From the NCBI GenBank assembly GCA_030706405.1, contig JAUZOO010000008.1:186001-250000 (forward strand): DNA of 64,000 nt, in the 5' to 3' direction. Under the pieces are notes generated by a model, which saw only the letters and a list, made by a program, of their open reading frames with translations, did not search any database and was not told the origin of the DNA. Shown here in pieces: positions 1-64,000 of the stretch. Position 1 is the first letter of the stretch; each line of letters starts with the position of its first letter. The position numbers were made by a program, and so were the translations under genes. This DNA is from Bacteroidota bacterium (GTDB lineage Bacteria > Bacteroidota > Bacteroidia > Bacteroidales > JAAUTT01).

Positions 1-272
1 TTTAAAGCAGCATGAGCTTGGGCCAACTTAGCCTCAATTTCAGGACTTTTCAACGTAAAAAGAAGTTGTCCTTTCTTTACAGCATCACCTTTATGCACAG
101 GCAAGCTATCAATACGTCCAACCAGTTTGGAAGCAACTTTTACCTGGGTAGCTTCCACTTCGCCCTGAATTTCCAAGGGTTTAGGACGAGTAATTACCCA
201 TGTAGAGTAAATAAGGAAAATAACCAATGCGGCAATACCTATGGCGGCAAGCACTATTCCTTTCTTATTCAT
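1..272 (-). CDS. HlyD-family membrane fusion (periplasmic adaptor) protein, 3' part outside window
   Basis: Only the N-terminal 90 codons are present; the gene runs off the left edge. The start is the ATG at 272. It opens with MNKKGIVLAAIGIAALVIF, a single inner-membrane anchor, then a biotinyl-lipoyl-like segment (VEATQVKVASKLVGRIDSL...GDAVKKGQLLF) and the start of a coiled-coil hairpin (PEIEAKLAQA). This order is typical of adaptor proteins linking an inner-membrane pump to an outer-membrane TolC channel. It lies 31 bp after the tolC-like gene on the same strand, so tetR-tolC-hlyD is one operon, and the pump itself is probably just outside the window. The substrate cannot be told. Confidence 0.85.
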   Translation of the reverse strand, partial: MNKKGIVLAAIGIAALVIFLIYSTWVITRPKPLEIQGEVEATQVKVASKLVGRIDSLPVHKGDAVKKGQLLFTLKSPEIEAKLAQAHAAL

Positions 273-303
273 AACACTATATTCTTTTTCGGTTGATAAT
301 TAT

Positions 304-1824
304 TTAGTTTTCAAATTTATAGCTCTCTATTTTAACACCTTTTCGCTGACTGTACGCAAGGTATTCCTCCGAAATTCCTGCATACTGAAGCAGACGGGCA
401 AGCGTAAGGTCATATCCGTACATTGCCTGTAACCGTTCGATGCGGACACCGGCCAAAGCCAGACTTGCATCTACCACCTCTGTAGCATTGGTCATTTCTT
501 CGTTAAACGCTTTTTTACGCACTCGGAGATATTCTTCGGCAAAATTCTGAGCCGATTCCAGTTCGGAGAGTTGCTCGCGATACATGTTTAACTCATTATA
601 CAATTTCTCGATCATCGTCGCAATATCGGCATTAGCTTTCTGTCTAAACTCTTCCACCTGATTAGTTTTCAGGTAAGCTGCCTTTACTTTACGCGAACGG
701 GCAACCCCGTCAAAAAGAGTCCATTTCATGCCAATTCCAACAAGCCAGTCGGGAGCATAAGGAGAAAGATCCTTATTAACAACGTTATACATTCCTGTCA
801 ATGCAACGGCTGGGTAATAGTCGGCTTTTTGGGCCTTGTAAGCCTGATCAGCCAAGAGTTTCTTACTTTCAACCTGCAAAAGCTGAGGATTATTTTTGGT
901 GGCTAACATCTTAAAATATCCGGCAGATTCGATCGAATCGAGATAAAAAAGCTGCGATAACGGATCAATCACGGTATCTTTTTCCAAAACCAAGGTATTC
1001 CCTAAAGCTTGGTTTACAATGTCGGCAGTGCGTTTTGCTTTTGAAAGTTCCCGCTCGGCCTGCGCGTAATAAAGTTTGGCATGCAACACCTCGGCATTCG
1101 CAATCAGTCCTTGTTTCTGCATTTTTTCGGCATCCCGAAGGTGTTGTTCCATACCTTTATAAACATCCTGACGAACCCTCACCGCTTGTTTTGCCAGACA
1201 GAGACCATAATAACGTTCTGCCAGCTCGCTCATTAATTCGCCCATTTTCTGGCGCGAAACCTCTCCTACCTCATTCTGTTCAATCTTAGCCACTTTATTG
1301 GCAACACCAATTTTTCCACCAACAAATATGGGCCATTGAAAAGTAGCGGCAACTACACCAAATTTCTCCTTTTGAATCGTCTGATCCCATTCGCCGCTCT
1401 CAACTTTAGCCAATCCGGCAGTATGCATAGCCTGAGTTGACAAGTTATCGGGAAGAATGGGCAATACCTGATTGGTCGCCGGGTCGGGATTAGGAACTCC
1501 CGTAAATGTGCCATATTTATACAAAGGAATAATCGCATCCCTTACCGGAGTAAGATCTAGATGTATTTTGTCCGACATCACCATATAACTCGCAGTCAAT
1601 CCAACATTTGGCATATACAACCCTTTGGCAGCTTTCGCAGCCTGATCTTTTTCCTGTTGCTGGTATTGTACCTGCTTAATTATATGACTGTTCTGATTGG
1701 TAACCTTCCAGGCCTGGTCAAACGTAAGTTTAAGAGAAGAGGATATTTCCTGGCCATTCCCCAAAGAGACATGAAGCAACTGAATTATTAATACATTAAC
1801 TATAAATATCTTGCAATTATTCAT
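304..1824 (-). CDS. TolC-family outer membrane efflux channel
   Basis: 506 residues with an N-terminal signal peptide (MNNCKIFIVNVLIIQLLHVSLG). The rest is the long-helix architecture of TolC proteins: two related halves rich in Ala, Gln, Lys and Glu coiled-coil heptads (for example residues 200-270 and 395-470) and strands such as GVVAATFQWPIFVGGKI and VGIGMKWTLFDG, the usual aromatic/Gly beta-barrel segments. Members trimerise in the outer membrane and provide the exit duct for adaptor-pump complexes. It starts 5 bp after tetR and ends 31 bp before the hlyD gene, so it is the middle gene of a repressor-controlled efflux operon. The length is normal for the family, and nothing is visibly broken. 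Confidence 0.9.
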   Translation of the reverse strand: MNNCKIFIVNVLIIQLLHVSLGNGQEISSSLKLTFDQAWKVTNQNSHIIKQVQYQQQEKDQAAKAAKGLYMPNVGLTASYMVMSDKIHLDLTPVRDAIIPLYKYGTFTGVPNPDPATNQVLPILPDNLSTQAMHTAGLAKVESGEWDQTIQKEKFGVVAATFQWPIFVGGKIGVANKVAKIEQNEVGEVSRQKMGELMSELAERYYGLCLAKQAVRVRQDVYKGMEQHLRDAEKMQKQGLIANAEVLHAKLYYAQAERELSKAKRTADIVNQALGNTLVLEKDTVIDPLSQLFYLDSIESAGYFKMLATKNNPQLLQVESKKLLADQAYKAQKADYYPAVALTGMYNVVNKDLSPYAPDWLVGIGMKWTLFDGVARSRKVKAAYLKTNQVEEFRQKANADIATMIEKLYNELNMYREQLSELESAQNFAEEYLRVRKKAFNEEMTNATEVVDASLALAGVRIERLQAMYGYDLTLARLLQYAGISEEYLAYSQRKGVKIESYKFEN

Positions 1825-1829
1825 AACTA

Positions 1830-2414
1830 TTAACCTTTTATCAAATTTCTACAAATACGTATTACTTTATCAATTTCGGGAGTTCCTAACTCAGAATGAT
1901 TAAAAAAAGCCTTTAGCCTAAGGTTGATAAACTGAATGGGATAAGTTACCGCTATCAGATAAATCTCTTCTTCATCAATATCCTGCCGTACATCGCCGGC
2001 AACAAGACCTTTCTCTTTTATTCGCTTGCAGAGGTCAAAGATACGTTGACGTTGATGTTCTTTAATCCTAAAATTATAATCGTTCATCAACACATAAAGG
2101 AATTTAATCCGTTCAGGAGAATTATTGGCAATCGTAAACAAGGTTCGAATTAGATGCTCGAATATCTCGCCTATTGAATGATTATCATTCAGAAGTCCTT
2201 CAAGTTTATCGGCCAGTTCATTCATATTTTGGTACAGAAGGTCTTCTACCAACTCGGATTTGCTTTTGTAATACCGATAGAGATACCCTTCGGCTACGCC
2301 CGCTTTTTTGGCTATTTCGGACACCGAAGCATTACCATATCCCTTATATACAACCATTTGCATGGTTACTTCCTTTATCCTTTCAATTTTTGACGTATCA
2401 ATTGCACGCGCCAT
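1830..2414 (-). CDS. TetR/AcrR-family transcriptional repressor
   Basis: 194 residues. The helix-turn-helix lies at about residues 10-55 (VYKGYGNASVSEIAKKAGVAEGYLYRYYKSKSELV), the standard TetR DNA-binding fold. The C-terminal 140 residues are the variable ligand-binding/dimerisation helices. It is the first gene of the operon with the tolC- and hlyD-like genes (5 bp gap), and a near-perfect palindrome sits 4 bp before its ATG. This suggests autorepression relieved by a pump substrate; that is inference. The palindrome is of the TGAATGA-n4-TCATTCA type, also bound by some fatty-acid-responsive TetR proteins, so an acyl or other lipophilic ligand is possible but unproven. Confidence 0.9.
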   Translation of the reverse strand: MARAIDTSKIERIKEVTMQMVVYKGYGNASVSEIAKKAGVAEGYLYRYYKSKSELVEDLLYQNMNELADKLEGLLNDNHSIGEIFEHLIRTLFTIANNSPERIKFLYVLMNDYNFRIKEHQRQRIFDLCKRIKEKGLVAGDVRQDIDEEEIYLIAVTYPIQFINLRLKAFFNHSELGTPEIDKVIRICRNLIKG

Positions 2415-2418
2415 ATTA

Positions 2419-2436
2419 TGAGTGAATATTCATTCA
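2419..2436. promoter_or_regulatory. Palindromic operator of the tetR-tolC-hlyD operon
   Basis: TGAGTGA-ATAT-TCATTCA is an 18-bp palindrome with one mismatched pair. It lies just upstream of the tetR start codon, where a bound repressor would block transcription of the whole operon. Spacing and symmetry fit a TetR dimer site. Binding itself is inferred. Confidence 0.6.
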
Positions 2437-2522
2437 ATTAATGTACAAATGTATAAAATGATTTCAAAAAACATTTCAAAATTTGCTGAATAATAAAAAT
2501 TATTGAGGAAGGGCCATAACAT

Positions 2523-2553
2523 AAAAAACTCCGGGAGAACTCGTCCCCCGGAG
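2523..2553 (-). terminator. Rho-independent terminator facing the minus strand
   Basis: The stem CTCCGGG/CCCGGAG (2529-2535 with 2547-2553) is followed on the minus strand by TTTTTTAT. No known minus-strand gene ends here, which implies an unlisted short transcript starting in the gap. Confidence 0.6.
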
Positions 2554-2644
2554 AAAACCCTAAAAAATTACCTAAAATTAAAACTACTAACCAAAAATCT
2601 ATGAAAAGAATGCGCGTCCTCAACCTCTTTTCCCCCCTTAATTC
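2523..2644 (-). ncRNA. Candidate small RNA (about 120 nt) in the tetR-peroxiredoxin gap
   Basis: The 507-bp gap between tetR and the peroxiredoxin gene has no convincing protein gene. On the minus strand it has a TATATTTG box (2650-2657), an expected transcription start near 2644, and a GC-rich terminator hairpin with a T run ending near 2523. There is no good -33 element. The body contains the reverse complement of a plus-strand segment, CTACTAACCAAAAATCTATG, which looks like the leader and start codon of a SusC/TonB-receptor gene. It could be a trans-acting antisense RNA. Alternatively the plus strand is the relic of such a gene. Confidence 0.3.
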
Positions 2645-2921
2645 CAATCCAAATATACAAAATCTCAAAGCCTTTGTCCAGCTTTTTTCAATAATTTTTT
2701 GTTTAAAAAACAACTTTTTCATACAAATATTCGACTGGATATCAAAACTTTACAAACACATACATTTCCTGACAAATTTTAACACTTTACCATCCCCAAA
2801 GCTAGCCTATGACTTAAATTTTAAGTATATTTATTACCGTAAACTTTTTGTAAAAACAATTGTTGTAAACGATTGAATAACGAAGTAAACTATTAAACAA
2901 AATCTTAAATTCTTTAAAATT

Positions 2922-3554
2922 ATGGCAGTTTTAGTTGGTAAAAAAGCGCCGGTGTTCAAAGCGCCGGCTGTTGTTAATGGAGGCGAAATCGTTAATGATT
3001 TTTCGCTCGAACAGTATGTTGGGAAAAAATATGTCATCCTGTATTTCTATCCTGCTGACTTCACCTTTGTGTGTCCTACCGAAATTATTGCGTTTCAGGA
3101 CAAACTTGATGAGTTTGAAAAAAGGAATACCGCAATTGTAGGGGTTTCTGTTGATTCTGAATTTTCACACTGGAAATGGCTTCAGACCGAAAAGAAAGAC
3201 GGTGGCATTAAAGGTGTTAAATACCCGTTAGTGGCCGATGGCGCAAAAACCATTTCGGAAAACTATGATGTTTTAGCTGGAACTTATGAATATGATGAAG
3301 ATGGTAACTCCAGCTTTGTTGGTTCGCCAATGGCTTATCGTGGTTTATTTTTAATTGATAAAGAAGGAGTTGTACGTCATCAGGTAGTTAACGACATGCC
3401 ACTTGGCCGCAGTATCGACGAGGCTATCCGTATTGTCGATGCCCTTCAGTTCTTCGAAGAAAACGGTGAAGTTTGCCCAGCCAACTGGCACAAAGGCGAT
3501 AAAGCCATGAAACCTACTCAGGAAGGTGTTTCTTCATATTTAGCTGGTCATTAA
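2922..3554 (+). CDS. Typical 2-Cys peroxiredoxin (AhpC/Prx1 type)
   Basis: 210 residues, cytosolic. It reduces hydrogen peroxide and organic hydroperoxides. The peroxidatic Cys51 lies in FTFVCPTE and the resolving Cys185 in GEVCPANW, so it forms the intersubunit disulfide of typical 2-Cys enzymes. The Arg of the active site is in the SPMAYRG segment (about residue 140). The loop reads GGIKG and the C-terminus ends in SSYLAGH, only partly matching the GGLG and YF motifs linked to overoxidation sensitivity. No reductase (ahpF) is adjacent. It is monocistronic, with its own terminator at 3581-3607. Confidence 0.93.
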   Translation: MAVLVGKKAPVFKAPAVVNGGEIVNDFSLEQYVGKKYVILYFYPADFTFVCPTEIIAFQDKLDEFEKRNTAIVGVSVDSEFSHWKWLQTEKKDGGIKGVKYPLVADGAKTISENYDVLAGTYEYDEDGNSSFVGSPMAYRGLFLIDKEGVVRHQVVNDMPLGRSIDEAIRIVDALQFFEENGEVCPANWHKGDKAMKPTQEGVSSYLAGH

Positions 3555-3580
3555 TTCTGCTTAAATATTGATTTCTTTTA

Positions 3581-3607
3581 AAAAGCATCCTTAACCGGGA
3601 TGCTTTT
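3581..3607 (+). terminator. Terminator after the peroxiredoxin gene
   Basis: AAAAGCATCC pairs with GGATGCTTTT across a short loop, followed by a T run on the plus strand. Confidence 0.85.
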
Positions 3608-3649
3608 TTATTTGTTTTCATTAAGTTTGGTAAGCTTAATTTACCATCC

Positions 3650-4975
3650 ATGCTATTCGACAGATTCAAATCATTTGCTAAAGAAAACCACCTGTTTAAC
3701 GCCGATTCAAAGGTATTGCTCACTGTAAGCGGCGGTATCGATTCATCGGTTATGGCGCACCTTTTTCACCGTTTAAAGATGAACTGCACCATTGCTCATT
3801 GCAATTTTCAACTGCGCGGTGAGGAATCGGACGGAGATGAGGCGTTTGTCAGAGAAATAGGCGAAAAGCTTAATTTTAAAGTCTTTGTAACACGTTTTGA
3901 AACTGAAGAATACGCCAACGAAAATCATCTCTCTATCCAGATGGCAGCCCGCGACCTTCGGTACAACTGGTTCAACCGACTGGCTAAGGCCCACCAATTC
4001 GATTATATTGCCGTAGCCCATAACCGCGACGATGCTCTAGAAACTTTTTTTATAAACCTTGGGCGCGGGAGTGGAATTGCAGGACTAACCGGAATTCGCC
4101 CCTTGTCGGGAATCATAATGCGACCACTTTTATTTGCCTCGCGTCCGGAAATTGAACAATATGCTCAAAGCTTCAATCTTGTACATCGCGAAGATTCGAC
4201 CAATGCAAGCGATAAGTACCAACGAAATTATATCCGACATCAGGTAATACCGGGCATTGAAGACATTTTTCCTCATTTCAGAGAATCGCTTTCGCAAAAT
4301 CTCGAAAAATTAAACGAAGCTCATATTCTCTACCAACATGCTTTAAATGCGTTACTTCCGCAGATTATTTCGCAAAAAAAGGGTCTGGTTTATATCGATT
4401 TAGCCGAACTTTTAAAAGCACCCGCACCCAAAACCGTTCTGTACGAAATATTAAAGCCTTATAATTTTACACCACCAACTATCGACGAAATTTTTCATGT
4501 AGTTGGGGCTATTTCAGGAAAACAATTCTTTAGTTCAACGCATAAACTGGTTAAAGACCGCGAATGCTTTATCGTATCAAAACTGGAAGGCGAAGGACTT
4601 TCTAAATTTTATATTGAAGAAGCTACGCGTGAAATTGACAGTCCGGTTGCTATGCGACTGGAAATTATTGAACGTACCCCGGATTTTATCATCGAAAAAA
4701 GCCCTGCAATTGCTTATCTGGATTACGACAAGCTCATCTTCCCGCTTATTCTTCGAAAATGGAAGCAAGGCGATTTTTTCATTCCATTTGGGATGAAAGG
4801 CATCAAGAAGGTAAGCGATTTCTTTATTGATCAAAAACTATCACTCATCGAAAAAGAAAATACATGGCTATTGGTATCTGGAAATCAAATTGCCTGGATT
4901 ACTGGCAAACGAACTGATGAACGATTCAGAATCACCGACGAAACTAAAAAGGTACTGGTTATTAAATTATCCTAA
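3650..4975 (+). CDS. tilS: tRNA(Ile)-lysidine synthase
   Basis: 441 residues. TilS converts C34 of tRNA-Ile(CAU) to lysidine so that it reads AUA. The PP-loop ATP pyrophosphatase motif SGGIDSS is at residues 27-33. The N-terminal domain (to about residue 220) carries the HCNFQLRGEESDGDE and AHNRDDALET segments typical of TilS. The C-terminal domain ends with the LRKWKQGDFFIPFGMKGIKKVSDFFID block that contacts the tRNA. Length is normal. It is transcribed alone, converging with the glycosyltransferase gene 7 bp away. It should be essential wherever AUA is used. Confidence 0.95.
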   Translation: MLFDRFKSFAKENHLFNADSKVLLTVSGGIDSSVMAHLFHRLKMNCTIAHCNFQLRGEESDGDEAFVREIGEKLNFKVFVTRFETEEYANENHLSIQMAARDLRYNWFNRLAKAHQFDYIAVAHNRDDALETFFINLGRGSGIAGLTGIRPLSGIIMRPLLFASRPEIEQYAQSFNLVHREDSTNASDKYQRNYIRHQVIPGIEDIFPHFRESLSQNLEKLNEAHILYQHALNALLPQIISQKKGLVYIDLAELLKAPAPKTVLYEILKPYNFTPPTIDEIFHVVGAISGKQFFSSTHKLVKDRECFIVSKLEGEGLSKFYIEEATREIDSPVAMRLEIIERTPDFIIEKSPAIAYLDYDKLIFPLILRKWKQGDFFIPFGMKGIKKVSDFFIDQKLSLIEKENTWLLVSGNQIAWITGKRTDERFRITDETKKVLVIKLS

Positions 4976-4982
4976 AACTGTA

Positions 4983-6830
4983 CTATTTCCCTCGTTTACG
5001 CTTGTAATAGACCCGATACCACGAAGATGTTTTTTTGTACAACTGCAAAAAGTCTTCTTCGGGAAACATATTCACCCGGAAAACGGCTAAACGATCGTCC
5101 TCAATAGTCATTCCACCGGTATCGGTTGCAATTCCGTAAGTAAACCCAGCCTTTTTAACCAATTCTTTATCCTGATCGGTATAATTCCCGTAAGGATAAG
5201 CAAATGAAATCGTTTTAATATTAAATTCAGCTTCAAGCTTTAATTTACCTTTAACTATTTCTTCCATAGCATCTTCGGACGTTAAATCGGTTAACTTGGC
5301 ATGCGAAAAAGTATGGGCACCAATCTCCCACCCGGCATCGATAAAAGCTTTTTTCTGTTCTGGAGTCATCAGCGCATTAACTGCAGGATCTTCACCTTTA
5401 TCCCAGTTGTTGGCTAAAATTGATGAATTTCCCAGCAAAAACAGCACTCCCTTAAAACCATACTTTTGGGTCAGGGGTAACATATTTTTAAAGTTATCAG
5501 CATACCCATCATCAAACGTCAGTATAAACGGCTTTTTCGGAAATTCTTTCATCGATCTGTTCCCTTCCACAAAATCATTATAATCTTTGAATGTTAGGGA
5601 AGTTAATCCGCGCAACTTGTAGAATAACAGGTGTTTTTTAAAATTATCGCGCGTAACAAAAATCCGGTGTTGTGATTCTATGGGATTAACGGGCACCTTG
5701 TGATACATTAGTATAGGAATGCTTCCCGGATGTTTTTTCTCAATTATTGCCGATTTATATACAGCAATTACTTGTTCGTGAATACGCTGTACATCAAAAA
5801 GTTGTTTTATTTTCGAGAAATCAGGTTTATCCCAATCGTCCCGTTTATCCATAAAACTCAGCAATTCATTTTTGAACCTTTCAATATCCAAAGGGACAGG
5901 AATTGCTGTCGGTAAAATATCCCCAAAATTAGAGGCCACCGCTTCGTTAATATTCGAAGAGGAGAGTATTCCATGGCAACATACCTCTCCCACAGCCAAC
6001 ACCGGCACATTATTAAAAAGACCTTCTAACGCTACTCGGCCAGCACCAATTAGCAGGTCGGAATCGGCAATAAATTGGGGTACATGGGACGAAAATCCGT
6101 AATAATGAATCCTATCCCGATATTTCTCTTTCAATTCATCATAAGCTTTTTTTCCTTCGGCAGGAAAATCGTTCCATTCCCCGCCTACCATTTTAAGGTA
6201 AAGAGAGGGATATTTTTCGAGCAAATCTGGAAATACCTGAGATAAAACCTTAGCCACCATTTGTCCTTTGGGCCCGTTAAAACGCCCTATAATGGAGATG
6301 ATGGTATCTCCATCATTGCCCCTCGACCTTGGATATTCTTTAATGTGGCCCGGATTTATGCCATTGGGAATGAGGGTTATCTTTTTCTTATCGAACTGCA
6401 TTTCGTTAACAAGATGTTCGACTAAATTGGGACATATACCAATTAGCTTCTCTCCGTAAACATCAGCTCTTTTCAATTTTGACGAATGCTTTACCTGACG
6501 CCCATGTATGGTCGAAACCAAAGGCACATGACTATTACGTACGGCATAATATGAAATCCAGCTTGCGGCCCGCGAATGAGCATGAACAACGCTAATGTCG
6601 TGCTCTTTAATAATCTTTTTAAGTTCACAAACGTTTTTATAACGTTGCATTAGCGAGCGTTTGGAAACAGGTAGTTTTATAAACGAAAAATTGCCGGGTA
6701 AAGAATCATTATCGGTTGCTACAAACACAGTGTGTCCATCGTCCGTTTGCTTACGGGCTAGTTCCAAAGCATAAACAACAGATCCAGCTATGAAGTTGGA
6801 TGATAGAACATGAAGAATTCGTAAAGGCAT
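4983..6830 (-). CDS. Fusion of GT4 glycosyltransferase and NodB-type polysaccharide deacetylase
   Basis: 615 residues in two domains. Residues 1-360 are a GT-B glycosyltransferase of group 1: N-terminal Rossmann part, STIHG at 106-110, LIPNGI at 153-158 and the acceptor/donor site ALEGLFNNVPVLAVG at 268-282. Residues 370-600 are a NodB deacetylase: PILMYH, TFDDGY at 438-443 with the catalytic and metal-binding Asp, HTFSH at 506-510 (the metal His pair) and AYPYG at 544-548. No signal peptide or membrane helix is visible, so it looks cytosolic. Likely role: adding a sugar to, and deacetylating, an envelope or exported glycan; the exact product is unknown. A possible 37-residue membrane protein lies 18 bp upstream. 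Confidence 0.85.
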   Translation of the reverse strand: MPLRILHVLSSNFIAGSVVYALELARKQTDDGHTVFVATDNDSLPGNFSFIKLPVSKRSLMQRYKNVCELKKIIKEHDISVVHAHSRAASWISYYAVRNSHVPLVSTIHGRQVKHSSKLKRADVYGEKLIGICPNLVEHLVNEMQFDKKKITLIPNGINPGHIKEYPRSRGNDGDTIISIIGRFNGPKGQMVAKVLSQVFPDLLEKYPSLYLKMVGGEWNDFPAEGKKAYDELKEKYRDRIHYYGFSSHVPQFIADSDLLIGAGRVALEGLFNNVPVLAVGEVCCHGILSSSNINEAVASNFGDILPTAIPVPLDIERFKNELLSFMDKRDDWDKPDFSKIKQLFDVQRIHEQVIAVYKSAIIEKKHPGSIPILMYHKVPVNPIESQHRIFVTRDNFKKHLLFYKLRGLTSLTFKDYNDFVEGNRSMKEFPKKPFILTFDDGYADNFKNMLPLTQKYGFKGVLFLLGNSSILANNWDKGEDPAVNALMTPEQKKAFIDAGWEIGAHTFSHAKLTDLTSEDAMEEIVKGKLKLEAEFNIKTISFAYPYGNYTDQDKELVKKAGFTYGIATDTGGMTIEDDRLAVFRVNMFPEEDFLQLYKKTSSWYRVYYKRKRGK

Positions 6831-6848
6831 ATTAAATTGTTGGAGATG

Positions 6849-6962
6849 TTAAAAAGAAGTGCCTGAATTATTTATTTTTTCACACTTCAATATTACATAT
6901 TTGAAGAAAATAATCAAAACTACTCCAAAACAGATCCAGCCCGGGTTTACATACGAAATCAT
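6849..6962 (-). CDS. Possible small single-pass membrane protein (37 residues)
   Basis: The ATG is at 6962, preceded at a good distance by AAAGGA, a rare clear Shine-Dalgarno-like site here. The peptide begins MISYVNPGWICFG and has one hydrophobic helix (WICFGVVLIIFFKYVIL) followed by a charged tail (KCEKINNSG). It ends 18 bp before the glycosyltransferase/deacetylase fusion on the same strand, so it could be a partner subunit or a leader ORF. I do not recognise a family. Short length means chance cannot be excluded. Confidence 0.4.
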   Translation of the reverse strand: MISYVNPGWICFGVVLIIFFKYVILKCEKINNSGTSF

Positions 6963-7016
6963 GGTTATCCTTTATATAAAAACGGGTCTAAAGTATAAGT
7001 AATCTATTAAAATAGA

Positions 7017-7045
7017 ATTAGAACAGCATTAGAATAAGATTAGAA
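7017..7045. promoter_or_regulatory. Three ATTAGAA direct repeats phased at 11 bp
   Basis: ATTAGAA occurs at 7017, 7028 and 7039, exactly one helical turn apart, in the 363-bp gap upstream of the small ORF and glycosyltransferase gene. Phased direct repeats of this kind are typical sites for OmpR/PhoB-type winged-helix regulators. Which regulator binds is unknown. Apart from these repeats, the small ORF and the terminator at 7151-7184, I see nothing else in the gap. Confidence 0.35.
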
Positions 7046-7150
7046 TACTGTGCCTGCAGAAATTTTTACCGGACTTATTTACTTTATGAAATGTCGATAT
7101 TTTTTGACTAAAAAATTAACTTAACGTATCTGCCGTGAATCAAAAAGCAG

Positions 7151-7184
7151 AAAACCTTCCAGCCGTAATAGCTGAAAGGTTTTT
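7151..7184 (-). terminator. Terminator of the aromatic amino acid operon
   Basis: AAAACCTT...CAGC pairs with GCTG...AAGGTTTT with one internal mismatch. It begins 10 bp after the last gene of the operon. Confidence 0.8.
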
Positions 7185-7194
7185 ATCCAATTTG

Positions 7195-7968
7195 TCAGGC
7201 TATATTTTTTCGCAACTCAGCCAAAAACTGATGCAAAGCCTTCGTATCTTTAGAATTCAGAATATCAATAAGAGAATTTATTTTATCGCGGATATTTTCC
7301 ACCTGTGGCAGCGTGTAAGGATTGAATAAAATTTCCGACAACAAATAATCGTTTTCGGACATCAGTCCTTTGGCTATCGCCATATGCTTTTTAAAAGTAG
7401 TCCCGGGTGCTTCCTGCTGTTTCATACAAGCTCCGAAGACCATTGTAGAAACGAAAGGAATGGACAATGAATACGCAATCGTTTCATCGTGTTCGGCAAA
7501 CGAATATTCGTAGATATTGATCTTAAGACGTGAATAAAAATCACGAAAAAATGCCTTTCCAAACGGATCGGATTCTTTTATGATAACCGCACTCTGGTCG
7601 GATAAATCCTTGATGTTTGCAAAGGTAGGTCCAAACATGGGATGCGTTGACACAAACCGATGTTTAAGCGTTTGGTAATAGGCCGGAAGTCCATTTTTCA
7701 CCGAGGTAATATCCGAAATAATACAGGTTTCGGGAATATACGGAAGTACAGTATCAAAAGCCGACTGGGTATATTCGAGACTTACGGCATTAATCAACAA
7801 ATCTGGATTAAACTCACGAATTTCTTCAACATTTTCGATACGCTGGCAACGAAACAGGTACTTCATCCGTTCCAGATTGGTATCATAAACAGCAACTTCA
7901 TAGTCGAGACAAAGGGTGTCGATAAAAAAAGCGCCCATATTCCCGGCTCCGAGAACAAGAATTTTCAT
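7195..7968 (-). CDS. tyrA: Prephenate dehydrogenase (short Bacteroidota form)
   Basis: 257 residues. It oxidatively decarboxylates prephenate to 4-hydroxyphenylpyruvate on the tyrosine branch. The NAD(P)-binding GAGNMG is at residues 7-12. SDITSVKNGL and HPMFGPTFANI are the conserved segments around the substrate-binding His and Ser. It lacks a C-terminal ACT regulatory domain and a fused mutase, and is shorter than most TyrA proteins. It is the last gene of the operon, 72 bp after aroC, and is followed by a terminator. The neighbouring chorismate mutase supplies its substrate. Confidence 0.85.
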   Translation of the reverse strand: MKILVLGAGNMGAFFIDTLCLDYEVAVYDTNLERMKYLFRCQRIENVEEIREFNPDLLINAVSLEYTQSAFDTVLPYIPETCIISDITSVKNGLPAYYQTLKHRFVSTHPMFGPTFANIKDLSDQSAVIIKESDPFGKAFFRDFYSRLKINIYEYSFAEHDETIAYSLSIPFVSTMVFGACMKQQEAPGTTFKKHMAIAKGLMSENDYLLSEILFNPYTLPQVENIRDKINSLIDILNSKDTKALHQFLAELRKNIA

Positions 7969-8040
7969 TTTTATGGTGATTGTAAAATTTAAAGATTTAC
8001 CAGGATGTCGGAATTAACCGAAAACCTTATCTTCAAAGAG

Positions 8041-9012
8041 TTATTTGTTTAGCAATTTCAAATCCGCCAAAACGATTGCGGTTACAGCTTCTATAATGAC
8101 AGGGGCACGCAAGGCAACACAAGTATCATGACGACCTTTCACCACAAAATCGGAGATTTCGCCGGTCTTAAAGTTCATCGTTTGTTGTGTTTTTGCGGTT
8201 GAAGAAGTAGGTTTGATAGGCACACGGAAAATAAGATCATTCCCGTTGGAAATGCCGCCATTAATACCACCTGCATGGTTGGTACGTGTTTTTCCGTTCG
8301 TATCCACAAACCAGTCGTTGTGAACGCTGCCACGCATTTTAGCAGCTTCAAAACCAGAGCCAAATTCAATACCTTTGGTTGCCGGAACCGCAAAAATGAT
8401 ATGAGCCAGCATTGACTCAACTGAATCAAAATAAGGTTCGCCAAGCCCAATAGGCATGTTGGTGGCTACACATTCGATAACACCTCCAATGGTGTCGTTA
8501 TCGGCGATAGCCTGATCGATAGCTTTTTCAACATCCGAAATTCCACCGGCTTCCACAAGGGTAGCTTTTATGGAAATAGGGTTGATAATTTTCTTGGCAA
8601 CTACTCCTGCAGCGACAAGCCCTAATGTGATGCGGGCCGAAAAATGTCCGCCGCCACGATAATCCTCAAACCCTTTATATTTCTGGCTGGCCACAAAATC
8701 AGCATGACCGGGACGCGGAACTTCACGAAATTGCGAATAATCGCCCGAACGGGTATTGGTATTTTCGAACAGGATGGTAATCGGAGCACCGGTGGTATGG
8801 TCGTTAAAAACGCCGCTCACAATCTTAGGTAAATCGGCTTCCTGACGAGGCGTGGTACCTTTAGCTCCGCTCTTGCGACGGGAAAGATCGGCCTCGAAAT
8901 CGGTTGTTGTAAGCGGAATGCCCGGAGGACAACCATCAATCACAACACCAACCATAACTCCATGCGATTCACCAAATATGCTAATTCTGAATAATCTTCC
9001 AAATGAATTCAT
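8041..9012 (-). CDS. aroC: Chorismate synthase
   Basis: 323 residues, somewhat shorter than the usual 350-390. It converts EPSP to chorismate using reduced FMN. Signature segments are present: GESHGVMVGVVIDGCPPG near the N-terminus, RRKSGAKGTTPRQE, the block VPRPGHADF, DYRGGGHFSARIT (with the catalytic His) and GRHDTCVALRAPVI at the C-terminal end. The FMN/EPSP-binding Arg and His residues of these motifs are kept, so it should be active. The operon position is 29 bp after aroD. Confidence 0.95.
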   Translation of the reverse strand: MNSFGRLFRISIFGESHGVMVGVVIDGCPPGIPLTTTDFEADLSRRKSGAKGTTPRQEADLPKIVSGVFNDHTTGAPITILFENTNTRSGDYSQFREVPRPGHADFVASQKYKGFEDYRGGGHFSARITLGLVAAGVVAKKIINPISIKATLVEAGGISDVEKAIDQAIADNDTIGGVIECVATNMPIGLGEPYFDSVESMLAHIIFAVPATKGIEFGSGFEAAKMRGSVHNDWFVDTNGKTRTNHAGGINGGISNGNDLIFRVPIKPTSSTAKTQQTMNFKTGEISDFVVKGRHDTCVALRAPVIIEAVTAIVLADLKLLNK

Positions 9013-9041
9013 ACCTTAATCTAATTAGAGGTAAATTCTGT

Positions 9042-9671
9042 TTAAACTATCTCGTAAATATCTCTAAATTCCTCAACTGTAAGCTGGCCGGGCGCTGTAG
9101 CTTTTGCCCGGTTATAAGCGGCGAAGGTAAAATCGGCGCCAAGTAAAGGAGCTGCCACACGGGTAATAGCCCCGATATCGCCCATACAAAACGCAATGAG
9201 GTTGGAATAATTATCGTAAAGCCCCATGATACGTGCGCAATCAGCCGGTGTTTGAGCCATTACGGCAAGTTTAACCCTGTCGGCACCCCACTCAAACGAT
9301 TGGGTAATAATCTCATCCAGTTCTGCTGCGGTAGGGGTTTCTTCAAAATTATGATAGGAAATAATAACGCGCGAATTATTGGCTTTTGCAAAAGCTATAA
9401 GTTCCTGACGATAGGCTTCATCCGATTCGTATTCCACATCGACATAACCTGCACCGGCTTCGATTGCTGCTTTCAGAAGTTCGAGACGACGGTCGGTGTC
9501 AATATTCTCGGGTCGGCAAGTTGCAACGGTATTACTCTTTATAGCAAAAAGTCCACGAAACTGGTCGTCCGAAAAATCGAGCTGATCGATGCGTATTTCA
9601 GCAAATTCGGTTCGGGAAATGGCTTTTACGCATTCCTGAAAACTAAGTCCTGCAAGGCTAACACAAATCAT
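9042..9671 (-). CDS. aroD: Type I 3-dehydroquinate dehydratase
   Basis: 209 residues, a single TIM-barrel domain. It dehydrates 3-dehydroquinate to 3-dehydroshikimate through a Schiff base. The catalytic pair is visible: His107 in IISYHNF and Lys134 in DRVKLAV. Substrate-binding EIRID is at residues 25-29 and RPENIDTDRR follows strand 2. Its start overlaps the end of aroB by 14 bp, a sign of translational coupling. It is shorter than the enterobacterial enzyme (about 250 residues), having lost peripheral segments but not the active site. Confidence 0.92.
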   Translation of the reverse strand: MICVSLAGLSFQECVKAISRTEFAEIRIDQLDFSDDQFRGLFAIKSNTVATCRPENIDTDRRLELLKAAIEAGAGYVDVEYESDEAYRQELIAFAKANNSRVIISYHNFEETPTAAELDEIITQSFEWGADRVKLAVMAQTPADCARIMGLYDNYSNLIAFCMGDIGAITRVAAPLLGADFTFAAYNRAKATAPGQLTVEEFRDIYEIV

Positions 9672-10689
9672 TTACAATTTCCTCCATATCTTTAATATGA
9701 ACTTTTTGAACCACTCCGTTTCCTAGCCCCGAAAGCACAATAAGGTTGATGTAATCACCATCGCGTTTTTTGTCTTTAAGCACGGCATCGTAAACTTTGT
9801 TTTTATCAAGAAGTAATTTAACAGGTAATTTATAGTCAACCAATACCTTTTCGATACGGTCGGCTTCGGTTTGCGAAAGCATTCCTAATTTTACCGATGC
9901 TTTAGAAGCTAACACCATTCCGATGCTCACGGCTTCACCATGTAAAATACCAAGATTTTTTTCGATGGAATGTGCAAAAGTATGTCCGAAGTTTAAAATA
10001 CGGCGTTCACCTTTTTCCTTTTCGTCATTTTGCACAACGGTTGCTTTTATGCGTACCGATTCGTAAATCAGTTTTTCGAGCACCTCTTCATCAAGGTTTA
10101 GGGCTTTTTCAGCGTTTGTTTCGAGGTAAGCAAACAACTCTTTGTCGCGTATAGCGGCAGCTTTAATGATTTCGGCAAATCCGGAGATAAACTCTTTTCT
10201 GTCGAGAGTTTTAAACATCGACACATCGCAGATTACGAATTCGGGCTGGGCAAAAACGCCAACCATATTCTTGTATCCCTGAAAGTTAACCCCGTTTTTT
10301 CCGCCAACACTGGCATCGACCTGCGAGAGAAGCGTTGTAGAAACAAATCCGAATTTCAAACCACGCATAAACGACGACGCTGCATAGCCTGTAACATCGC
10401 ACACAATACCACCACCAACGGCTACAATAAAGGTTGAGCGATCAACTTCCAGACGGATAAATTCTTCAAAAATATGCTCAAGCGTTTTCATAGTCTTGTT
10501 TTTTTCGCCAAGACCAATTTCAACCACAGGGAAACCCTGCAATTGCGCGGCATAATGTTTCAGGATATTTGCATCGGTAAGGATAACAACTTTCTTTCCA
10601 TCCGGTAGGTAACTCCTCAGGTTCTCAAGCTTTTCGCCAAGATAAATGTTCGATTCGCCGGAACCCGCTTTAATGTTGATGGTACGCAT
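9658..10689 (-). CDS. aroB: 3-Dehydroquinate synthase
   Basis: 343 residues. It cyclises DAHP to 3-dehydroquinate with NAD and a divalent metal. The NAD-binding VAVGGGIVCDVTGYAAS lies at about residues 90-106, and QVDASVGGKNGVN and GFAEIIKAA follow. The metal ligands Glu/His are in the latter and in LNFGHTFAHSIE and LHGEAVSIGM. Full-length. It stands between the DAHP synthase gene (101 bp upstream) and aroD (overlapping). Confidence 0.95.
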   Translation of the reverse strand: MRTINIKAGSGESNIYLGEKLENLRSYLPDGKKVVILTDANILKHYAAQLQGFPVVEIGLGEKNKTMKTLEHIFEEFIRLEVDRSTFIVAVGGGIVCDVTGYAASSFMRGLKFGFVSTTLLSQVDASVGGKNGVNFQGYKNMVGVFAQPEFVICDVSMFKTLDRKEFISGFAEIIKAAAIRDKELFAYLETNAEKALNLDEEVLEKLIYESVRIKATVVQNDEKEKGERRILNFGHTFAHSIEKNLGILHGEAVSIGMVLASKASVKLGMLSQTEADRIEKVLVDYKLPVKLLLDKNKVYDAVLKDKKRDGDYINLIVLSGLGNGVVQKVHIKDMEEIVNDLC

Positions 10690-10728
10690 GTTCTGATTTC
10701 AGTAATTTCGAGATTTAAAAAATAATAA

Positions 10729-10769
10729 GTTTCAGGATTAAGGCCTAAAGTTAAGCTAAAACCTGAAAC
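10729..10769 (-). terminator. Possible weak intra-operon hairpin between DAHP synthase and aroB
   Basis: GTTTCAGG and CCTGAAAC form an 8-bp stem around a 25-nt loop, followed on the minus strand by TTATTATTTTTT. It could partly terminate or process the transcript before aroB. The loop is large, so this is tentative. Confidence 0.3.
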
Positions 10770-10790
10770 CTGTAAAACTATCCAAACGAA

Positions 10791-11876
10791 TTATTCCTCG
10801 TTCATTACGCGGGTTTGGTGATTAATCGATTCCTGGTGGATAGCCGAAAAAATCTTATTTACAAAATCTTCGCTCAGCCCTTTGGACAATCCCATGGTGG
10901 TACGTTTTTTCAGGATTGCGTCCCATCGTCCTGACTGAAGGATAGTGACATTGTTCTGTTTCTTGAACAAACCAATCTTCTCTGCAATTTTCATACGCTG
11001 TTCAAAAATGTTCAAAATCTCATCATCGTATTTATCAATTTGGGTACGAAGTTCTTCCAGTGTAGCAGCATGTTGTTTGTCTACATCCGAATGGCGAAGA
11101 ACCAGACGATCGAGGATACATTTAAGCGCATCGGGAGTTACCTGCTGGCTGGCATCGCTCCATGCTTCGTCGGGGTTGCAATGCGACTCGATAATAAGGC
11201 CATCGAAGTTCAAGTCCATAGCTCGTTGTGAAATATCAAGGATAAGATCGCGTTTCCCGCTAATATGACTTGGGTCAACAATAATCGGCAAATTAGGAAT
11301 ACGACGACGAAGTTCGATCGGAATCTGCCAGTGCGGAGCGTTACGGTAAGCACTCTTATCGTAGGTTGAAAAACCGCGGTGGATAGCACCTAATTTCTTT
11401 AAACCTGCATCGTTAAGACGTTCGAGAGCTCCAATCCACAATTCGAGGTCGGGGTTTACCGGATTCTTAACCAAAATAGGAATCTCAACGCCTTTTAAGG
11501 TATCGGCAATTTCCTGAACTGCAAAAGGATTTGCGCTGGTACGGGCTCCAATCCAAAGAATATCGACACCATATTTAACAGCTTCGTAAGCATGTTTGGC
11601 ATTAGCAACTTCAGTAGCAGTATACATTCCGGTTTCCTCTTTCACCTTTTTTAACCAGGGAAGACCAACAGAACCTACACCTTCGAACGCGTTGGGACGG
11701 GTACGTGGTTTCCAAATCCCTGCACGAAATATCTTCACTCCCATTTTAGACAACTGATGAGCTGTATCCAACACTTGCTTCTCTGATTCCGCACTACATG
11801 GACCAGCCATTACCAAAGGACGTTCGCTGCTGATACCGGGTAAAATAATTGACTCTAAATCTAAATTGATGCTCAT
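10791..11876 (-). CDS. Bifunctional DAHP synthase / chorismate mutase
   Basis: 361 residues. Residues 1-265 are a type I-beta (KDO8P-synthase-like) DAHP synthase: GPCSAES at 25-31, KPRTRPNAFEG, the metal-site RGFSTYDK region and DPSHISGKR at 201-209. Residues 270-358 are an AroQ chorismate mutase helix bundle (LEELRTQIDKYDDEILNIFEQR...). It condenses PEP with erythrose 4-phosphate and also makes prephenate, so it feeds both ends of this operon. Fusion with the mutase usually gives the synthase feedback inhibition by chorismate or prephenate. It starts 50 bp after pheA. Confidence 0.95.
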   Translation of the reverse strand: MSINLDLESIILPGISSERPLVMAGPCSAESEKQVLDTAHQLSKMGVKIFRAGIWKPRTRPNAFEGVGSVGLPWLKKVKEETGMYTATEVANAKHAYEAVKYGVDILWIGARTSANPFAVQEIADTLKGVEIPILVKNPVNPDLELWIGALERLNDAGLKKLGAIHRGFSTYDKSAYRNAPHWQIPIELRRRIPNLPIIVDPSHISGKRDLILDISQRAMDLNFDGLIIESHCNPDEAWSDASQQVTPDALKCILDRLVLRHSDVDKQHAATLEELRTQIDKYDDEILNIFEQRMKIAEKIGLFKKQNNVTILQSGRWDAILKKRTTMGLSKGLSEDFVNKIFSAIHQESINHQTRVMNEE

Positions 11877-11926
11877 ATTATTATTTTTATTGGTTTCTGT
11901 ATTTATTAAAACAAAAGAAAATTCGC

Positions 11927-12766
11927 TTATATAACTGATTTTCCCTTACAATATTCTCCCAAAATACCAAACTCACTGGTGAAGGGCCTAATGGAATTAA
12001 GGGCATGTTCATAAATTTTATAATCGGAAAATTCAACATCGACATAAAAGAAATATTCCCATTCCTTGCCAACGATAGGCAATGACTGGATTTTGGTAAG
12101 ATTTATGTCGAAATAAGAAAAGATGGAGAGTATTTTGGCCAGACTTCCAATTTCGTGAGCCAGCGAAAACTGCATTGAAGCCTTGTTTACCGGCTGGTCC
12201 AATTCAATTTCTTCGTCCTTATCGGCAAGGATAAGAAAACGGGTATAGTTCATCTTATTGGTTTCGATACTGGAATTCATGACTTCGAGCCCATATTTTT
12301 CGGCAGCCTGAGCGCTGGAGATTGCACCAATGCCCATCTGCTTTTTATCGGCAATATCCTTAGCGCTTAAAGCGGTATCAAAACTTTCGATTAAACGGAT
12401 GTGCGGGTATTCCTCAAAAAACTTCTGACATTGCAGGATTGCCATCGGGTGCGAATAAACTTCAGTAAGTTGGTCGATAGTCTGACCGGGCATTGCCACC
12501 AGATTTTGAATGATACGGAGGTAAATTTCTCCGATAATCTTCATGTTCGACTCGCGCAACAGGCTGTAATTTGGAAGAATACTCCCGGCAACCATGTTTT
12601 CTATGGCCATGATACCATAGTCAGCATTCTGGGTTTTAAGCGTTTTAAATAGGTCCTTAAACGTTAAGCTGGGCACTATTTCAATATTTTCACTCCCGAA
12701 ATAATGTAAGGCGGCAATTTCGTGGAAAGCCCCTGCCCCACCCTGGATGGCAATTCGTTTGACCAT
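11927..12766 (-). CDS. pheA: Prephenate dehydratase with ACT domain
   Basis: About 279 residues from the chosen start (MVKRIAIQGGAGAFHE). It makes phenylpyruvate from prephenate. Catalytic-domain marks are the N-terminal IAIQGGAGAFHEIAA, NMVAGSI and NYTRFLIL, whose Thr-Arg-Phe is the catalytic motif. A C-terminal ACT domain (FSLAHEIGSLAKIL...) should sense Phe; its usual ESRP motif reads QSLP. In-frame ATGs at 12793, 12802 and 12841 exist, but the one at 12841 lies inside the attenuator hairpin, and family members begin close to IAIQGGAG. It is the first structural gene of the operon, directly behind the phe leader peptide and terminator. Confidence 0.92.
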   Translation of the reverse strand: MVKRIAIQGGAGAFHEIAALHYFGSENIEIVPSLTFKDLFKTLKTQNADYGIMAIENMVAGSILPNYSLLRESNMKIIGEIYLRIIQNLVAMPGQTIDQLTEVYSHPMAILQCQKFFEEYPHIRLIESFDTALSAKDIADKKQMGIGAISSAQAAEKYGLEVMNSSIETNKMNYTRFLILADKDEEIELDQPVNKASMQFSLAHEIGSLAKILSIFSYFDINLTKIQSLPIVGKEWEYFFYVDVEFSDYKIYEHALNSIRPFTSEFGILGEYCKGKSVI

Positions 12767-12810
12767 TGTTTTTGTACTAGTTAAATTTTCCATTCGAGCC
12801 ATATTAAAAC

Positions 12811-12948
12811 AAAAAATCCCGAAATTGCTTTCGGGATTCATTTTTTATTATCTGTATTTACAAAACAATATCAATCCCGAAAGCATTTCAAGGTATAAAA
12901 AAAGTAAAACCAGAAACCAAAAAAGTTCCCGGCGTAGCTTTCAAAATT
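12811..12948 (-). promoter_or_regulatory. Four-segment transcription attenuator of the pheA operon
   Basis: On the minus strand four segments can pair in turn. Segment 1 AATTTTGAAAGC (12937-12948) pairs with segment 2 GCTTTCGGGATT (12873-12884) using three G-U pairs. Segment 2 pairs perfectly over 12 bp with segment 3 AATCCCGAAAGC (12827-12838). Segment 3 pairs with segment 4 TTTCGGGATT (12815-12824), followed by TTTTTT, a strong terminator. Segment 1 lies just before, and segment 2 covers the stop of, a Phe-rich leader peptide. Ribosome stalling at Phe codons would free segment 2 to sequester segment 3 and let transcription reach pheA. Confidence 0.88.
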
Positions 12949-12975
12949 GATTGTATGTAAAGTTGACTTCTTCAT
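12871..12975 (-). CDS. phe operon leader peptide (34 residues, Phe/Tyr-rich)
   Basis: ATG at 12975, TGA at 12871-12873. It begins MKKSTLHTINFE. Residues 18-27 read FFGFWFYFFY: nine of ten are aromatic. In all there are eight Phe, three Tyr and one Trp in 34 residues. The ORF lies 25-30 nt after the predicted transcription start, and its stop codon overlaps antiterminator segment 2, the layout of E. coli pheL. Its translation, not its product, should be the sensor: scarcity of charged tRNA-Phe (perhaps also tRNA-Tyr) stalls the ribosome and opens the operon. Confidence 0.88.
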   Translation of the reverse strand: MKKSTLHTINFESYAGNFFGFWFYFFYTLKCFRD

Positions 12976-13007
12976 TTTTATTTTTAGTGCCTTGTTTAAA
13001 AGCGCAA

Positions 13008-13015
13008 CAAACATA
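13008..13015 (-). promoter_or_regulatory. Promoter of the aromatic amino acid operon
   Basis: TATGTTTG matches the Bacteroidota -7 consensus TAnnTTTG. A TTG lies 20 bp upstream, where the -33 element is expected. The start would fall near 13000, about 25 nt before the leader-peptide ATG. Confidence 0.6.
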
Positions 13016-13203
13016 ACTGTTTTTTTTTACCGATGCAACAAAAATCGTTGTTTTTATAAAAATTTTATTAATCGGTTAATTATAAACGAAATGCATCAAC
13101 ACTCCTCCTGACATACCATAATTTAGGTAATCAAAATACCTTTTTAATGGTATTTCCCACCATGCATCCATCCGGTATTTTTACATCAAAATATTAATCT
13201 TAA

Positions 13204-14577
<1,374 letters not shown>

Positions 14578-14597
14578 AGGCTAAATATTTGCTTTAG

Positions 14598-14632
14598 AAA
14601 CCGGCATATGGAGTAATTCGTATGCCGGTTTT
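14598..14632 (+). terminator. Terminator after metY
   Basis: AAACCGGCATA pairs with TATGCCGGTTT around a 12-nt loop, with T-rich sequence following. The rest of the 256-bp gap to the next gene shows nothing I recognise. Confidence 0.85.
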
Positions 14633-14833
14633 GTTTTTAAATCTGCCGAAAAAATCCACCAAAAATCCACAATATTTTCTTACGTTCATTTATGAGTGAT
14701 TAACCCTGTTAAACCTTTGACGACTGTTCGTTGTTTATTTGTTAGAAAGCAGTAATTTAATCTAACAATTAAAAATTTCCTCGCTTTCTGTAATATTTAG
14801 TTGATCTGATAAAAACCTAAAAATATTACATCT

Positions 14834-17101
14834 ATGAAAAGAGGTATCTATTTCTATTTAATATGCATTGGATGTCTGTTATTCTCCAACGCAACTTTGG
14901 CCCAACCGTTTATGCCATTTTATGGTAGCTCTTATTCCGGGGTTACAGGAGTTGAGCTTCAGCCAGCTTCTATTGCCGAAAGCAAATTCAAATACGACAT
15001 AACCCTTTTAGGTGGTTCCGTAGGATTTCACGGCAATTATTTTAACATGCACAATAGTCTTATGTTTAATCCGGGGGAAAACGGTTTTCCTCGTTTTATG
15101 CTTAAAAAGTTTGTGAATGTTTTAACAAACAACAATACCCAATCCGACAATTTTATCATGAATTTGCATGATAAATTTCATGAAACGGTAGTCCCTAATT
15201 TTGAAGGAAACTATAAAGCCGGAACCATTTTTGGCGAAGCCCAATTATTAAATATAATGGTTGCATTATCCGATAAATCTTCGTTGGCTTTTGCCTATAA
15301 ACAAAAGGCTTTTGTTAATGTGGATATTAATTCAAAAAATGGGTTTAGTCAAATTGAACAATACTATTATAATAAAAATAATGCATCACAGGTTGATCCT
15401 CAATTTAATTACTTAAACGGTGTTGGCGTCTGGTGGCACGAATTTGGACTTAACTACAGCCAGGTTCTTCTCAATAAAAATAAACACGTATTAAAAGGAG
15501 GGATTACGGGCAAACTCATTATTCCTAAAGCTTCAATCTATATCCACACATCGGATTTGAATATCGATATCTGGGGAGCCGAATCGTTAAAGCAGGCAAA
15601 CTATACCGGCACCTTGGGAAATGCTATTTTAGGACGATCATGGAATGGCGGAGGTATTGGCTTCTCGGCCGATTTCGGAGTTGAATACGAATACCGGCCC
15701 GACCCCAACAAAGCCCGTTACGAAATGGACGGACAAACCGGAATTCTCGACCGTAGTGAAAATGCATATCTGTTCAAAGTTGGGCTATCATTGCTTGACG
15801 TTGGTTTGGTCAAAAACAAAGGCGAAGCTTATACCGCCTCGTCCATTAATAACAACTATACCGAAATTGACACCTGGGATCACCTTATATCGGCTACAGC
15901 ACAAAGAACAGCCAATTCGTACAATATCAAAATGCCAACGGTACTTAGTGCCCAATTCGACTGGAACATTGGTAAAGGCTATTATCTGAATCTCATTCCT
16001 TACTGGGCTTTTAACTCAAAAGGGCAATATAACATAATTAAAGTACACTCATTCTCGTCGTATAACCTTACCCCGCGCTTCGAAAAGAAAAAATGGGGAA
16101 TATTTCTTCCTTTACAGTACGATCAATTTAATAAAGCTAATGTTGGTTTTGCATTTCGTGTTGGGCCATTTTGGTTAGGTTCGAGTACTGTTTTATCCAA
16201 TGCTCTGAAAGCAAAAAACAACTTTGCCACAGATATTCACTTCCTGATAAAATTGCCAATACTTTATAAAAGGCCTAAAGATCGAGACAATGATAAAGTC
16301 TCCGATAAAAATGACCTTTGCCCCGACGTACCCGGTTTAGTTCAGTTTCAAGGCTGTCCGGATAGCGATGGCGATGGCGTTCCCGACAATCTAGACAAAT
16401 GCCCTAATACCCCGTCGGGCGTAAAAGTCGATAAAAATGGTTGCCCGCTGGATTCGGACGGAGACGGTATTCCTGACTATCTCGACCAATGTCCCGATAC
16501 TCCGGCAGGTGTCAAGGTTGACAAAAACGGATGCCCTTTAGATACGGATGGCGACGGCATACCCGATTATCTGGATAAATGTCCGGATACCCCGGCAGGT
16601 GTAGCAGTCGACAAAGACGGATGTCCGTTAGATAGCGATGGCGATGGCGTTCCTGATTATCTCGACAAATGCCCCGGCACACCGGCAGGAACTTCGGTTG
16701 ATAAGGACGGATGCCCGTTGGTTAACAAAAGTGTTACTGTTAATTTGAACATGGACAATAATAATCCATCGTCAGTTGTAAGGAATGACAAACTCCAGTT
16801 TGATTTTAACAAAGCGACTATCCGTAAATCATCCTATCCGTTGCTCGACAAGTTGGCCGAAAAGCTAAAATCTGAAAAAAAGATGAAAGTCAACCTCGAA
16901 GGCCACACCGACAGTATTGGCAGCGACGGATATAATATGATTTTGTCGCAGAAAAGAGCTCAAAGCGTTAAGTTATATTTTCTGCATAAAGGTGTTCAAG
17001 CCCGGCAAATTACGCTGAAAGGGTATGGCAAAACCCGACCAATTGCAACTAACAAAACAAGCGAAGGACGTCAGAAAAACAGACGTGTTGAAATTAAATA
17101 A
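14834..17101 (+). CDS. OmpA-family outer membrane protein with TSP type-3 repeats
   Basis: 755 residues. It has a signal peptide ending near ATLAQ, then an N-terminal beta-rich region of about 480 residues resembling the large Bacteroidota outer-membrane barrel domains (DUF5723-like). Four 30-residue calcium-binding thrombospondin type-3 repeats (DSDGDGVPDNLDKCP type) follow at about 510-629. The C-terminal OmpA domain has LQFDFNKATI, LEGHTDSIGSDGYN, LSQKRAQSV and EGRQKNRRVEI, the peptidoglycan-binding signature. It should sit in the outer membrane and tether it to the wall. Full-length, monocistronic, ending in a shared convergent terminator. Confidence 0.88.
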   Translation: MKRGIYFYLICIGCLLFSNATLAQPFMPFYGSSYSGVTGVELQPASIAESKFKYDITLLGGSVGFHGNYFNMHNSLMFNPGENGFPRFMLKKFVNVLTNNNTQSDNFIMNLHDKFHETVVPNFEGNYKAGTIFGEAQLLNIMVALSDKSSLAFAYKQKAFVNVDINSKNGFSQIEQYYYNKNNASQVDPQFNYLNGVGVWWHEFGLNYSQVLLNKNKHVLKGGITGKLIIPKASIYIHTSDLNIDIWGAESLKQANYTGTLGNAILGRSWNGGGIGFSADFGVEYEYRPDPNKARYEMDGQTGILDRSENAYLFKVGLSLLDVGLVKNKGEAYTASSINNNYTEIDTWDHLISATAQRTANSYNIKMPTVLSAQFDWNIGKGYYLNLIPYWAFNSKGQYNIIKVHSFSSYNLTPRFEKKKWGIFLPLQYDQFNKANVGFAFRVGPFWLGSSTVLSNALKAKNNFATDIHFLIKLPILYKRPKDRDNDKVSDKNDLCPDVPGLVQFQGCPDSDGDGVPDNLDKCPNTPSGVKVDKNGCPLDSDGDGIPDYLDQCPDTPAGVKVDKNGCPLDTDGDGIPDYLDKCPDTPAGVAVDKDGCPLDSDGDGVPDYLDKCPGTPAGTSVDKDGCPLVNKSVTVNLNMDNNNPSSVVRNDKLQFDFNKATIRKSSYPLLDKLAEKLKSEKKMKVNLEGHTDSIGSDGYNMILSQKRAQSVKLYFLHKGVQARQITLKGYGKTRPIATNKTSEGRQKNRRVEIK
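16361..16720 (+). repeat. Four 90-bp in-frame repeats encoding TSP type-3 modules
   Basis: Four copies of a 30-codon unit follow each other without spacers; each encodes D-x-D-G-D-G-x-P-D...C-P...D-K-x-G-C-P-L. Copies are similar in DNA, so copy number could vary by slippage or recombination. Confidence 0.9.
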
Positions 17102-17123
17102 ACAATGAGTAATGATAAAAGGC

Positions 17124-17154
17124 CAAGAGCTTCGTCGGATGAACGAAACTCTTG
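17124..17154. terminator. Convergent terminator between the OmpA and methyl-accepting genes
   Basis: CAAGAG-c-TTCGT and ACGAA-a-CTCTTG form a 31-nt imperfect palindrome. It is T-rich after the stem on the plus strand and serves two genes that converge here. Confidence 0.6.
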
Positions 17155-17164
17155 ACTTTTATAT

Positions 17165-18277
17165 TCAGTTGTTATTTATGGAGAAGAAATTTATCTTCTG
17201 AAGTAACGTATCCGAAATACGAATAAGCTCCTCCGACATGGACGACAACTCCTCACTGGAAGTAGCATTATTCTGACTTACCATATTTAACTGCTGAAGG
17301 GCATTGTTTATTTGCGACACACCGCTGCTTTGCTCGTTGCTGGCCGCCGCAATTTCGCTCACCAATTTTTGAGTTTGTTCTATTTCAGGAACCGTCTGAA
17401 TAAGTTCGTCGTTGGCCTGTTCGGCCACATTGATACCTTTTCGGGTAATATCGTTGATATTTTCGGCGGCATCCTTACTGCGTTCGGCAAGTTTTCGAAC
17501 TTCCGAAGCAACCACAGCAAACCCCTTACCCTGATCGCCGGCGCGTGCAGCCTCAACTGCCGCGTTTAAGGCCAGAATATTGGTTTGAAAAGCAATATCG
17601 TTGATGATCTGAATCTTTCCGGCTATTTCCCGCATAAGTTCGGCGGTATTTTTGGCGGTGTTACTACCTTCTCTTACCTTTTCGACCGAGATAGACGCAA
17701 TCTCCCTGGTTTTTTGCGAATTCACCGAATTATTATCAATAATAGAAGCCATTTCTTCCATCGAAGCCGAAATCTCTTCGGCCGACGATGCCTGCATATT
17801 GGCCGCCTTTGAAATCTCCGTTGAACTGTTGCTCACTTCCAAACTCGAATTCTTTAAATGCTGCGATATTTCTTGTATTCCGGTAACTACTTCTTTTATC
17901 GAAGAATTCATTTCAATAAGTGATGTTGAGATAGCCCCCAATTCGTCATTATGGTCTTTCAGGTCATCTATTTCCTGAGTGTTCAGATTTCCTTTGGCCA
18001 TATCCTCTATCGTCGATTTTATCTTCAAAATAGGCTTCTTAATAAACCTGGTAAGAAAATAAAACGACGCAAAGATTGCTCCAAGAGCTGGAATAAAAAG
18101 CCAATACATTTTGGTAAGGGCAAAACAATACGAAGTGTAACAAAGCGTAAGAAGTAAGGGAAGCAAATACTTCGAGATTTGTAAAATAATCGATCCTTTA
18201 TTCAGGTAATAGTTCGTTACCAGGTAAATTGGAATACATCCACTGATTAATAAGGCATAGAGAAGATAATCGTTCAT
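17165..18277 (-). CDS. Methyl-accepting chemotaxis-type protein without a sensor domain
   Basis: 370 residues. Three hydrophobic segments fill residues 1-85 with almost no periplasmic part. A HAMP-like linker ([19 protein letters not shown]...) follows. The rest is the signalling coiled coil, with the conserved hairpin tip [41 protein letters not shown] written here in parts: [20 protein letters not shown], then [18 protein letters not shown]. Such tips bind CheW/CheA, but no chemotaxis kinase gene is nearby. The signal may be sensed in the membrane or by a partner. It follows a hotdog-fold gene by 10 bp, so the two are co-transcribed. Confidence 0.88.
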
Positions 18278-18287
18278 AATTTAATGT

Positions 18288-19196
18288 TTATATAATTATA
18301 GATTTAAGTTCAGCAATTTCTTTTGCCTCTCGGTTAAAGGCGGTTGTTGTAAACGCATACCCCTTATCGTCCCTTTGGGTTACCTGCGATTTAATAAATA
18401 CCTCTTCACCCTCAAATGGAAGAAAATAAGCCGTCATTTCTACGCTCTGATAAGCATACTTCTGCGAAGCTCCTCCATTTTTAAGAAAATTATAATGAAT
18501 ACCGGCAAGTTTACAAAAAGCACTGCCAAGACGGGCCACCGGTAAGGCCGGATAATGATGAAAATGTCCGGTACAGATAGATTCGTCGACGATACCAAGA
18601 GAAGCCGTACATTCGTTTTCGGAAACCACCAAATCGAATAGTTCGACTTCCTTTGTATACGGATTGTCCGCATAAACTGCGACTTCCGGTTTATAATGAT
18701 CCTTAAATAATCGGCTAAAGGTACGGTGATGTATTGTTGAGTAGTCTACAACAATGCTAAAAATACATTCGCCCTTTTTGTTAAAGACTTCACCAGTAAT
18801 GGTTGCACCTTTACGATTAAATTCAGTCACTTCAACCTTTCCTACCAATTCTTTTTCAAAACTTTCTTCGTACGAATGTCGAATAACTTCGGCGTGCAAT
18901 GCCAGATAATAATGCTCTTCCTTCACCGGGTTTTCCATTGCTACGGCCAGAGAGCCCAATATAGCCATGTGCCTGCCAACTTCGGTGATTGTAATCGGAT
19001 AAATCTCATTTTCGGGATGAGCTTCGGCCGGGAACGTGCCAAAGAGACAATTCTCATGTTTATGCACCGAATGTAAAGCCATGTATGGCTTATGCACGGT
19101 GATTAAATCAAGATGTCGAATAATTTCGGCATTGTCTCTTTCAAAATTAACGTTTTCTGTAACGATTTTGGGGGATAATAAGTGGTTCGTTTCCAT
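18288..19196 (-). CDS. Double-hotdog protein, FabZ/FabA-dehydratase-like
   Basis: 302 residues, no signal peptide. The C-terminal half carries GHFHHYPALPVARLGSAF, close to the active-site segment G-H-F-P-x-x-P-x-x-P-G of FabZ-type 3-hydroxyacyl-ACP dehydratases, including the His. The N-terminal half has a similar size and a LHSVHKHENCLFGTFPAEAH segment, suggesting a second, divergent hotdog. A role on an acyl-ACP or acyl-CoA is likely, but dehydratase or thioesterase activity cannot be decided. Its operon partner is the methyl-accepting protein 10 bp downstream, an unusual pairing. Confidence 0.6.
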   Translation of the reverse strand: METNHLLSPKIVTENVNFERDNAEIIRHLDLITVHKPYMALHSVHKHENCLFGTFPAEAHPENEIYPITITEVGRHMAILGSLAVAMENPVKEEHYYLALHAEVIRHSYEESFEKELVGKVEVTEFNRKGATITGEVFNKKGECIFSIVVDYSTIHHRTFSRLFKDHYKPEVAVYADNPYTKEVELFDLVVSENECTASLGIVDESICTGHFHHYPALPVARLGSAFCKLAGIHYNFLKNGGASQKYAYQSVEMTAYFLPFEGEEVFIKSQVTQRDDKGYAFTTTAFNREAKEIAELKSIII

Positions 19197-19745
19197 AATT
19201 TGATTTATTAATTTAACTTGTTATTAATAGGTAATTACATCATAATCATTTTATATATTAAACAACATCATAATCGATCATACCTCTTATCTTTTGCATC
19301 GTTAAACATAATGCAATAGAAACCCAGAGAGTAGCCGAGGCTTCTCACCAAAATTTTGTACAAATAAGTAATATTTTATTTACCAGCACCTGTTGCAACG
19401 TCCATTTCGCAAACTTAAAACTATTCGCTAATCAATCGCTAATCGGAGGTTTCCGGCGTTTATCCGATTTCAAATATATGTAATGAAAGATGAAATGTCA
19501 ATAAAATAATGTTAAAAAAATAAACAATTTTTATACAAACACTGATAACACTGATTATCAAATATAAAAAAGATATCAATCCTTCCAAAATTACCTATAA
19601 ACCTTACCCATTTTGTTTAATCCCCGGCAACAGCTCTGCTAAAAACTGTTTAAGCCCCGATAAAATGTACGTTTTAGCCCTAATCAATTGAAAAAACATG
19701 CCAAAAAAAATAATCATTTACACAGTTTATTGAATAGACCCGTCA
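19197..19745. other. Gene-free AT-rich stretch
   Basis: About 550 bp upstream of the hotdog gene with no plausible protein gene, tRNA or clear hairpin. It presumably holds the promoter of the hotdog/methyl-accepting operon near its left end. It leads into the 21-bp repeat array. Confidence 0.5.
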
Positions 19746-20165
19746 TGTACGACATCTTGTCAGTTTTAGTAGGCCTTTAATAAGTTTTGTAATTTAATTA
19801 ATAGGTTTTGTTACTCCTTTAATCAAGAAAGTTACTCCTTTAATAAGTTTGTCGGAACATTTTGTTACTTTTTCTACTCATTTAATAGATTTAGTGCGAC
19901 AAGTTGTCAGTCTTAGTACTCATTTTGTATATTTATTGCGACGATTAGACAATTTTATACGGCAAGTAGATGATTCGTTGCGACAAGTAAATAGTTCGTT
20001 GCCTCGTTTGAATAGTTTGATGCGACGAGTAAAAGGTTTTGTTACTCGTTTAAACAATCCGTTGCGACGAGTGAATACCTCATTACGTCGTTTAAACCAT
20101 TTATTGTGGCAAGTAGAAAGTTTGATGAAGCGTTTAGACAGTTTGTTGCCTCGTTTCATATTTAA
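19746..20165. repeat. Array of twenty diverged 21-bp repeats, no indels
   Basis: From 19746 to 20165 the sequence divides into twenty 21-nt units that stay exactly in phase. Typical units are gttgcgacaagtaaatagtt and gttgcctcgtttgaatagtt. Units carrying CGACAAGT/CGACGAGT often alternate with units carrying ACTCGTTT, and these cores are partly reverse complementary, so neighbouring units can form stem-loops. Because 21 is a multiple of three, both strands show open heptad-patterned frames (plus strand: LRRLDNF, IRQVDDS, LRQVNSS), but the plus frame is stopped at about 19794-19796 and begins only with a weak TTG. I treat it as a minisatellite of unknown role rather than a gene. Confidence 0.75.
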
Positions 20166-20451
20166 ATGGCAAGAATGAGTATATTATTTCGGGAAACAAA
20201 CATAACATGTGTAAAGTACCTCATTTATTCTGCCTTTTTATTACCATAGATTGGAAAGAAAGGATTATTTTACAACATTTGTTAGGTGTAAGAAGAGTTT
20301 AATCAATGATGCTACTAATGGAATATAAACGAAATATTGCAGAAGTGTAATTGTTAAGAGCTATAAGAAAAGACTCTGAGAATCGCTGTTATTTTTCAAA
20401 CAAATAATTAAAAACAACGATTTAGTATTAATCCAGACTAATTGATAAGAT

Positions 20452-20973
20452 ATGAGGAATATATTATTTTTTCTTTTAATTGTTTTTAACCTAGCCTGCA
20501 ATGAATCTAAAACAAGACATGTTAAGATAATTAATGATACGACAGTTAAGAGCAAGACAGAATGGAAAATTTCCATATATGTTTCTGGAGCAAGTTGGGA
20601 TCCAGCATTTAGAGTTAATGTCGAGAATCCACAAGATAGTATTACAGTTGATAAATATTTATTCATTGAAGATTCAATATCTCACATTATGAGACAAAAA
20701 ATTGTCAAAAGATTTGCATATAGAATCTTACAATTAGATAAAGATAGTATCTATTCTATGACAATGAAGTCGTTTTTCAATCTTAAGTTACCTGAAAAAT
20801 ATATTGGTAAGGTACTAGATGGACCTTCATTATCAATAGAAATTGAACAAAATGGAGTACGATTAAAAAGTTCATTTTATAATTTAACGGACATAAAAAA
20901 TGCTTCACCTGAGATAGCAACATTGATTAATTTTATGAATGATAGATTATTAAAGGATATGAAAATATACTAA
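20452..20973 (+). CDS. Small lipoprotein of unknown function, AT-rich
   Basis: 173 residues with a lipoprotein signal: MRNILFFLLIVFNLAC, lipobox LAC at residue 16, so it should be lipid-anchored in the envelope. The mature part mixes beta-strand-like segments with a C-terminal helix (PEIATLINFMNDRLLKDMKIY). No family is recognised. Codon use is strikingly AT-rich (many ATA, AAA, TTA codons) compared with neighbours, and it stands alone between a repeat array and non-coding sequence. This fits recent acquisition or weak constraint. Confidence 0.7.
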   Translation: MRNILFFLLIVFNLACNESKTRHVKIINDTTVKSKTEWKISIYVSGASWDPAFRVNVENPQDSITVDKYLFIEDSISHIMRQKIVKRFAYRILQLDKDSIYSMTMKSFFNLKLPEKYIGKVLDGPSLSIEIEQNGVRLKSSFYNLTDIKNASPEIATLINFMNDRLLKDMKIY

Positions 20974-21006
20974 CTGCCCCTAACTAAGCTGACTTTGCAA
21001 ATCGAC

Positions 21007-21036
21007 AACTATTGTTAATTGAATCAAACAATAGTT
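21007..21036. repeat. 10-bp inverted repeat downstream of the AT-rich lipoprotein gene
   Basis: AACTATTGTT and AACAATAGTT pair perfectly around a 10-nt loop. No T run follows, so termination is uncertain; it may be a protein site or a relic of a mobile element. Confidence 0.4.
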
Positions 21037-21202
21037 AATGCTGCTAGGTTCAATTTCAACGGACTTTCCAGCGTGGCAGACGTGAAAGTGTCAAATCAGC
21101 CTCAACGGCGGTAATATAACCGTTACGAGAGCCTCCCCCAATAAAATTTAACAGATTTTCATTGAATTCCCGTACCTTCGCATCGTTTCAAATAAAAAAT
21201 AC

Positions 21203-22048
21203 ATGGTAAATATTGGTAAAATCAACAATCTCGAAGTTGTTAAAGAACTGGATTTCGGGATTTACCTCAACGGCGAAGAACTTGGCGAAATATTGTTGCC
21301 CAGGCGTTATGTTCCTAAAGACACCAAACCCGGCGACAAGCTCGATGTGTTCATTTATCTCGATTCGGAAGACCGACTGATTGCCACTACCGAAAAACCG
21401 TTTGCCATGGTTGACGAGTTTGCCCTGTTGCGCGTGGTTTCGGTCAATGATGTGGGCGCTTTCCTCGATTGGGGGTTGATGAAGGATTTGCTGGTGCCAT
21501 ATTCGGAACAAAAAATGAAAATGCGCCCCGACCATTGGTATATGGTAAAGGTTTATCTCGATAAAATCACCAAACGTATTGTTGCTTCGGCAAAACTCGA
21601 TTCATTTCTCGATAATCTTCCGCCCGACTATGAGTTTGGACAGGAAGTTAACATAATCGTTCATACCGAAACCGATCTTGGCTACAAAGCCATCGTCAAT
21701 GGCCTGCATTGGGGAATGCTTTATAAAAACGAGGTATTTCAGGATTTGGAACAGGGACAGCGCATCAAAGCTTTTGTGAAAAAAATTCGCGAAGACGACA
21801 AGATCGACCTTTGCCTCCATAAACCCGGCTATGATAAGATTAAAGATATTTCGGAACAGATACTCGATTATATCAAGAAAAACAAAGGCTTTTTACCCAT
21901 AACGGATAAAAGCTCGCCCGAAACCATCTATGGATTATTTGGAGTAAGCAAAAAAGCCTATAAGAATGCTATTGGAAATCTTTACCGGAAAAAACTTATT
22001 GTACTGGAAGAAAACGGGGTAAGGTTGGCACACGTACCGAACGAATAA
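21203..22048 (+). CDS. S1-domain RNA-binding protein, CvfB/YitL type
   Basis: 281 residues. Three S1-like OB-fold segments occupy about residues 1-210 (for example LLRVVSVNDVGAFLDWGLMKDLLVPYSEQ and LGYKAIVNGLHWGMLYKNEVF). A winged helix fills about 220-281 (SPETIYGLFGVSKKAYKNAIGNLYRKKLI). This is the order of CvfB, an RNA-binding protein affecting virulence-gene expression in Firmicutes; the cellular role in Bacteroidota is unclear. TACCTTCG at 21173-21180, close to TAnnTTTG, is the likely -7 box. It shares a convergent terminator with the ABC-F gene. Confidence 0.85.
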   Translation: MVNIGKINNLEVVKELDFGIYLNGEELGEILLPRRYVPKDTKPGDKLDVFIYLDSEDRLIATTEKPFAMVDEFALLRVVSVNDVGAFLDWGLMKDLLVPYSEQKMKMRPDHWYMVKVYLDKITKRIVASAKLDSFLDNLPPDYEFGQEVNIIVHTETDLGYKAIVNGLHWGMLYKNEVFQDLEQGQRIKAFVKKIREDDKIDLCLHKPGYDKIKDISEQILDYIKKNKGFLPITDKSSPETIYGLFGVSKKAYKNAIGNLYRKKLIVLEENGVRLAHVPNE

Positions 22049-22093
22049 ACCGGATATACCGGATTTTCCCTTTTTATAATTTTACATAAAACA

Positions 22094-22139
22094 AAAACGG
22101 ATTAGAACCGATGTTAATCATCCTGTTCTAATCCGTTTT
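22094..22139. terminator. Bidirectional terminator between the S1-domain and ABC-F genes
   Basis: AAAACGGATTAGAAC and GTTCTAATCCGTTTT form a perfect 15-bp stem with a 16-nt loop between two convergent genes. Confidence 0.9.
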
Positions 22140-22160
22140 ATCATTTAAATCCGCGTTCTA

Positions 22161-23867
<1,707 letters not shown>

Positions 23868-24016
23868 CTAATACAAGGGTTTGATTAGAATTATTTGCCC
23901 AACCCGCTTTTGAAATGCTTATTGTCGCAATTTACAAGGCCTTCCGATATATTAATTTTACGTTAAATATTTAGTAGCATGACTAATAAAGCCAATAAAC
24001 CGTGAGTTTCCGGCTA

Positions 24017-24868
24017 TTATTTTTCTTTCAACGGCATCCTTCCAAGTTTCACAAAAGAATAGCCTTGTCTGCGAAGTTCGGGGATTATCGTTTGTAAAGC
24101 GGAATACGTTTTATTTTCGGGGTGGTTAAAGTGCATGATGATGATAGAGCCAGGTTTAATATGGTCCATAACATTACTGACCAAAATATTTGTTGGCGTT
24201 TTGGCCATCGCATCGCCCGATAGAATACTGAAACTTATTACCGAAATACCCAGCTTCGAGGCCATCTGTACCGATTTTTCGTCGGTATATGCCGTTGCCG
24301 AACGATAGATGAGCGGTCGGCGGCCTGTTATCAAACGAATCTTTTCGGCATTAGCTTCGACCTCATCATAAGCATCGGCTATATTCCGGGTTCCACGAAT
24401 ACCATAAATAGAAGCACCTTTGCTGGAACAGGGACGGTGGTTTAAACCGTGGTTCTCGATCTCGAAAAGCGTATCGCGGGCAAGGTCTAGAAAGGATTTG
24501 TAATTTTCATCAATCCATAAACCGGTTACAAAAAGGGTTGCCGGTACTTTTTCTTTGCGTAAAAAATTAATAAGGTCGGCATTGTAGGCCCTGCCCCGTC
24601 CTTTGCCTCCACAGGCATCGAAAGTGAAGGCGACCACCTTACGGTTGGTGACGAAGTTTGTTTTTACGCCTTTCACAAACTCCCCCCAATGCCCGGCCGG
24701 GGTACGACTAAAGCCTGACAATACATTTGCTTTCCTATTATTGTAACGACTATTAGCCTTTAGATATTTTATTAATACCGGATTACTGAACTTATTAACC
24801 TGTGCATGTAACGAAAAACAAGAAAAACAGGATATTACCAAGCCAACAAAAATTCTCATATTATTCAA
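24017..24868 (-). CDS. Exported polysaccharide deacetylase (NodB fold)
   Basis: 283 residues with a cleavable signal peptide (MRIFVGLVISCFSCFSLHAQ). The NodB domain shows FTFDACGGKG (the catalytic/metal Asp), ENHGLNHRP (metal His pair), the RSATAYTD segment and a C-terminal IMHFNHPEN. The motif-1 second Asp of classical TFDDG is replaced by Ala, giving TFDACGG, a variant seen in a subfamily of deacetylases. Likely role: removing N-acetyl groups from an envelope or extracellular glycan in the periplasm. Monocistronic, divergent from the phosphoesterase gene. Confidence 0.85.
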   Translation of the reverse strand: MNNMRIFVGLVISCFSCFSLHAQVNKFSNPVLIKYLKANSRYNNRKANVLSGFSRTPAGHWGEFVKGVKTNFVTNRKVVAFTFDACGGKGRGRAYNADLINFLRKEKVPATLFVTGLWIDENYKSFLDLARDTLFEIENHGLNHRPCSSKGASIYGIRGTRNIADAYDEVEANAEKIRLITGRRPLIYRSATAYTDEKSVQMASKLGISVISFSILSGDAMAKTPTNILVSNVMDHIKPGSIIIMHFNHPENKTYSALQTIIPELRRQGYSFVKLGRMPLKEK

Positions 24869-24914
24869 TCGCTTATCTTTCGGGGAACTTCAGCAAAAAT
24901 AAACTTATTACTTT

Positions 24915-24922
24915 TATATTTG
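24915..24922 (+). promoter_or_regulatory. Promoter of the metallophosphoesterase gene
   Basis: TATATTTG matches TAnnTTTG exactly. The expected start near 24929 rules out the upstream GTG at 24930 as a normal start codon and favours the ATG at 24957. Confidence 0.6.
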
Positions 24923-24956
24923 TTCCAGAGTGATAAATTATTTACACTTCCATTTC

Positions 24957-26117
24957 ATGAAATCTTTACAGATGCTGGTCTTTATCATCGTTGTCCTTTC
25001 GGTTTATACATTAGCCAATTATTACGTCGGACTAAGAGGTTTTCAATCCCTGCCAAGCTTTGGATGGGTTAAACCCGCCTATATTTTTCTTTTTACAACA
25101 CTGGCATTCTCTTATGTTTTTAGTCGTTTTCTTGAAAAAACATCGCTTTATACCTTACATCATATAACGTATTGGGTTGGGGCATTCTGGATGGCAGCCC
25201 TCATGTACCTTTTTCTGGCTGTAATTTTAATCGACCTGATACGGTTTGTTAACCTGGGTTTGCATTTTCTGCCGGCAATAGGCACAACAAACTATCAAAC
25301 CTTAAAAATAGCCACTTTGGCTGGGACAGTTCTGCTTACCTCATCAGTTTTGGGATTTGGACATTGGAATGCCCGTTCGCAACAATTGAAAAAACTACAT
25401 ATTCATATACCCAAAAAGGCGGGAAACCGGGATAAACTTAATATTGTTATGGTTTCGGATATTCACCTGGGAAGTTTATTCGGCAAAAAAGAAGTGGATA
25501 CAATGGTAACCCGCATCAATAAACTCAATCCGGACATTGTGCTCCTAGCCGGAGACATCCTTGACGAAGCTCAGATGCCTATTTTCCGCAACAACACGGG
25601 CGAGCCTCTGAAAAACCTTAAAGCCAAGCTAGGCGTTTACGGCATAACCGGTAACCACGAATATATTGGAGGAATAAACAGTGCCGTAAAGTATCTCGAA
25701 TCGCTAAACATAAAACTGTTGCGCGACACTTCGTGGCTTATCGACAGCAGTTTTTATCTGGCTGGACGAGAAGATCGTGATGGAATACGTTTTTCACGAA
25801 AAGCCCGCAAAACGTTGCCCGATGTACTTCGTAATGTCGATCATAAACTACCGGTAATCCTTCTCGATCATCAGCCCTTTCATCTTGATCAGGCTCAAAA
25901 TAACGGCGTTGACCTGCAACTCTCCGGGCATACCCATAATGGTCAGTTCTGGCCCATGAACCTCATCACGCAAAAGATGTACGAAATTGATTGGGGTTAC
26001 CTAAAAAAAGGAAATACGCACATTTACGTTTCGTGCGGATACGGAACCTGGGGCCCCCCCATCCGTATCGGGAATAAACCGGAAATGGTGCAGATTGAGG
26101 TGCTTTTCAAAAACTAA
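24957..26117 (+). CDS. Membrane-bound metallophosphoesterase (YkuE-like)
   Basis: 386 residues from ATG 24957. Four or five hydrophobic helices occupy about the first 145 residues. The soluble calcineurin-like domain follows: VSDIHLGSLF, LAGDILDE, GNHEY, and GHTHNGQFWP near the end give the full set of dinuclear metal ligands (Asp, His, Asp, Asn, His, His). Relatives act on phosphoesters such as UDP-diacylglucosamine or cyclic nucleotides, but the substrate here is unknown. The domain sits behind the membrane part. The start was chosen because the promoter box lies too close to the GTG at 24930. Confidence 0.85.
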   Translation: MKSLQMLVFIIVVLSVYTLANYYVGLRGFQSLPSFGWVKPAYIFLFTTLAFSYVFSRFLEKTSLYTLHHITYWVGAFWMAALMYLFLAVILIDLIRFVNLGLHFLPAIGTTNYQTLKIATLAGTVLLTSSVLGFGHWNARSQQLKKLHIHIPKKAGNRDKLNIVMVSDIHLGSLFGKKEVDTMVTRINKLNPDIVLLAGDILDEAQMPIFRNNTGEPLKNLKAKLGVYGITGNHEYIGGINSAVKYLESLNIKLLRDTSWLIDSSFYLAGREDRDGIRFSRKARKTLPDVLRNVDHKLPVILLDHQPFHLDQAQNNGVDLQLSGHTHNGQFWPMNLITQKMYEIDWGYLKKGNTHIYVSCGYGTWGPPIRIGNKPEMVQIEVLFKN

Positions 26118-26128
26118 TCTGAAAATTA

Positions 26129-26662
26129 CTACGGATAAGGATTGATTTGAGTCTGCCGGATGTTTAACATCCAATTATATAACTCTTTTGCCTGGCAAGA
26201 CTGGTTTTCGATATAAATATCGCCGGTTTGTTTCAATAAAATCCTTTTGTATTTCCCTATCTTGGATACATAAATAAAGCCGGAATATGTAACGATACCG
26301 GCATCAAACATTTCGGATTTAGGATCAGACAACTTGCCGCCAGCAGCCATGTAAAGCTGAAGGACTTTCGCATTTAGCTCCTTTGAGTCAATCCTTACGC
26401 TTGACGAATCTGTTTGAGCATAATTGTCGAGCATTTCAGCTTCTGTCAGGTAGCCATCTTTATCTACATCATGCCACTTTTCGGGTAATTTAAAAGTTCG
26501 TAGCTTTCCCTTGTTATCAATAACCCAGCCCCAATGTTGGAATCCCCAGGCATAATTATAATATTCGGATATAAATAAAAACGATTTATCTCCCGCGAAA
26601 AATTTTTCCTTTTCACATCCTAAAAGTATAACACAAATTATAAAGACAATAGCAGCCTTCAT
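26129..26662 (-). CDS. Lipoprotein with a single EF-hand-like loop
   Basis: 177 residues. Signal peptide with lipobox LLGC at about residue 16, so it is lipid-anchored. Residues 65-77 read DVDKDGYLTEAEM, matching the 12-residue EF-hand calcium loop (ligands at 1, 3, 5, 7, 9 and Glu at 12). The rest, including YYNYAWGFQHWGWVIDNKGKL, is not a family I recognise. The gene converges with the phosphoesterase gene (11 bp apart) and precedes kdpE on the same strand by 49 bp in the downstream direction. Confidence 0.75.
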   Translation of the reverse strand: MKAAIVFIICVILLGCEKEKFFAGDKSFLFISEYYNYAWGFQHWGWVIDNKGKLRTFKLPEKWHDVDKDGYLTEAEMLDNYAQTDSSSVRIDSKELNAKVLQLYMAAGGKLSDPKSEMFDAGIVTYSGFIYVSKIGKYKRILLKQTGDIYIENQSCQAKELYNWMLNIRQTQINPYP

Positions 26663-26711
26663 AAGCTCATTTGTTTCTTTTATGATGCTGAAAAACCGAA
26701 AAGTTGCGTGC

Positions 26712-27395
26712 TTATTCGGAAAAACGATATCCTATGCCCGACTCGGTTACAATAAACCTGGGTTTGGCTGGATCGTCTTCAATTTTCTTTCGTAGTTGGG
26801 CTACGAACACTCGTAAATATTGGGTTTGATCGATATAACCAAGCCCCCACACTTCTTTTAGGATAAACTGATGTGTAAGCACTTTACCGGAATTCCGGGA
26901 CAATAAGGCAAGTAGGGAAAACTCTGTGGAGGTCAACTTTAATAGCTCCCCATTTTTTCGGACCATATGTTTTGCCAGATCGACAGACAAGGTTTCGAAA
27001 GACAGCTCTACATTGTTCTCATCGAGCTGTACCCCTCTGAACGCTGACCGGATACGAGCCAGTAATTCGCCCGTGCGAAATGGTTTAACAAGATAATCAT
27101 TAGCACCATTATCCAAAGCCTTGACAATATCCTCTTCCGAATTACGAACTGACAGGATGATAATTGGCCTTTTATACCACTCGCGCAGTTTTTTCAACAC
27201 AGATTGACCATCTTCATCAGGTAAGCCCAGGTCCAAAATAATCAATGAAGGGTTATAAGTAGCTGCTGCTACAATTCCATCCTTGCCGGTACCAGCCTCA
27301 CTAACCTTATACCCATTTACATTAAGGGTAATTTCGAGCAATCGCCGAATCTGCACCTCGTCATCGATAATCAATATGTTTGGATCGTTGTTCAT
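26712..27395 (-). CDS. kdpE: KdpE response regulator
   Basis: 227 residues, OmpR family. The receiver domain has acidic residues at D11-D12, phosphoacceptor Asp55 in LIILDLGLPDED and Lys in DYLVKPF. The C-terminal winged helix (about 130-227) carries LTSTEFSLLALLSRN and the DNA-recognition region ending YLRVFVAQLRKKIEDDP. It activates the potassium operon when phosphorylated by KdpD, 9 bp upstream. Direct repeats upstream of kdpF fit its site. Last gene of the kdpFABCDE operon. Confidence 0.95.
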   Translation of the reverse strand: MNNDPNILIIDDEVQIRRLLEITLNVNGYKVSEAGTGKDGIVAAATYNPSLIILDLGLPDEDGQSVLKKLREWYKRPIIILSVRNSEEDIVKALDNGANDYLVKPFRTGELLARIRSAFRGVQLDENNVELSFETLSVDLAKHMVRKNGELLKLTSTEFSLLALLSRNSGKVLTHQFILKEVWGLGYIDQTQYLRVFVAQLRKKIEDDPAKPRFIVTESGIGYRFSE

Positions 27396-27404
27396 GGCTC
27401 AAAT

Positions 27405-30080
27405 TTACTGCATCATTTCCAAATCCGGAATGTCGGTTGGAATCTTAACGGTTATCAGTGCTCCTCCGTTTTGACGGTTTTGGACAAGTACGGTTCCGTT
27501 GTGAGCTTCCACAAACCCCTTTACAATGGAAAGTCCAAGCCCTGTACCTCCTGGAAGGGAACCATCTACCCGATAAAATTTTTTAAATACATGAGGAATG
27601 GAACTCTCGGGGAATCCCGGGCCACGATCCATGACCTGAATCATAAAGTTGGGCTTGTCGTAATAAGCCTTTATCCGGATAGTCGTTTTGGAGCCGGCAT
27701 ATTGCGTAGCATTAAAAACCAAATTGTGCAACACCTGTTCCATTAACCCGATATCAATCCTGACAAGCGGCATATCTGCAGCAATAACCACTTCGAGGTT
27801 AAAATGCCGAAGTTCTGTTTTCAAATTTTCGGTAACTTTATTGACGAGGTCGTGCACGTCGTACCAATCGAGACGCGGCGTGATACGTCCCGACTCCAGC
27901 CTAGACATATTTAAAAGATTTTCAATAAGCCGGTTAAGCCGTTCTGAAGCCATAAGTATTTCCGAATACAAACGATTTGTCGTGTCCTTATCGTAAGTAG
28001 CGGCAAGCAAGGTATCCGACGCTCCCATGATGGTTGCAACGGGAATCCGCAGCTCATGCGAAATAGAATTAAAAAGTGTTTTATATAGCTTATCCGACTC
28101 ATCTAGTACGGAAGCCCGGCGGGCAAGTTCATTAAGATATTCCCGCTCCAAGGCATTCGATATTTGCGCGATAAACGTATCCCAAAAAGTTTCTTCCTCA
28201 GCCAAAAAACTTTTTTTATGTTTCACAGCCGCCACCCCAAGCCTTAATTTCGAGCCTGTTAACGGATAAAACGTAACCTCAGATGAAGGAAGGGTATCGG
28301 TATATCTCCCGGCCTTTTTCGAATGCTGAAAAGTCCATGAAGCAACACTCAGCTCTGAATTTGACAGATCAAGAAACGTTCCGTGTTCAACTTGCTGTTT
28401 TAATTCATTATTGGAACCTTGCAAAACAAATGCAAAATCAAATTGAAAATATTTCTGAATGGTCTCTACGGACACTTTCAGAACTTCCTCTAACCCGGAA
28501 GTTTGGGAGAGCTCCCTGGTAAGCTGATAAAGCGCATTGGTGCGTTCCTCTCGTTCTCTGGTCATTTTTTCCTGGTTTCGGAGTCTCGACGTCAAAATGC
28601 CATTTAACAAGGCGATTACGAAATAGGTACCCAGCATCAATGCATCCTCGGCCCGGCCTACATGAAGGGTGAACGCCGGTGGAATAAAAAAATAGTCCCA
28701 CACCAGAGCACTTAAGGTAGCAGCAAGCAAAATAGGACCTATGTCTAAAAAAACGGCAAGTATCGATACGGTAAAAAGCAGCGCAAAGGCTACAATCTGA
28801 TAGCCTACCACTTCTTTAAAAGGAAAAAATGCCAGAGCGGTTAAAATTGGTACCATTCCCGAGAGGAAATACTTTCCTATGCCGGAGCTAAACGAAGGCA
28901 TCGAAATATATTTCATGTACTGGTTGTCGCTCGACAAATCAGACCCCATCACATATACATCGATGTTGCCGCTGTGGCGGATAAGCCTGTTTACAAAATT
29001 ACCCAGCAAGAGCAGCGAATATAATGTCCGGTGCCGGGGTTTCCCGACGATTATGTGAGTAATATTTTCCTTATGGGCAACACTTAAAATGGCTTTCACA
29101 ATATCTTCGCCGGAAGTGGTTATCACGTCGGCTCCCAACTGCTTGGCCAAGTTAATATTCTTGGTAAGATGTTCCTGCTGTAACTGGGTTAATTTTTGGG
29201 GAGGCTCCACGTATAAGGCTAGCAATGTAGCCCCCATGGTGTATGACAGGTTTTTAGCCCACCTCAATAGTTTTGCCGATTGGGGACTGGGACCAATAAC
29301 CGCCATCAGGTGCAAACCCGATTTCCAAGGACCGGGAATGCGTTTTTGCTGCATGTACTGGCGCACCTGTTTATCAACTCTATCCGCTACAATACGGAGT
29401 GCCATTTCGCGCAATGCGGTAATATTTCCTTTACGGAAAAAGTTCTGGATAGCTTCTTTGGAACGGTCGGGGGTATAAATTTTACCTTCGCAAAAACGCT
29501 GCAGCAATTCGTCGGGAGTCAGGTCCACAAGCTCGATCTCGTCTGCCTTTTCAAAGATTTCGTCGGGCAGGGTTTCCCGTACCACAATGCCTGTAATTTG
29601 CGCCACCGTATCGGAACGACTTTCGAGATGCTGAACATTGACCGTGGTATAAACATCAATACCATTATCGAGAATATCCATCACATCCTGATACCGCTTG
29701 AGGTGCCGGCTGCCGGGAGCATTGGTATGCGCCAGTTCATCAATAAGGACAACCTGAGGACGCCGGGCAATAATCGCATCAATATCCACCTCCTGAAGCA
29801 TAGTCCCCTTATATTCGGACATTTTTCGGGGAATCAGCTCCAGTCCTTCTACCAAATCATCAGTTTCTTTACGTTTGTGCGTTTCAACATACCCTACAAC
29901 AATGTCAATTCCCTTGGCTTTATCCACATGGGCAGCCTGTAACATTGTAAACGTTTTGCCCACACCGGCACACATCCCGAAAAATATTTTCAGTTTGCCA
30001 CGTTTGCTTTTTTCTTCCTCAAGTTTAAGCGAGGCAAGCAATTCGTCGGGATTCGGGCGGTTTTCTTCGTACGGGTTCAT
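27405..30080 (-). CDS. kdpD: KdpD sensor histidine kinase
   Basis: 891 residues. The N-terminal KdpD domain has a Walker A GMCAGVGKT at 35-43 and Walker B-like VVLIDELAHTNAPGSRH. A USP-like domain follows (about 250-370, HLMAVIGPSP...HIIVGKPRHRTL). Four membrane helices lie at about 400-495, then a GAF-like region, the H-box FNSISHELRIPVATIMG and an ATPase domain with NLVFNATQYA and GTGLGLSIVKG. The layout is that of E. coli KdpD. It senses low potassium or osmotic stress. Its start overlaps the end of kdpC by 4 bp. Confidence 0.95.
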   Translation of the reverse strand: MNPYEENRPNPDELLASLKLEEEKSKRGKLKIFFGMCAGVGKTFTMLQAAHVDKAKGIDIVVGYVETHKRKETDDLVEGLELIPRKMSEYKGTMLQEVDIDAIIARRPQVVLIDELAHTNAPGSRHLKRYQDVMDILDNGIDVYTTVNVQHLESRSDTVAQITGIVVRETLPDEIFEKADEIELVDLTPDELLQRFCEGKIYTPDRSKEAIQNFFRKGNITALREMALRIVADRVDKQVRQYMQQKRIPGPWKSGLHLMAVIGPSPQSAKLLRWAKNLSYTMGATLLALYVEPPQKLTQLQQEHLTKNINLAKQLGADVITTSGEDIVKAILSVAHKENITHIIVGKPRHRTLYSLLLLGNFVNRLIRHSGNIDVYVMGSDLSSDNQYMKYISMPSFSSGIGKYFLSGMVPILTALAFFPFKEVVGYQIVAFALLFTVSILAVFLDIGPILLAATLSALVWDYFFIPPAFTLHVGRAEDALMLGTYFVIALLNGILTSRLRNQEKMTREREERTNALYQLTRELSQTSGLEEVLKVSVETIQKYFQFDFAFVLQGSNNELKQQVEHGTFLDLSNSELSVASWTFQHSKKAGRYTDTLPSSEVTFYPLTGSKLRLGVAAVKHKKSFLAEEETFWDTFIAQISNALEREYLNELARRASVLDESDKLYKTLFNSISHELRIPVATIMGASDTLLAATYDKDTTNRLYSEILMASERLNRLIENLLNMSRLESGRITPRLDWYDVHDLVNKVTENLKTELRHFNLEVVIAADMPLVRIDIGLMEQVLHNLVFNATQYAGSKTTIRIKAYYDKPNFMIQVMDRGPGFPESSIPHVFKKFYRVDGSLPGGTGLGLSIVKGFVEAHNGTVLVQNRQNGGALITVKIPTDIPDLEMMQ

Positions 30081-30652
30081 CGGATATTATCTAGTTCTAA
30101 ATTTAGCATTAAAACATTGATTCTCGCCTCTCCCAACAACGAAAATTGGGGTTTTTCACTCATATCCCTTATGATTTTTACCAGTTCCTGTTTCTGCCGG
30201 GCAGTGAAATTCCGGTTTTCAGCAATTCTGTCGACCTGTATCATGGCAGCTTGCGGAGATATGTGCGGATCAAGGCCGCTGGCAGAGGCAAAAATCATCT
30301 CCGCTGGAATACTGTCGGTATCCTTTATTCTGTTTTTATCAGCAAAAACCGATCTTCGGCTGTCAACAAGCTTTTTCAAAGTTTTGCTTGTAGGACCAAA
30401 ATTTGAACCTCCCGAAGGCAGCGGATTATAATCTGTCGCCGATGGCCTTGACCAAAAATAACGGGTACTGTCAAATTTCTGCCCGATCAGTTCAGATCCG
30501 ATTATAACCCCATTTTTAGTTATCAGGCTTCCGTTTGCCTGGCGATGAAAACAGGTTTGAGCTATTCCGGTAACCAGGAGCGGATAGACAATACCGGTAA
30601 GTACCGTCATTACCAACAATACTTTTAATGCTATAATAATTTGTTTTTTCAT
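30077..30652 (-). CDS. kdpC: KdpC subunit of the potassium P-type ATPase
   Basis: 191 residues from ATG 30652 (MKKQIIIALKVLLVMT); an in-frame ATG at 30676 would only add residues before the helix. It has one N-terminal membrane helix and a periplasmic domain with RYFWSRPSATDYNPLPSGGSN, written here up to 20 residues, the signature of KdpC. It stabilises and helps load KdpA/KdpB. It overlaps kdpD by ATGA and follows kdpB by about 41 bp. Confidence 0.94.
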   Translation of the reverse strand: MKKQIIIALKVLLVMTVLTGIVYPLLVTGIAQTCFHRQANGSLITKNGVIIGSELIGQKFDSTRYFWSRPSATDYNPLPSGGSNFGPTSKTLKKLVDSRRSVFADKNRIKDTDSIPAEMIFASASGLDPHISPQAAMIQVDRIAENRNFTARQKQELVKIIRDMSEKPQFSLLGEARINVLMLNLELDNIR

Positions 30653-30693
30653 GATTGACAATTTTAAAGACATCAATTTAATGGATTGATATT

Positions 30694-32787
30694 CTATATA
30701 ATATGAAGAACAACCAGCAACATATCGATTAATTTTATCCCGATAAATGGGACAACCAGGCCGCCAAACCCATAAATTAAAATATTCAAGGCGAGGACCC
30801 TGTTTGCTGAAATAGGGCGATATTTCACGCCTTTTAAGGCAAGAGGAATGAGGGCAATAATGATAAGGGCATTAAAAATGACCGCACTTAAAATTGCACT
30901 TTGAGGCGTTGCCAGTTTCATGATATTGAGTGCGGACATCGGCCCTGCTGCATGAGCTGTGGCATACAACGAAGTAGCAATGGCCGGGATTATGGCAAAA
31001 TATTTGGCAACATCATTGGCTATACTGAACGTAGTTAAAGCCCCGCGGGTCATCAGTAATTGTTTGCCGGTTTCGACCACTTCGATCAATTTGGTAGGAT
31101 TACTGTCCAAATCGACCATATTACCGGCTTCGCGGGCAGCCTGGGTACCCGTATTCATGGCCAGTCCCACGTCGGCCTGGGCAAGGGCTGGAGCATCGTT
31201 GGTGCCGTCGCCAATCATTCCCACGAGATGCCCATTGGCCTGTTCCTGACGGATGCGGTAAAGCTTGTCTTCGGGCTTTGCTTCGGCCAAAAAGTCATCT
31301 ACACCCGCTTCGGCTGCGATGGCTGCTGCTGTTAAGGGATTATCGCCGGTAACCATCACGGTACGAATACCCATCTGCCTGAGCTGGGCAAACCGATGTT
31401 TGATACCGCCTTTCACAATATCTTTGAGATGGATCACACCCAGTACCCGGTTATTTTCGGCAACCACCAGAGGTGTGGCTCCCTGTCGGGCAAGGTCAGA
31501 TACTATTTCTTCTACCTTTTTCGGAAAAAAACCATCGTTGTTCTGGATATACTTTTTGATAGATTCTGTAGCACCTTTTCGGATACTACGGACATTCCCG
31601 CCGGATTCTTTAATATCAACCCCGCTCATCCGGGTTTGCGCGGTAAAAGGGATAAAAACGGTATCCGAAGGATGAATCTCTTTACCACGCATATTAAACA
31701 ATTCCTTGGCCAAAACCACTACTGAACGGCCTTCCGGGGTTTCATCGGCCAATGACGACAATTGGGCAGCGTTAGCCAGTTCTTCTTTGGAAACGCCTTC
31801 AGCAGGAACAAAATCCGTAGCCATACGGTTTCCTAAGGTAATCGTTCCGGTTTTATCGAGCAATAAAACATCCACATCGCCGGCGGCCTCAATGGCTTTT
31901 CCGCTGGTTGCAATCACATTCTTCTGTAACAGTCGGTCCATACCACTGATACCTATGGCACTAAGCAACCCTCCGATGGTGGTTGGAATAAGGCACACCA
32001 ACAGTGCAATCAAAACCGGAAGCGTAAGGTTCTGTGATTGGGGCATCCCCGATGCGGTAAGACTGTAGCCAAAGAAAGTAGGAAGGGTTACAACCACCAG
32101 CAAAAAAATGATGGTAAGGCCCGACAATAGAATGGTAAGTGCTATTTCGTTTGGTGTTTTTTGACGTTTGGCACCTTCTACAAGTGCAATCATACGGTCG
32201 AGGAAGGTGTTGCCCTGTTCGGAAGTAATTCGAATGACAATACGGTCGCTAATTACCTTAGTGCCTCCGGTCACTGCACTTCGGTCTCCTCCACTTTCGC
32301 GGATCACCGGGGCCGATTCGCCAGTTATGGCCGATTCATCGACGCTTGCAATGCCTTCGATCACTTCACCGTCGGCAGGGATAACGTTACCCGATTCGCA
32401 AACCACGGTATCGCCTTTTTTTAAATCGGGAGCCAGAACTTCCTCTTCCTTGCCGTTTATCAGCCTTCGGGCTTTCGTCTGCGTACGGCTTTTCCGAAGG
32501 CTTTCGGCCTGAGCTTTTCCGCGCCCTTCGGCAATTGCTTCGGAAAAATTGGCGAATAAAACCGTAAACCAAAGCCAAACAGAAATCTGTAAATTAAACG
32601 ACGAAAAATGTTTGGTGAAGATGTCTCCAAAAACAATAATGGTGGTCATCACCGCGCCAATAGCAACAATAAAGATAACCGGGTTCTTTACCAATAAGGC
32701 AGGGTTCATTTTTACGAAGGAATCCTTAAATGCCTGTACAAATATTTTTTTCGAAAACAGGCTCGCTTGTTTATGTCTTGTGGTCAT
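30694..32787 (-). CDS. kdpB: KdpB catalytic subunit of the potassium P-type ATPase
   Basis: 697 residues. P-type ATPase features: TGES at 155-158 in the actuator domain, CLIPTT at 265-270 in the membrane domain (the [15 protein letters not shown] stretch of KdpB), phosphorylation Asp311 in DKTGT, and [19 protein letters not shown] in the hinge. Seven membrane helices are expected. It couples ATP hydrolysis to potassium uptake through KdpA. 11 bp separate it from kdpA. Confidence 0.96.
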
Positions 32788-32798
32788 GATTTATTCAA

Positions 32799-34484
32799 TT
32801 AAAAAGTAATACCGGAATTCATCAGAAAATGCTCCATAATCGGGCCTAAAGCCAATGCCGGGAAGAAAGTCAGCCCTCCAACAATCAATATCACACCAAT
32901 TAACAATAGGACGAACAACCAGTTATCAGTGCGAAAAGTTCCTGAAGAAACAGGGGTTATTTTTTTAGAGGCCATATTTCCAGCAATAGCCATTACCGGA
33001 ATTATGACCCCGAAACGACCGATCAGCATACCTAATCCAAGCGTAATGTTATAAAATACGGTATTGGCAGAAAGCCCGGCAAAAGCACTTCCGTTATTAC
33101 CTGCAGCAGAACTAAATGCGTATAGAATTTCGGATAATCCATGAGGCCCGGCATTATTTAACCCGGCCAAACCATAAGACGAAGTACACGCCCAGGCCGA
33201 GAATAATTTTATTACCAGACTCGGAACCAAAATTGCCAGAATAGCCATCTTAACCTCAAAAGCTTCTACTTTTTTTCCGAGGTATTCGGGCGTTCGGCCC
33301 ACCATTAACCCGGCAATAAACACTGTAAGTATGATGAATACAACCATTCCATAAAGCCCGGCCCCTACTCCTCCAAAAATCACCTCGCCTAACATCAGGT
33401 TAAATATAGCTACCATTCCCGATAATGGTGAAAGGCTGTCGTGCATGGCATTGACCGAACCATTGGAGGCATCGGTAGTTGCTACCGACCACAAAACGCT
33501 GTTTGCCACTCCAAAACGGGTCTCCTTCCCTTCCATGTTACCTGCAACATGAAGCACCGCGTTATGCCCATATTCCGAATATAGAGATAAGCCCAACCCG
33601 GCAGCAAAAAGTATAAACATAACGATAAATACAGTCCATCCCTGCCTGTTAGAACCGGCAAACCGTCCGTAAGTAAACGTCAAAGCTGCTGGAATAAGCA
33701 GAATCGTCAGCATTTCAAGGAAATTGCTGAAAGGTGTCGGGTTTTCAAACGGGTGGGCACTGTTGGCATTAAAAAAGCCACCGCCATTGGTTCCAAGCTG
33801 TTTGATGGCAATCTGGGAAGCTGCAGGTCCAAGCGGAATTACCTGTTGCGTTTTCTGCAAAGTAGTGACATGTGTGTATGGCGAAAACGTCTGTACTACA
33901 CCTTGTCCGACTAAAATAACTGAAAAAATAATCGCCAACGGCAGCAACACATATACTACCGAACGGGTTAGATCAACCCAGAAATTGCCAAGGTTTTCGG
34001 TAGTTTTACGGGTAAGGCCACGCATTAAGGCAACAAGCACGGCAATACCGGTAGCGGCACTTACGAAATTCTGCACGGTTAATCCCAACATTTGTACCAA
34101 ATAGCCGAAGGTTGTTTCTCCGGCATAGGACTGCCAGTTGGTGTTCGTCATAAAGCTTACTGCTGTATTAAACGACAAATGCCACGCGGCATTAGGAAGA
34201 TGTTCGGGGTTGAGGGGCAGGTAAGCCTGAAGCATCTGCAAAAGAAAGACAACCAGAAACCCTATAAAATTAAATACAAATAACCCGGACAGATATACTT
34301 TCCAGTTCGTTTCTTCACTGCTATCTATCCCGCATAAACGATAAATCAAGCGTTCAAGCCAACCCAAAACAAGTTTCAACAAATGACGTTCATTCATAAA
34401 AACTTTCGCCATAAACCTCCCCAATATTGGCGTTAACGCTATCAGGGCAGCGATGAACAATACGATTTGAATTATCTCATTCAT
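32799..34484 (-). CDS. kdpA: KdpA potassium channel-like subunit
   Basis: 561 residues, about ten membrane helices. Four pore-loop motifs related to potassium channel filters appear, for example SFMTNTNWQSYAGE, QLGTNGGGFFNANSAHPFEN, and AAGNNGSAF near the C-terminus. KdpA selects and binds potassium at the outside of the inner membrane. Length matches the family (about 560). It is the first large gene of the operon, behind the small kdpF. Confidence 0.96.
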   Translation of the reverse strand: MNEIIQIVLFIAALIALTPILGRFMAKVFMNERHLLKLVLGWLERLIYRLCGIDSSEETNWKVYLSGLFVFNFIGFLVVFLLQMLQAYLPLNPEHLPNAAWHLSFNTAVSFMTNTNWQSYAGETTFGYLVQMLGLTVQNFVSAATGIAVLVALMRGLTRKTTENLGNFWVDLTRSVVYVLLPLAIIFSVILVGQGVVQTFSPYTHVTTLQKTQQVIPLGPAASQIAIKQLGTNGGGFFNANSAHPFENPTPFSNFLEMLTILLIPAALTFTYGRFAGSNRQGWTVFIVMFILFAAGLGLSLYSEYGHNAVLHVAGNMEGKETRFGVANSVLWSVATTDASNGSVNAMHDSLSPLSGMVAIFNLMLGEVIFGGVGAGLYGMVVFIILTVFIAGLMVGRTPEYLGKKVEAFEVKMAILAILVPSLVIKLFSAWACTSSYGLAGLNNAGPHGLSEILYAFSSAAGNNGSAFAGLSANTVFYNITLGLGMLIGRFGVIIPVMAIAGNMASKKITPVSSGTFRTDNWLFVLLLIGVILIVGGLTFFPALALGPIMEHFLMNSGITF

Positions 34485-34584
34485 TTTCTAAAATATTTAG
34501 ATTTATTTATATTTCATTAATTAAAATCTTCTATTCCATTTGGTTTCACCCTTAAAAAGTTAATGATTCACTGGTAACTTATTA

Positions 34585-34749
34585 TCAGAATTTCTCAGGT
34601 TTTAAAAGCGAATACACCAAATATCCCATAATAAACAGGGCAATAAGTGCACCCAGGAGATAGCCCAACATCCCGTTACCAATAGTTGTTTCGTCTAGAG
34701 TTGGTACAAACACTGTAATAATCATAAAAGAATATATTTTAGGTTTCAT
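34585..34749 (-). CDS. kdpF: KdpF, small stabilising subunit, with N-terminal extension
   Basis: The last 28 residues (MLGYLLGALIALFIMGYLVY then SLLKPEKF) are a classic KdpF: one helix ending in the LLKPEKF-type tail. The frame stays open upstream, and the nearest ATG after the predicted transcription start is at 34749 (MKPKIYSFMIITVFVP), giving 54 residues with an extra hydrophobic segment that might be a signal peptide. The internal ATG at 34671 would give the standard short form. Either way it heads the kdp operon, 100 bp before kdpA. Confidence 0.7.
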   Translation of the reverse strand: MKPKIYSFMIITVFVPTLDETTIGNGMLGYLLGALIALFIMGYLVYSLLKPEKF

Positions 34750-34773
34750 TGTATAGTGATATTTAATACCATA

Positions 34774-34781
34774 CAAAAATA
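34774..34781 (-). promoter_or_regulatory. Promoter of kdpFABCDE
   Basis: TATTTTTG matches TAnnTTTG. No good -33 box is present at the expected distance, as expected for an activator-dependent promoter. Confidence 0.55.
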
Positions 34782-34791
34782 TGCCACTAAA

Positions 34792-34842
34792 TATAAAGGG
34801 GGTATAAAGATTACGACGGCCTATATAAAGATTTTATAAAGA
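34792..34842 (-). promoter_or_regulatory. Predicted KdpE operator: four phased TTTATA direct repeats
   Basis: On the minus strand CTTTATA recurs with its plus-strand complement TATAAAG starting at 34792, 34803, 34824 and 34835, spacings 11, 21 and 11 bp. This is two pairs of half-sites on one DNA face, just upstream of the kdp -7 box. E. coli KdpE binds TTTATA and TTTACA also 11 bp apart. Binding here is inferred. Confidence 0.6.
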
Positions 34843-34963
34843 AGTCGATGCACATCAAGGTCTTGCAAATACTCACCAATAAATAAGGTTTTTACATGTT
34901 TTTTCAGTAACTTTCATTTAGAAAAGATTAAACTCCTCATTTATAACTTAAAACTTTCCGACT

Positions 34964-35953
34964 ATGAAGATCAAAATTGTTTTACTTACAGTTTTATGCA
35001 CTTTCGGGCTATTTGCTTTTCAGTCTTGCTACAAGCCCAAACCTCCTGTAATCGGACTTTTGATGGATGAATTTTCAACCGAACGCTGGGTAAAAGACAC
35101 CACTATTTTTATTAAAAGTGTCAATGATCTTGGTGGCAAAGTCATTTGTCTTGTTGCGAACCGCGATCCCGCCAAACAACTTGAACAAGCCAAATTTCTG
35201 ATCAAAAAAAAGGTTAAGGTTTTAGTTATACTCCCTGTCGATCTTAAAAAAGCTGCCCAAATTGTTAAGGAAGCACAAGCCGCTCATATTCCTGTAATTT
35301 CTTACGACCGGCTTATTCTTAATGCAACTCCCGACTATTATATATCTTTTGACAACATAAAAGTTGGGGAAATGCAAGCCAATTATATCCTTAACCGGCT
35401 TGGAAAAGGAAATATTGCACTCATCGGCGGTCCTAAATCCGATTATAATTCTTCCTTTTTACGGGTAGGACAGTTAGGAATTTTTCAACCGTTTATTGAA
35501 AAAGGCGACATCAAGATTGTTTTCGACCAACAGGCCACTACATGGTCCGATACTGCAGGTTACAGGTTAGCCAAAGATTGTCTTAAAGAAAATAACAATA
35601 AAATAGATGCCTTTATTGCTGGGAACGACGTCCTAGCCAGAGGTATAATCCAAGCTCTGGAAGAAAAAAAACTGGATGGTAAAGTCCTCGTAACCGGGCA
35701 AGATGGTGATTCCAAGGCATGCGAAAACATCATGAACGGAAAACAAACAATGACCGTTTACAAACCCATCGAAGAAATAGCCGATGTTGCCGCCAGTACC
35801 GCCATTTCACTGGCAAAGGGTGAACCTGTTAAAGCTACCATGACTACCAACAACGGAACTAAACTCATTCCTTCGATATTGATTTCTCCTCTTATTGTCA
35901 ATAAAGGAAATATTGAAATGCAGATAAACCCTAAACGTTTAGCTCAAGAATAA
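34964..35953 (+). CDS. Periplasmic sugar-binding lipoprotein (D-xylose-binding XylF-like), orphan
   Basis: 329 residues, Peripla_BP type I fold. The signal peptide ends at a lipobox FQSC, so the protein is anchored. The body resembles XylF: IGLLMDEFSTERWVKDT, DLKKAAQIVKEAQAAHIPVISYDRLI and GQDGDSKACENIMNGKQTMTVYKP. In Proteobacteria such proteins serve ABC sugar importers, but no transporter is next to it. In Bacteroidota they may instead feed sensors or scattered transporters. It is divergent from the kdp operon and ends at a long terminator. Confidence 0.8.
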   Translation: MKIKIVLLTVLCTFGLFAFQSCYKPKPPVIGLLMDEFSTERWVKDTTIFIKSVNDLGGKVICLVANRDPAKQLEQAKFLIKKKVKVLVILPVDLKKAAQIVKEAQAAHIPVISYDRLILNATPDYYISFDNIKVGEMQANYILNRLGKGNIALIGGPKSDYNSSFLRVGQLGIFQPFIEKGDIKIVFDQQATTWSDTAGYRLAKDCLKENNNKIDAFIAGNDVLARGIIQALEEKKLDGKVLVTGQDGDSKACENIMNGKQTMTVYKPIEEIADVAASTAISLAKGEPVKATMTTNNGTKLIPSILISPLIVNKGNIEMQINPKRLAQE

Positions 35954-35961
35954 TCAAAAAT

Positions 35962-36005
35962 AAATAAACCAAAAGAGCCGATAAATCGGCTCTTTTGGTT
36001 TATTT
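35962..36005. terminator. Long bidirectional terminator
   Basis: A perfect 20-bp stem, AAATAAACCAAAAGAGCCGA with its complement, around a TAAA loop, lies between convergent genes and overlaps the stop codon of the PD40/OmpA gene. Confidence 0.9.
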
Positions 36006-37932
36006 ATTTTTCCACCACCATAAACTCCGTCCTTCGGTTTCGGGTACGATTCTCTTCAGAAATATTTGGCAACAACGGTTTGGTTTCGCCATAGCCTTTG
36101 GCCGTAAGACGCACCATTTCGATGCCGTTTTGAACCAGATAATCAACCACGGCACGCGCCCGATTGTCTGATAACCGAAGATTATGATCGGGTTTACCTG
36201 TGTTATCAGTATGTCCGCTAAGTTCAATCTTCATGGTAGGATTATCTTTTAAAAGGGCCACCAACCGGTTAAGTTCAATCTTCGACTCTGGTTTTAACTG
36301 GTACGAATCGGTATCAAAAAATACGTTTCGCATAACTACCTTCTCCCCTGCTTTGATAGGTTTCATCGGAACATCTTTTAAAAACGGACTGGTGTAATCG
36401 CCCTGTTTCATGGTAAAGTTGTCGGAATAAAACAAATAGCCTTTTTTACTAACATTCAGTGCATAATCTTTACCCGTTGGAATACATACCAGAAATGTTC
36501 CATCGGTATTCGACAAAGCGTCCATTACAGTTTTTGACGTACCCAAATCAATGAGTTCAAACCTTGCCGTAAGCGGATTCTCTGAAGATGCATCAAATAC
36601 CCGTCCCTTCATATACGATGCCATGGTTGGTCGGACAGCTTTAGGCATATCGAAACTATATATATCCGACCCGTTTGCTGAATACCTGCCGGTTGAATAG
36701 TAAGCCGTTTCTCCTTTAGCATTCACAATTACCGTTTCTTCATCGAACCTAGTGTTTATTGGGTAACCCAAGTTAACCGGAGTAGTCCAGTCATTATCGC
36801 CTTTGCGTTTGGAGATAAACAGATCGAAACCGCCCAGGCCCGGCCATCCTTTTGATGCAAAATAAAGGGTTTGGTTGTCGGAATGAATAAACGGAGCTTC
36901 TTCATCCAACGTGGTATTAATGCTATCGCCAAGGTTAACGGGTATTTGCCATGCACCAGACTCATCGCGGGTCGATTTCCAGATGTCTAGTCCGCCCTTT
37001 CCGCCCGGACGGTTACTGGCAAAATATAATGTTTTTCCGTCGGGACTCAGCGAGGGCTGCGTTTCCTTATAATTTGAATTTATCGGCTTGCCCATATTTT
37101 GAGGCTCAGACCACTTTTCTCCTTCTTTCTTCGAAAAATACAAATCGCAACTACCATATCCATCCACACGGTTGCAACCTGTAAAAATTAAAAATTTTCC
37201 ATCCCCCGAAATTGTCGATGCTCCTTCATTATCGGGGGTGTTGAGAGGAGCTCCCATCGATCGAGCAGGTGTCCACTGGCCGTTTTCAAACGTCGAATAA
37301 TAAAAATCTTCCTGACGATTGCCAAATACTTTAAGGTTGGCCGAATCCTTCGGAACTAACGTTGTAAATACCAGTGTCTGTCCATCGGCTGAAAGGCTTG
37401 GTGAATATTGATCGAACTTTGAATTGATATTTGCCCCTAAGCTTTGTGGGTTAAACGGAACCGGATTTTTAACGGCATTAACAGCAAACTCACAGTTTTT
37501 TTTCAACATAAGGGCTTTATTCTTAAGCTTTACAGAAATTGTATAGGTGAGATATTTATTGACATGCTCCAAGGCGTCGGAATACATTCCATTTTCGAAT
37601 TCGCGGTTGGCAAGGTTTGAATATGCCGGAGGAAAATAATCGGGATTAATCTTAATTGCTTTTTTATAGCTTTCTATTGAAAGCGTATCCCGTTTCATAT
37701 CGGTATACAAATCGCCCAAAACTAACCAGGCTTCAATAAAAGTGCTATCGTTTGACAGTGCTTCGTGTAACAACTTAATCGACTGGGGCAACTCGTTTTT
37801 ATTGGCAAAAACCAGTGCTGCCTGGTAAAGCTGAACGGCTTTGGCTGATTTTGATGATAATTGTGATTGGGCGGAAAGAATACCAACGGCCATTTCGGCC
37901 ATCAACAATGTACAGATAAAAATTCTTCGCAT
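36004..37932 (-). CDS. OmpA-family protein with TPR and PD40 propeller
   Basis: 642 residues. Signal peptide (MRRIFICTLLMAEMAVGILSAQ), tetratricopeptide repeats at about 30-150, a PD40 beta-propeller (residues 170-420: repeated GQTLVFTT, GKFLIFTGCN, GKTLYFASNRPGGKGG, NQTLYFASKGWPG), a carboxypeptidase-regulatory-like beta-sandwich (about 440-510) and a C-terminal OmpA domain (LSGHTDNTGKPDHN, LSDNRARAVVDYL, ENRTRNRRTEF). It is an outer-membrane/periplasmic peptidoglycan-bound protein. This arrangement also occurs in type IX secretion (PorE) and related proteins, but no por genes are adjacent. Confidence 0.88.
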   Translation of the reverse strand: MRRIFICTLLMAEMAVGILSAQSQLSSKSAKAVQLYQAALVFANKNELPQSIKLLHEALSNDSTFIEAWLVLGDLYTDMKRDTLSIESYKKAIKINPDYFPPAYSNLANREFENGMYSDALEHVNKYLTYTISVKLKNKALMLKKNCEFAVNAVKNPVPFNPQSLGANINSKFDQYSPSLSADGQTLVFTTLVPKDSANLKVFGNRQEDFYYSTFENGQWTPARSMGAPLNTPDNEGASTISGDGKFLIFTGCNRVDGYGSCDLYFSKKEGEKWSEPQNMGKPINSNYKETQPSLSPDGKTLYFASNRPGGKGGLDIWKSTRDESGAWQIPVNLGDSINTTLDEEAPFIHSDNQTLYFASKGWPGLGGFDLFISKRKGDNDWTTPVNLGYPINTRFDEETVIVNAKGETAYYSTGRYSANGSDIYSFDMPKAVRPTMASYMKGRVFDASSENPLTARFELIDLGTSKTVMDALSNTDGTFLVCIPTGKDYALNVSKKGYLFYSDNFTMKQGDYTSPFLKDVPMKPIKAGEKVVMRNVFFDTDSYQLKPESKIELNRLVALLKDNPTMKIELSGHTDNTGKPDHNLRLSDNRARAVVDYLVQNGIEMVRLTAKGYGETKPLLPNISEENRTRNRRTEFMVVEK

Positions 37933-37986
37933 TTAAATTTTCGTTTGAGCCGGAAAGCTATTTCTGTGTAAAATTACTAAAACCAT

Positions 37987-37994
37987 TATATTTG
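37987..37994 (+). promoter_or_regulatory. Promoter of the acetylesterase-pectinesterase pair
   Basis: TATATTTG fits TAnnTTTG, 65 bp before the chosen start codon at 38059. Confidence 0.5.
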
Positions 37995-38058
37995 GTACCA
38001 TATTTGTCACAGGGTGGACAAATTAATAACTTATTCTACTAAATGTAATTCTATTACA

Positions 38059-38805
38059 ATGAAAAAATTATCGTATTTATCCATTGGGTTATTACTCGTA
38101 TTTTGCGCCTTTAGCCTTAAAAAGGAAACGCCTGTAATTTACATGATTGGCGACTCGACCATGGCCAACAAAGAAGAAAAAGCCAAGCCTGAAACCGGCT
38201 GGGGACAAGTGCTAAACCGCTTTTTTACCGACGAAATAAAGATTGATAACCGGGCTCAGAACGGACGAAGCTCAAAGAGTTTTATCGGGGAAAAACGATG
38301 GGACAACATCCTTTCGACCCTTAAAAAAGGCGATTATGTCATCATTCAGTTTGGACATAACGATGCCAAAGCTGACTCTTCCAGACATACCGATCCACAA
38401 ACAACATTCAAAGCCAATCTGGTAAAATTTATTAACGACACACGAGCCAAAGGAGCCTTCCCGATTCTCTGTACCTCCATTGTTCGCCGTCATTTCGATG
38501 CCAAAGGACAACTTACCGACACCCATGGCGAATACGTTAAAGTGCCACGTCAGGTAGCCGCAGAAATGAACGTACCGCTCATCGATATGGAAGCTAAAAC
38601 CCGCAAACTAATTGCCAACCTTGGTCCCGAGGAATCCAAAAAACTTTACCTTTTTGCCCAGCCCGGCGAATACCCTAATAGACCTAAGGGTGTAGAAGAC
38701 AGCACACATCTTAAGGAGGAAGGAGCCTTAAAATTCGCTGCTCTTGCTGTTAACGGTATGAAAGAACTTAACCTTCCGCTCGTGAAATTTTTGAAAAACA
38801 ACTAA
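38059..38805 (+). CDS. Rhamnogalacturonan acetylesterase (SGNH, CE12 type)
   Basis: 248 residues from ATG 38059 (MKKLSYLSIGLLLVFCAF signal peptide); an upstream in-frame GTG at 38014 would put extra polar residues before it. SGNH motifs: GDST with the nucleophile Ser (YMIGDSTMANK), the Gly of NGRSSKSF, the Asn of IQFGHNDAK and the Asp/His pair in VEDSTHLKEEGA. Enzymes of this family remove acetyl groups from rhamnogalacturonan. It is followed 21 bp on by pectinesterase, so the pair should strip pectin side groups together in the periplasm or outside. Confidence 0.88.
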   Translation: MKKLSYLSIGLLLVFCAFSLKKETPVIYMIGDSTMANKEEKAKPETGWGQVLNRFFTDEIKIDNRAQNGRSSKSFIGEKRWDNILSTLKKGDYVIIQFGHNDAKADSSRHTDPQTTFKANLVKFINDTRAKGAFPILCTSIVRRHFDAKGQLTDTHGEYVKVPRQVAAEMNVPLIDMEAKTRKLIANLGPEESKKLYLFAQPGEYPNRPKGVEDSTHLKEEGALKFAALAVNGMKELNLPLVKFLKNN

Positions 38806-38826
38806 ATTTAACGAGTTAAGACACCA

Positions 38827-39804
38827 ATGAAACATTTCCTTTTATTTATAACATTAACCTTCAGTCTTACCACCTTCGCCCAAAGTAAACCTCAATACGA
38901 CTTTATTGTTGCACTGGATGGTAGCGGCGATTTCAAAACGGTACAAGAAGCTATTAATGCCGTACCAGACTACCGTAAGGTACGGACAGTAATCTTCATA
39001 AAAAAAGGGACTTATAAAGAAAAAATTATCCTGGCCGAGTCTAAGACGATGGTCACATTTATCGGCGAGAACAAGGATAGTACCATCCTCACGTTTGATG
39101 ATTATGCCCAGAAGAAAAACCGTTTTGGTGAAGACAAAGGGACTTCCGGATCTGCGGGGTTCTACGTTTACGGACCAGGGTTTCGGGCTGAGAATATTAC
39201 GTTCGAAAACTCCGCTGGTCCGGTTGGGCAGGCAGTTGCCGTGCTCGTTAAAGGCGACCGTGCTGCATTCTTCAATTGCCGATTTCTCGGCTTTCAGGAT
39301 ACACTTTATACCTTCGGAGATCAAACCCGTGCGAGCCGTCAGTATTATAAAAACTGTTACATCGAGGGGACTGTCGATTTCATCTTTGGCTGGGCGACTG
39401 CATGGTTCGAAGGATGCACCTTGCATAGCAAGCACGAGAACGGATATGTAACAGCAGCATCAACGCCCGAAAGCAGCAAATATGGATACGTTTTTTATAA
39501 TTGCCGGTTAACGGGCAATGTTCCCGAAGCCTCGATTTACCTGGGGCGACCGTGGCGACCTTTTGCCAAAGTAGCTTATCTTAATTGCGAAATGGGCAAG
39601 CACATCAAACCCGAAGGATGGAACAACTGGGGCAACACAGCCAATGAACATACAGCCCAATATGCCGAATATAAAAGTTTCGGCTCGGGGGCCAACTCCG
39701 CAGCCCGTGTAAAATGGTCCCGCCAACTCTCCGATCAAGAAGCTGCCACCTACACCATAGCCAATGTTCTGGGAGGGGCTGACAACTGGAATCCGGAGGA
39801 ATAA
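38827..39804 (+). CDS. Pectinesterase (CE8)
   Basis: 325 residues with a signal peptide (MKHFLLFITLTFSLTTFAQ). The right-handed beta-helix enzyme removes methyl esters from homogalacturonan. The catalytic Asps are in GFQDTLYTF and GTVDFIFGWA, and the Arg in YLGRPWRPFAKV. It has the normal single-domain length. Co-transcribed with the CE12 esterase. It ends at a bidirectional terminator. Confidence 0.93.
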   Translation: MKHFLLFITLTFSLTTFAQSKPQYDFIVALDGSGDFKTVQEAINAVPDYRKVRTVIFIKKGTYKEKIILAESKTMVTFIGENKDSTILTFDDYAQKKNRFGEDKGTSGSAGFYVYGPGFRAENITFENSAGPVGQAVAVLVKGDRAAFFNCRFLGFQDTLYTFGDQTRASRQYYKNCYIEGTVDFIFGWATAWFEGCTLHSKHENGYVTAASTPESSKYGYVFYNCRLTGNVPEASIYLGRPWRPFAKVAYLNCEMGKHIKPEGWNNWGNTANEHTAQYAEYKSFGSGANSAARVKWSRQLSDQEAATYTIANVLGGADNWNPEE

Positions 39805-39926
39805 ACCCTGTTTACAATCTCATCTTTTACATTTTCAGAAGATTATAAACGATTCCCTTTATTCCAAAATCTCAACCCTGATTCAAATTAAAGGTAAGTT
39901 AACCATTTTGAAATTGGCATAAACGC

Positions 39927-39966
39927 AAGAAACGCCGTCTTTGTTGAAAGGACGGCGTTTCTTTTA
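39927..39966. terminator. Bidirectional terminator between pectinesterase and phosphatase genes
   Basis: AAGAAACGCCGTC pairs perfectly with GACGGCGTTTCTT, followed by T-rich sequence on the plus strand. Confidence 0.88.
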
Positions 39967-39981
39967 TACGACCTTTTCAAA

Positions 39982-41610
39982 TTATTTAAATAACTCCGGA
40001 ATAGGATTGCCGGTGCAAGCGCTCGGAAATTTGACCCGTAACAACATCGAAACTGTGGCAGCAATATCGGTAACGCTGTGGTTAATTACGCTCTCACCTT
40101 TGTTGATGCCCACTCCATACCAAATAAGCGGAATATGAGTGTCGTAAGTAAACCCGGTTCCATGCGTAGAGGTCGAATACATATCTTCCGTCCAACCCGG
40201 TTCGAGAACCAATTTAATGTCCCCACAACGCTTATAATAAAACCCGTTTTGAATCCTAGCAGCAACGTTCAGCGTAAACTCTTGCTGATTAAGCTGGTTA
40301 GCCGTAAATACCTGAGCTATTCCGGGCTTAACGCGTAAATAATCGGCCAGTAGATTTTGTACACGAACAACGTCAATTCCTTTTTCGGCAAGCAAGGCCG
40401 TATTAAGGTAAAACTCATCATTTTCCAATGATTCAATCCATTTTCCTTCGCCCAACTGCTTGTTTAAAAACAGAACCAACTCCTTTGTCAATTGAGATAA
40501 ATTTAGGTGACCTGCAGGTGTTTTATGGTCGTTAAGATATTCGGGCACTTCATCAACTCCATGATCGGCTGTAAGAAAAAGCGTATAGTTACCTTTACCA
40601 ACATATTTGTCGAGCGCATCAAACAAACGGGCAAGGTCTCGGTCAAGTCGCAAATAGGTATCATTAATCTCTTTGGACAAAGGTCCAAACATGTGTCCAA
40701 CGGCATCGGGACTTGAAAAGCTTATTGCTAAAAAATCAGTGTAATTCCCTTTTCCCAAGCCGGCATGCTCAAGAGCATCAATAGCTAAATCGGTAAGCAA
40801 ACTGCTACCAAATGGCGATTTATAAAGCACCTCATACGGTACGGAAGTTTTTGCAGAGAGCTCTTTCAAATTATACGGAAACACCGGACGATCTTTTCCT
40901 TTAAAGATCCCTTCGTAGCGGTTGTCATCGGCAATACTTAACGGGTATTGATCTTCCGGAAGGAGTAACGCCCAAGTGCCGTCGCTATATTCCCTGGCTT
41001 TTTTCTGCTTATTAAAATTTTCGACCCATTCGGGGAGCTGATTCATATAAAACGTGCTGGTTACAAAGTTTCCCGATTTCTGGTCGAACCAGAAAGCTCC
41101 GTCGGCCATATGTCCCGCAGGTAGCACAGCTGCACGATCCTTAAGCGAAAGAGCAAGAACTTTAGCGTGCTGATTTGTTGAAATCTTTATCTCATCAGAA
41201 ATATTCGTTGGCAAAAGGTTCCGGGGCGAAACACCCGTTAGTTTCCCTTCTGCACCCACAATTTTTTCGGTGGTATCGTCTACACAATAAACACGATGTT
41301 TGAGCTGACGGTCGTACCACGAATTACCAACAATTCCATGATATTTTGGCGATGCGCCAGCATAAATACTGGCGTGTCCGGGGCCTGTAATGGTGGGGAG
41401 ATAGTTAATGTGCGTATTTCGACAGTTAAACCCGTCTTTAAGCAAACGTTTAAAACCTCCTTCGCCAAACTGAGCATAAAATCGATTCAAGTACTCCGCC
41501 CTCATCTGATCAACTACGATACCCACCATCAGTTTACGCGAGGACGATTGCTGTGCCGATAGTGGCGACAGCAGACATACAATGAAGAAACATAACAATA
41601 ATCGTCTCAT
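39982..41610 (-). CDS. PafA-type alkaline phosphatase
   Basis: 542 residues. Signal peptide MRRLLLCFFIVCLLSPLSAQ. Alkaline phosphatase superfamily with a Thr nucleophile: LPTITGPGHASIYAG at about 71-85, metal-site VVDQMRAEY near 32-40, and LTADHGVDEVPEYLND plus THGTGFTYDTHIPLIWYG for the remaining zinc ligands. This layout is that of the periplasmic, phosphate-irrepressible PafA phosphatases of Bacteroidota, which release phosphate from many monoesters. No Pho-type site was noted. It stands between pectin genes without obvious link. Confidence 0.9.
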   Translation of the reverse strand: MRRLLLCFFIVCLLSPLSAQQSSSRKLMVGIVVDQMRAEYLNRFYAQFGEGGFKRLLKDGFNCRNTHINYLPTITGPGHASIYAGASPKYHGIVGNSWYDRQLKHRVYCVDDTTEKIVGAEGKLTGVSPRNLLPTNISDEIKISTNQHAKVLALSLKDRAAVLPAGHMADGAFWFDQKSGNFVTSTFYMNQLPEWVENFNKQKKAREYSDGTWALLLPEDQYPLSIADDNRYEGIFKGKDRPVFPYNLKELSAKTSVPYEVLYKSPFGSSLLTDLAIDALEHAGLGKGNYTDFLAISFSSPDAVGHMFGPLSKEINDTYLRLDRDLARLFDALDKYVGKGNYTLFLTADHGVDEVPEYLNDHKTPAGHLNLSQLTKELVLFLNKQLGEGKWIESLENDEFYLNTALLAEKGIDVVRVQNLLADYLRVKPGIAQVFTANQLNQQEFTLNVAARIQNGFYYKRCGDIKLVLEPGWTEDMYSTSTHGTGFTYDTHIPLIWYGVGINKGESVINHSVTDIAATVSMLLRVKFPSACTGNPIPELFK

Positions 41611-41740
41611 AAGTCTAAATATTAAAAAGCCTTTTATTTCCGAAGTTTCAAAATTAGAAAAACATAGGCATAATAATTTTTCTTCTATATTAAGATTCTA
41701 TAAATATTTGTTAACTCTGAAATGTCATCTGAACAGATAT

Positions 41741-41775
41741 AAAAAACGGTCCTTAGGTTATAAACCCAAAGACCG
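41741..41775 (-). terminator. Terminator of the GH105 gene
   Basis: On the minus strand CGGTC...GG and CC...GACCG pair, followed by TTTTTT. Confidence 0.75.
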
Positions 41776-41804
41776 TCGGTATTGTTCATGACATCTTCTG
41801 ACTG

Positions 41805-42944
41805 CTATTTTGCCATTTTGGCCAGCTCGCTTCCTGCCAATAAAAATGCGCCAGCACCATACTCCTGGGTTTCATCAGCAGAAACCGAACGAGGATCAGC
41901 ACCTACCGCCTGAACCCATCCCAACATTCCTGTTTTAGCATCAATGGCCCAATTAAGCCCTTTCCAAGCCTTTAACACAACCGGTAGATACTTTTTGGCA
42001 GGCAATAAACCGTTATTAATGCCCCAAGCCATGGCATAGCAAAAAAATCCGCTGCCGGAAGTTTCCGGAGAAGGATATTCAGCATAATCGAGGAGGCTAG
42101 CTCTCCAAAGTCCATCATTTCCCTGAAGTGTAGCTATTTTTTCGCACATCTCTTTAAAAACCTGTTCATATTTTCCACGAGCAGGATAATTGACGGGCAT
42201 ATATTGTAAAACCCGTACCAAGCCACTTACGACCCATCCATTTCCACGTCCCCAAAATATTTTTTTCCCATTAACCGAAAGCTGCTGTGTGCCATCAGGC
42301 TTAGGACAAAAACGGGTGTCACGATAAAAAAGCTTTTCGGTTTTGTCGTATAATAAATTGTAAGTATCGGTCCACAGAATATTCATCGTATCTAGATAAG
42401 CCATATTTTTTGTAACATCAAACATACGGGCAAAAACGGGAGGTGCCATAAAAAGGGCATCGCACCACGACCAGTTCTTATTACCCTCCCAACCGACAAC
42501 CGGGCCTCGCATAGGCTGGGCAATAATGGCATCAAGCCGCTGTTTTACAGGCAACATCATGGCTTCATTCCTTTTTATCCTGTATATTTCGAGATAGGTT
42601 TGTCCGACGGTTAAATCATCCGCATGACGGGATCTTCTGCCACATTCCCAGTTATTCCGGCTGCATATAGCAATGGCCGAATCCAGATACATTTGTTTTT
42701 GTGTAGTGTAATACTGAGCCATCAACCCTGTTAAAAAAGCGCCGCGTACCCAATCCGTATTAGGGACGCGATCGGTTTTCCCGTCTTTTCTCAGGTATTC
42801 CGTTTTCAGGTTTGTTAATTGCCAATCGCAAACCCGTGTCATTGATTGGATTATTTCTTTTTTTGACGGAAGTTTATCTTTTGCAAACCCACCGGGCACG
42901 ATAAACAATAAAATGACGCCAACGATTAGTAATGATCTTTTCAT
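41805..42944 (-). CDS. GH105 unsaturated rhamnogalacturonyl hydrolase
   Basis: 379 residues with a signal peptide (MKRSLLIVGVILLFIVPGGFA). It has the alpha/alpha-barrel fold of YteR/GH105. Conserved parts are NWSWCDALFMAPPVF (with the catalytic Asp), FWGRGNGWVVSGL and ETSGSGFFCYAMAWGINNG. Such enzymes remove the unsaturated uronate left by pectate or rhamnogalacturonan lyases. It fits the two pectin esterases on the other side of the PafA gene, but no lyase or SusCD pair is in the window. Confidence 0.9.
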   Translation of the reverse strand: MKRSLLIVGVILLFIVPGGFAKDKLPSKKEIIQSMTRVCDWQLTNLKTEYLRKDGKTDRVPNTDWVRGAFLTGLMAQYYTTQKQMYLDSAIAICSRNNWECGRRSRHADDLTVGQTYLEIYRIKRNEAMMLPVKQRLDAIIAQPMRGPVVGWEGNKNWSWCDALFMAPPVFARMFDVTKNMAYLDTMNILWTDTYNLLYDKTEKLFYRDTRFCPKPDGTQQLSVNGKKIFWGRGNGWVVSGLVRVLQYMPVNYPARGKYEQVFKEMCEKIATLQGNDGLWRASLLDYAEYPSPETSGSGFFCYAMAWGINNGLLPAKKYLPVVLKAWKGLNWAIDAKTGMLGWVQAVGADPRSVSADETQEYGAGAFLLAGSELAKMAK

Positions 42945-43011
42945 AAGTAGTTTGAATTAAGATATATTAAAATATGACAGCTCAATTTTAATCAAAAAAC
43001 TAACTATTAAA

Positions 43012-43042
43012 ACACATTAGGCTTAACATAGGGTTAATGTGT
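43012..43042. promoter_or_regulatory. Inverted repeat upstream of the GH105 gene
   Basis: ACACATTA and TAATGTGT, 15 bp apart, lie about 70 bp before the GH105 start. They could be an operator for a carbohydrate-responsive regulator; the -7 box was not found with confidence. Confidence 0.35.
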
Positions 43043-43110
43043 AAAATATCGCATATATAAACATTTGATTACTAAAATTTTACATATATTTAATTGGCTC
43101 AATTTTGTAT

Positions 43111-43148
43111 AAAAAAACGCCTTGCAAATTTTTACATTTACAAGGCGT
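43111..43148 (-). terminator. Terminator after tRNA-Leu(GAG)
   Basis: On the minus strand ACGCCTTG...CAAGGCGT is followed by TTTTTTT, 15 nt after the tRNA. Confidence 0.85.
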
Positions 43149-43162
43149 ACCCTCTTAACTAG

Positions 43163-43246
43163 TGACCAGGATGAGACTCGAACTCACACGGGATTGCTCC
43201 CACTACCCCCTCAAAGTAGCGTGTATACCAATTTCACCACCTGGCC
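43163..43246 (-). tRNA. tRNA-Leu (anticodon GAG)
   Basis: 84 nt, long variable arm as in class II tRNAs. The acceptor stem GGCCAGG pairs with CCTGGTC (one G-U), discriminator A. The anticodon stem CTACT/GGTAG encloses loop TTGAGGG with anticodon GAG. T-arm GTTCGAGTC is present. CCA is not encoded. It has its own promoter box at 43292-43299. Confidence 0.93.
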
Positions 43247-43291
43247 ATACTGTATTTTCGAAATTCAAAAATCCTTTTTCTTTTCGCGGTG

Positions 43292-43299
43292 CAAAGGTA
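43292..43299 (-). promoter_or_regulatory. Promoter of tRNA-Leu(GAG)
   Basis: TACCTTTG followed by CACCGC; the same TAnCTTTGCACCGC string stands before the neighbouring tRNA-Leu gene. Confidence 0.65.
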
Positions 43300-43363
43300 A
43301 TCTTTTCAATTAACCCTGCAACACCTTTCTGAATTTTTATCAGACTTTTTGATTTCTCTTTTG

Positions 43364-43447
43364 TACCCGGAACAGGACTCGAACCTGCACATCCTTACGA
43401 ACACTAGTCCCTGAAACTAGCGCGTCTACCAATTCCGCCATCCGGGC
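43364..43447 (-). tRNA. tRNA-Leu (anticodon CAG)
   Basis: 84 nt, class II. The acceptor stem GCCCGGA pairs with TCCGGGT, discriminator A. The anticodon stem CTAGT/ACTAG has loop TTCAGGG with anticodon CAG. T-loop GTTCGAGTC. CCA is not encoded. It lies 117 nt upstream of tRNA-Leu(GAG) on the same strand, with a separate promoter. Confidence 0.94.
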
Positions 43448-43459
43448 ATTAAAGCGGTG

Positions 43460-43467
43460 CAAAGATA
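43460..43467 (-). promoter_or_regulatory. Promoter of tRNA-Leu(CAG)
   Basis: TATCTTTG fits TAnnTTTG and is followed by CACCGC, 12 nt before the tRNA 5' end. Confidence 0.65.
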
Positions 43468-43569
43468 AAAATTTTTTATTCCGGGGAAACTAAAACTGTA
43501 AAAAAAATCGAAACATTTCTGCAACATTACATCTCAATGTTGATATTCCGATATTTATCAAATAAAAAA

Positions 43570-43597
43570 GGTGCAGGTATATCACTATGCCTGCACC
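43570..43597 (-). terminator. Terminator downstream of the 20-residue ORF
   Basis: GGTGCAGG pairs with CCTGCACC around a 12-nt loop, followed on the minus strand by TTTTTT. It is 180 bp beyond the SPFH gene's stop, so it may end that transcript or a separate short one. Confidence 0.8.
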
Positions 43598-43625
43598 CCT
43601 GTATCAAACCTCTCAATATAGCAAA

Positions 43626-43688
43626 TTAAACCGTTTCGAATTTAAAGATTTCCCTGACCAACAAGCTAGTTGAATAATCACGAAACAT
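43626..43688 (-). CDS. Possible 20-residue peptide between SPFH gene and terminator
   Basis: ATG 43688 to TAA 43626. The peptide is MFRDYSTSLLVREIFKFETV, with its own terminator 28 bp downstream. Its composition looks protein-like rather than random and uses balanced codons (TTC GAA ACG GTT). I recognise no function. It occupies most of a 331-bp gap that otherwise holds only the terminator and the tRNA promoter. Very short, so tentative. Confidence 0.35.
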   Translation of the reverse strand: MFRDYSTSLLVREIFKFETV

Positions 43689-43778
43689 AAAACCACTTCT
43701 TATTATTCACTAAACCATCAGGTTGTTTGATCTAAATTAAATATTTTTTCTGAATATTAAACATAATTTGTTTAAATT

Positions 43779-45833
43779 TTATATATATTTTTTATCCGAA
43801 GGTTGCTCCTTAGGTGTTATTAGCTGTGTTAGGTATCCGGATAATAACCCGCCAATATTATTTTCTCCCTGAATAAGAAAATCCGGAGTTACTTTTACGT
43901 TGCCCGAAGCTACCTGCTTGGCAATTTCAATCGCGGTAACCCCATGCTGACCAATGGCTTTATTCTGCAATTCGTAAGCTTTAGCCGTAGCTTCTCCAAT
44001 AGCAAGAATTTTTGAACCTTCGGCTTCACCAATAGCTTTAATCCCTTTAGCTTCTCCTTCTGCACGGATACGAGTACTTTCGGCCTCTCCCTCGGCAAAA
44101 CGAATAGTTTTCAGCTTTGTCTGTTCGGCAACCTTCACACCAATTTCTGCTTCCACTAAGGTTTTTTGCATTTCTGCCTCGGAACGTGTTTTTTCGGTAG
44201 CAATACGCGTTTGTTCCGCCTTCTGTTGCTCTTCGTACATAGCCAATTGCTGCTGAGCAATGATCTTCATGGTTTGGGTATCCATTAGATCCTGCGGAAG
44301 CCTTATCTGACATATCAGTACAGATACACATTCTACATGGTATTTTTCGAGCTCGATACGGGTACGTTCTTCTGCTTTTCGCTGTTCCTCCTGACGGTCC
44401 TGCATGAAGTTCATAGCCGAGGTCGACGAGGCCTGGTTACGGAAACTCGAATCAATCATCGGGTGGATAACGTGCTGAATAAGGTTATCGATAGAACCAA
44501 TTTTAGACACCATATAAGGTGCCTGATCCGGCCGCACACGAATAATCACCTTAACGGAAACACTGATTTCAAAGCCGTCGCGCGAAACCACCTTCAACGG
44601 GTCAAACTTAGTATCGGAACTTTCATCCCAATCAATTGTAATATTGGTAGTATCAATTACATAAGCGATAAAAGCCCTGCGGTTAAGGTAATAAATACCC
44701 GGTCCGGCTACTTCCTGCTGAATACCCCGGAAACCTTTGGGCACAACATAGCGTTCGATACCAACATCCAAACGACCCTCAAGCGACTGCACTTCCCCTC
44801 TTGCAGCCCCGCCTTCACGTTGTGCCGATTCAGCTAAAAGTTGTTTCAACTGCTGGGGTTCCTCACCCACATTCGACACCAATACGGCAACCTGACCACG
44901 TTGAACCACCGCTACATCATCAAGTTCTACCCGAAACATAAGCGGGTTGACATAATAAGTACCCGGTTTTAGCACATCAAACTGGGGTCCGCGTTGACCT
45001 CCGGCCAAAAGAAACTTCGAAACGTCCTGATAATCCTTATGTTCTGGAACCGACTTGGCAACATATTCCGTTTCAGGCAAAGGCTCGCCATCAAGTGCTG
45101 TAACCAAACCAACTTTTCCTGACGGAATAATGGTTGCATCAGCTACCTGAACACGAAAAAAATCACGGTTGATACGGTAGGTTCCCGGCAATAAAATTTC
45201 GCTCTGTGGGCCTTTCTGTCCATGGTGGGCAAGAAACATTTCACCGCTTTCGAAGTTGGAGTGCCCATCTACTTTAATAGCCAGCAATCGGCCGGTGTTG
45301 ATCGGCTCACCGTCCATAGCCGTTACAATTCCTATTTTTCCAGACTCAATAACTACCGATTCGAGGTTGCGAACATTGAACAGAACAGGGTTAATACGAT
45401 ACGTCCCCGGAGGTAGAATCTCAATTTGCGGTCCTTTTTCGCCCTCGTTTTTTAAAAACGCTTCTCCATCCTGAAAAGAATTATGGTTAGGCACAACTTT
45501 GGCAAAAATCTTCCCGGCAGGAATCGAGTTTCCATCAATAGATTCCACCAAACCAATTTCCTGCTCACCAATAACCGTAAACGGCATCTTCCTGGCTTTA
45601 TACAGAAAGGGAACAAGAACATGCAAACCGGGACCAAGCGTACGGGCTTGAACCCCAATCTCGTGTGCCATAGCTACAACCCGCCCTTTGGGCATATTGG
45701 CTCCAAACCAACGGCGTTCCAGCACAGCCAGCTCCCGACCTCCAACAACAACAAGCGAGTTGAATATCAAAATTAACAACAAAACGGCAATCAGGATAAT
45801 ACCCCAACTGTCAGCAAGAAAAGATGAACTCAT
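43779..45833 (-). CDS. Large SPFH/Band 7 protein with tandem vault-like modules
   Basis: 684 residues. A membrane helix lies at about 10-30. Then come tandem beta modules of about 74 residues: three clear copies at 88-161, 162-235 and 236-310 (each with G-x-I/V-G-L/I-V...DG...KGPQ...PGTYRINP-type ends), plus divergent ones at 28-86 and 311-395. The SPFH domain spans about 395-520 (VVSRDGFEISVSVKVIIRVR...). A Glu/Ala/Lys-rich coiled coil spans about 475-645, followed by a Gly-rich tail. Flotillin-like proteins form membrane-associated oligomers. The order of repeats, SPFH and long helix recalls eukaryotic major vault protein. No NfeD partner is adjacent. Confidence 0.85.
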   Translation of the reverse strand: MSSSFLADSWGIILIAVLLLILIFNSLVVVGGRELAVLERRWFGANMPKGRVVAMAHEIGVQARTLGPGLHVLVPFLYKARKMPFTVIGEQEIGLVESIDGNSIPAGKIFAKVVPNHNSFQDGEAFLKNEGEKGPQIEILPPGTYRINPVLFNVRNLESVVIESGKIGIVTAMDGEPINTGRLLAIKVDGHSNFESGEMFLAHHGQKGPQSEILLPGTYRINRDFFRVQVADATIIPSGKVGLVTALDGEPLPETEYVAKSVPEHKDYQDVSKFLLAGGQRGPQFDVLKPGTYYVNPLMFRVELDDVAVVQRGQVAVLVSNVGEEPQQLKQLLAESAQREGGAARGEVQSLEGRLDVGIERYVVPKGFRGIQQEVAGPGIYYLNRRAFIAYVIDTTNITIDWDESSDTKFDPLKVVSRDGFEISVSVKVIIRVRPDQAPYMVSKIGSIDNLIQHVIHPMIDSSFRNQASSTSAMNFMQDRQEEQRKAEERTRIELEKYHVECVSVLICQIRLPQDLMDTQTMKIIAQQQLAMYEEQQKAEQTRIATEKTRSEAEMQKTLVEAEIGVKVAEQTKLKTIRFAEGEAESTRIRAEGEAKGIKAIGEAEGSKILAIGEATAKAYELQNKAIGQHGVTAIEIAKQVASGNVKVTPDFLIQGENNIGGLLSGYLTQLITPKEQPSDKKYI

Positions 45834-45984
45834 AAGAACTTGTTTTAAATAAAATGTTTAATTAACTGTATAACAAATATAGTCTGAATAACGATTTACA
45901 CAATAGAGCAAGTATATAATTCGCTGAAAAATTGCGACGATTCTAATTTTAAAATCAAAGTATTTGTAAACCAGAGATTAAGTT

Positions 45985-45992
45985 TACCTTTG
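45985..45992 (+). promoter_or_regulatory. Promoter of the DEAD-box helicase gene
   Basis: TACCTTTG, a TAnnTTTG match, followed by CGCCG. The start near 46000 leaves a very short leader before ATG 46006. Confidence 0.6.
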
Positions 45993-46005
45993 CGCCGAAT
46001 TTAAA

Positions 46006-47328
46006 ATGTGTACCGTGACTTTTGAAGAATTAAACCTTAACAGGCCTTTATTAAATGCCTTAACCGATTTAGGCTACGAAAGCCCCACTCCTATTCAGGA
46101 AGAAGCTTTTCCGGTAGTGATGTCGGGCAGGGACGTGGTTGGAATAGCACAGACCGGAACCGGCAAAACATTTGCCTACCTGCTTCCGATTTTGCGGCAA
46201 TATAAATTTTCCGACCAAAAACATCCGCGGATACTCATTGTTGTTCCTACGCGCGAACTTGTTTTGCAGGTTGTAAGCGACATCGAAAAGCTCTCCCAAT
46301 ATATGAACGTCCGTTGCGCCGGAGTTTATGGCGGCACCAACATCAACACCCAGAAACAACTCGTTTATAACGGCCTCGATATTCTGGTTGCCACTCCGGG
46401 ACGGCTGGCCGACCTAACGCTGAGCGGCGTTTTACGTTTAAAAGCTATCCAAAAGCTTGTTATCGACGAAGTTGACGAAATGCTCAACCTCGGATTTCGA
46501 GGTCAGCTGGTTAGCCTGTTGGAAACATTGCCCCCAAAGCGTCAAAACCTAATGTTTTCGGCTACATTATCAGAAGATGTGGACAAATTAATCTCCAGCT
46601 ATTTCTTCGAACCTGAAAAAGTTGAGTTGGCAGCACACGGCACACCGTTGGAAAAAATTATCCAGAAAGCATACCATATTCCCAATTATAATACCAAGAT
46701 AAATCTTCTGGAGTTGCTACTTTCCAAGGAAGAAGAACTAACCAAGGTGCTCGTTTTTGTTGAAAATAAAAAACTGGCCGATAAGCTATACGAACGCATC
46801 GGACGAAAGCTAAAACATAAGGTTGGGGTTATTCACTCAAATAAATCGCAGAACCAACGTCTTAACACCCTTCAACGGTTTAAGGACGGCGAACACCGTG
46901 TGCTTATCGCTACTGACCTGGTGGCTCGCGGCCTCAACATTCCGAATGTATCGCACGTTATCAATTTTGACATACCCGAAGTTCCAGGCGATTATATCCA
47001 CCGCATCGGTCGTACCGGACGGGCTGATAATGATGGTATTGCCATAACTCTTGTTACCGACGCCGACAGAAAATATCAGCGGGCAATTGAGGACTTAATG
47101 AACAAAGAAATCAACATGGTAGAACTACCCATCGATCTTATTATATCCCAAGAACTTATCGAAGAAGAAAATCCTTTATTATTCGATAAGGATTATTTAA
47201 AACGGGCAGCGTCAAAAGTTCCGGAAGGGGCTTTTCACGAAAAGAAGGGAAAAAACAAGAAAGTCAATCTAGGTGGTCCCAAAAAACGAAACCCGAAACA
47301 CGGAAAACCGATCCGTCCTAAATTCTGA
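46006..47328 (+). CDS. DEAD-box RNA helicase
   Basis: 440 residues. Motifs in order: Q-motif PTPIQEEAFP (28-37), motif I AQTGTGKT (48-55), Ia PTREL (81-85), II DEVD (154-157) in place of DEAD, III SAT (185-187), then ARGLNIPNVSHVINFD and HRIGRTGRA of domain 2. A basic C-terminal tail (KKGKNKKVNLGGPKKRNPKH) probably binds RNA. Likely roles are ribosome assembly or mRNA turnover, especially in the cold. A GTG at 46015 is an alternative start. The COG0523 GTPase gene follows by 2 bp. Confidence 0.93.
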   Translation: MCTVTFEELNLNRPLLNALTDLGYESPTPIQEEAFPVVMSGRDVVGIAQTGTGKTFAYLLPILRQYKFSDQKHPRILIVVPTRELVLQVVSDIEKLSQYMNVRCAGVYGGTNINTQKQLVYNGLDILVATPGRLADLTLSGVLRLKAIQKLVIDEVDEMLNLGFRGQLVSLLETLPPKRQNLMFSATLSEDVDKLISSYFFEPEKVELAAHGTPLEKIIQKAYHIPNYNTKINLLELLLSKEEELTKVLVFVENKKLADKLYERIGRKLKHKVGVIHSNKSQNQRLNTLQRFKDGEHRVLIATDLVARGLNIPNVSHVINFDIPEVPGDYIHRIGRTGRADNDGIAITLVTDADRKYQRAIEDLMNKEINMVELPIDLIISQELIEEENPLLFDKDYLKRAASKVPEGAFHEKKGKNKKVNLGGPKKRNPKHGKPIRPKF

Positions 47329-47330
47329 TT

Positions 47331-48350
47331 ATGAACCAGCAACCTATTCCCGTAAACATCATTACCGGGTTTCTGGGCGTTGGCAAAACAACCGCCATAC
47401 TCAACCTACTCGAAAACAAACCAGTTAACGAACGCTGGGCTGTTATCGTAAACGAGTTTGGTAAAGTCGCCATCGACAATAAAACGATGTCCACTTCACA
47501 GATTGACGGCGTCGAAATTCGCGAAGTGGTCGGAGGATGTATCTGCTGTACCGCCAACACATCGTTTCAGGCTGCACTGGTGGTTACTATCTTCGAGGCT
47601 AAGCCACAACGCATTATCATTGAGCCTTCGGGTTTGGGATTCTTATCTGCCCTCGACGAAGCATTGCAATCCGAGCGGCTCCGGAGCCTTATCGACATTC
47701 GTACCACTATCTGCATTGTCGACGCTAACCAGTTGAACGATTTCCGTATTCAGCATAACGAAACATACAAGGCTCAGCTAAAGGCTTCGGACGTGATTTT
47801 AATCAACAAAACCGACATTACCCCTCCCGAAAACATTGACCGTTTTAACTGGTGGATGACCGAAAACATTGGCCCTAAACAGTATTTCGGCAAAACAGTT
47901 AACGGTCAAATAGACATAGACTTACTTCTACTCGAACCCACCGAAAAAGCTACGAACGAAAACAAACCTTTCACCCATTTTCTGAAAAATAGAAAGTTTT
48001 CGTTGGCTAAAAACCCTGATATTCCGAATAATCAAAAACCAACTCCCGGAAAACCAGTACAAATATCCAATCAGGTTGAGGGGTTCAGCGCATTCGGACT
48101 CATCTTCTCTGCTGACGACAATTTTGACAAATACAGCCTTTACAGCATTCTCAGCGAAATCAAAGTTTTACGATTAAAAGGTATTTTTCGTACCAATCAA
48201 GGCATTTTTCTATACAACCGGATAAATGATTATTTTAGCGTTTTGCCAGTATCTTCAGCCAGCGACAGCCGCATCGAAATGATTGCCTTCAAGGAGGACG
48301 CCCCTGATTTTACGACCATACAAAGCAAAATTTCGTCATTAGTACTATAA
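47331..48350 (+). CDS. COG0523 (CobW-family) GTPase metallochaperone
   Basis: 339 residues. GTPase motifs: GFLGVGKTT at 13-21, the Asp-containing CIVDANQ and NKTD at 159-162. The metal-binding CxCC motif is C70-I-C-C73 in GGCICCTAN. A C-terminal CobW_C domain is at about 255-335 (FSAFGLIFSADDNFDKYSL, then IFRTNQGIFLYN). Family members deliver zinc or other metals to client enzymes. No Zur box or metal-uptake gene is adjacent; it is coupled to the helicase gene (2 bp). Confidence 0.92.
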   Translation: MNQQPIPVNIITGFLGVGKTTAILNLLENKPVNERWAVIVNEFGKVAIDNKTMSTSQIDGVEIREVVGGCICCTANTSFQAALVVTIFEAKPQRIIIEPSGLGFLSALDEALQSERLRSLIDIRTTICIVDANQLNDFRIQHNETYKAQLKASDVILINKTDITPPENIDRFNWWMTENIGPKQYFGKTVNGQIDIDLLLLEPTEKATNENKPFTHFLKNRKFSLAKNPDIPNNQKPTPGKPVQISNQVEGFSAFGLIFSADDNFDKYSLYSILSEIKVLRLKGIFRTNQGIFLYNRINDYFSVLPVSSASDSRIEMIAFKEDAPDFTTIQSKISSLVL

Positions 48351-48370
48351 TTCATTAACCTCGGTCCCTA

Positions 48371-48880
48371 ATGAAAGATTATTTACCGATAATTCTCAGT
48401 TCTGCCACCGTATACGTATTCATTGTGGTTGCCATTCGTCTTTTTGGAAAGAAGGAATTTGCCCAGCTTTCGGTAAGCGATTTAGTGTTTGTTTTGCTTA
48501 TCAGCAATGCTGTGCAAAATGCAATGGTGGGCTCCGACTCTTCATTAACCGGAGGACTAATAGCCGCATCTACCTTATTTATAATAAATTATCTTTTAAA
48601 ATTCCTGATGTTTAAATTTCCAAAGCTGGAAGTATTTATTTCAGGTGAACCTCGACTGCTTATTTATCACGGTCAGGTAAACGAAGAAAATGTCCGGAAA
48701 TCACGCATATCCATCAACGAACTCGTTGAAACCGTACGCGAACATGGCTGCCAATCAATAAAAGACGTAGACCTTGCAATATTGGAATCCGATGGGAATA
48801 TCAGCGTTTTATCGGACAATTTTAAAACCCAGACTTCGCACGAACGAAAACGACGGAAAAAAGTCCTTCCTCAATCTTAA
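48371..48880 (+). CDS. DUF421 (YetF-type) membrane protein
   Basis: 169 residues. Three membrane helices at about 5-80 (LPIILSSATVYVFIVVAIRLFGKKEFAQLSVSDLVFVLLISNA is the family's start, shown here in the parts ATVYVFIVVAIRLFGKKE and LSVSDLVFVLLISNAV), then the soluble DUF421 domain (LLIYHGQVNEENVRKSRIS...ILESDGNISVL). Function is not established; Bacillus relatives influence spore and membrane properties. It follows the GTPase gene by 20 bp, probably the same transcript. Confidence 0.85.
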   Translation: MKDYLPIILSSATVYVFIVVAIRLFGKKEFAQLSVSDLVFVLLISNAVQNAMVGSDSSLTGGLIAASTLFIINYLLKFLMFKFPKLEVFISGEPRLLIYHGQVNEENVRKSRISINELVETVREHGCQSIKDVDLAILESDGNISVLSDNFKTQTSHERKRRKKVLPQS

Positions 48881-48946
48881 GAAAACCTTCACTACAGTAA
48901 AAAGTTTTTCTCTATTTTTAAGCACCAATTATAAATCAAAAATAAG

Positions 48947-49411
48947 ATGAATCAATTAACCATCAACAATTTCGAAGAATTTGAACAATACGTTGGAAAA
49001 GAATTAGGCATTTCCGAATATCTAAAAATTACACAGGAACAAATTAACCAGTTTGCCGAAGCTACCATCGATCATCAATGGATACATACCGACCCGGAAC
49101 GGGCAGCTGTTGAAAGTCCGTTTAAAACCACCATCGCCCACGGTTATCTCACCATGTCGCTTCTCCCCTACCTTTGGGCTCAAATCGTCGAATTTAAAAA
49201 TGTAAAGCTGATGGTTAATTACGGTATCGAAAAGCTGAAATTTAATCAAGCTGTAGCCGTTAACAGCGAAGTACGGTTAAAAGCCAAACTGGCCTCATTA
49301 ATAAATCTGCGCGGCGTAACCAAAGCACAACTGGACGTGGAGCTTGAAATCAAAGACAGCAAAAAATCTGCTTTTACGGCTTCTTTAATATTCTTATACC
49401 ACTTTAATTAG
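48947..49411 (+). CDS. MaoC-like (R)-specific enoyl-CoA hydratase
   Basis: 154 residues, one hotdog domain. The hydratase-2 motif is clear: ITQEQINQFAEATIDHQWIH then TTIAHGYLTMSLLP, with the catalytic Asp/His of the D-x-x-x-I-H type present as DHQWIH. It should hydrate trans-2-enoyl-CoA to (R)-3-hydroxyacyl-CoA. No polyhydroxyalkanoate gene is near. It ends within the left arm of a 29-bp inverted repeat. Confidence 0.88.
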   Translation: MNQLTINNFEEFEQYVGKELGISEYLKITQEQINQFAEATIDHQWIHTDPERAAVESPFKTTIAHGYLTMSLLPYLWAQIVEFKNVKLMVNYGIEKLKFNQAVAVNSEVRLKAKLASLINLRGVTKAQLDVELEIKDSKKSAFTASLIFLYHFN

Positions 49412-49477
49412 TGATTAAGCTATTAGACGATTAAGTAATAAATTCACAATTACTTAATCGTCTAATAGCTTAATCAC
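49411..49477. repeat. Perfect 29-bp inverted repeat between convergent genes
   Basis: The arm at 49411-49439 (begins GTGATTAAGCTATTAGACG) is matched perfectly by 49449-49477 around a 9-nt loop. It may serve as a bidirectional terminator, but the arms are far longer than needed and lack GC-rich pairs. Each arm contains GATTAAG twice. Confidence 0.85.
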
Positions 49478-49482
49478 TCTCC

Positions 49483-50565
49483 TCAATACAGTCGCACCCT
49501 CGGATCGAGCAGCGAGTAAATTATATCAACTAAAAGATTGATAATAACAAAGATTACCGAAATAGTAAGCACGCAGCCCAACACCAGCGGCAAATCATAA
49601 TTATTAAGCGCATCCACAATAATATAGCCTAGGCCTTTCCAGGCAAAAATGTATTCCACAAACACCACACCTGCCATAAGCGAGGCAAACCAACCTGAAA
49701 TAGCCGTAATTACGGGGTTTAAGGCATTTTTTAAAGCATGTTTAAAGATGACCGATGTTTCACTCAAACCCTTTGCCCGTGCGGTACGGATGTAATCCTG
49801 CGAGAGCACTTCGAGCATCGAATTTCGTGTAAGCTGAATAAACACCGATAATGGCCTGATACCCAAAGTAAATGTAGGAAGAATGAGATTTTTCCATTCG
49901 TAATGAAGGCTTTGCCCTAAATCGTCCAGCACCACAAGGTTCCCGGTAAGGTTTAAACCCGTAACCGGACCGAGTACAAAAGCAAAAAACCAACCGATCA
50001 GGATAGCCGCAAAAAACGAAGGCAGTGACATTCCCAGCGTTGAAACAACCAAAAATACCCGGTCATACCACGAATCCTTGTACAATGCCGCCAAAATACC
50101 AAGCAGAATCCCCAAAACCGTTGCAAAAGCAATAGCAGCCACGGCCAGAATCAGCGTGTTGGGCAAAGTCTCACGGATGATATCTGAAACGTTTTTCTTG
50201 CTTTGATAACTCCGTCGTAAATAAGGAAATTTCAGCAAAACCGAACGGTGACTCCCGATTTTAGAAAGCGTCACGCAAGGTGCATAAACCTTGGTATCGA
50301 TGTAGAAATAGCTCTTTTTGTTAATGGTTTCATGAAACGATATTGGCGATACATCGTTGATATATTTTGTGTATTGCAACCACAACGGCCTGTTGAGCCC
50401 CAAATCCTGACGGATAGCGGCTATGGATGCCGAGTCGGCACGTTGGCCAAGCATCATCCGGGCAGGATCGCCGGGCAACACATTGAAAAGCATAAAAATC
50501 AACGTGAGCACACCCCACAAAATAAAGATACTGTAAACTAATTTCCGAAGGATGTATTTAACCAC
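49483..50565 (-). CDS. Peptide/nickel-type ABC transporter permease (DppB family), orphan
   Basis: 360 residues. Begins with MVKYILRKLVYSIFILWGVLTLIFMLFNVLPGD in family style (VKYILRKLVYSIFILWG), six membrane helices, a periplasmic insertion at about 75-125, and the EAA-type loop (SQDYIRTARAKGLSETSVIF) that contacts the ATPase. Usually paired with DppC, an ATPase and a binding protein; none are in the window. It starts 3 bp after the DoxX gene ends and so belongs to the tmk operon. Bacteroidota often scatter these subunits. Confidence 0.88.
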   Translation of the reverse strand: MVKYILRKLVYSIFILWGVLTLIFMLFNVLPGDPARMMLGQRADSASIAAIRQDLGLNRPLWLQYTKYINDVSPISFHETINKKSYFYIDTKVYAPCVTLSKIGSHRSVLLKFPYLRRSYQSKKNVSDIIRETLPNTLILAVAAIAFATVLGILLGILAALYKDSWYDRVFLVVSTLGMSLPSFFAAILIGWFFAFVLGPVTGLNLTGNLVVLDDLGQSLHYEWKNLILPTFTLGIRPLSVFIQLTRNSMLEVLSQDYIRTARAKGLSETSVIFKHALKNALNPVITAISGWFASLMAGVVFVEYIFAWKGLGYIIVDALNNYDLPLVLGCVLTISVIFVIINLLVDIIYSLLDPRVRLY

Positions 50566-50568
50566 TAA

Positions 50569-51816
50569 TCAACGTTTTGTAAATTTCTTGCATCCGCGTC
50601 CCAAAATCAGCGCCAGAATAACAATCACAAAACCTAATAAGAAGACGAATATTCGCTTCCATTCGATGGTTTTGTGATAATCAGTAAGCACTGTCGAAAG
50701 AATATTTCCTTTAAAATAATTAGGTTCCGGAAAATCGTTATAATGCCACATGCCAAGAACTACGCCGTCTTTAAGCAATACCAAGCCGGGATTAGAGCGG
50801 ATAATAGTTTTTAACGTGGTCTGGTCGGTTGCATAAAAATCGATCATCAGCTTTTTGTCAGCCTTAATTTTATTAGCAATATCGGCCGGTGTACTTGTCA
50901 AAAAATAAAACTTATGGTTTTGCTGTTTGGTAAACCGTGCATAATCCTGCACTTTCGACCAAACCGCGTATTTTACTTTAGTAATATCGGGACTAATGAA
51001 CAAGAACGAATAACTGGTATCGGCAAGTACCTGCGGAGTAATATCCTGACCTGAAGGAGTTGTAATAGAAAAACCATAAATTGGAGGCTCATAGCCCTTT
51101 TTCACCAAAACATTTTCGGTCTTTTCCCATTTCCAGGTGGTATCCTGCCAAGGATAATTATTCATGGTAAACTCCTTTACAATGCCATTCTTCTTATAAA
51201 AAAGCTTGGTCTCGTAAACATCGGCAGGTGCGCCCTTAGGAATGGCCATTTTAGTAGGGATATGTGTTCCAACGCTATAAGGCCTGAAATCCATTATAGG
51301 CAGGTGATTGATGCAATACAGCGAGATACCTGCACTCAAAGCAGCAAAACCGGCCACTATAAGCCATTCCCAAAATGCATGGGCATATGGTTTGTATTTA
51401 TTCCGTGAGACGAATATAAATATCGCAACGACAATCAATATAACATTCTTGTAAAATGTTTGCCAGTTGGTCAGTTTTACGGCATCGCCGAAGCATCCGC
51501 AGTCGGTGACGGGATTTTTAATGGCACTGTATAAAGTGAGAGCAGTAAAGAAAGTCATAAAAAGCAAAGCAGCCCAAGCTGTAACCCGCATCCGGAGGCC
51601 AATCACCAAAGCTACACCTATTAAAAACTCGGCAGTACTTAGCACTACGGACAGTATCAGTGCAGCCGATTCGAGCCACGAAAGATGAAAAACTTCAAAA
51701 TATTCAGAAAACTTAATGGCTGAGCCCATTGGGTCGATTCCCTTTACAAACCCGGAAAAAATAAAAACCAATCCCAATAAAATGCGGCAAATAATCCTGA
51801 CGTGTTTCATAATCAA
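50569..51816 (-). CDS. DoxX-domain membrane protein, BT_3928 family
   Basis: 415 residues. Four membrane helices at about 8-140 form a DoxX/MauE-like domain with a CGCFG Cys motif (TDCGCFGDAVKLTNWQTF), typical of methylamine-utilisation MauE-type thiol partners. A further helix is at about 150-170, then a periplasmic region, predicted thioredoxin-like (for example YSFLFISPDI, KFYFLTSTPADI, NPGLVLLKDGVVLG), and a last helix at 390-408. This is the family named after BT_3928. Function unknown, perhaps thiol redox in the envelope. Between tmk (20 bp) and the permease gene (3 bp). Confidence 0.8.
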   Translation of the reverse strand: MIMKHVRIICRILLGLVFIFSGFVKGIDPMGSAIKFSEYFEVFHLSWLESAALILSVVLSTAEFLIGVALVIGLRMRVTAWAALLFMTFFTALTLYSAIKNPVTDCGCFGDAVKLTNWQTFYKNVILIVVAIFIFVSRNKYKPYAHAFWEWLIVAGFAALSAGISLYCINHLPIMDFRPYSVGTHIPTKMAIPKGAPADVYETKLFYKKNGIVKEFTMNNYPWQDTTWKWEKTENVLVKKGYEPPIYGFSITTPSGQDITPQVLADTSYSFLFISPDITKVKYAVWSKVQDYARFTKQQNHKFYFLTSTPADIANKIKADKKLMIDFYATDQTTLKTIIRSNPGLVLLKDGVVLGMWHYNDFPEPNYFKGNILSTVLTDYHKTIEWKRIFVFLLGFVIVILALILGRGCKKFTKR

Positions 51817-51836
51817 TATATTGATAGTAAACTAAA

Positions 51837-52523
51837 TCACTTTAATGCATTATAAAAATCCAGTTTTTCGGCTATCTTCTTAAAAATTTCGCCCGGAGGA
51901 AGCATGGATTGCCCGCCACCACTGCAATCGATACGGACAAAACGTTCTTCATTTTCGAGCGAAAGATAAACCTCTCGAACACGACCTTGAAAACCGAGGT
52001 CTTCTTCATGAATATCGCGCTGTCCATTCAGATAAGAACGGTCGTCGCCAGAACGCTGACTGGTTAACTTATTCTTTGTAAAATTAAACGGAACATCCAG
52101 AAAGATATTCAAATCAGGTTTTGGAAGTTTAAAATAACCAAATTCCGTATCTAAAATCCACGATTTAAGGGCAACCCGCCCCTGCTCATCTTGAAGTTTT
52201 GCACATTGGTAAGCAATGTTGGAATAAACATACCTGTCGAGGATGATGGTAGTACCTTTGGCCAGCCAGCCTTCGAGCATGACACGCGCATCGGCACGAT
52301 CTCCGGCATATATAAGGGCTACCAGATAAGGGTTAACCGCATTCAGATCGCCAAGTTCGCCCCGAAGGAAACGAGCTACCAAATCGCCATAAACAGGGCT
52401 ATCCGTCCGCGGAAAATGGAGATATTCATAAGCCATTCCCCTTTCTTTCAAATAGTTTTGTAACATCCCAACCTGGGTCGATTTACCCGCCCCATCCAAT
52501 CCTTCAATTACCAATAATGCCAT
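51837..52523 (-). CDS. tmk: Thymidylate kinase
   Basis: 228 residues. P-loop GLDGAGKST at 8-16, the DR(Y/H) motif as ILDRYVYSNIAYQ (with the catalytic Arg), and the LID region RSGDDRSYLNG. It phosphorylates dTMP to dTDP. First gene of an operon with the DoxX and permease genes; divergent from folP across a 62-bp gap. Confidence 0.92.
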   Translation of the reverse strand: MALLVIEGLDGAGKSTQVGMLQNYLKERGMAYEYLHFPRTDSPVYGDLVARFLRGELGDLNAVNPYLVALIYAGDRADARVMLEGWLAKGTTIILDRYVYSNIAYQCAKLQDEQGRVALKSWILDTEFGYFKLPKPDLNIFLDVPFNFTKNKLTSQRSGDDRSYLNGQRDIHEEDLGFQGRVREVYLSLENEERFVRIDCSGGGQSMLPPGEIFKKIAEKLDFYNALK

Positions 52524-52555
52524 GCTTAATTCTGGTTTAAATAGCGTCGAATTTA

Positions 52556-52563
52556 TAACTTTG
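52556..52563 (+). promoter_or_regulatory. Promoter of folP-cdaA
   Basis: TAACTTTG matches TAnnTTTG, 22 bp before the folP start codon. Confidence 0.6.
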
Positions 52564-52585
52564 TCGAACTAAACTTTTAGCGACA

Positions 52586-53455
52586 ATGAGTTCCAAAGAT
52601 ACTTTTTTTTCAAAAAAACGGACACTGAATTTAGGGGGACACTTGTTAGAAATAAACACACCGTTGGTGATGGGCATCCTTAACATCACCCCCGATTCGT
52701 TTTACGAAAACAGCCGCTGTTGCGACGAGGCCGAAATCCTTAAACGATGTGAAACTATTCTTTCAGAGGGCGGCAGCATCATTGATATTGGAGCTTATTC
52801 ATCACGGCCTGGAGCCGATGATGTCTCGGAAGAAGAAGAACTCAACCGTCTGGTTCCTGCCTTGAAAGCAATTCGCAGGGAATTCCCCAACGCTTTGTTA
52901 TCGGTAGATACTTTTCGCGCAGCCGTAGCTCAAACCGTTGTTGAAGAATTTGGTATTCAAATCATTAACGACATTTCGGCTGGAGAGTTGGACGAGGCCA
53001 TGTTCGAAACTATTGCCAGGCTAAATGTTCCATATATCCTAATGCACATGAAAGGAAACCCTCAGACCATGCAGGATCAGACCAACTACAATCATCTGGT
53101 ACGCGACATCATCAGTTATCTATCTGTAAGGATTGACTTGGCCCGTAAAGCCGGCATCCACGACATCATCATCGACCCAGGCTTTGGCTTTGGCAAAACC
53201 ACCAAACAAAACTATGAACTTTTAACCCGTCTCGACGAATTCCGCATTTTTGAATTGCCCATACTGGCCGGGGTTTCCCGCAAATCAATGATTTACAAAA
53301 CGCTTGATTGTGCACCGCAGGAAGCCCTAAACGGGACCATTGCCGTCAACACGCTCGCATTATCAAAAGGAGCCGATATTCTCAGGGTACACGACGTTAA
53401 GGCTGCTATCGATGTCGTTAAAATTGTGATGGCTTCCAAAAATTTTTATCTTTGA
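52586..53455 (+). CDS. folP: Dihydropteroate synthase
   Basis: 289 residues, TIM barrel. VMGILNITPDSFYENS near the N-terminus, GAYSSRPGADDV, SVDTFRAAVA, INDIS, MHMKGNPQTMQ, DPGFGFGKT and GVSRKSM are the pterin- and pABA-binding motifs. It makes dihydropteroate for folate. It precedes cdaA by 20 bp in the arrangement common in Bacteroidota. Full-length. Confidence 0.95.
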   Translation: MSSKDTFFSKKRTLNLGGHLLEINTPLVMGILNITPDSFYENSRCCDEAEILKRCETILSEGGSIIDIGAYSSRPGADDVSEEEELNRLVPALKAIRREFPNALLSVDTFRAAVAQTVVEEFGIQIINDISAGELDEAMFETIARLNVPYILMHMKGNPQTMQDQTNYNHLVRDIISYLSVRIDLARKAGIHDIIIDPGFGFGKTTKQNYELLTRLDEFRIFELPILAGVSRKSMIYKTLDCAPQEALNGTIAVNTLALSKGADILRVHDVKAAIDVVKIVMASKNFYL

Positions 53456-53475
53456 TAGATTAAGCTGTTCCTTAA

Positions 53476-54270
53476 ATGATAACTCAGTTATTTATTCAGA
53501 TTCGTTTTCTTGATGTTGTTGATGTACTGCTCGTTTCGTACCTTATGTACCAGTTATATGTACTAATCCGGGGAACCGTAGCACTCAATATTTTTATCGT
53601 CATTTTTATCCTTTATGCCTCGTGGCTGTTGGTAAAAGCCCTGAACATGGAGCTTATCAGCTCAATACTTGGCCAAGTAATCGGTGTTGGAGCCATCGCT
53701 TTAATCATTGTTTTTCAGCAGGAAATACGACGTTTTTTAATTTTTGCCGGAACTCGCTATTTATCAAGAACTTTATCGTTAAATAAAGCTTTCTCGGTAA
53801 TGCAGGAACAAAAAAATGTAAAAATCAAATCCATTGCCAATGCCTGTATCCGCATGTCTGAATCAAAAACCGGGGCACTCATTATCATCACCCGAAATTC
53901 AAAACTCGACATCTATGCCCAAACTGGAGAGATCATCAATGCCGACACCTCAACCCGTCTTTTAGAATCTATATTTTTCAAAAACAGCGCATTACACGAC
54001 GGAGCCGTACTCATCACCAACGAACGGATTCACGCCGCCCGATGTGTACTGCCTGTATCAGACAATCCCAATATCCCCGACGGACTTGGTTTACGCCACA
54101 GAGCAGCATTGGGAATTACTGAATACACCGACGCGTTTGCCGTGGTAGTATCGGAAGAAACCGGAGAAATTGCGATTGCCGATGGCGGGACTCTTTCCAA
54201 TAACCTATCCAAAGAAGACCTGCTACAAATCCTCGAAAAAGAATTTCTGAACTTCTATATCAGGTCGTAG
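53476..54270 (+). CDS. cdaA: Diadenylate cyclase CdaA
   Basis: 264 residues. Three membrane helices in the first 90 residues, then the DAC domain with DGA at 175-177 (LHDGAVLI) and RHR at 207-209 (GLRHRAALG), the catalytic motifs that join two ATP into c-di-AMP. It should sit at the inner membrane. No CdaR gene follows, unlike Firmicutes. Paired with folP; c-di-AMP often controls potassium uptake, and a kdp operon is 20 kb away, but no direct link is seen. Confidence 0.94.
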   Translation: MITQLFIQIRFLDVVDVLLVSYLMYQLYVLIRGTVALNIFIVIFILYASWLLVKALNMELISSILGQVIGVGAIALIIVFQQEIRRFLIFAGTRYLSRTLSLNKAFSVMQEQKNVKIKSIANACIRMSESKTGALIIITRNSKLDIYAQTGEIINADTSTRLLESIFFKNSALHDGAVLITNERIHAARCVLPVSDNPNIPDGLGLRHRAALGITEYTDAFAVVVSEETGEIAIADGGTLSNNLSKEDLLQILEKEFLNFYIRS

Positions 54271-54324
54271 AATCAAATCTTCGTGGTCACAAACCTTCTC
54301 ATAACCTTATAAATTCCTTAAAAC

Positions 54325-54363
54325 AAAAAAGATACGACCCTTTTTATCAGAATCGTATCTTTC
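54325..54363. terminator. Terminator between cdaA and plsY
   Basis: AAAGATACGA pairs with TCGTATCTTT around a 15-nt loop between convergent genes. Confidence 0.8.
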
Positions 54364-54383
54364 ATTTATTAAATATTTTAAAA

Positions 54384-55025
54384 TCAATTCTTTTTCTTCC
54401 GGAAAAGGAAACTGGCTTTCGATTCTTCTTTACGGATAAGACGTTCTATATTTTTCTGATGGGTAAGCAACAATAAAATTGCCACGATCAACGAAAAAAT
54501 AATCAACGACTGAATAGTGGTATGAAATACAAACATGATCAGGAGCGGGAAAGCAAATCCCGAAATGATAGAGCTTAACGATACATATTTGGTAATAAAC
54601 AAAGTTATAAGAAAAATACCAGCTGTGATAAGCGTTGGAATTGGCGCAATAGCAAGGATAATCCCAAATAGAGAAGCAACTCCTTTACCTCCACGAAATC
54701 CTGCAAATACCGGGAAAATATGTCCCAGAACAGCGAACGCCCCCAGAACAAGTTCGAGGTTTACAAAATTTTCAGTACCTGACACCAACGATGAAACCCA
54801 AACCAGATTAACCGCAGCAAATCCTTTTAATACATCTAAAATTAAAACCGGCAGACCGGCCTTCCAGCCTAACACCCGAACTGTGTTTGTAGCTCCGGCA
54901 TTTTTACTTCCATGTTCCCTAACATCAATACCATATAATAATTTACCAAACCAAACTGCACTTGGAATAGACCCAAGCAAATAAGCACCGATAAATAACC
55001 CAATGGTTACAATGTTAATATTCAT
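54384..55025 (-). CDS. plsY: Glycerol-3-phosphate acyltransferase PlsY
   Basis: 213 residues, about five membrane helices. The three conserved cytoplasmic loops are visible: LLGSIPSAVWFGKL, EHGSKNAGATNTVRVLGWKAG written here as EHGSKNAGATNTVR, and FRGGKGVAS. PlsY transfers acyl from acyl-phosphate to glycerol 3-phosphate, the first step of phospholipid synthesis. Monocistronic. Confidence 0.94.
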   Translation of the reverse strand: MNINIVTIGLFIGAYLLGSIPSAVWFGKLLYGIDVREHGSKNAGATNTVRVLGWKAGLPVLILDVLKGFAAVNLVWVSSLVSGTENFVNLELVLGAFAVLGHIFPVFAGFRGGKGVASLFGIILAIAPIPTLITAGIFLITLFITKYVSLSSIISGFAFPLLIMFVFHTTIQSLIIFSLIVAILLLLTHQKNIERLIRKEESKASFLFRKKKN

Positions 55026-55147
55026 CCGTTATAAGTTAATTAAAAGTTTTGCAAAGAAAGCATAAACTTTCCACGAAACAAAGACTTATTTAAAAATTCA
55101 GATAATTTCAAATTATCTAAACATTTGAAAAAACCTCTAAAAAGAAG

Positions 55148-55177
55148 GAAAGCCGTCTCTTTTGAGAGACAGCTTTC
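55148..55177 (-). terminator. Terminator of the PEP carboxykinase gene
   Basis: GAAAGC-c-GTCTCT pairs with AGAGAC-a-GCTTTC, 21 bp after the stop codon. Confidence 0.75.
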
Positions 55178-55197
55178 ACTGATATTTGCTTAAATAA

Positions 55198-56991
55198 TTA
55201 AGCTTTTTTCAAACGATCAACTAAACCATCGAATTGAGCTTTCAATTCAACCGGTAATTTATCTCCGAAATTAGCATAATGTTCTTTAACTAATTCAATT
55301 TCAGCATCCCAGTCATTCTTGTCAACTTTCAGAAGTGCTGGCATATTTTCAGCTACACCGTCCAAACCTGAAATATCAACAGAATCAGCCTTAGGTACAA
55401 AACCGATTGCAGTTTCGTTAGCTTCAACAGTTCCTTCAGTACGTTCAAAAATCCATTTCAGAACGCGGATGTTGTCCCCATAACCTGGCCACAGGAACTT
55501 ACCTTCAGGGCTCTTACGGAACCAGTTAACATTGAAAATCTTAGGCAACTTAGCTTTATCAGGAGCAGTTTCGCCAATTTTGATCCAGTGACCAAAATAA
55601 TCACCCATGTGGTAACCGCAGAAAGGCAACATAGCAAAGGGGTCGCGACGTACACCGGCTTTCAAACCAATAGCTGCAGCTGTTACTTCAGAACCTACAA
55701 TAGATCCCATGAAAACACCGTGATTCCAGTCAAATGCCTGGTAAACCAACGGTAAAGTACCAGGACGACGACCACCAAAAAGGATAGCCGAAATTGGTAC
55801 ACCGGCAGGGTTTTCCCAATCTTTGTCAATAGCAGGACATTGGTATGCAGGTGAAGTAAAACGAGCATTAGGATGAGCAGCAGGTTTTCCGCTAGCTTTA
55901 TCGTAAACTTCATTAGTCCAAGTGATGGTTCCTGCAGGAGCATCGTAACCAATACCTTCCCACCAGATGTCGCCATCAGGAGTTAAACCTGTATTAGTGA
56001 AGATAGTGTTAGCCTTAGCCGAAAGCATTGCATTAGGGTTGGTATCCATTGAAGTGAAAGGAGCAACACCAAAGAAGCCAGCCTCTGGGTTGATAGCGTA
56101 AAGACGGCCATCAGCACCAAATTTCATCCAAGCGATGTCATCACCAACGGTTTCAACTTTCCATCCCGGAATGGTAGGAATTAACATTGCCAGGTTAGTT
56201 TTACCGCAAGCACTTGGGAATGCAGCTGCAATGTATTTCTTAACACCCTGAGGATTGGTAATGCCCATGATAAGCATGTGTTCAGCCAACCAGCCTTGTC
56301 TTTTAGCCATGTTTGAAGCGATACGCAAAGCGAAACATTTTTTACCAAGGAGGGCATTTCCGCCGTAACCGCTACCATACGTCCAAATTTCGTTGGTTTC
56401 GGGGAAGTGCGAAATGTATTTGTTGTCGATAGGAGCGCAAGGCCATTTCGAATCTTTCTGACCTGGTTCAAGCGGAGCACCAACAGTATGGATACATGGA
56501 ACAAATTCGCCATCGCCTAATACGTCAAGAACAGCCTTACCCATACGGGTCATGATACGCATGTTAACAACTACGTATGGAGAATCGGAAAGTTCAACCC
56601 CAATGTGCGCAATTTTCGATCCGAGAGGTCCCATGCTAAAAGGAATAACGTACATGGTACGGCCTTTCATGCAACCTTTGTACATACCACGAAGGGTTTC
56701 CTTCATTTCTTTAGGATCTCTCCAGTTGTTGGTAGGACCTGCATCTTCTTCCTTTTCAGAACAGATATACGTACGGTTTTCAACACGAGCAACATCGCTT
56801 GGGTCGCTCTGGAAATAGTAGCTTCCCGGACGTTTGCTTTCATTCAGCTTCACAGCCATTCCACTCGCAACCATCAGGTCGAGTAACTTTTGGTTTTCTT
56901 CTTCAGAACCGTCGCACCAATGGATAGCATCCGGCTGACAAAGCTCAGCCCATTCCTTTACCCATTGAATCAATTTCGCATTACTGGTCAT
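55198..56991 (-). CDS. pckG: GTP-dependent phosphoenolpyruvate carboxykinase
   Basis: 597 residues. The GTP-type signature is clear: PSACGKTN P-loop (259-266), [10 protein letters not shown] with metal-site Asp, [15 protein letters not shown] at 205-219 and [13 protein letters not shown]. It interconverts oxaloacetate and PEP. In fermenting Bacteroidota it usually runs towards oxaloacetate, fixing CO2 for succinate. Upstream lie a TAnnTTTG box and a perfect palindrome. Neighbour ppdK on the same strand makes PEP and pyruvate interchangeable. Confidence 0.95.
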
Positions 56992-57060
56992 AATCTAAAT
57001 TTATTTAATGATTCAATTTATGTTTAAAAACATCTTTTGAGTCGAATTTTTCAAACCCTG

Positions 57061-57068
57061 CAAATATA
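57061..57068 (-). promoter_or_regulatory. Promoter of pckG
   Basis: TATATTTG fits TAnnTTTG, giving a leader of about 60 nt. The -33 position is a plain T run. Confidence 0.6.
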
Positions 57069-57102
57069 GAAATAAGGTTTTAATTGTGAAAAGAAAAACA
57101 AT

Positions 57103-57130
57103 AATAATTGTTATTAAAATAACAATTATT
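57103..57130. promoter_or_regulatory. Perfect palindrome upstream of pckG
   Basis: AATAATTGTTAT and ATAACAATTATT match perfectly with a 4-bp centre. It lies about 35-60 bp above the pckG -7 box, a normal place for an activator dimer. Together with the terminator at 57307, it is all I see in the 381-bp gap. Confidence 0.45.
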
Positions 57131-57306
57131 CATAAAAAATTAATTTTCAATAATTTATCTGTGAAAGTATTTAATTTTTCAAAGGTGTCCAAAAGGTTTT
57201 TTGTCTTGATTTGATTGAAACCTATTTTTTACGAATTGATGTTCAATAACATATCCATTTTTATTTTTTCTTAAAAAAATTTACACAGTAAAATGTATAA
57301 ACAAAA

Positions 57307-57337
57307 AACCTGACAGGTTACAAAAACCTGTCAGGTT
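57307..57337 (-). terminator. Terminator of the pyruvate phosphate dikinase gene
   Basis: AACCTGACAGGT and ACCTGTCAGGTT pair perfectly over 12 bp, followed on the minus strand by TTTTTTGT. Confidence 0.9.
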
Positions 57338-57372
57338 AATTATAAAAACCTTTTAAAAAGGTTATATCTGAT

Positions 57373-60102
57373 TTACTTGCTTTCTTTTACGGCAGCCTGA
57401 GCAGCAGCAAGACGAGCGATTGGTACGCGGAATGGCGAGCAGCTTACATAGTCCATACCAACAGTGTGGCAGAACTCAACAGTCATCGGTTCACCACCGT
57501 GTTCACCGCAGATACCTACTTTAAGTTTTGGACGTGTGCTACGACCTAATTTGATACCCAATTCAACCAATTTACCAACACCGGATTGATCGAGAACTAC
57601 GAATGGATCGTATTTATAAATACCAGCGTCAACATATTGTGGAAGGAATTTACCAGCATCATCGCGGCTGAAGCCGAGGGTCATCTGGGTTAAGTCATTG
57701 GTTCCAAATGAGAAGAATTCACCAACCTTGGCAATTTCATCGGCAGTAAGCGCTGCACGAGGAATTTCGATCATGGTACCAACCATATATTCGATTTTAT
57801 CGCCACGTTCTGCAAACACTTTTTCGATGGTAGCACGGATAACATCAACCTGAAGTTGAAGTTCCTTGGTAGTACCAACGAGCGGAACCATGATTTCGGG
57901 TAGTACTTTCTTACCCTTTTTAGCAACGTTTAATGCAGCTTCGATGATAGCGCGAGCCTGCATAACGGTGATTTCGGGATAAGTAATACCTAAACGGCAA
58001 CCACGGTGGCCCAACATTGGGTTGAACTCGTGTAACGAATCAACTTTTTGTTTTACAGCTTCCACAGAAATGCCTAATTCCTTAGCCATTATCTTCTGAT
58101 TTTCTTCTTCGTGCGGAACGAATTCGTGAAGTGGGGGATCGAGCAAACGAATAGTTACCCCAAAACCGTCCATAGCTTCGAAAATACCTTCGAAATCGCT
58201 ACGCTGCATTGGTAACAATTTAGCAAGCGCTTTTTCGCGACCTGCAACATCGTCGGCCAAAATCATTTCACGCATCGCTTTGATACGATCGCCTTCGAAG
58301 AACATGTGTTCAGTACGGCAAAGACCGATACCTTTAGCGCCAAAGCTGCGAGCAACCTGAGCATCTTTGGGAGAATCGGCATTGGTACGAACGCTCATGC
58401 GGGTATGTTTTTCAGCAACTTTCATCAAATCAGCAAAGTCGCCGCTTAATTCAGCAGCCATAGTACCAATTTTACCTTCGTAAACTTCGCCGGTTGAACC
58501 ATTGAGCGAAATCCAGTCGCCTTCTTTATAAGTTACACCATCAATAACCATGGTGCGAGCTTTGTAGTCGATGTTGATAGCTCCAGCACCAGACACACAG
58601 CATTTCCCCATACCACGGGCAACTACGGCAGCATGCGAGGTCATTCCACCGCGAGCAGTAAGGATACCTTTTGCTACTACCATACCGCGTAAATCTTCCG
58701 GAGAGGTTTCGATACGGCAAAGAACCACATCCTTACCCTGTGCTACCCACTCTTCAGCTTCGTCAGCGAAGAATACGATCTGACCGGTAGCAGCTCCCGG
58801 AGAAGCAGGAAGCCCCTTGGCCAGGACTTTTGCTTTCTTGATTAATGCTTTGTCGAATACAGGGTGAAGTAATTCGTCGAGTTTTTCAGGTTCGTTACGA
58901 AGGAGTGCAGTTTTTTCGTCGATTTTACCTTCGCGGAGAAGATCCATCGAAATTTTCACCATGGCAGCACCGGTACGTTTACCGTTACGGGTCTGGAGGA
59001 ACCAGAGTTTACCTTCCTGAATGGTGAACTCCATATCCTGCATATCTTTATAGTGTTTTTCGAGATTGCTCTGAATGTCGAACAATTCTTTGTACATCTG
59101 CGGCATCGCTTCTTCCAGCGAAGGATAGTTAGCAGCACGGTCGGCTTCAGAAACACCGGCTAGTTCGGCCCAACGTTTCGAACCTTCGAGGGTGATTTGG
59201 CGCGGGGTACGGATACCAGCTACCACGTCTTCGCCCTGAGCATTTAATAAATATTCACCGTTGAAAAGGTTTTCGCCGGTACCTGCATCGCGGCTAAAGC
59301 AAACACCAGTACCTGATGTTTCGCCCATGTTACCAAATACCATAGCTTGTACGTTAACAGCAGTTCCCCATTCTTCAGGAATCATGTTAAGTTTGCGATA
59401 GTAAATAGCACGATCGTTCATCCAGCTGTTGAATACGGCACAAACAGCACCCCAAAGCTGTTCGTAAGAACTTTCCGGAAAATCATGACCCGTTTTAGCT
59501 TTTACAGCAGTTTTGAATTTTTTTACCAATTCCTTAAGGTCATCAACATTAAGGTCGGTATCGTTTTGAACACCTTTTTTGTGTTTTACTTCTTCCAAAA
59601 TTTCTTCGAAAGGATCGATATCCGTTTTCGAAGTTGGTTTCATATCAAGCACAACGTCGCCATACATTTGTACGAAACGACGGTAGCTATCCCATGCAAA
59701 ACGAGGATTTCCAGTTTTTTTAGCAAGACCTTCAACTACAGTATCGGTTAACCCGAGGTTGAGGATGGTGTCCATCATACCAGGCATTGAAGCACGGGCA
59801 CCCGAACGAACAGATACTAAAAGAGGATTGGTTGCATCTCCAAATTTACCTCCGGTTTGTTTTTCAACAAGAGCGATAGCAGCTTCAACTTCATCTTTTA
59901 ACAATTCGATCACTTTTTCGCGACCTAATTTGTTGTACTCTGTACAAACGTCAGTAGTAATTGTAAATCCGGGAGGAACCGGCACACCGATAAGGTTCAT
60001 TTCTGCAAGGTTGGCACCTTTACCACCAAGCAGGTTCTTCATATCTGCCTTACCTTCGGCCTGCTTATTCCCGAACGTATAAACGCGTTTTACCTGTGAC
60101 AT
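57373..60102 (-). CDS. ppdK: Pyruvate, phosphate dikinase
   Basis: 909 residues from ATG 60102 ([20 protein letters not shown]); the ATG at 60108 adds two residues. N-terminal nucleotide-binding domain ([32 protein letters not shown]), the central phosphohistidine domain with [21 protein letters not shown] (His after TS), shown here as [15 protein letters not shown], and a C-terminal PEP/pyruvate barrel ([34 protein letters not shown]). It interconverts PEP and pyruvate with ATP, Pi, AMP and PPi. No PDRP regulatory gene is nearby. It lies upstream of pckG but has its own terminator. Confidence 0.96.
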
Positions 60103-60168
60103 AAACAAAATTTATTAATTAGGTTATTAATATAAAATATAAATATTTTCTACTCTTTAGATAAACGG

Positions 60169-60176
60169 CAAATTTA
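60169..60176 (-). promoter_or_regulatory. Promoter of ppdK
   Basis: TAAATTTG fits TAnnTTTG, with TTG at 60198-60200 (21 bp upstream) as the -33 box. Confidence 0.65.
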
Positions 60177-60369
60177 TAGTTTTTTTTGAATCTGTTGCAA
60201 CACATCATAGGCTGAATGCACGGAACACAATTATTAATTATTAGTATTTTAATGGTTTGACCGTGTATTTTTGAAAGAAAAAAGTTACACAATCGATTGC
60301 ATAAAATGACAACGAAAAATAGTGGTTTTAAACGGGGAAAATAGAATACGGGACTTCTATTAAAATAAG

Positions 60370-60398
60370 AAAGGGCACTCCATATGGAATGCCCTTTT
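60370..60398 (-). terminator. Terminator of the CsgG/lipoprotein operon
   Basis: AAAGGGCA-c-TCC and GGA-a-TGCCCTTT form a stem 8 bp after the last gene of the operon. Together with the ppdK promoter it is all that I see in the 297-bp gap. Confidence 0.75.
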
Positions 60399-60405
60399 GT
60401 TGTTT

Positions 60406-61098
60406 CTATCGGTAACTAGAGTTTACCGTTGCCTTGAACTCTTTGGGTCCCGCAAAATCTAAAGAATCTACCTTATTCCGGATGCTATATGCCCCGGCAG
60501 GAAAATCCGTAAACGTCACCTTGTTAGATATTCGCGCAACATCAACATATTTTACGGAAGCTGTATTGATCGCCGAAGCTATCATACCTACAGCCAAACC
60601 AGCCAATCCGCCAGAATTGGTACGAACCGATGCATCGTAAACAATCTCGCCTTTGCGATTATATAAGACTTCGTTGGTTTTTGTCGATTTAAGAATATAT
60701 TCGACATACACCTTTACATTAGCTCCTATTGATGATTTGTCCCACTTATTAATAATGGTGAACAAAACAGCATCGGCTCCAAAAACCTCTCCAAATTTGT
60801 TTAGCGGTGATGTTAAAAACAGTTCACTGTCATAAGCACTTTCCTTTCTGAGAATTTCCATAGAAAGGAATGGAGGAATGATATAATATCCCTGTTCGGC
60901 CAAAGGCACCATAAGTGTAGAGTGAAAGTATTCTTTGGCTTCAACGTTGGTACTCTTATTAATGGGAGGCATTAATAAAACAGTCAATGGCTTCTCGGTG
61001 TATAAACCTTTATAAGCAACCGACTTTTTAACAGGTTTGGTAGCTGTACAAGCTGTGAATAATACTGCTATCGTCAGGATGTAATATAGCTTTCTCAT
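60406..61098 (-). CDS. DUF799 (GNA1162-like) lipoprotein
   Basis: 230 residues. Lipobox FTAC at about residue 17. The mature protein (LTVLLMPPINKSTNVEAKEYFHSTL, quoted in part as VLLMPPINKSTNVEAKEYF, then VPLAEQGYYIIPPFLSMEIL) is typical of DUF799, the family of the meningococcal antigen GNA1162, related in fold to CsgG/TolB-N proteins. It is the last of four co-oriented genes, overlapping the previous one by 4 bp (ATGA). It probably joins an outer-membrane complex with the CsgG-like protein. Function is not known. Confidence 0.82.
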   Translation of the reverse strand: MRKLYYILTIAVLFTACTATKPVKKSVAYKGLYTEKPLTVLLMPPINKSTNVEAKEYFHSTLMVPLAEQGYYIIPPFLSMEILRKESAYDSELFLTSPLNKFGEVFGADAVLFTIINKWDKSSIGANVKVYVEYILKSTKTNEVLYNRKGEIVYDASVRTNSGGLAGLAVGMIASAINTASVKYVDVARISNKVTFTDFPAGAYSIRNKVDSLDFAGPKEFKATVNSSYR

Positions 61099-61439
61099 TT
61101 ATCTAACATTTTTAAAATACGTTCAACAAAAACTTTGGATTCGGGATAAATAGCTACTTCTTTTTGCAGCATTGCTTTGCCTTGTTCAGCTTTTCCACTT
61201 TGAATCAGGATAAAACCATAATCGGCATAAATTCCAGGGGGAACTACTTTTCTCGAACCTTCTTGTTTTTCAATAATTGCCTGATACGATTCTATCAGCT
61301 TTTGGGTAGATTTTTCATCCTTGTTTTTCAAAAAATCATAACTGGTGGTCTCGTATTTGCTCCAACTATACAAAGACTTTTGATTCTGACACGAGGCCAG
61401 TAACAGCATGGTTAGTAAACAATAAAACACATTTCTCAT
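61095..61439 (-). CDS. DUF4810 lipoprotein
   Basis: 114 residues. Lipobox LASC at about residue 17, then KSLYSWSKYETTSYDFLKN and VPPGIYADYGFILIQSGKAE, hallmarks of the DUF4810 family. Its TPR-like helices (GKAEQGKAMLQKEVAIYPES) suggest a scaffold. In Neisseria, DUF4810, DUF799 and CsgG genes also lie together. Overlaps both neighbours by 4 bp, so the operon is translationally coupled. Confidence 0.82.
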   Translation of the reverse strand: MRNVFYCLLTMLLLASCQNQKSLYSWSKYETTSYDFLKNKDEKSTQKLIESYQAIIEKQEGSRKVVPPGIYADYGFILIQSGKAEQGKAMLQKEVAIYPESKVFVERILKMLDK

Positions 61440-61768
61440 GGTAATACTACTTTTTTGGTTTCTTGTGATGATACAAATATCTGTTGCTTATAAATTAACT
61501 TATTATTGTAGGAAACACTCACGGAGTGAGCTCCAGTAGAGATGGCATAAGCTTTTCCTTTAGGTCTTGTCGCGTAATCCTTTTTAACTTCGGCTTTAAA
61601 ATTATTTTTCTCGTCAATAGTCACGTCAACTCCGTTTTTATAATTTGACGGAATGCCTATAAATTCGAGATATGCCTCGTTTTCCAACCCTGTAGATAAA
61701 GTTTTTACCCCGGAACAGCTTGAAAACAGCAATAATGCACTTGATATATAAACTATTAATCGTTTCAT
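61436..61768 (-). CDS. Small lipoprotein of the CsgG operon, no known family
   Basis: 110 residues. Lipobox FSSC at about residue 18. The mature part is beta-rich (YLEFIGIPSNYKNGVDVTID, GKAYAISTGAHSVSVSYNNK, QIFVSSQETKKVVLP), resembling small beta-sandwich (PEGA-like) domains. It is the extra gene in an otherwise known three-gene CsgG/DUF4810/DUF799 set. Overlaps both neighbours by 4 bp. Confidence 0.75.
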   Translation of the reverse strand: MKRLIVYISSALLLFSSCSGVKTLSTGLENEAYLEFIGIPSNYKNGVDVTIDEKNNFKAEVKKDYATRPKGKAYAISTGAHSVSVSYNNKLIYKQQIFVSSQETKKVVLP

Positions 61769-62697
61769 TGTTTATCCTCCCTGATAAAATAATTTTTTAG
61801 GTTCTGTTTGTCAATTCCCCCTTCGGTGAATGAAACTGTAGAGAATTCAGTCTCCGGAGTATCTCCACCTGTGAAATCTATTTTTACTTTACCTACTACT
61901 TTGCCCGGAAGTTCAATCATGATTCCGGTTTGGGGATTTTTCACCTTTTTACCTTTTTCAACAACTGCAAAAACATCTCCAACTTTCAGGCCTTGGCTCT
62001 TACCGCCAGAGATAAGTACTCCATTTTCGTCGTAAGACAGAAAGTATGCTTTCCAAGGACTATTCATACATTTATTGATGATATTTTCAACTAACTTAGA
62101 TATAGCGGCAGATATGGCTTTATCGCTCAGGGTAGCGTCATAATCGGCAGAAGCCCCAAGTCCCATTACTGTTTTAGTAGAAGTTTCGGCTTCCCCTTTT
62201 CCTTCCTCCGAATATACAATTAACCCTGTAGAAGTATCTACCAGACGTATGCTTACGGCAGCCTGAACAACCTGCGTTTTACTCCGTGAAAAGACTTTTT
62301 GGTTACCTAAGTCTTTGCGCCCATATTCGGTAACCGAGCCAATAACCAAATAATCAGCGCCTAAATTTTGAATAGATTCAGACCCGTTAAGCTTTTGTTC
62401 CTGCATAATCTTGTCCAAATCCTCCCGTTCAATCATTATAAATTTACCGGTTGACGATAATTTGGTTGATAAAATATCCGAAGCCTGTTTACGGATAGGA
62501 TCGTTAGCCTTGTCATAAAAAATACCTTTGGCATATTGCGTTTCGTTCGAAAACCTGCCAATAGCTACTTTCCTTTTAAGAGATCGGTCCTCCTTTTTTA
62601 CGTCCTGGACCAAAGACTCTGTTTTAACTATCTTTTGCTGCGCACTGCACACAACAACCGATAGTCCAATTGCAAAACATGTCAACATTTTCTTCAT
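61765..62697 (-). CDS. CsgG/HfaB-family outer membrane assembly protein
   Basis: 310 residues. Signal peptide MKKMLTCFAIGLSVVVCSAQ; a Cys near 17 could be a lipobox but the AQQ cleavage is more usual. The CsgG domain spans about 40-220: VAIGRFSNETQYAKG, ILSTKLSSTGKFIMIEREDLDKI (quoted in part as KFIMIEREDLDKIMQEQ), GADYLVIGSVTEYGRK and VSIRLVDTSTGLIVYSEEG. A C-terminal beta domain of about 80 residues follows (SQGLKVGDVFAVVEKGKKVK). CsgG forms pores for curli export, but no curli subunit genes are near. First gene of the operon. Confidence 0.87.
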   Translation of the reverse strand: MKKMLTCFAIGLSVVVCSAQQKIVKTESLVQDVKKEDRSLKRKVAIGRFSNETQYAKGIFYDKANDPIRKQASDILSTKLSSTGKFIMIEREDLDKIMQEQKLNGSESIQNLGADYLVIGSVTEYGRKDLGNQKVFSRSKTQVVQAAVSIRLVDTSTGLIVYSEEGKGEAETSTKTVMGLGASADYDATLSDKAISAAISKLVENIINKCMNSPWKAYFLSYDENGVLISGGKSQGLKVGDVFAVVEKGKKVKNPQTGIMIELPGKVVGKVKIDFTGGDTPETEFSTVSFTEGGIDKQNLKNYFIREDKQ

Positions 62698-62735
62698 TGC
62701 CTATTCTGTTTTAATTAACAATAATTTTAATATGA

Positions 62736-62743
62736 CAAATCTA
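62736..62743 (-). promoter_or_regulatory. Promoter of the CsgG operon
   Basis: TAGATTTG fits TAnnTTTG; a TTG lies 18 bp upstream. Confidence 0.55.
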
Positions 62744-62918
62744 TAATTTTAATTTGATTCTCAATAAAAGGTTAAACAAATTAAGTCACAATTTAAACCT
62801 TCCATTAATAAAAGTACGGATAAATTGACTTTAGCACTTCTTTCCGATTAAAACCACATTTTATTTATAAAAAAGGGCAGTTCGTCGATTTTAATATCTA
62901 TTTTTAGACGCATAAATT

Positions 62919-62926
62919 TAACTTTG
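62919..62926 (+). promoter_or_regulatory. Promoter of the outer membrane barrel gene
   Basis: TAACTTTG fits TAnnTTTG, 50 bp before the chosen start codon. Confidence 0.5.
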
Positions 62927-62976
62927 TCTAACAACAATAAAAGGTATTACAGTTGTTAATAATTAATAATTATAAA

Positions 62977-63693
62977 ATGGTTCTTATGAAGAAAGTTTTT
63001 GTTTTTCTAGTGTTTATAATTTTGGCTTCAGTTTTTGTTAATGCCCAAACACCTAAAGCCCCTAATATTACACCTACAGAAATTGACGATAAGTCTGGAG
63101 TTTCCTTTGGCTTTAATGCTGGTTATGACTACGACTTTAACGCCTATAAAATGAGTAATGATGCTAATTACACCTCCATTGGTTCATTTTATGCCATAAA
63201 TTCGCATTGGAACTTAGGATGGGACGTTGGAGTAATGGTAACCAAAAGGCTGAGACCTCGTTTCGAAATGAAATTTGTAAAGATGAGTTATGGGTTTAAG
63301 TGGGCGCCCGCTTATCCTAGCTGGACGAAGACGGAAGTTAAACTCTATAATCTTGACCTGAATTTTAGACTTGATTATTTGTTAGTTAACTCAAAAAAGA
63401 TTCAAATTTTTGCATCTCCTGCGTTAAAAACTGAATTCGTTTCCAAGTCATATTATAAGATGTTCAAAACAGATGGTTCCACTGAAGGATTTCAGCCAAG
63501 CATCTTACAAACCGAACACCCTAAAAGCATAGCAGGAGCTGCTCTTGCAATGATTTTCAAATATAACCTCAACGAAAATCTTGGTTTAACCTTTACTCCT
63601 GAATATACCGACTTTTTCCGCGATTTTCAAAGAGGTAACGGAAAACCTTACGAACGGTTTAGTACTAACTTAGGTTTTGAATATAACTTTTAA
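62977..63693 (+). CDS. Outer membrane beta-barrel protein, unknown function
   Basis: 238 residues from ATG 62977 (a second ATG at 62986 is as likely). Signal peptide (MKKVFVFLVFIILASVFVNA). Amphipathic beta strands with aromatic girdles (SFGFNAGYDYDFNAY, WNLGWDVGVMVTKRL, LTFTPEYTDFF) and a C-terminal FSTNLGFEYNF, ending in Phe, suggest an 8- to 10-strand barrel of the PorT/OMP_b-brl class. No substrate clue. It is transcribed alone, divergent from the CsgG operon. Confidence 0.75.
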   Translation: MVLMKKVFVFLVFIILASVFVNAQTPKAPNITPTEIDDKSGVSFGFNAGYDYDFNAYKMSNDANYTSIGSFYAINSHWNLGWDVGVMVTKRLRPRFEMKFVKMSYGFKWAPAYPSWTKTEVKLYNLDLNFRLDYLLVNSKKIQIFASPALKTEFVSKSYYKMFKTDGSTEGFQPSILQTEHPKSIAGAALAMIFKYNLNENLGLTFTPEYTDFFRDFQRGNGKPYERFSTNLGFEYNF

Positions 63694-63746
63694 GCTTATT
63701 TAAAACTCTTTCTCCCTTCCTTTTGAAGAAAGAAAACCTAAAGTAG

Positions 63747-63787
63747 AAATCCCCGAAGACCTGAACAGTTTTCGGGGATTTTATTTT
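63747..63787. terminator. Terminator between the barrel gene and the XerD gene
   Basis: AAATCCCCGAA pairs with TTCGGGGATTT around a 13-nt loop, followed by T-rich sequence; the genes converge. Confidence 0.85.
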
Positions 63788-63795
63788 CCGGTTAT

Positions 63796-64000
63796 TTATC
63801 CCTTCGCCCTTGGATGGTGCAACAGAATAGTTTCGCGGAGGAATTCGCGGTCGATGTGGGTGTAAATCTCAGTAGTGAGGATGGATTCGTGGCCGAGCAT
63901 CTCCTGTACAGCTCGAAGGTCGGCTCCCCCTTCGATAAGATGCGTGGCAAATGAATGCCGAAATGTATGCGGGCTGATATTCTTAGTGATGCCTGCAACT
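63796..64000 (-). CDS. XerD-type tyrosine recombinase, C-terminal part only
   Basis: The gene enters from the right edge; only the last 67 codons are present. They read [47 protein letters not shown]. These give the catalytic Arg and two His residues and the Tyr nucleophile of tyrosine recombinases, and the close fit to XerD ([13 protein letters not shown]). Likely the chromosome-dimer recombinase rather than a phage integrase, given the core surroundings, but the N-terminus is outside the window. Confidence 0.88.

Follow-up and report, generated by a model that had tools for sequence, protein, structure and literature searches.

The 64,000-nucleotide window analysed here, a stretch of the genome of a bacterium of the Bacteroidota (order Bacteroidales), very probably carries, on its minus strand, a classic ribosome-mediated attenuator of the trp/phe type, through which the charging of tRNA-Phe and tRNA-Tyr would control a pheA–tyrA operon. 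An earlier reading made from the letters alone (hereafter the sequence-only reading) had described a six-gene aromatic operon at this position, and the Pfam assignments bear it out, with six consecutive minus-strand genes: prephenate dehydratase (PDT; pheA, 11927–12793), a DAHP synthase fused to a type II chorismate mutase (10791–11876), 3-dehydroquinate synthase (aroB, 9658–10689), type I 3-dehydroquinate dehydratase (aroD, 9042–9671), chorismate synthase (aroC, 8041–9012) and a tyrA-like prephenate dehydrogenase (PDH_N, E 1.6e-9; 7195–7968). The products of this operon, from pheA through the shikimate genes to tyrA, are Phe and Tyr. The start codon of pheA is at 12793 or 12766; an ATG at 12841 is an unlikely start, because it precedes the terminator. 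On the other side of the element, a gene for a PLP enzyme of Cys/Met metabolism runs divergently (13216–14577, plus strand) and starts about 200 bp from the attenuator promoter; no Rfam riboswitch was found upstream of it.

The leader peptide is encoded by an ORF of 34 codons (MKKSTLHTINFESYAGNFFGFWFYFFYTLKCFRD, then a stop; 12975–12871) with an A-rich start region. Its eight Phe and three Tyr residues, as counted in the sequence-only reading, are confirmed, and there is a single Trp. The control codons, FFGFWFYFFY, are codons 18–27 (12924–12895). A promoter of the Bacteroidota type (13041–13008) precedes the ORF: the TAnnTTTG box that had been claimed is TATGTTTG at 13015–13008, and a TTG 20 nt upstream of it (13038–13036 or, in another placement, 13041–13039) fits such a promoter. 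Transcription is expected to start near 13001 on the minus strand, and an alternative ATG at 13014, which would give a longer leader, lies upstream of that point. Four segments follow the textbook layout. Segment 1, the potential protector (12950–12937), pairs with segment 2 (GCTTTCGGGATTGA, 12884–12871), which spans the final codons of the leader together with its stop. Segment 3 (AATCCCGAAAGC, 12838–12827) is common to the antiterminator (2:3) and the terminator (3:4), and segment 4 (12826–12815) with its U tract, AATTTCGGGATT TTTT (12826–12811 together), forms the 3' half of the intrinsic terminator (12838–12811), located between the leader ORF and pheA. Both the perfect 2:3 pairing of 12 bp and the 3:4 hairpin with U tract that were reported earlier are present in the window. 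Pairing of 2:3 and the terminator are mutually exclusive, and the duplex energies are -15.3 (1:2), -21.6 (2:3) and -13.4 kcal/mol (3:4). The leader region as a whole folds more stably than its dinucleotide shuffles (z -5.3). With eight F/Y codons in ten, the leader is the sole such short ORF on either strand of the 64 kb, where the next best has six, and among the top-listed F/Y-rich short ORFs of the window it alone has a terminator behind it. The window carries a single Phe/Tyr leader rather than a tandem.

The same arrangement recurs in relatives. Regions upstream of pheA were drawn from genomes of the same genus, order, class and phylum, giving 183 non-identical loci, of which 170 were counted as class Bacteroidia and 13 (L164–L176) as outside it; a leader was scored when a short ORF had at least six F/Y in ten codons. 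By this measure an F/Y-rich leader is present in 153 of the 170 Bacteroidia loci, which agrees with the expectation that Phe codons would be conserved in related genomes. Among the 17 Bacteroidia loci without one, several have a leader barely below the threshold or farther upstream, and none of the 13 loci outside the class has a leader at the cut-off. The measure is passed by 84% of the 183 loci, against 11% for the antisense strand and 3.6% for shuffles of the same regions; at eight or more in ten the values are 56%, 0.5% and 0.1%, and these percentages are not independent counts, as the loci share ancestry. An F/Y run by itself is weak evidence in AT-rich DNA, given the antisense rate. What is kept in the leader peptides is composition rather than sequence (FYFYFYF, YYFYFF, FFFFFF and FFGFWFYFF all occur), and beyond the Phe/Tyr run the remaining sequence is not conserved across Bacteroidia. 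A TAnnTTTG box occurs within 160 nt before the run in 70% of the 153 loci (8% of shuffles), with a peak of positions 40–50 nt before it. Taken together across the loci, the comparison indicates that an F/Y leader before pheA recurs through the class, from Bacteroidales to other orders.

A terminator follows the F/Y run in 129 of the 153 loci, as against 5.6% when the spacers are shuffled. Co-variation of the antiterminator was assessed by an alignment-free arm swap, in which the segment-2 region of each locus was paired with its own terminator arm and with arms from foreign loci. Duplexes with the own arm average -14.7 kcal/mol and those with foreign arms -9.9 kcal/mol (104 distinct arms), giving a z of -19, and none of 5000 permutations reaches the observed value. 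The own arm pairs better than foreign arms, so segment 2 changes together with segment 3 of the same locus. The swap keeps the kinship of the loci, which would improve the fit of foreign arms, not worsen it. The covarying stems proposed as a check of the sequence-only reading are thus found, in the form of locus-specific 2:3 pairing.

The spacing of these parts was examined with a modelled ribosome covering 18 nt before and 14 nt after the first base of the A site. In the window, an A site on codons 18–26 leaves segment 2 free, a ribosome at codon 27 covers it partly and one at the stop codon covers it fully; the corresponding probability of 2:3 pairing is 1.00 at codons 18–26 and 0.80 at codon 27, and it is 0 at every position from codon 30 through the stop. 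Segment 2 lies inside the footprint of a stop-codon ribosome in 98% of 123 loci. Full-leader equilibrium folds shift in the right direction in 31% of loci and in the wrong one in 2%, and only 14% switch strongly; as equilibrium switching is weak, the mechanism must rely on the order of synthesis. Folding in that order was carried out after the weak equilibrium test, and both results are given here. For the stage at which segment 4 does not yet exist, the mean probability of segment 3 being bound by upstream RNA is 0.75 when the ribosome stalls on the first Phe of the core and 0.14 when it has reached the stop (n=127); shuffling the spacer lowers the value for the first-core-Phe stall to 0.43 (n=127, p < 1e-20).

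ORF, codon run, terminator, antiterminator and their spacing and co-variation can be read from sequence and comparison. From these we infer that transcription would end at the terminator in the cell and that aminoacyl-tRNA would be the signal. In the proposed mechanism, a ribosome would follow RNA polymerase as the leader is made. When Phe or Tyr is scarce, it would wait on codons 18–27 and leave segment 2 free to pair with segment 3 once this is made, so that the terminator would be blocked and the operon transcribed. When both amino acids are plentiful, the ribosome would reach the stop codon, located in segment 2; with segment 2 covered, 3:4 would pair and transcription would end before pheA. 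In the genome of the window, an untranslated leader may additionally have its segment 2 held by segment 1. The idea of control by ribosome stalling, put forward from the letters, is thus supported by the leader, the terminator, the 2:3 co-variation and the footprint modelling.

Other explanations of the same features were weighed against ribosome-mediated attenuation. The leader might control translation, the ORF and hairpins gating ribosome access to pheA instead of termination. The terminator is separated from pheA by only a few tens of bases, and its flank could be masked; such control needs no U tract, however, and yet a hairpin with a U tract is the rule among the loci, far above the level of the shuffled spacers, and the spacing between terminator and pheA differs greatly from locus to locus. 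Translational gating is very unlikely. A second possibility is that free Phe or Tyr causes the nascent aromatic peptide to arrest its ribosome, as in TnaC, in place of stalling at hungry codons. The leaders are indeed markedly rich in aromatic residues, with the run ending near the position from which a ribosome covers segment 2; arrest of the TnaC type requires fixed residues, however, whereas only composition is conserved here, and an abundant amino acid would cause antitermination when the operon is unneeded; arrest of this kind is highly improbable.

It is barely conceivable that another RNA regulator, such as a T-box or a riboswitch, acts here with the ORF being incidental. A stable fold does exist upstream of pheA, but none of the Rfam families attains the gathering threshold, which also upholds the suspicion that Rfam-type searches may miss this element, and it is the run that is conserved class-wide, not the rest of the sequence. 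The T-box model has no match in the window. A search of a phage collection gave no match to the element. Chance, with a T-rich tract happening to read as Phe codons beside an ordinary terminator, can almost be dismissed. T-rich runs do yield F-rich ORFs, and the antisense controls that reach the cut-off illustrate this; against it stand the uniqueness of the window ORF in 64 kb of both strands and the recurrence of such an ORF at the same place throughout the class. The codons of the run are mixed across the loci (TTT 516, TTC 202, TAT 292, TAC 210), and this mixture, with its Tyr, TTC and TAC codons, and the proportion of Tyr among non-Phe core residues (60%) argue against a mere poly-T tract, which was rejected on the antisense and shuffle controls and the codon mixture.

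Two features ascribed to the attenuator from its sequence hold only in part. The four-segment order 1:2, 2:3, 3:4 is present in the window, where 1:2 pairing is strong (z -5.1), but 1:2 is not a conserved part of the design: it is absent in two of the three congeners (L002 and L048), and over 123 loci its mean z of -0.4 is hardly better than shuffles, so that a general 1:2 protector finds no support. Most loci have little space for it, because their leaders begin only a few codons before the run. The protector, found in textbook cases, is possibly dispensable. In the RNA of the window up to segment 3, without a ribosome, 2:3 is favoured over 1:2. By inference, most relatives would read through if their leader were untranslated, and the window might not.

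Sensing of Phe, the other feature, stands in that the Phe run is conserved; Phe alone does not, since Tyr is equally part of the run. In cores selected by Phe alone, Tyr accounts for 60% of the residues other than Phe, compared with 5.5% in the remainder of the leader. The switch thus probably responds to both amino acids, as would suit an operon that contains tyrA; in 35 of 40 loci, a homologue of tyrA occurs within about 9 kb downstream. A rule tying tyrA in the operon to Tyr in the leader found no support, as four of the five loci without a detected tyrA keep Tyr in the run. The fifth, L104 (genome G032), has a pheA leader, MRRNSFRFFFFFAFFFCNGRNGVSYLY, with a Phe-only core; the other five operon genes were not found within about 8 kb downstream of its pheA, and this locus is possibly a Phe-only switch.

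Some relatives carry the element twice. At 25 of the 170 Bacteroidia pheA loci, a pair of F/Y-rich leaders is separated by a terminator (one such case in the antisense control); in 20 of the 25 the second leader, too, is followed by a terminator, and the upstream terminator has an antiterminator of its own (mean z -3.5). Loci where each of the tandem leaders has a terminator behind it include L007, L021, L051, L052, L054, L079, L098, L100, L103, L105, L179, L182, L187 and L192, among others.

Leaders of other specificity occur in the genome of the window. Before hisG (L236 2095–2480, minus strand, G000:C12), two His-rich leaders, MNKHFAYGHHGIHHSMNCR and MTFNHNIEHHHGHLNHCD, stand in series, each with its own terminator before the gene, as a tandem His attenuator. 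Among Bacteroidales, 23 of 30 hisG loci have a His leader (none in the antisense control), two of the 23 with two leaders. A single Trp leader, MNNISLNRNWWWRLLYSISRNEE, with a terminator precedes trpE (L237 1282–1420); the Bacteroid-trp model scores it at 40.2 bits (L237 1262–1397), below the cut-off of 49, and annotation pipelines would therefore miss it. Before ilvD (L240 1243–1375), a single Ile/Leu/Val-rich leader, MSIYSRIISLVVVVLVKRLPG, is followed by a terminator. No threonine leader was seen before the homoserine dehydrogenase gene in L239, a fragment that may stop short of the promoter. That the same genome has leaders for His, for Trp and for Ile/Val, all followed by terminators, is counted in favour of an attenuator at pheA.

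The closest known system is the pheL–pheA attenuator of E. coli, which combines a Phe-rich leader, alternative 2:3 and 3:4 hairpins and a terminator before pheA. The element of the window is alike in all of these and in its target gene; the corresponding Rfam model (RF01859, Phe_leader) scores 25.8 bits there (E 0.86), well below its threshold of 55. Unlike E. coli pheL, the leader of the window would read Phe and Tyr, belongs to an operon running from pheA to tyrA with shikimate genes, has a Bacteroidota promoter and shows a 1:2 pairing that is unconserved in its relatives. Peptide attenuators had been supposed to be little described in Bacteroidota, which is partly so, but Rfam already holds a peptide-leader attenuator from Bacteroidetes (RF01692, Bacteroid-trp), and a transcriptome of Flavobacterium psychrophilum points the same way. 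Bacteroid-trp senses Trp, whereas the leader of the window is of Phe and Tyr codons, and no RF01692 match is reported at the pheA leader (L127, the containing region). The F. psychrophilum study reports a structured 5' element without Rfam hits before pheA, conserved in further genera of the Flavobacteriaceae, and strong signs that amino-acid operons are attenuated through leader peptides (PMC9723704, 2021). That element shares its gene, its bacterial class and the lack of an Rfam hit with the one described here; the main text of the study gives no pheA peptide or pairing, and the element is here traced and tested over Bacteroidales and other Bacteroidia. In a map of B. thetaiotaomicron, sORFs reminiscent of leader peptides were recorded (PMC7366714). 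In a survey of 2010, the sole instance of peptide attenuation beyond Proteobacteria and Actinobacteria was the survey's own new case in Firmicutes (PMC2965389). Attenuation in bacteria was also surveyed by Lopatovskaya et al. (2010; cited in PMC4833913), and part of the class-wide pattern may already be on record. The tandem pheA leaders of some relatives, as opposed to the one leader of the window, resemble Salmonella mgtCBR, whose single leader contains a pair of short ORFs and tandem attenuators, with different signals and genes (PMC3641672).

Whether the loci descend from an ancestral Phe and Tyr attenuator of the whole of Bacteroidia, with no 1:2 protector, with termination dependent on full translation of the leader and with about one locus in seven doubled, is a tentative reading, with chances slightly short of even. 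If it is true, each doubled locus would carry two leaders, one after the other, and likewise two terminators. In teaching, peptide attenuation is treated as a mechanism of Proteobacteria. What is new here is a matter of extent: the spread across the class, the tandem Phe/Tyr attenuators and a wider range and more variants than were found described. The element of the window itself is a good but ordinary example of its type. Since a pheA attenuator of this kind has no Rfam model, the regulation of aromatic amino acids is largely absent from the annotations of a major gut and environmental phylum, and its loci, single or tandem, with or without a protector and with or without Tyr, form a natural series for testing what such a switch needs.
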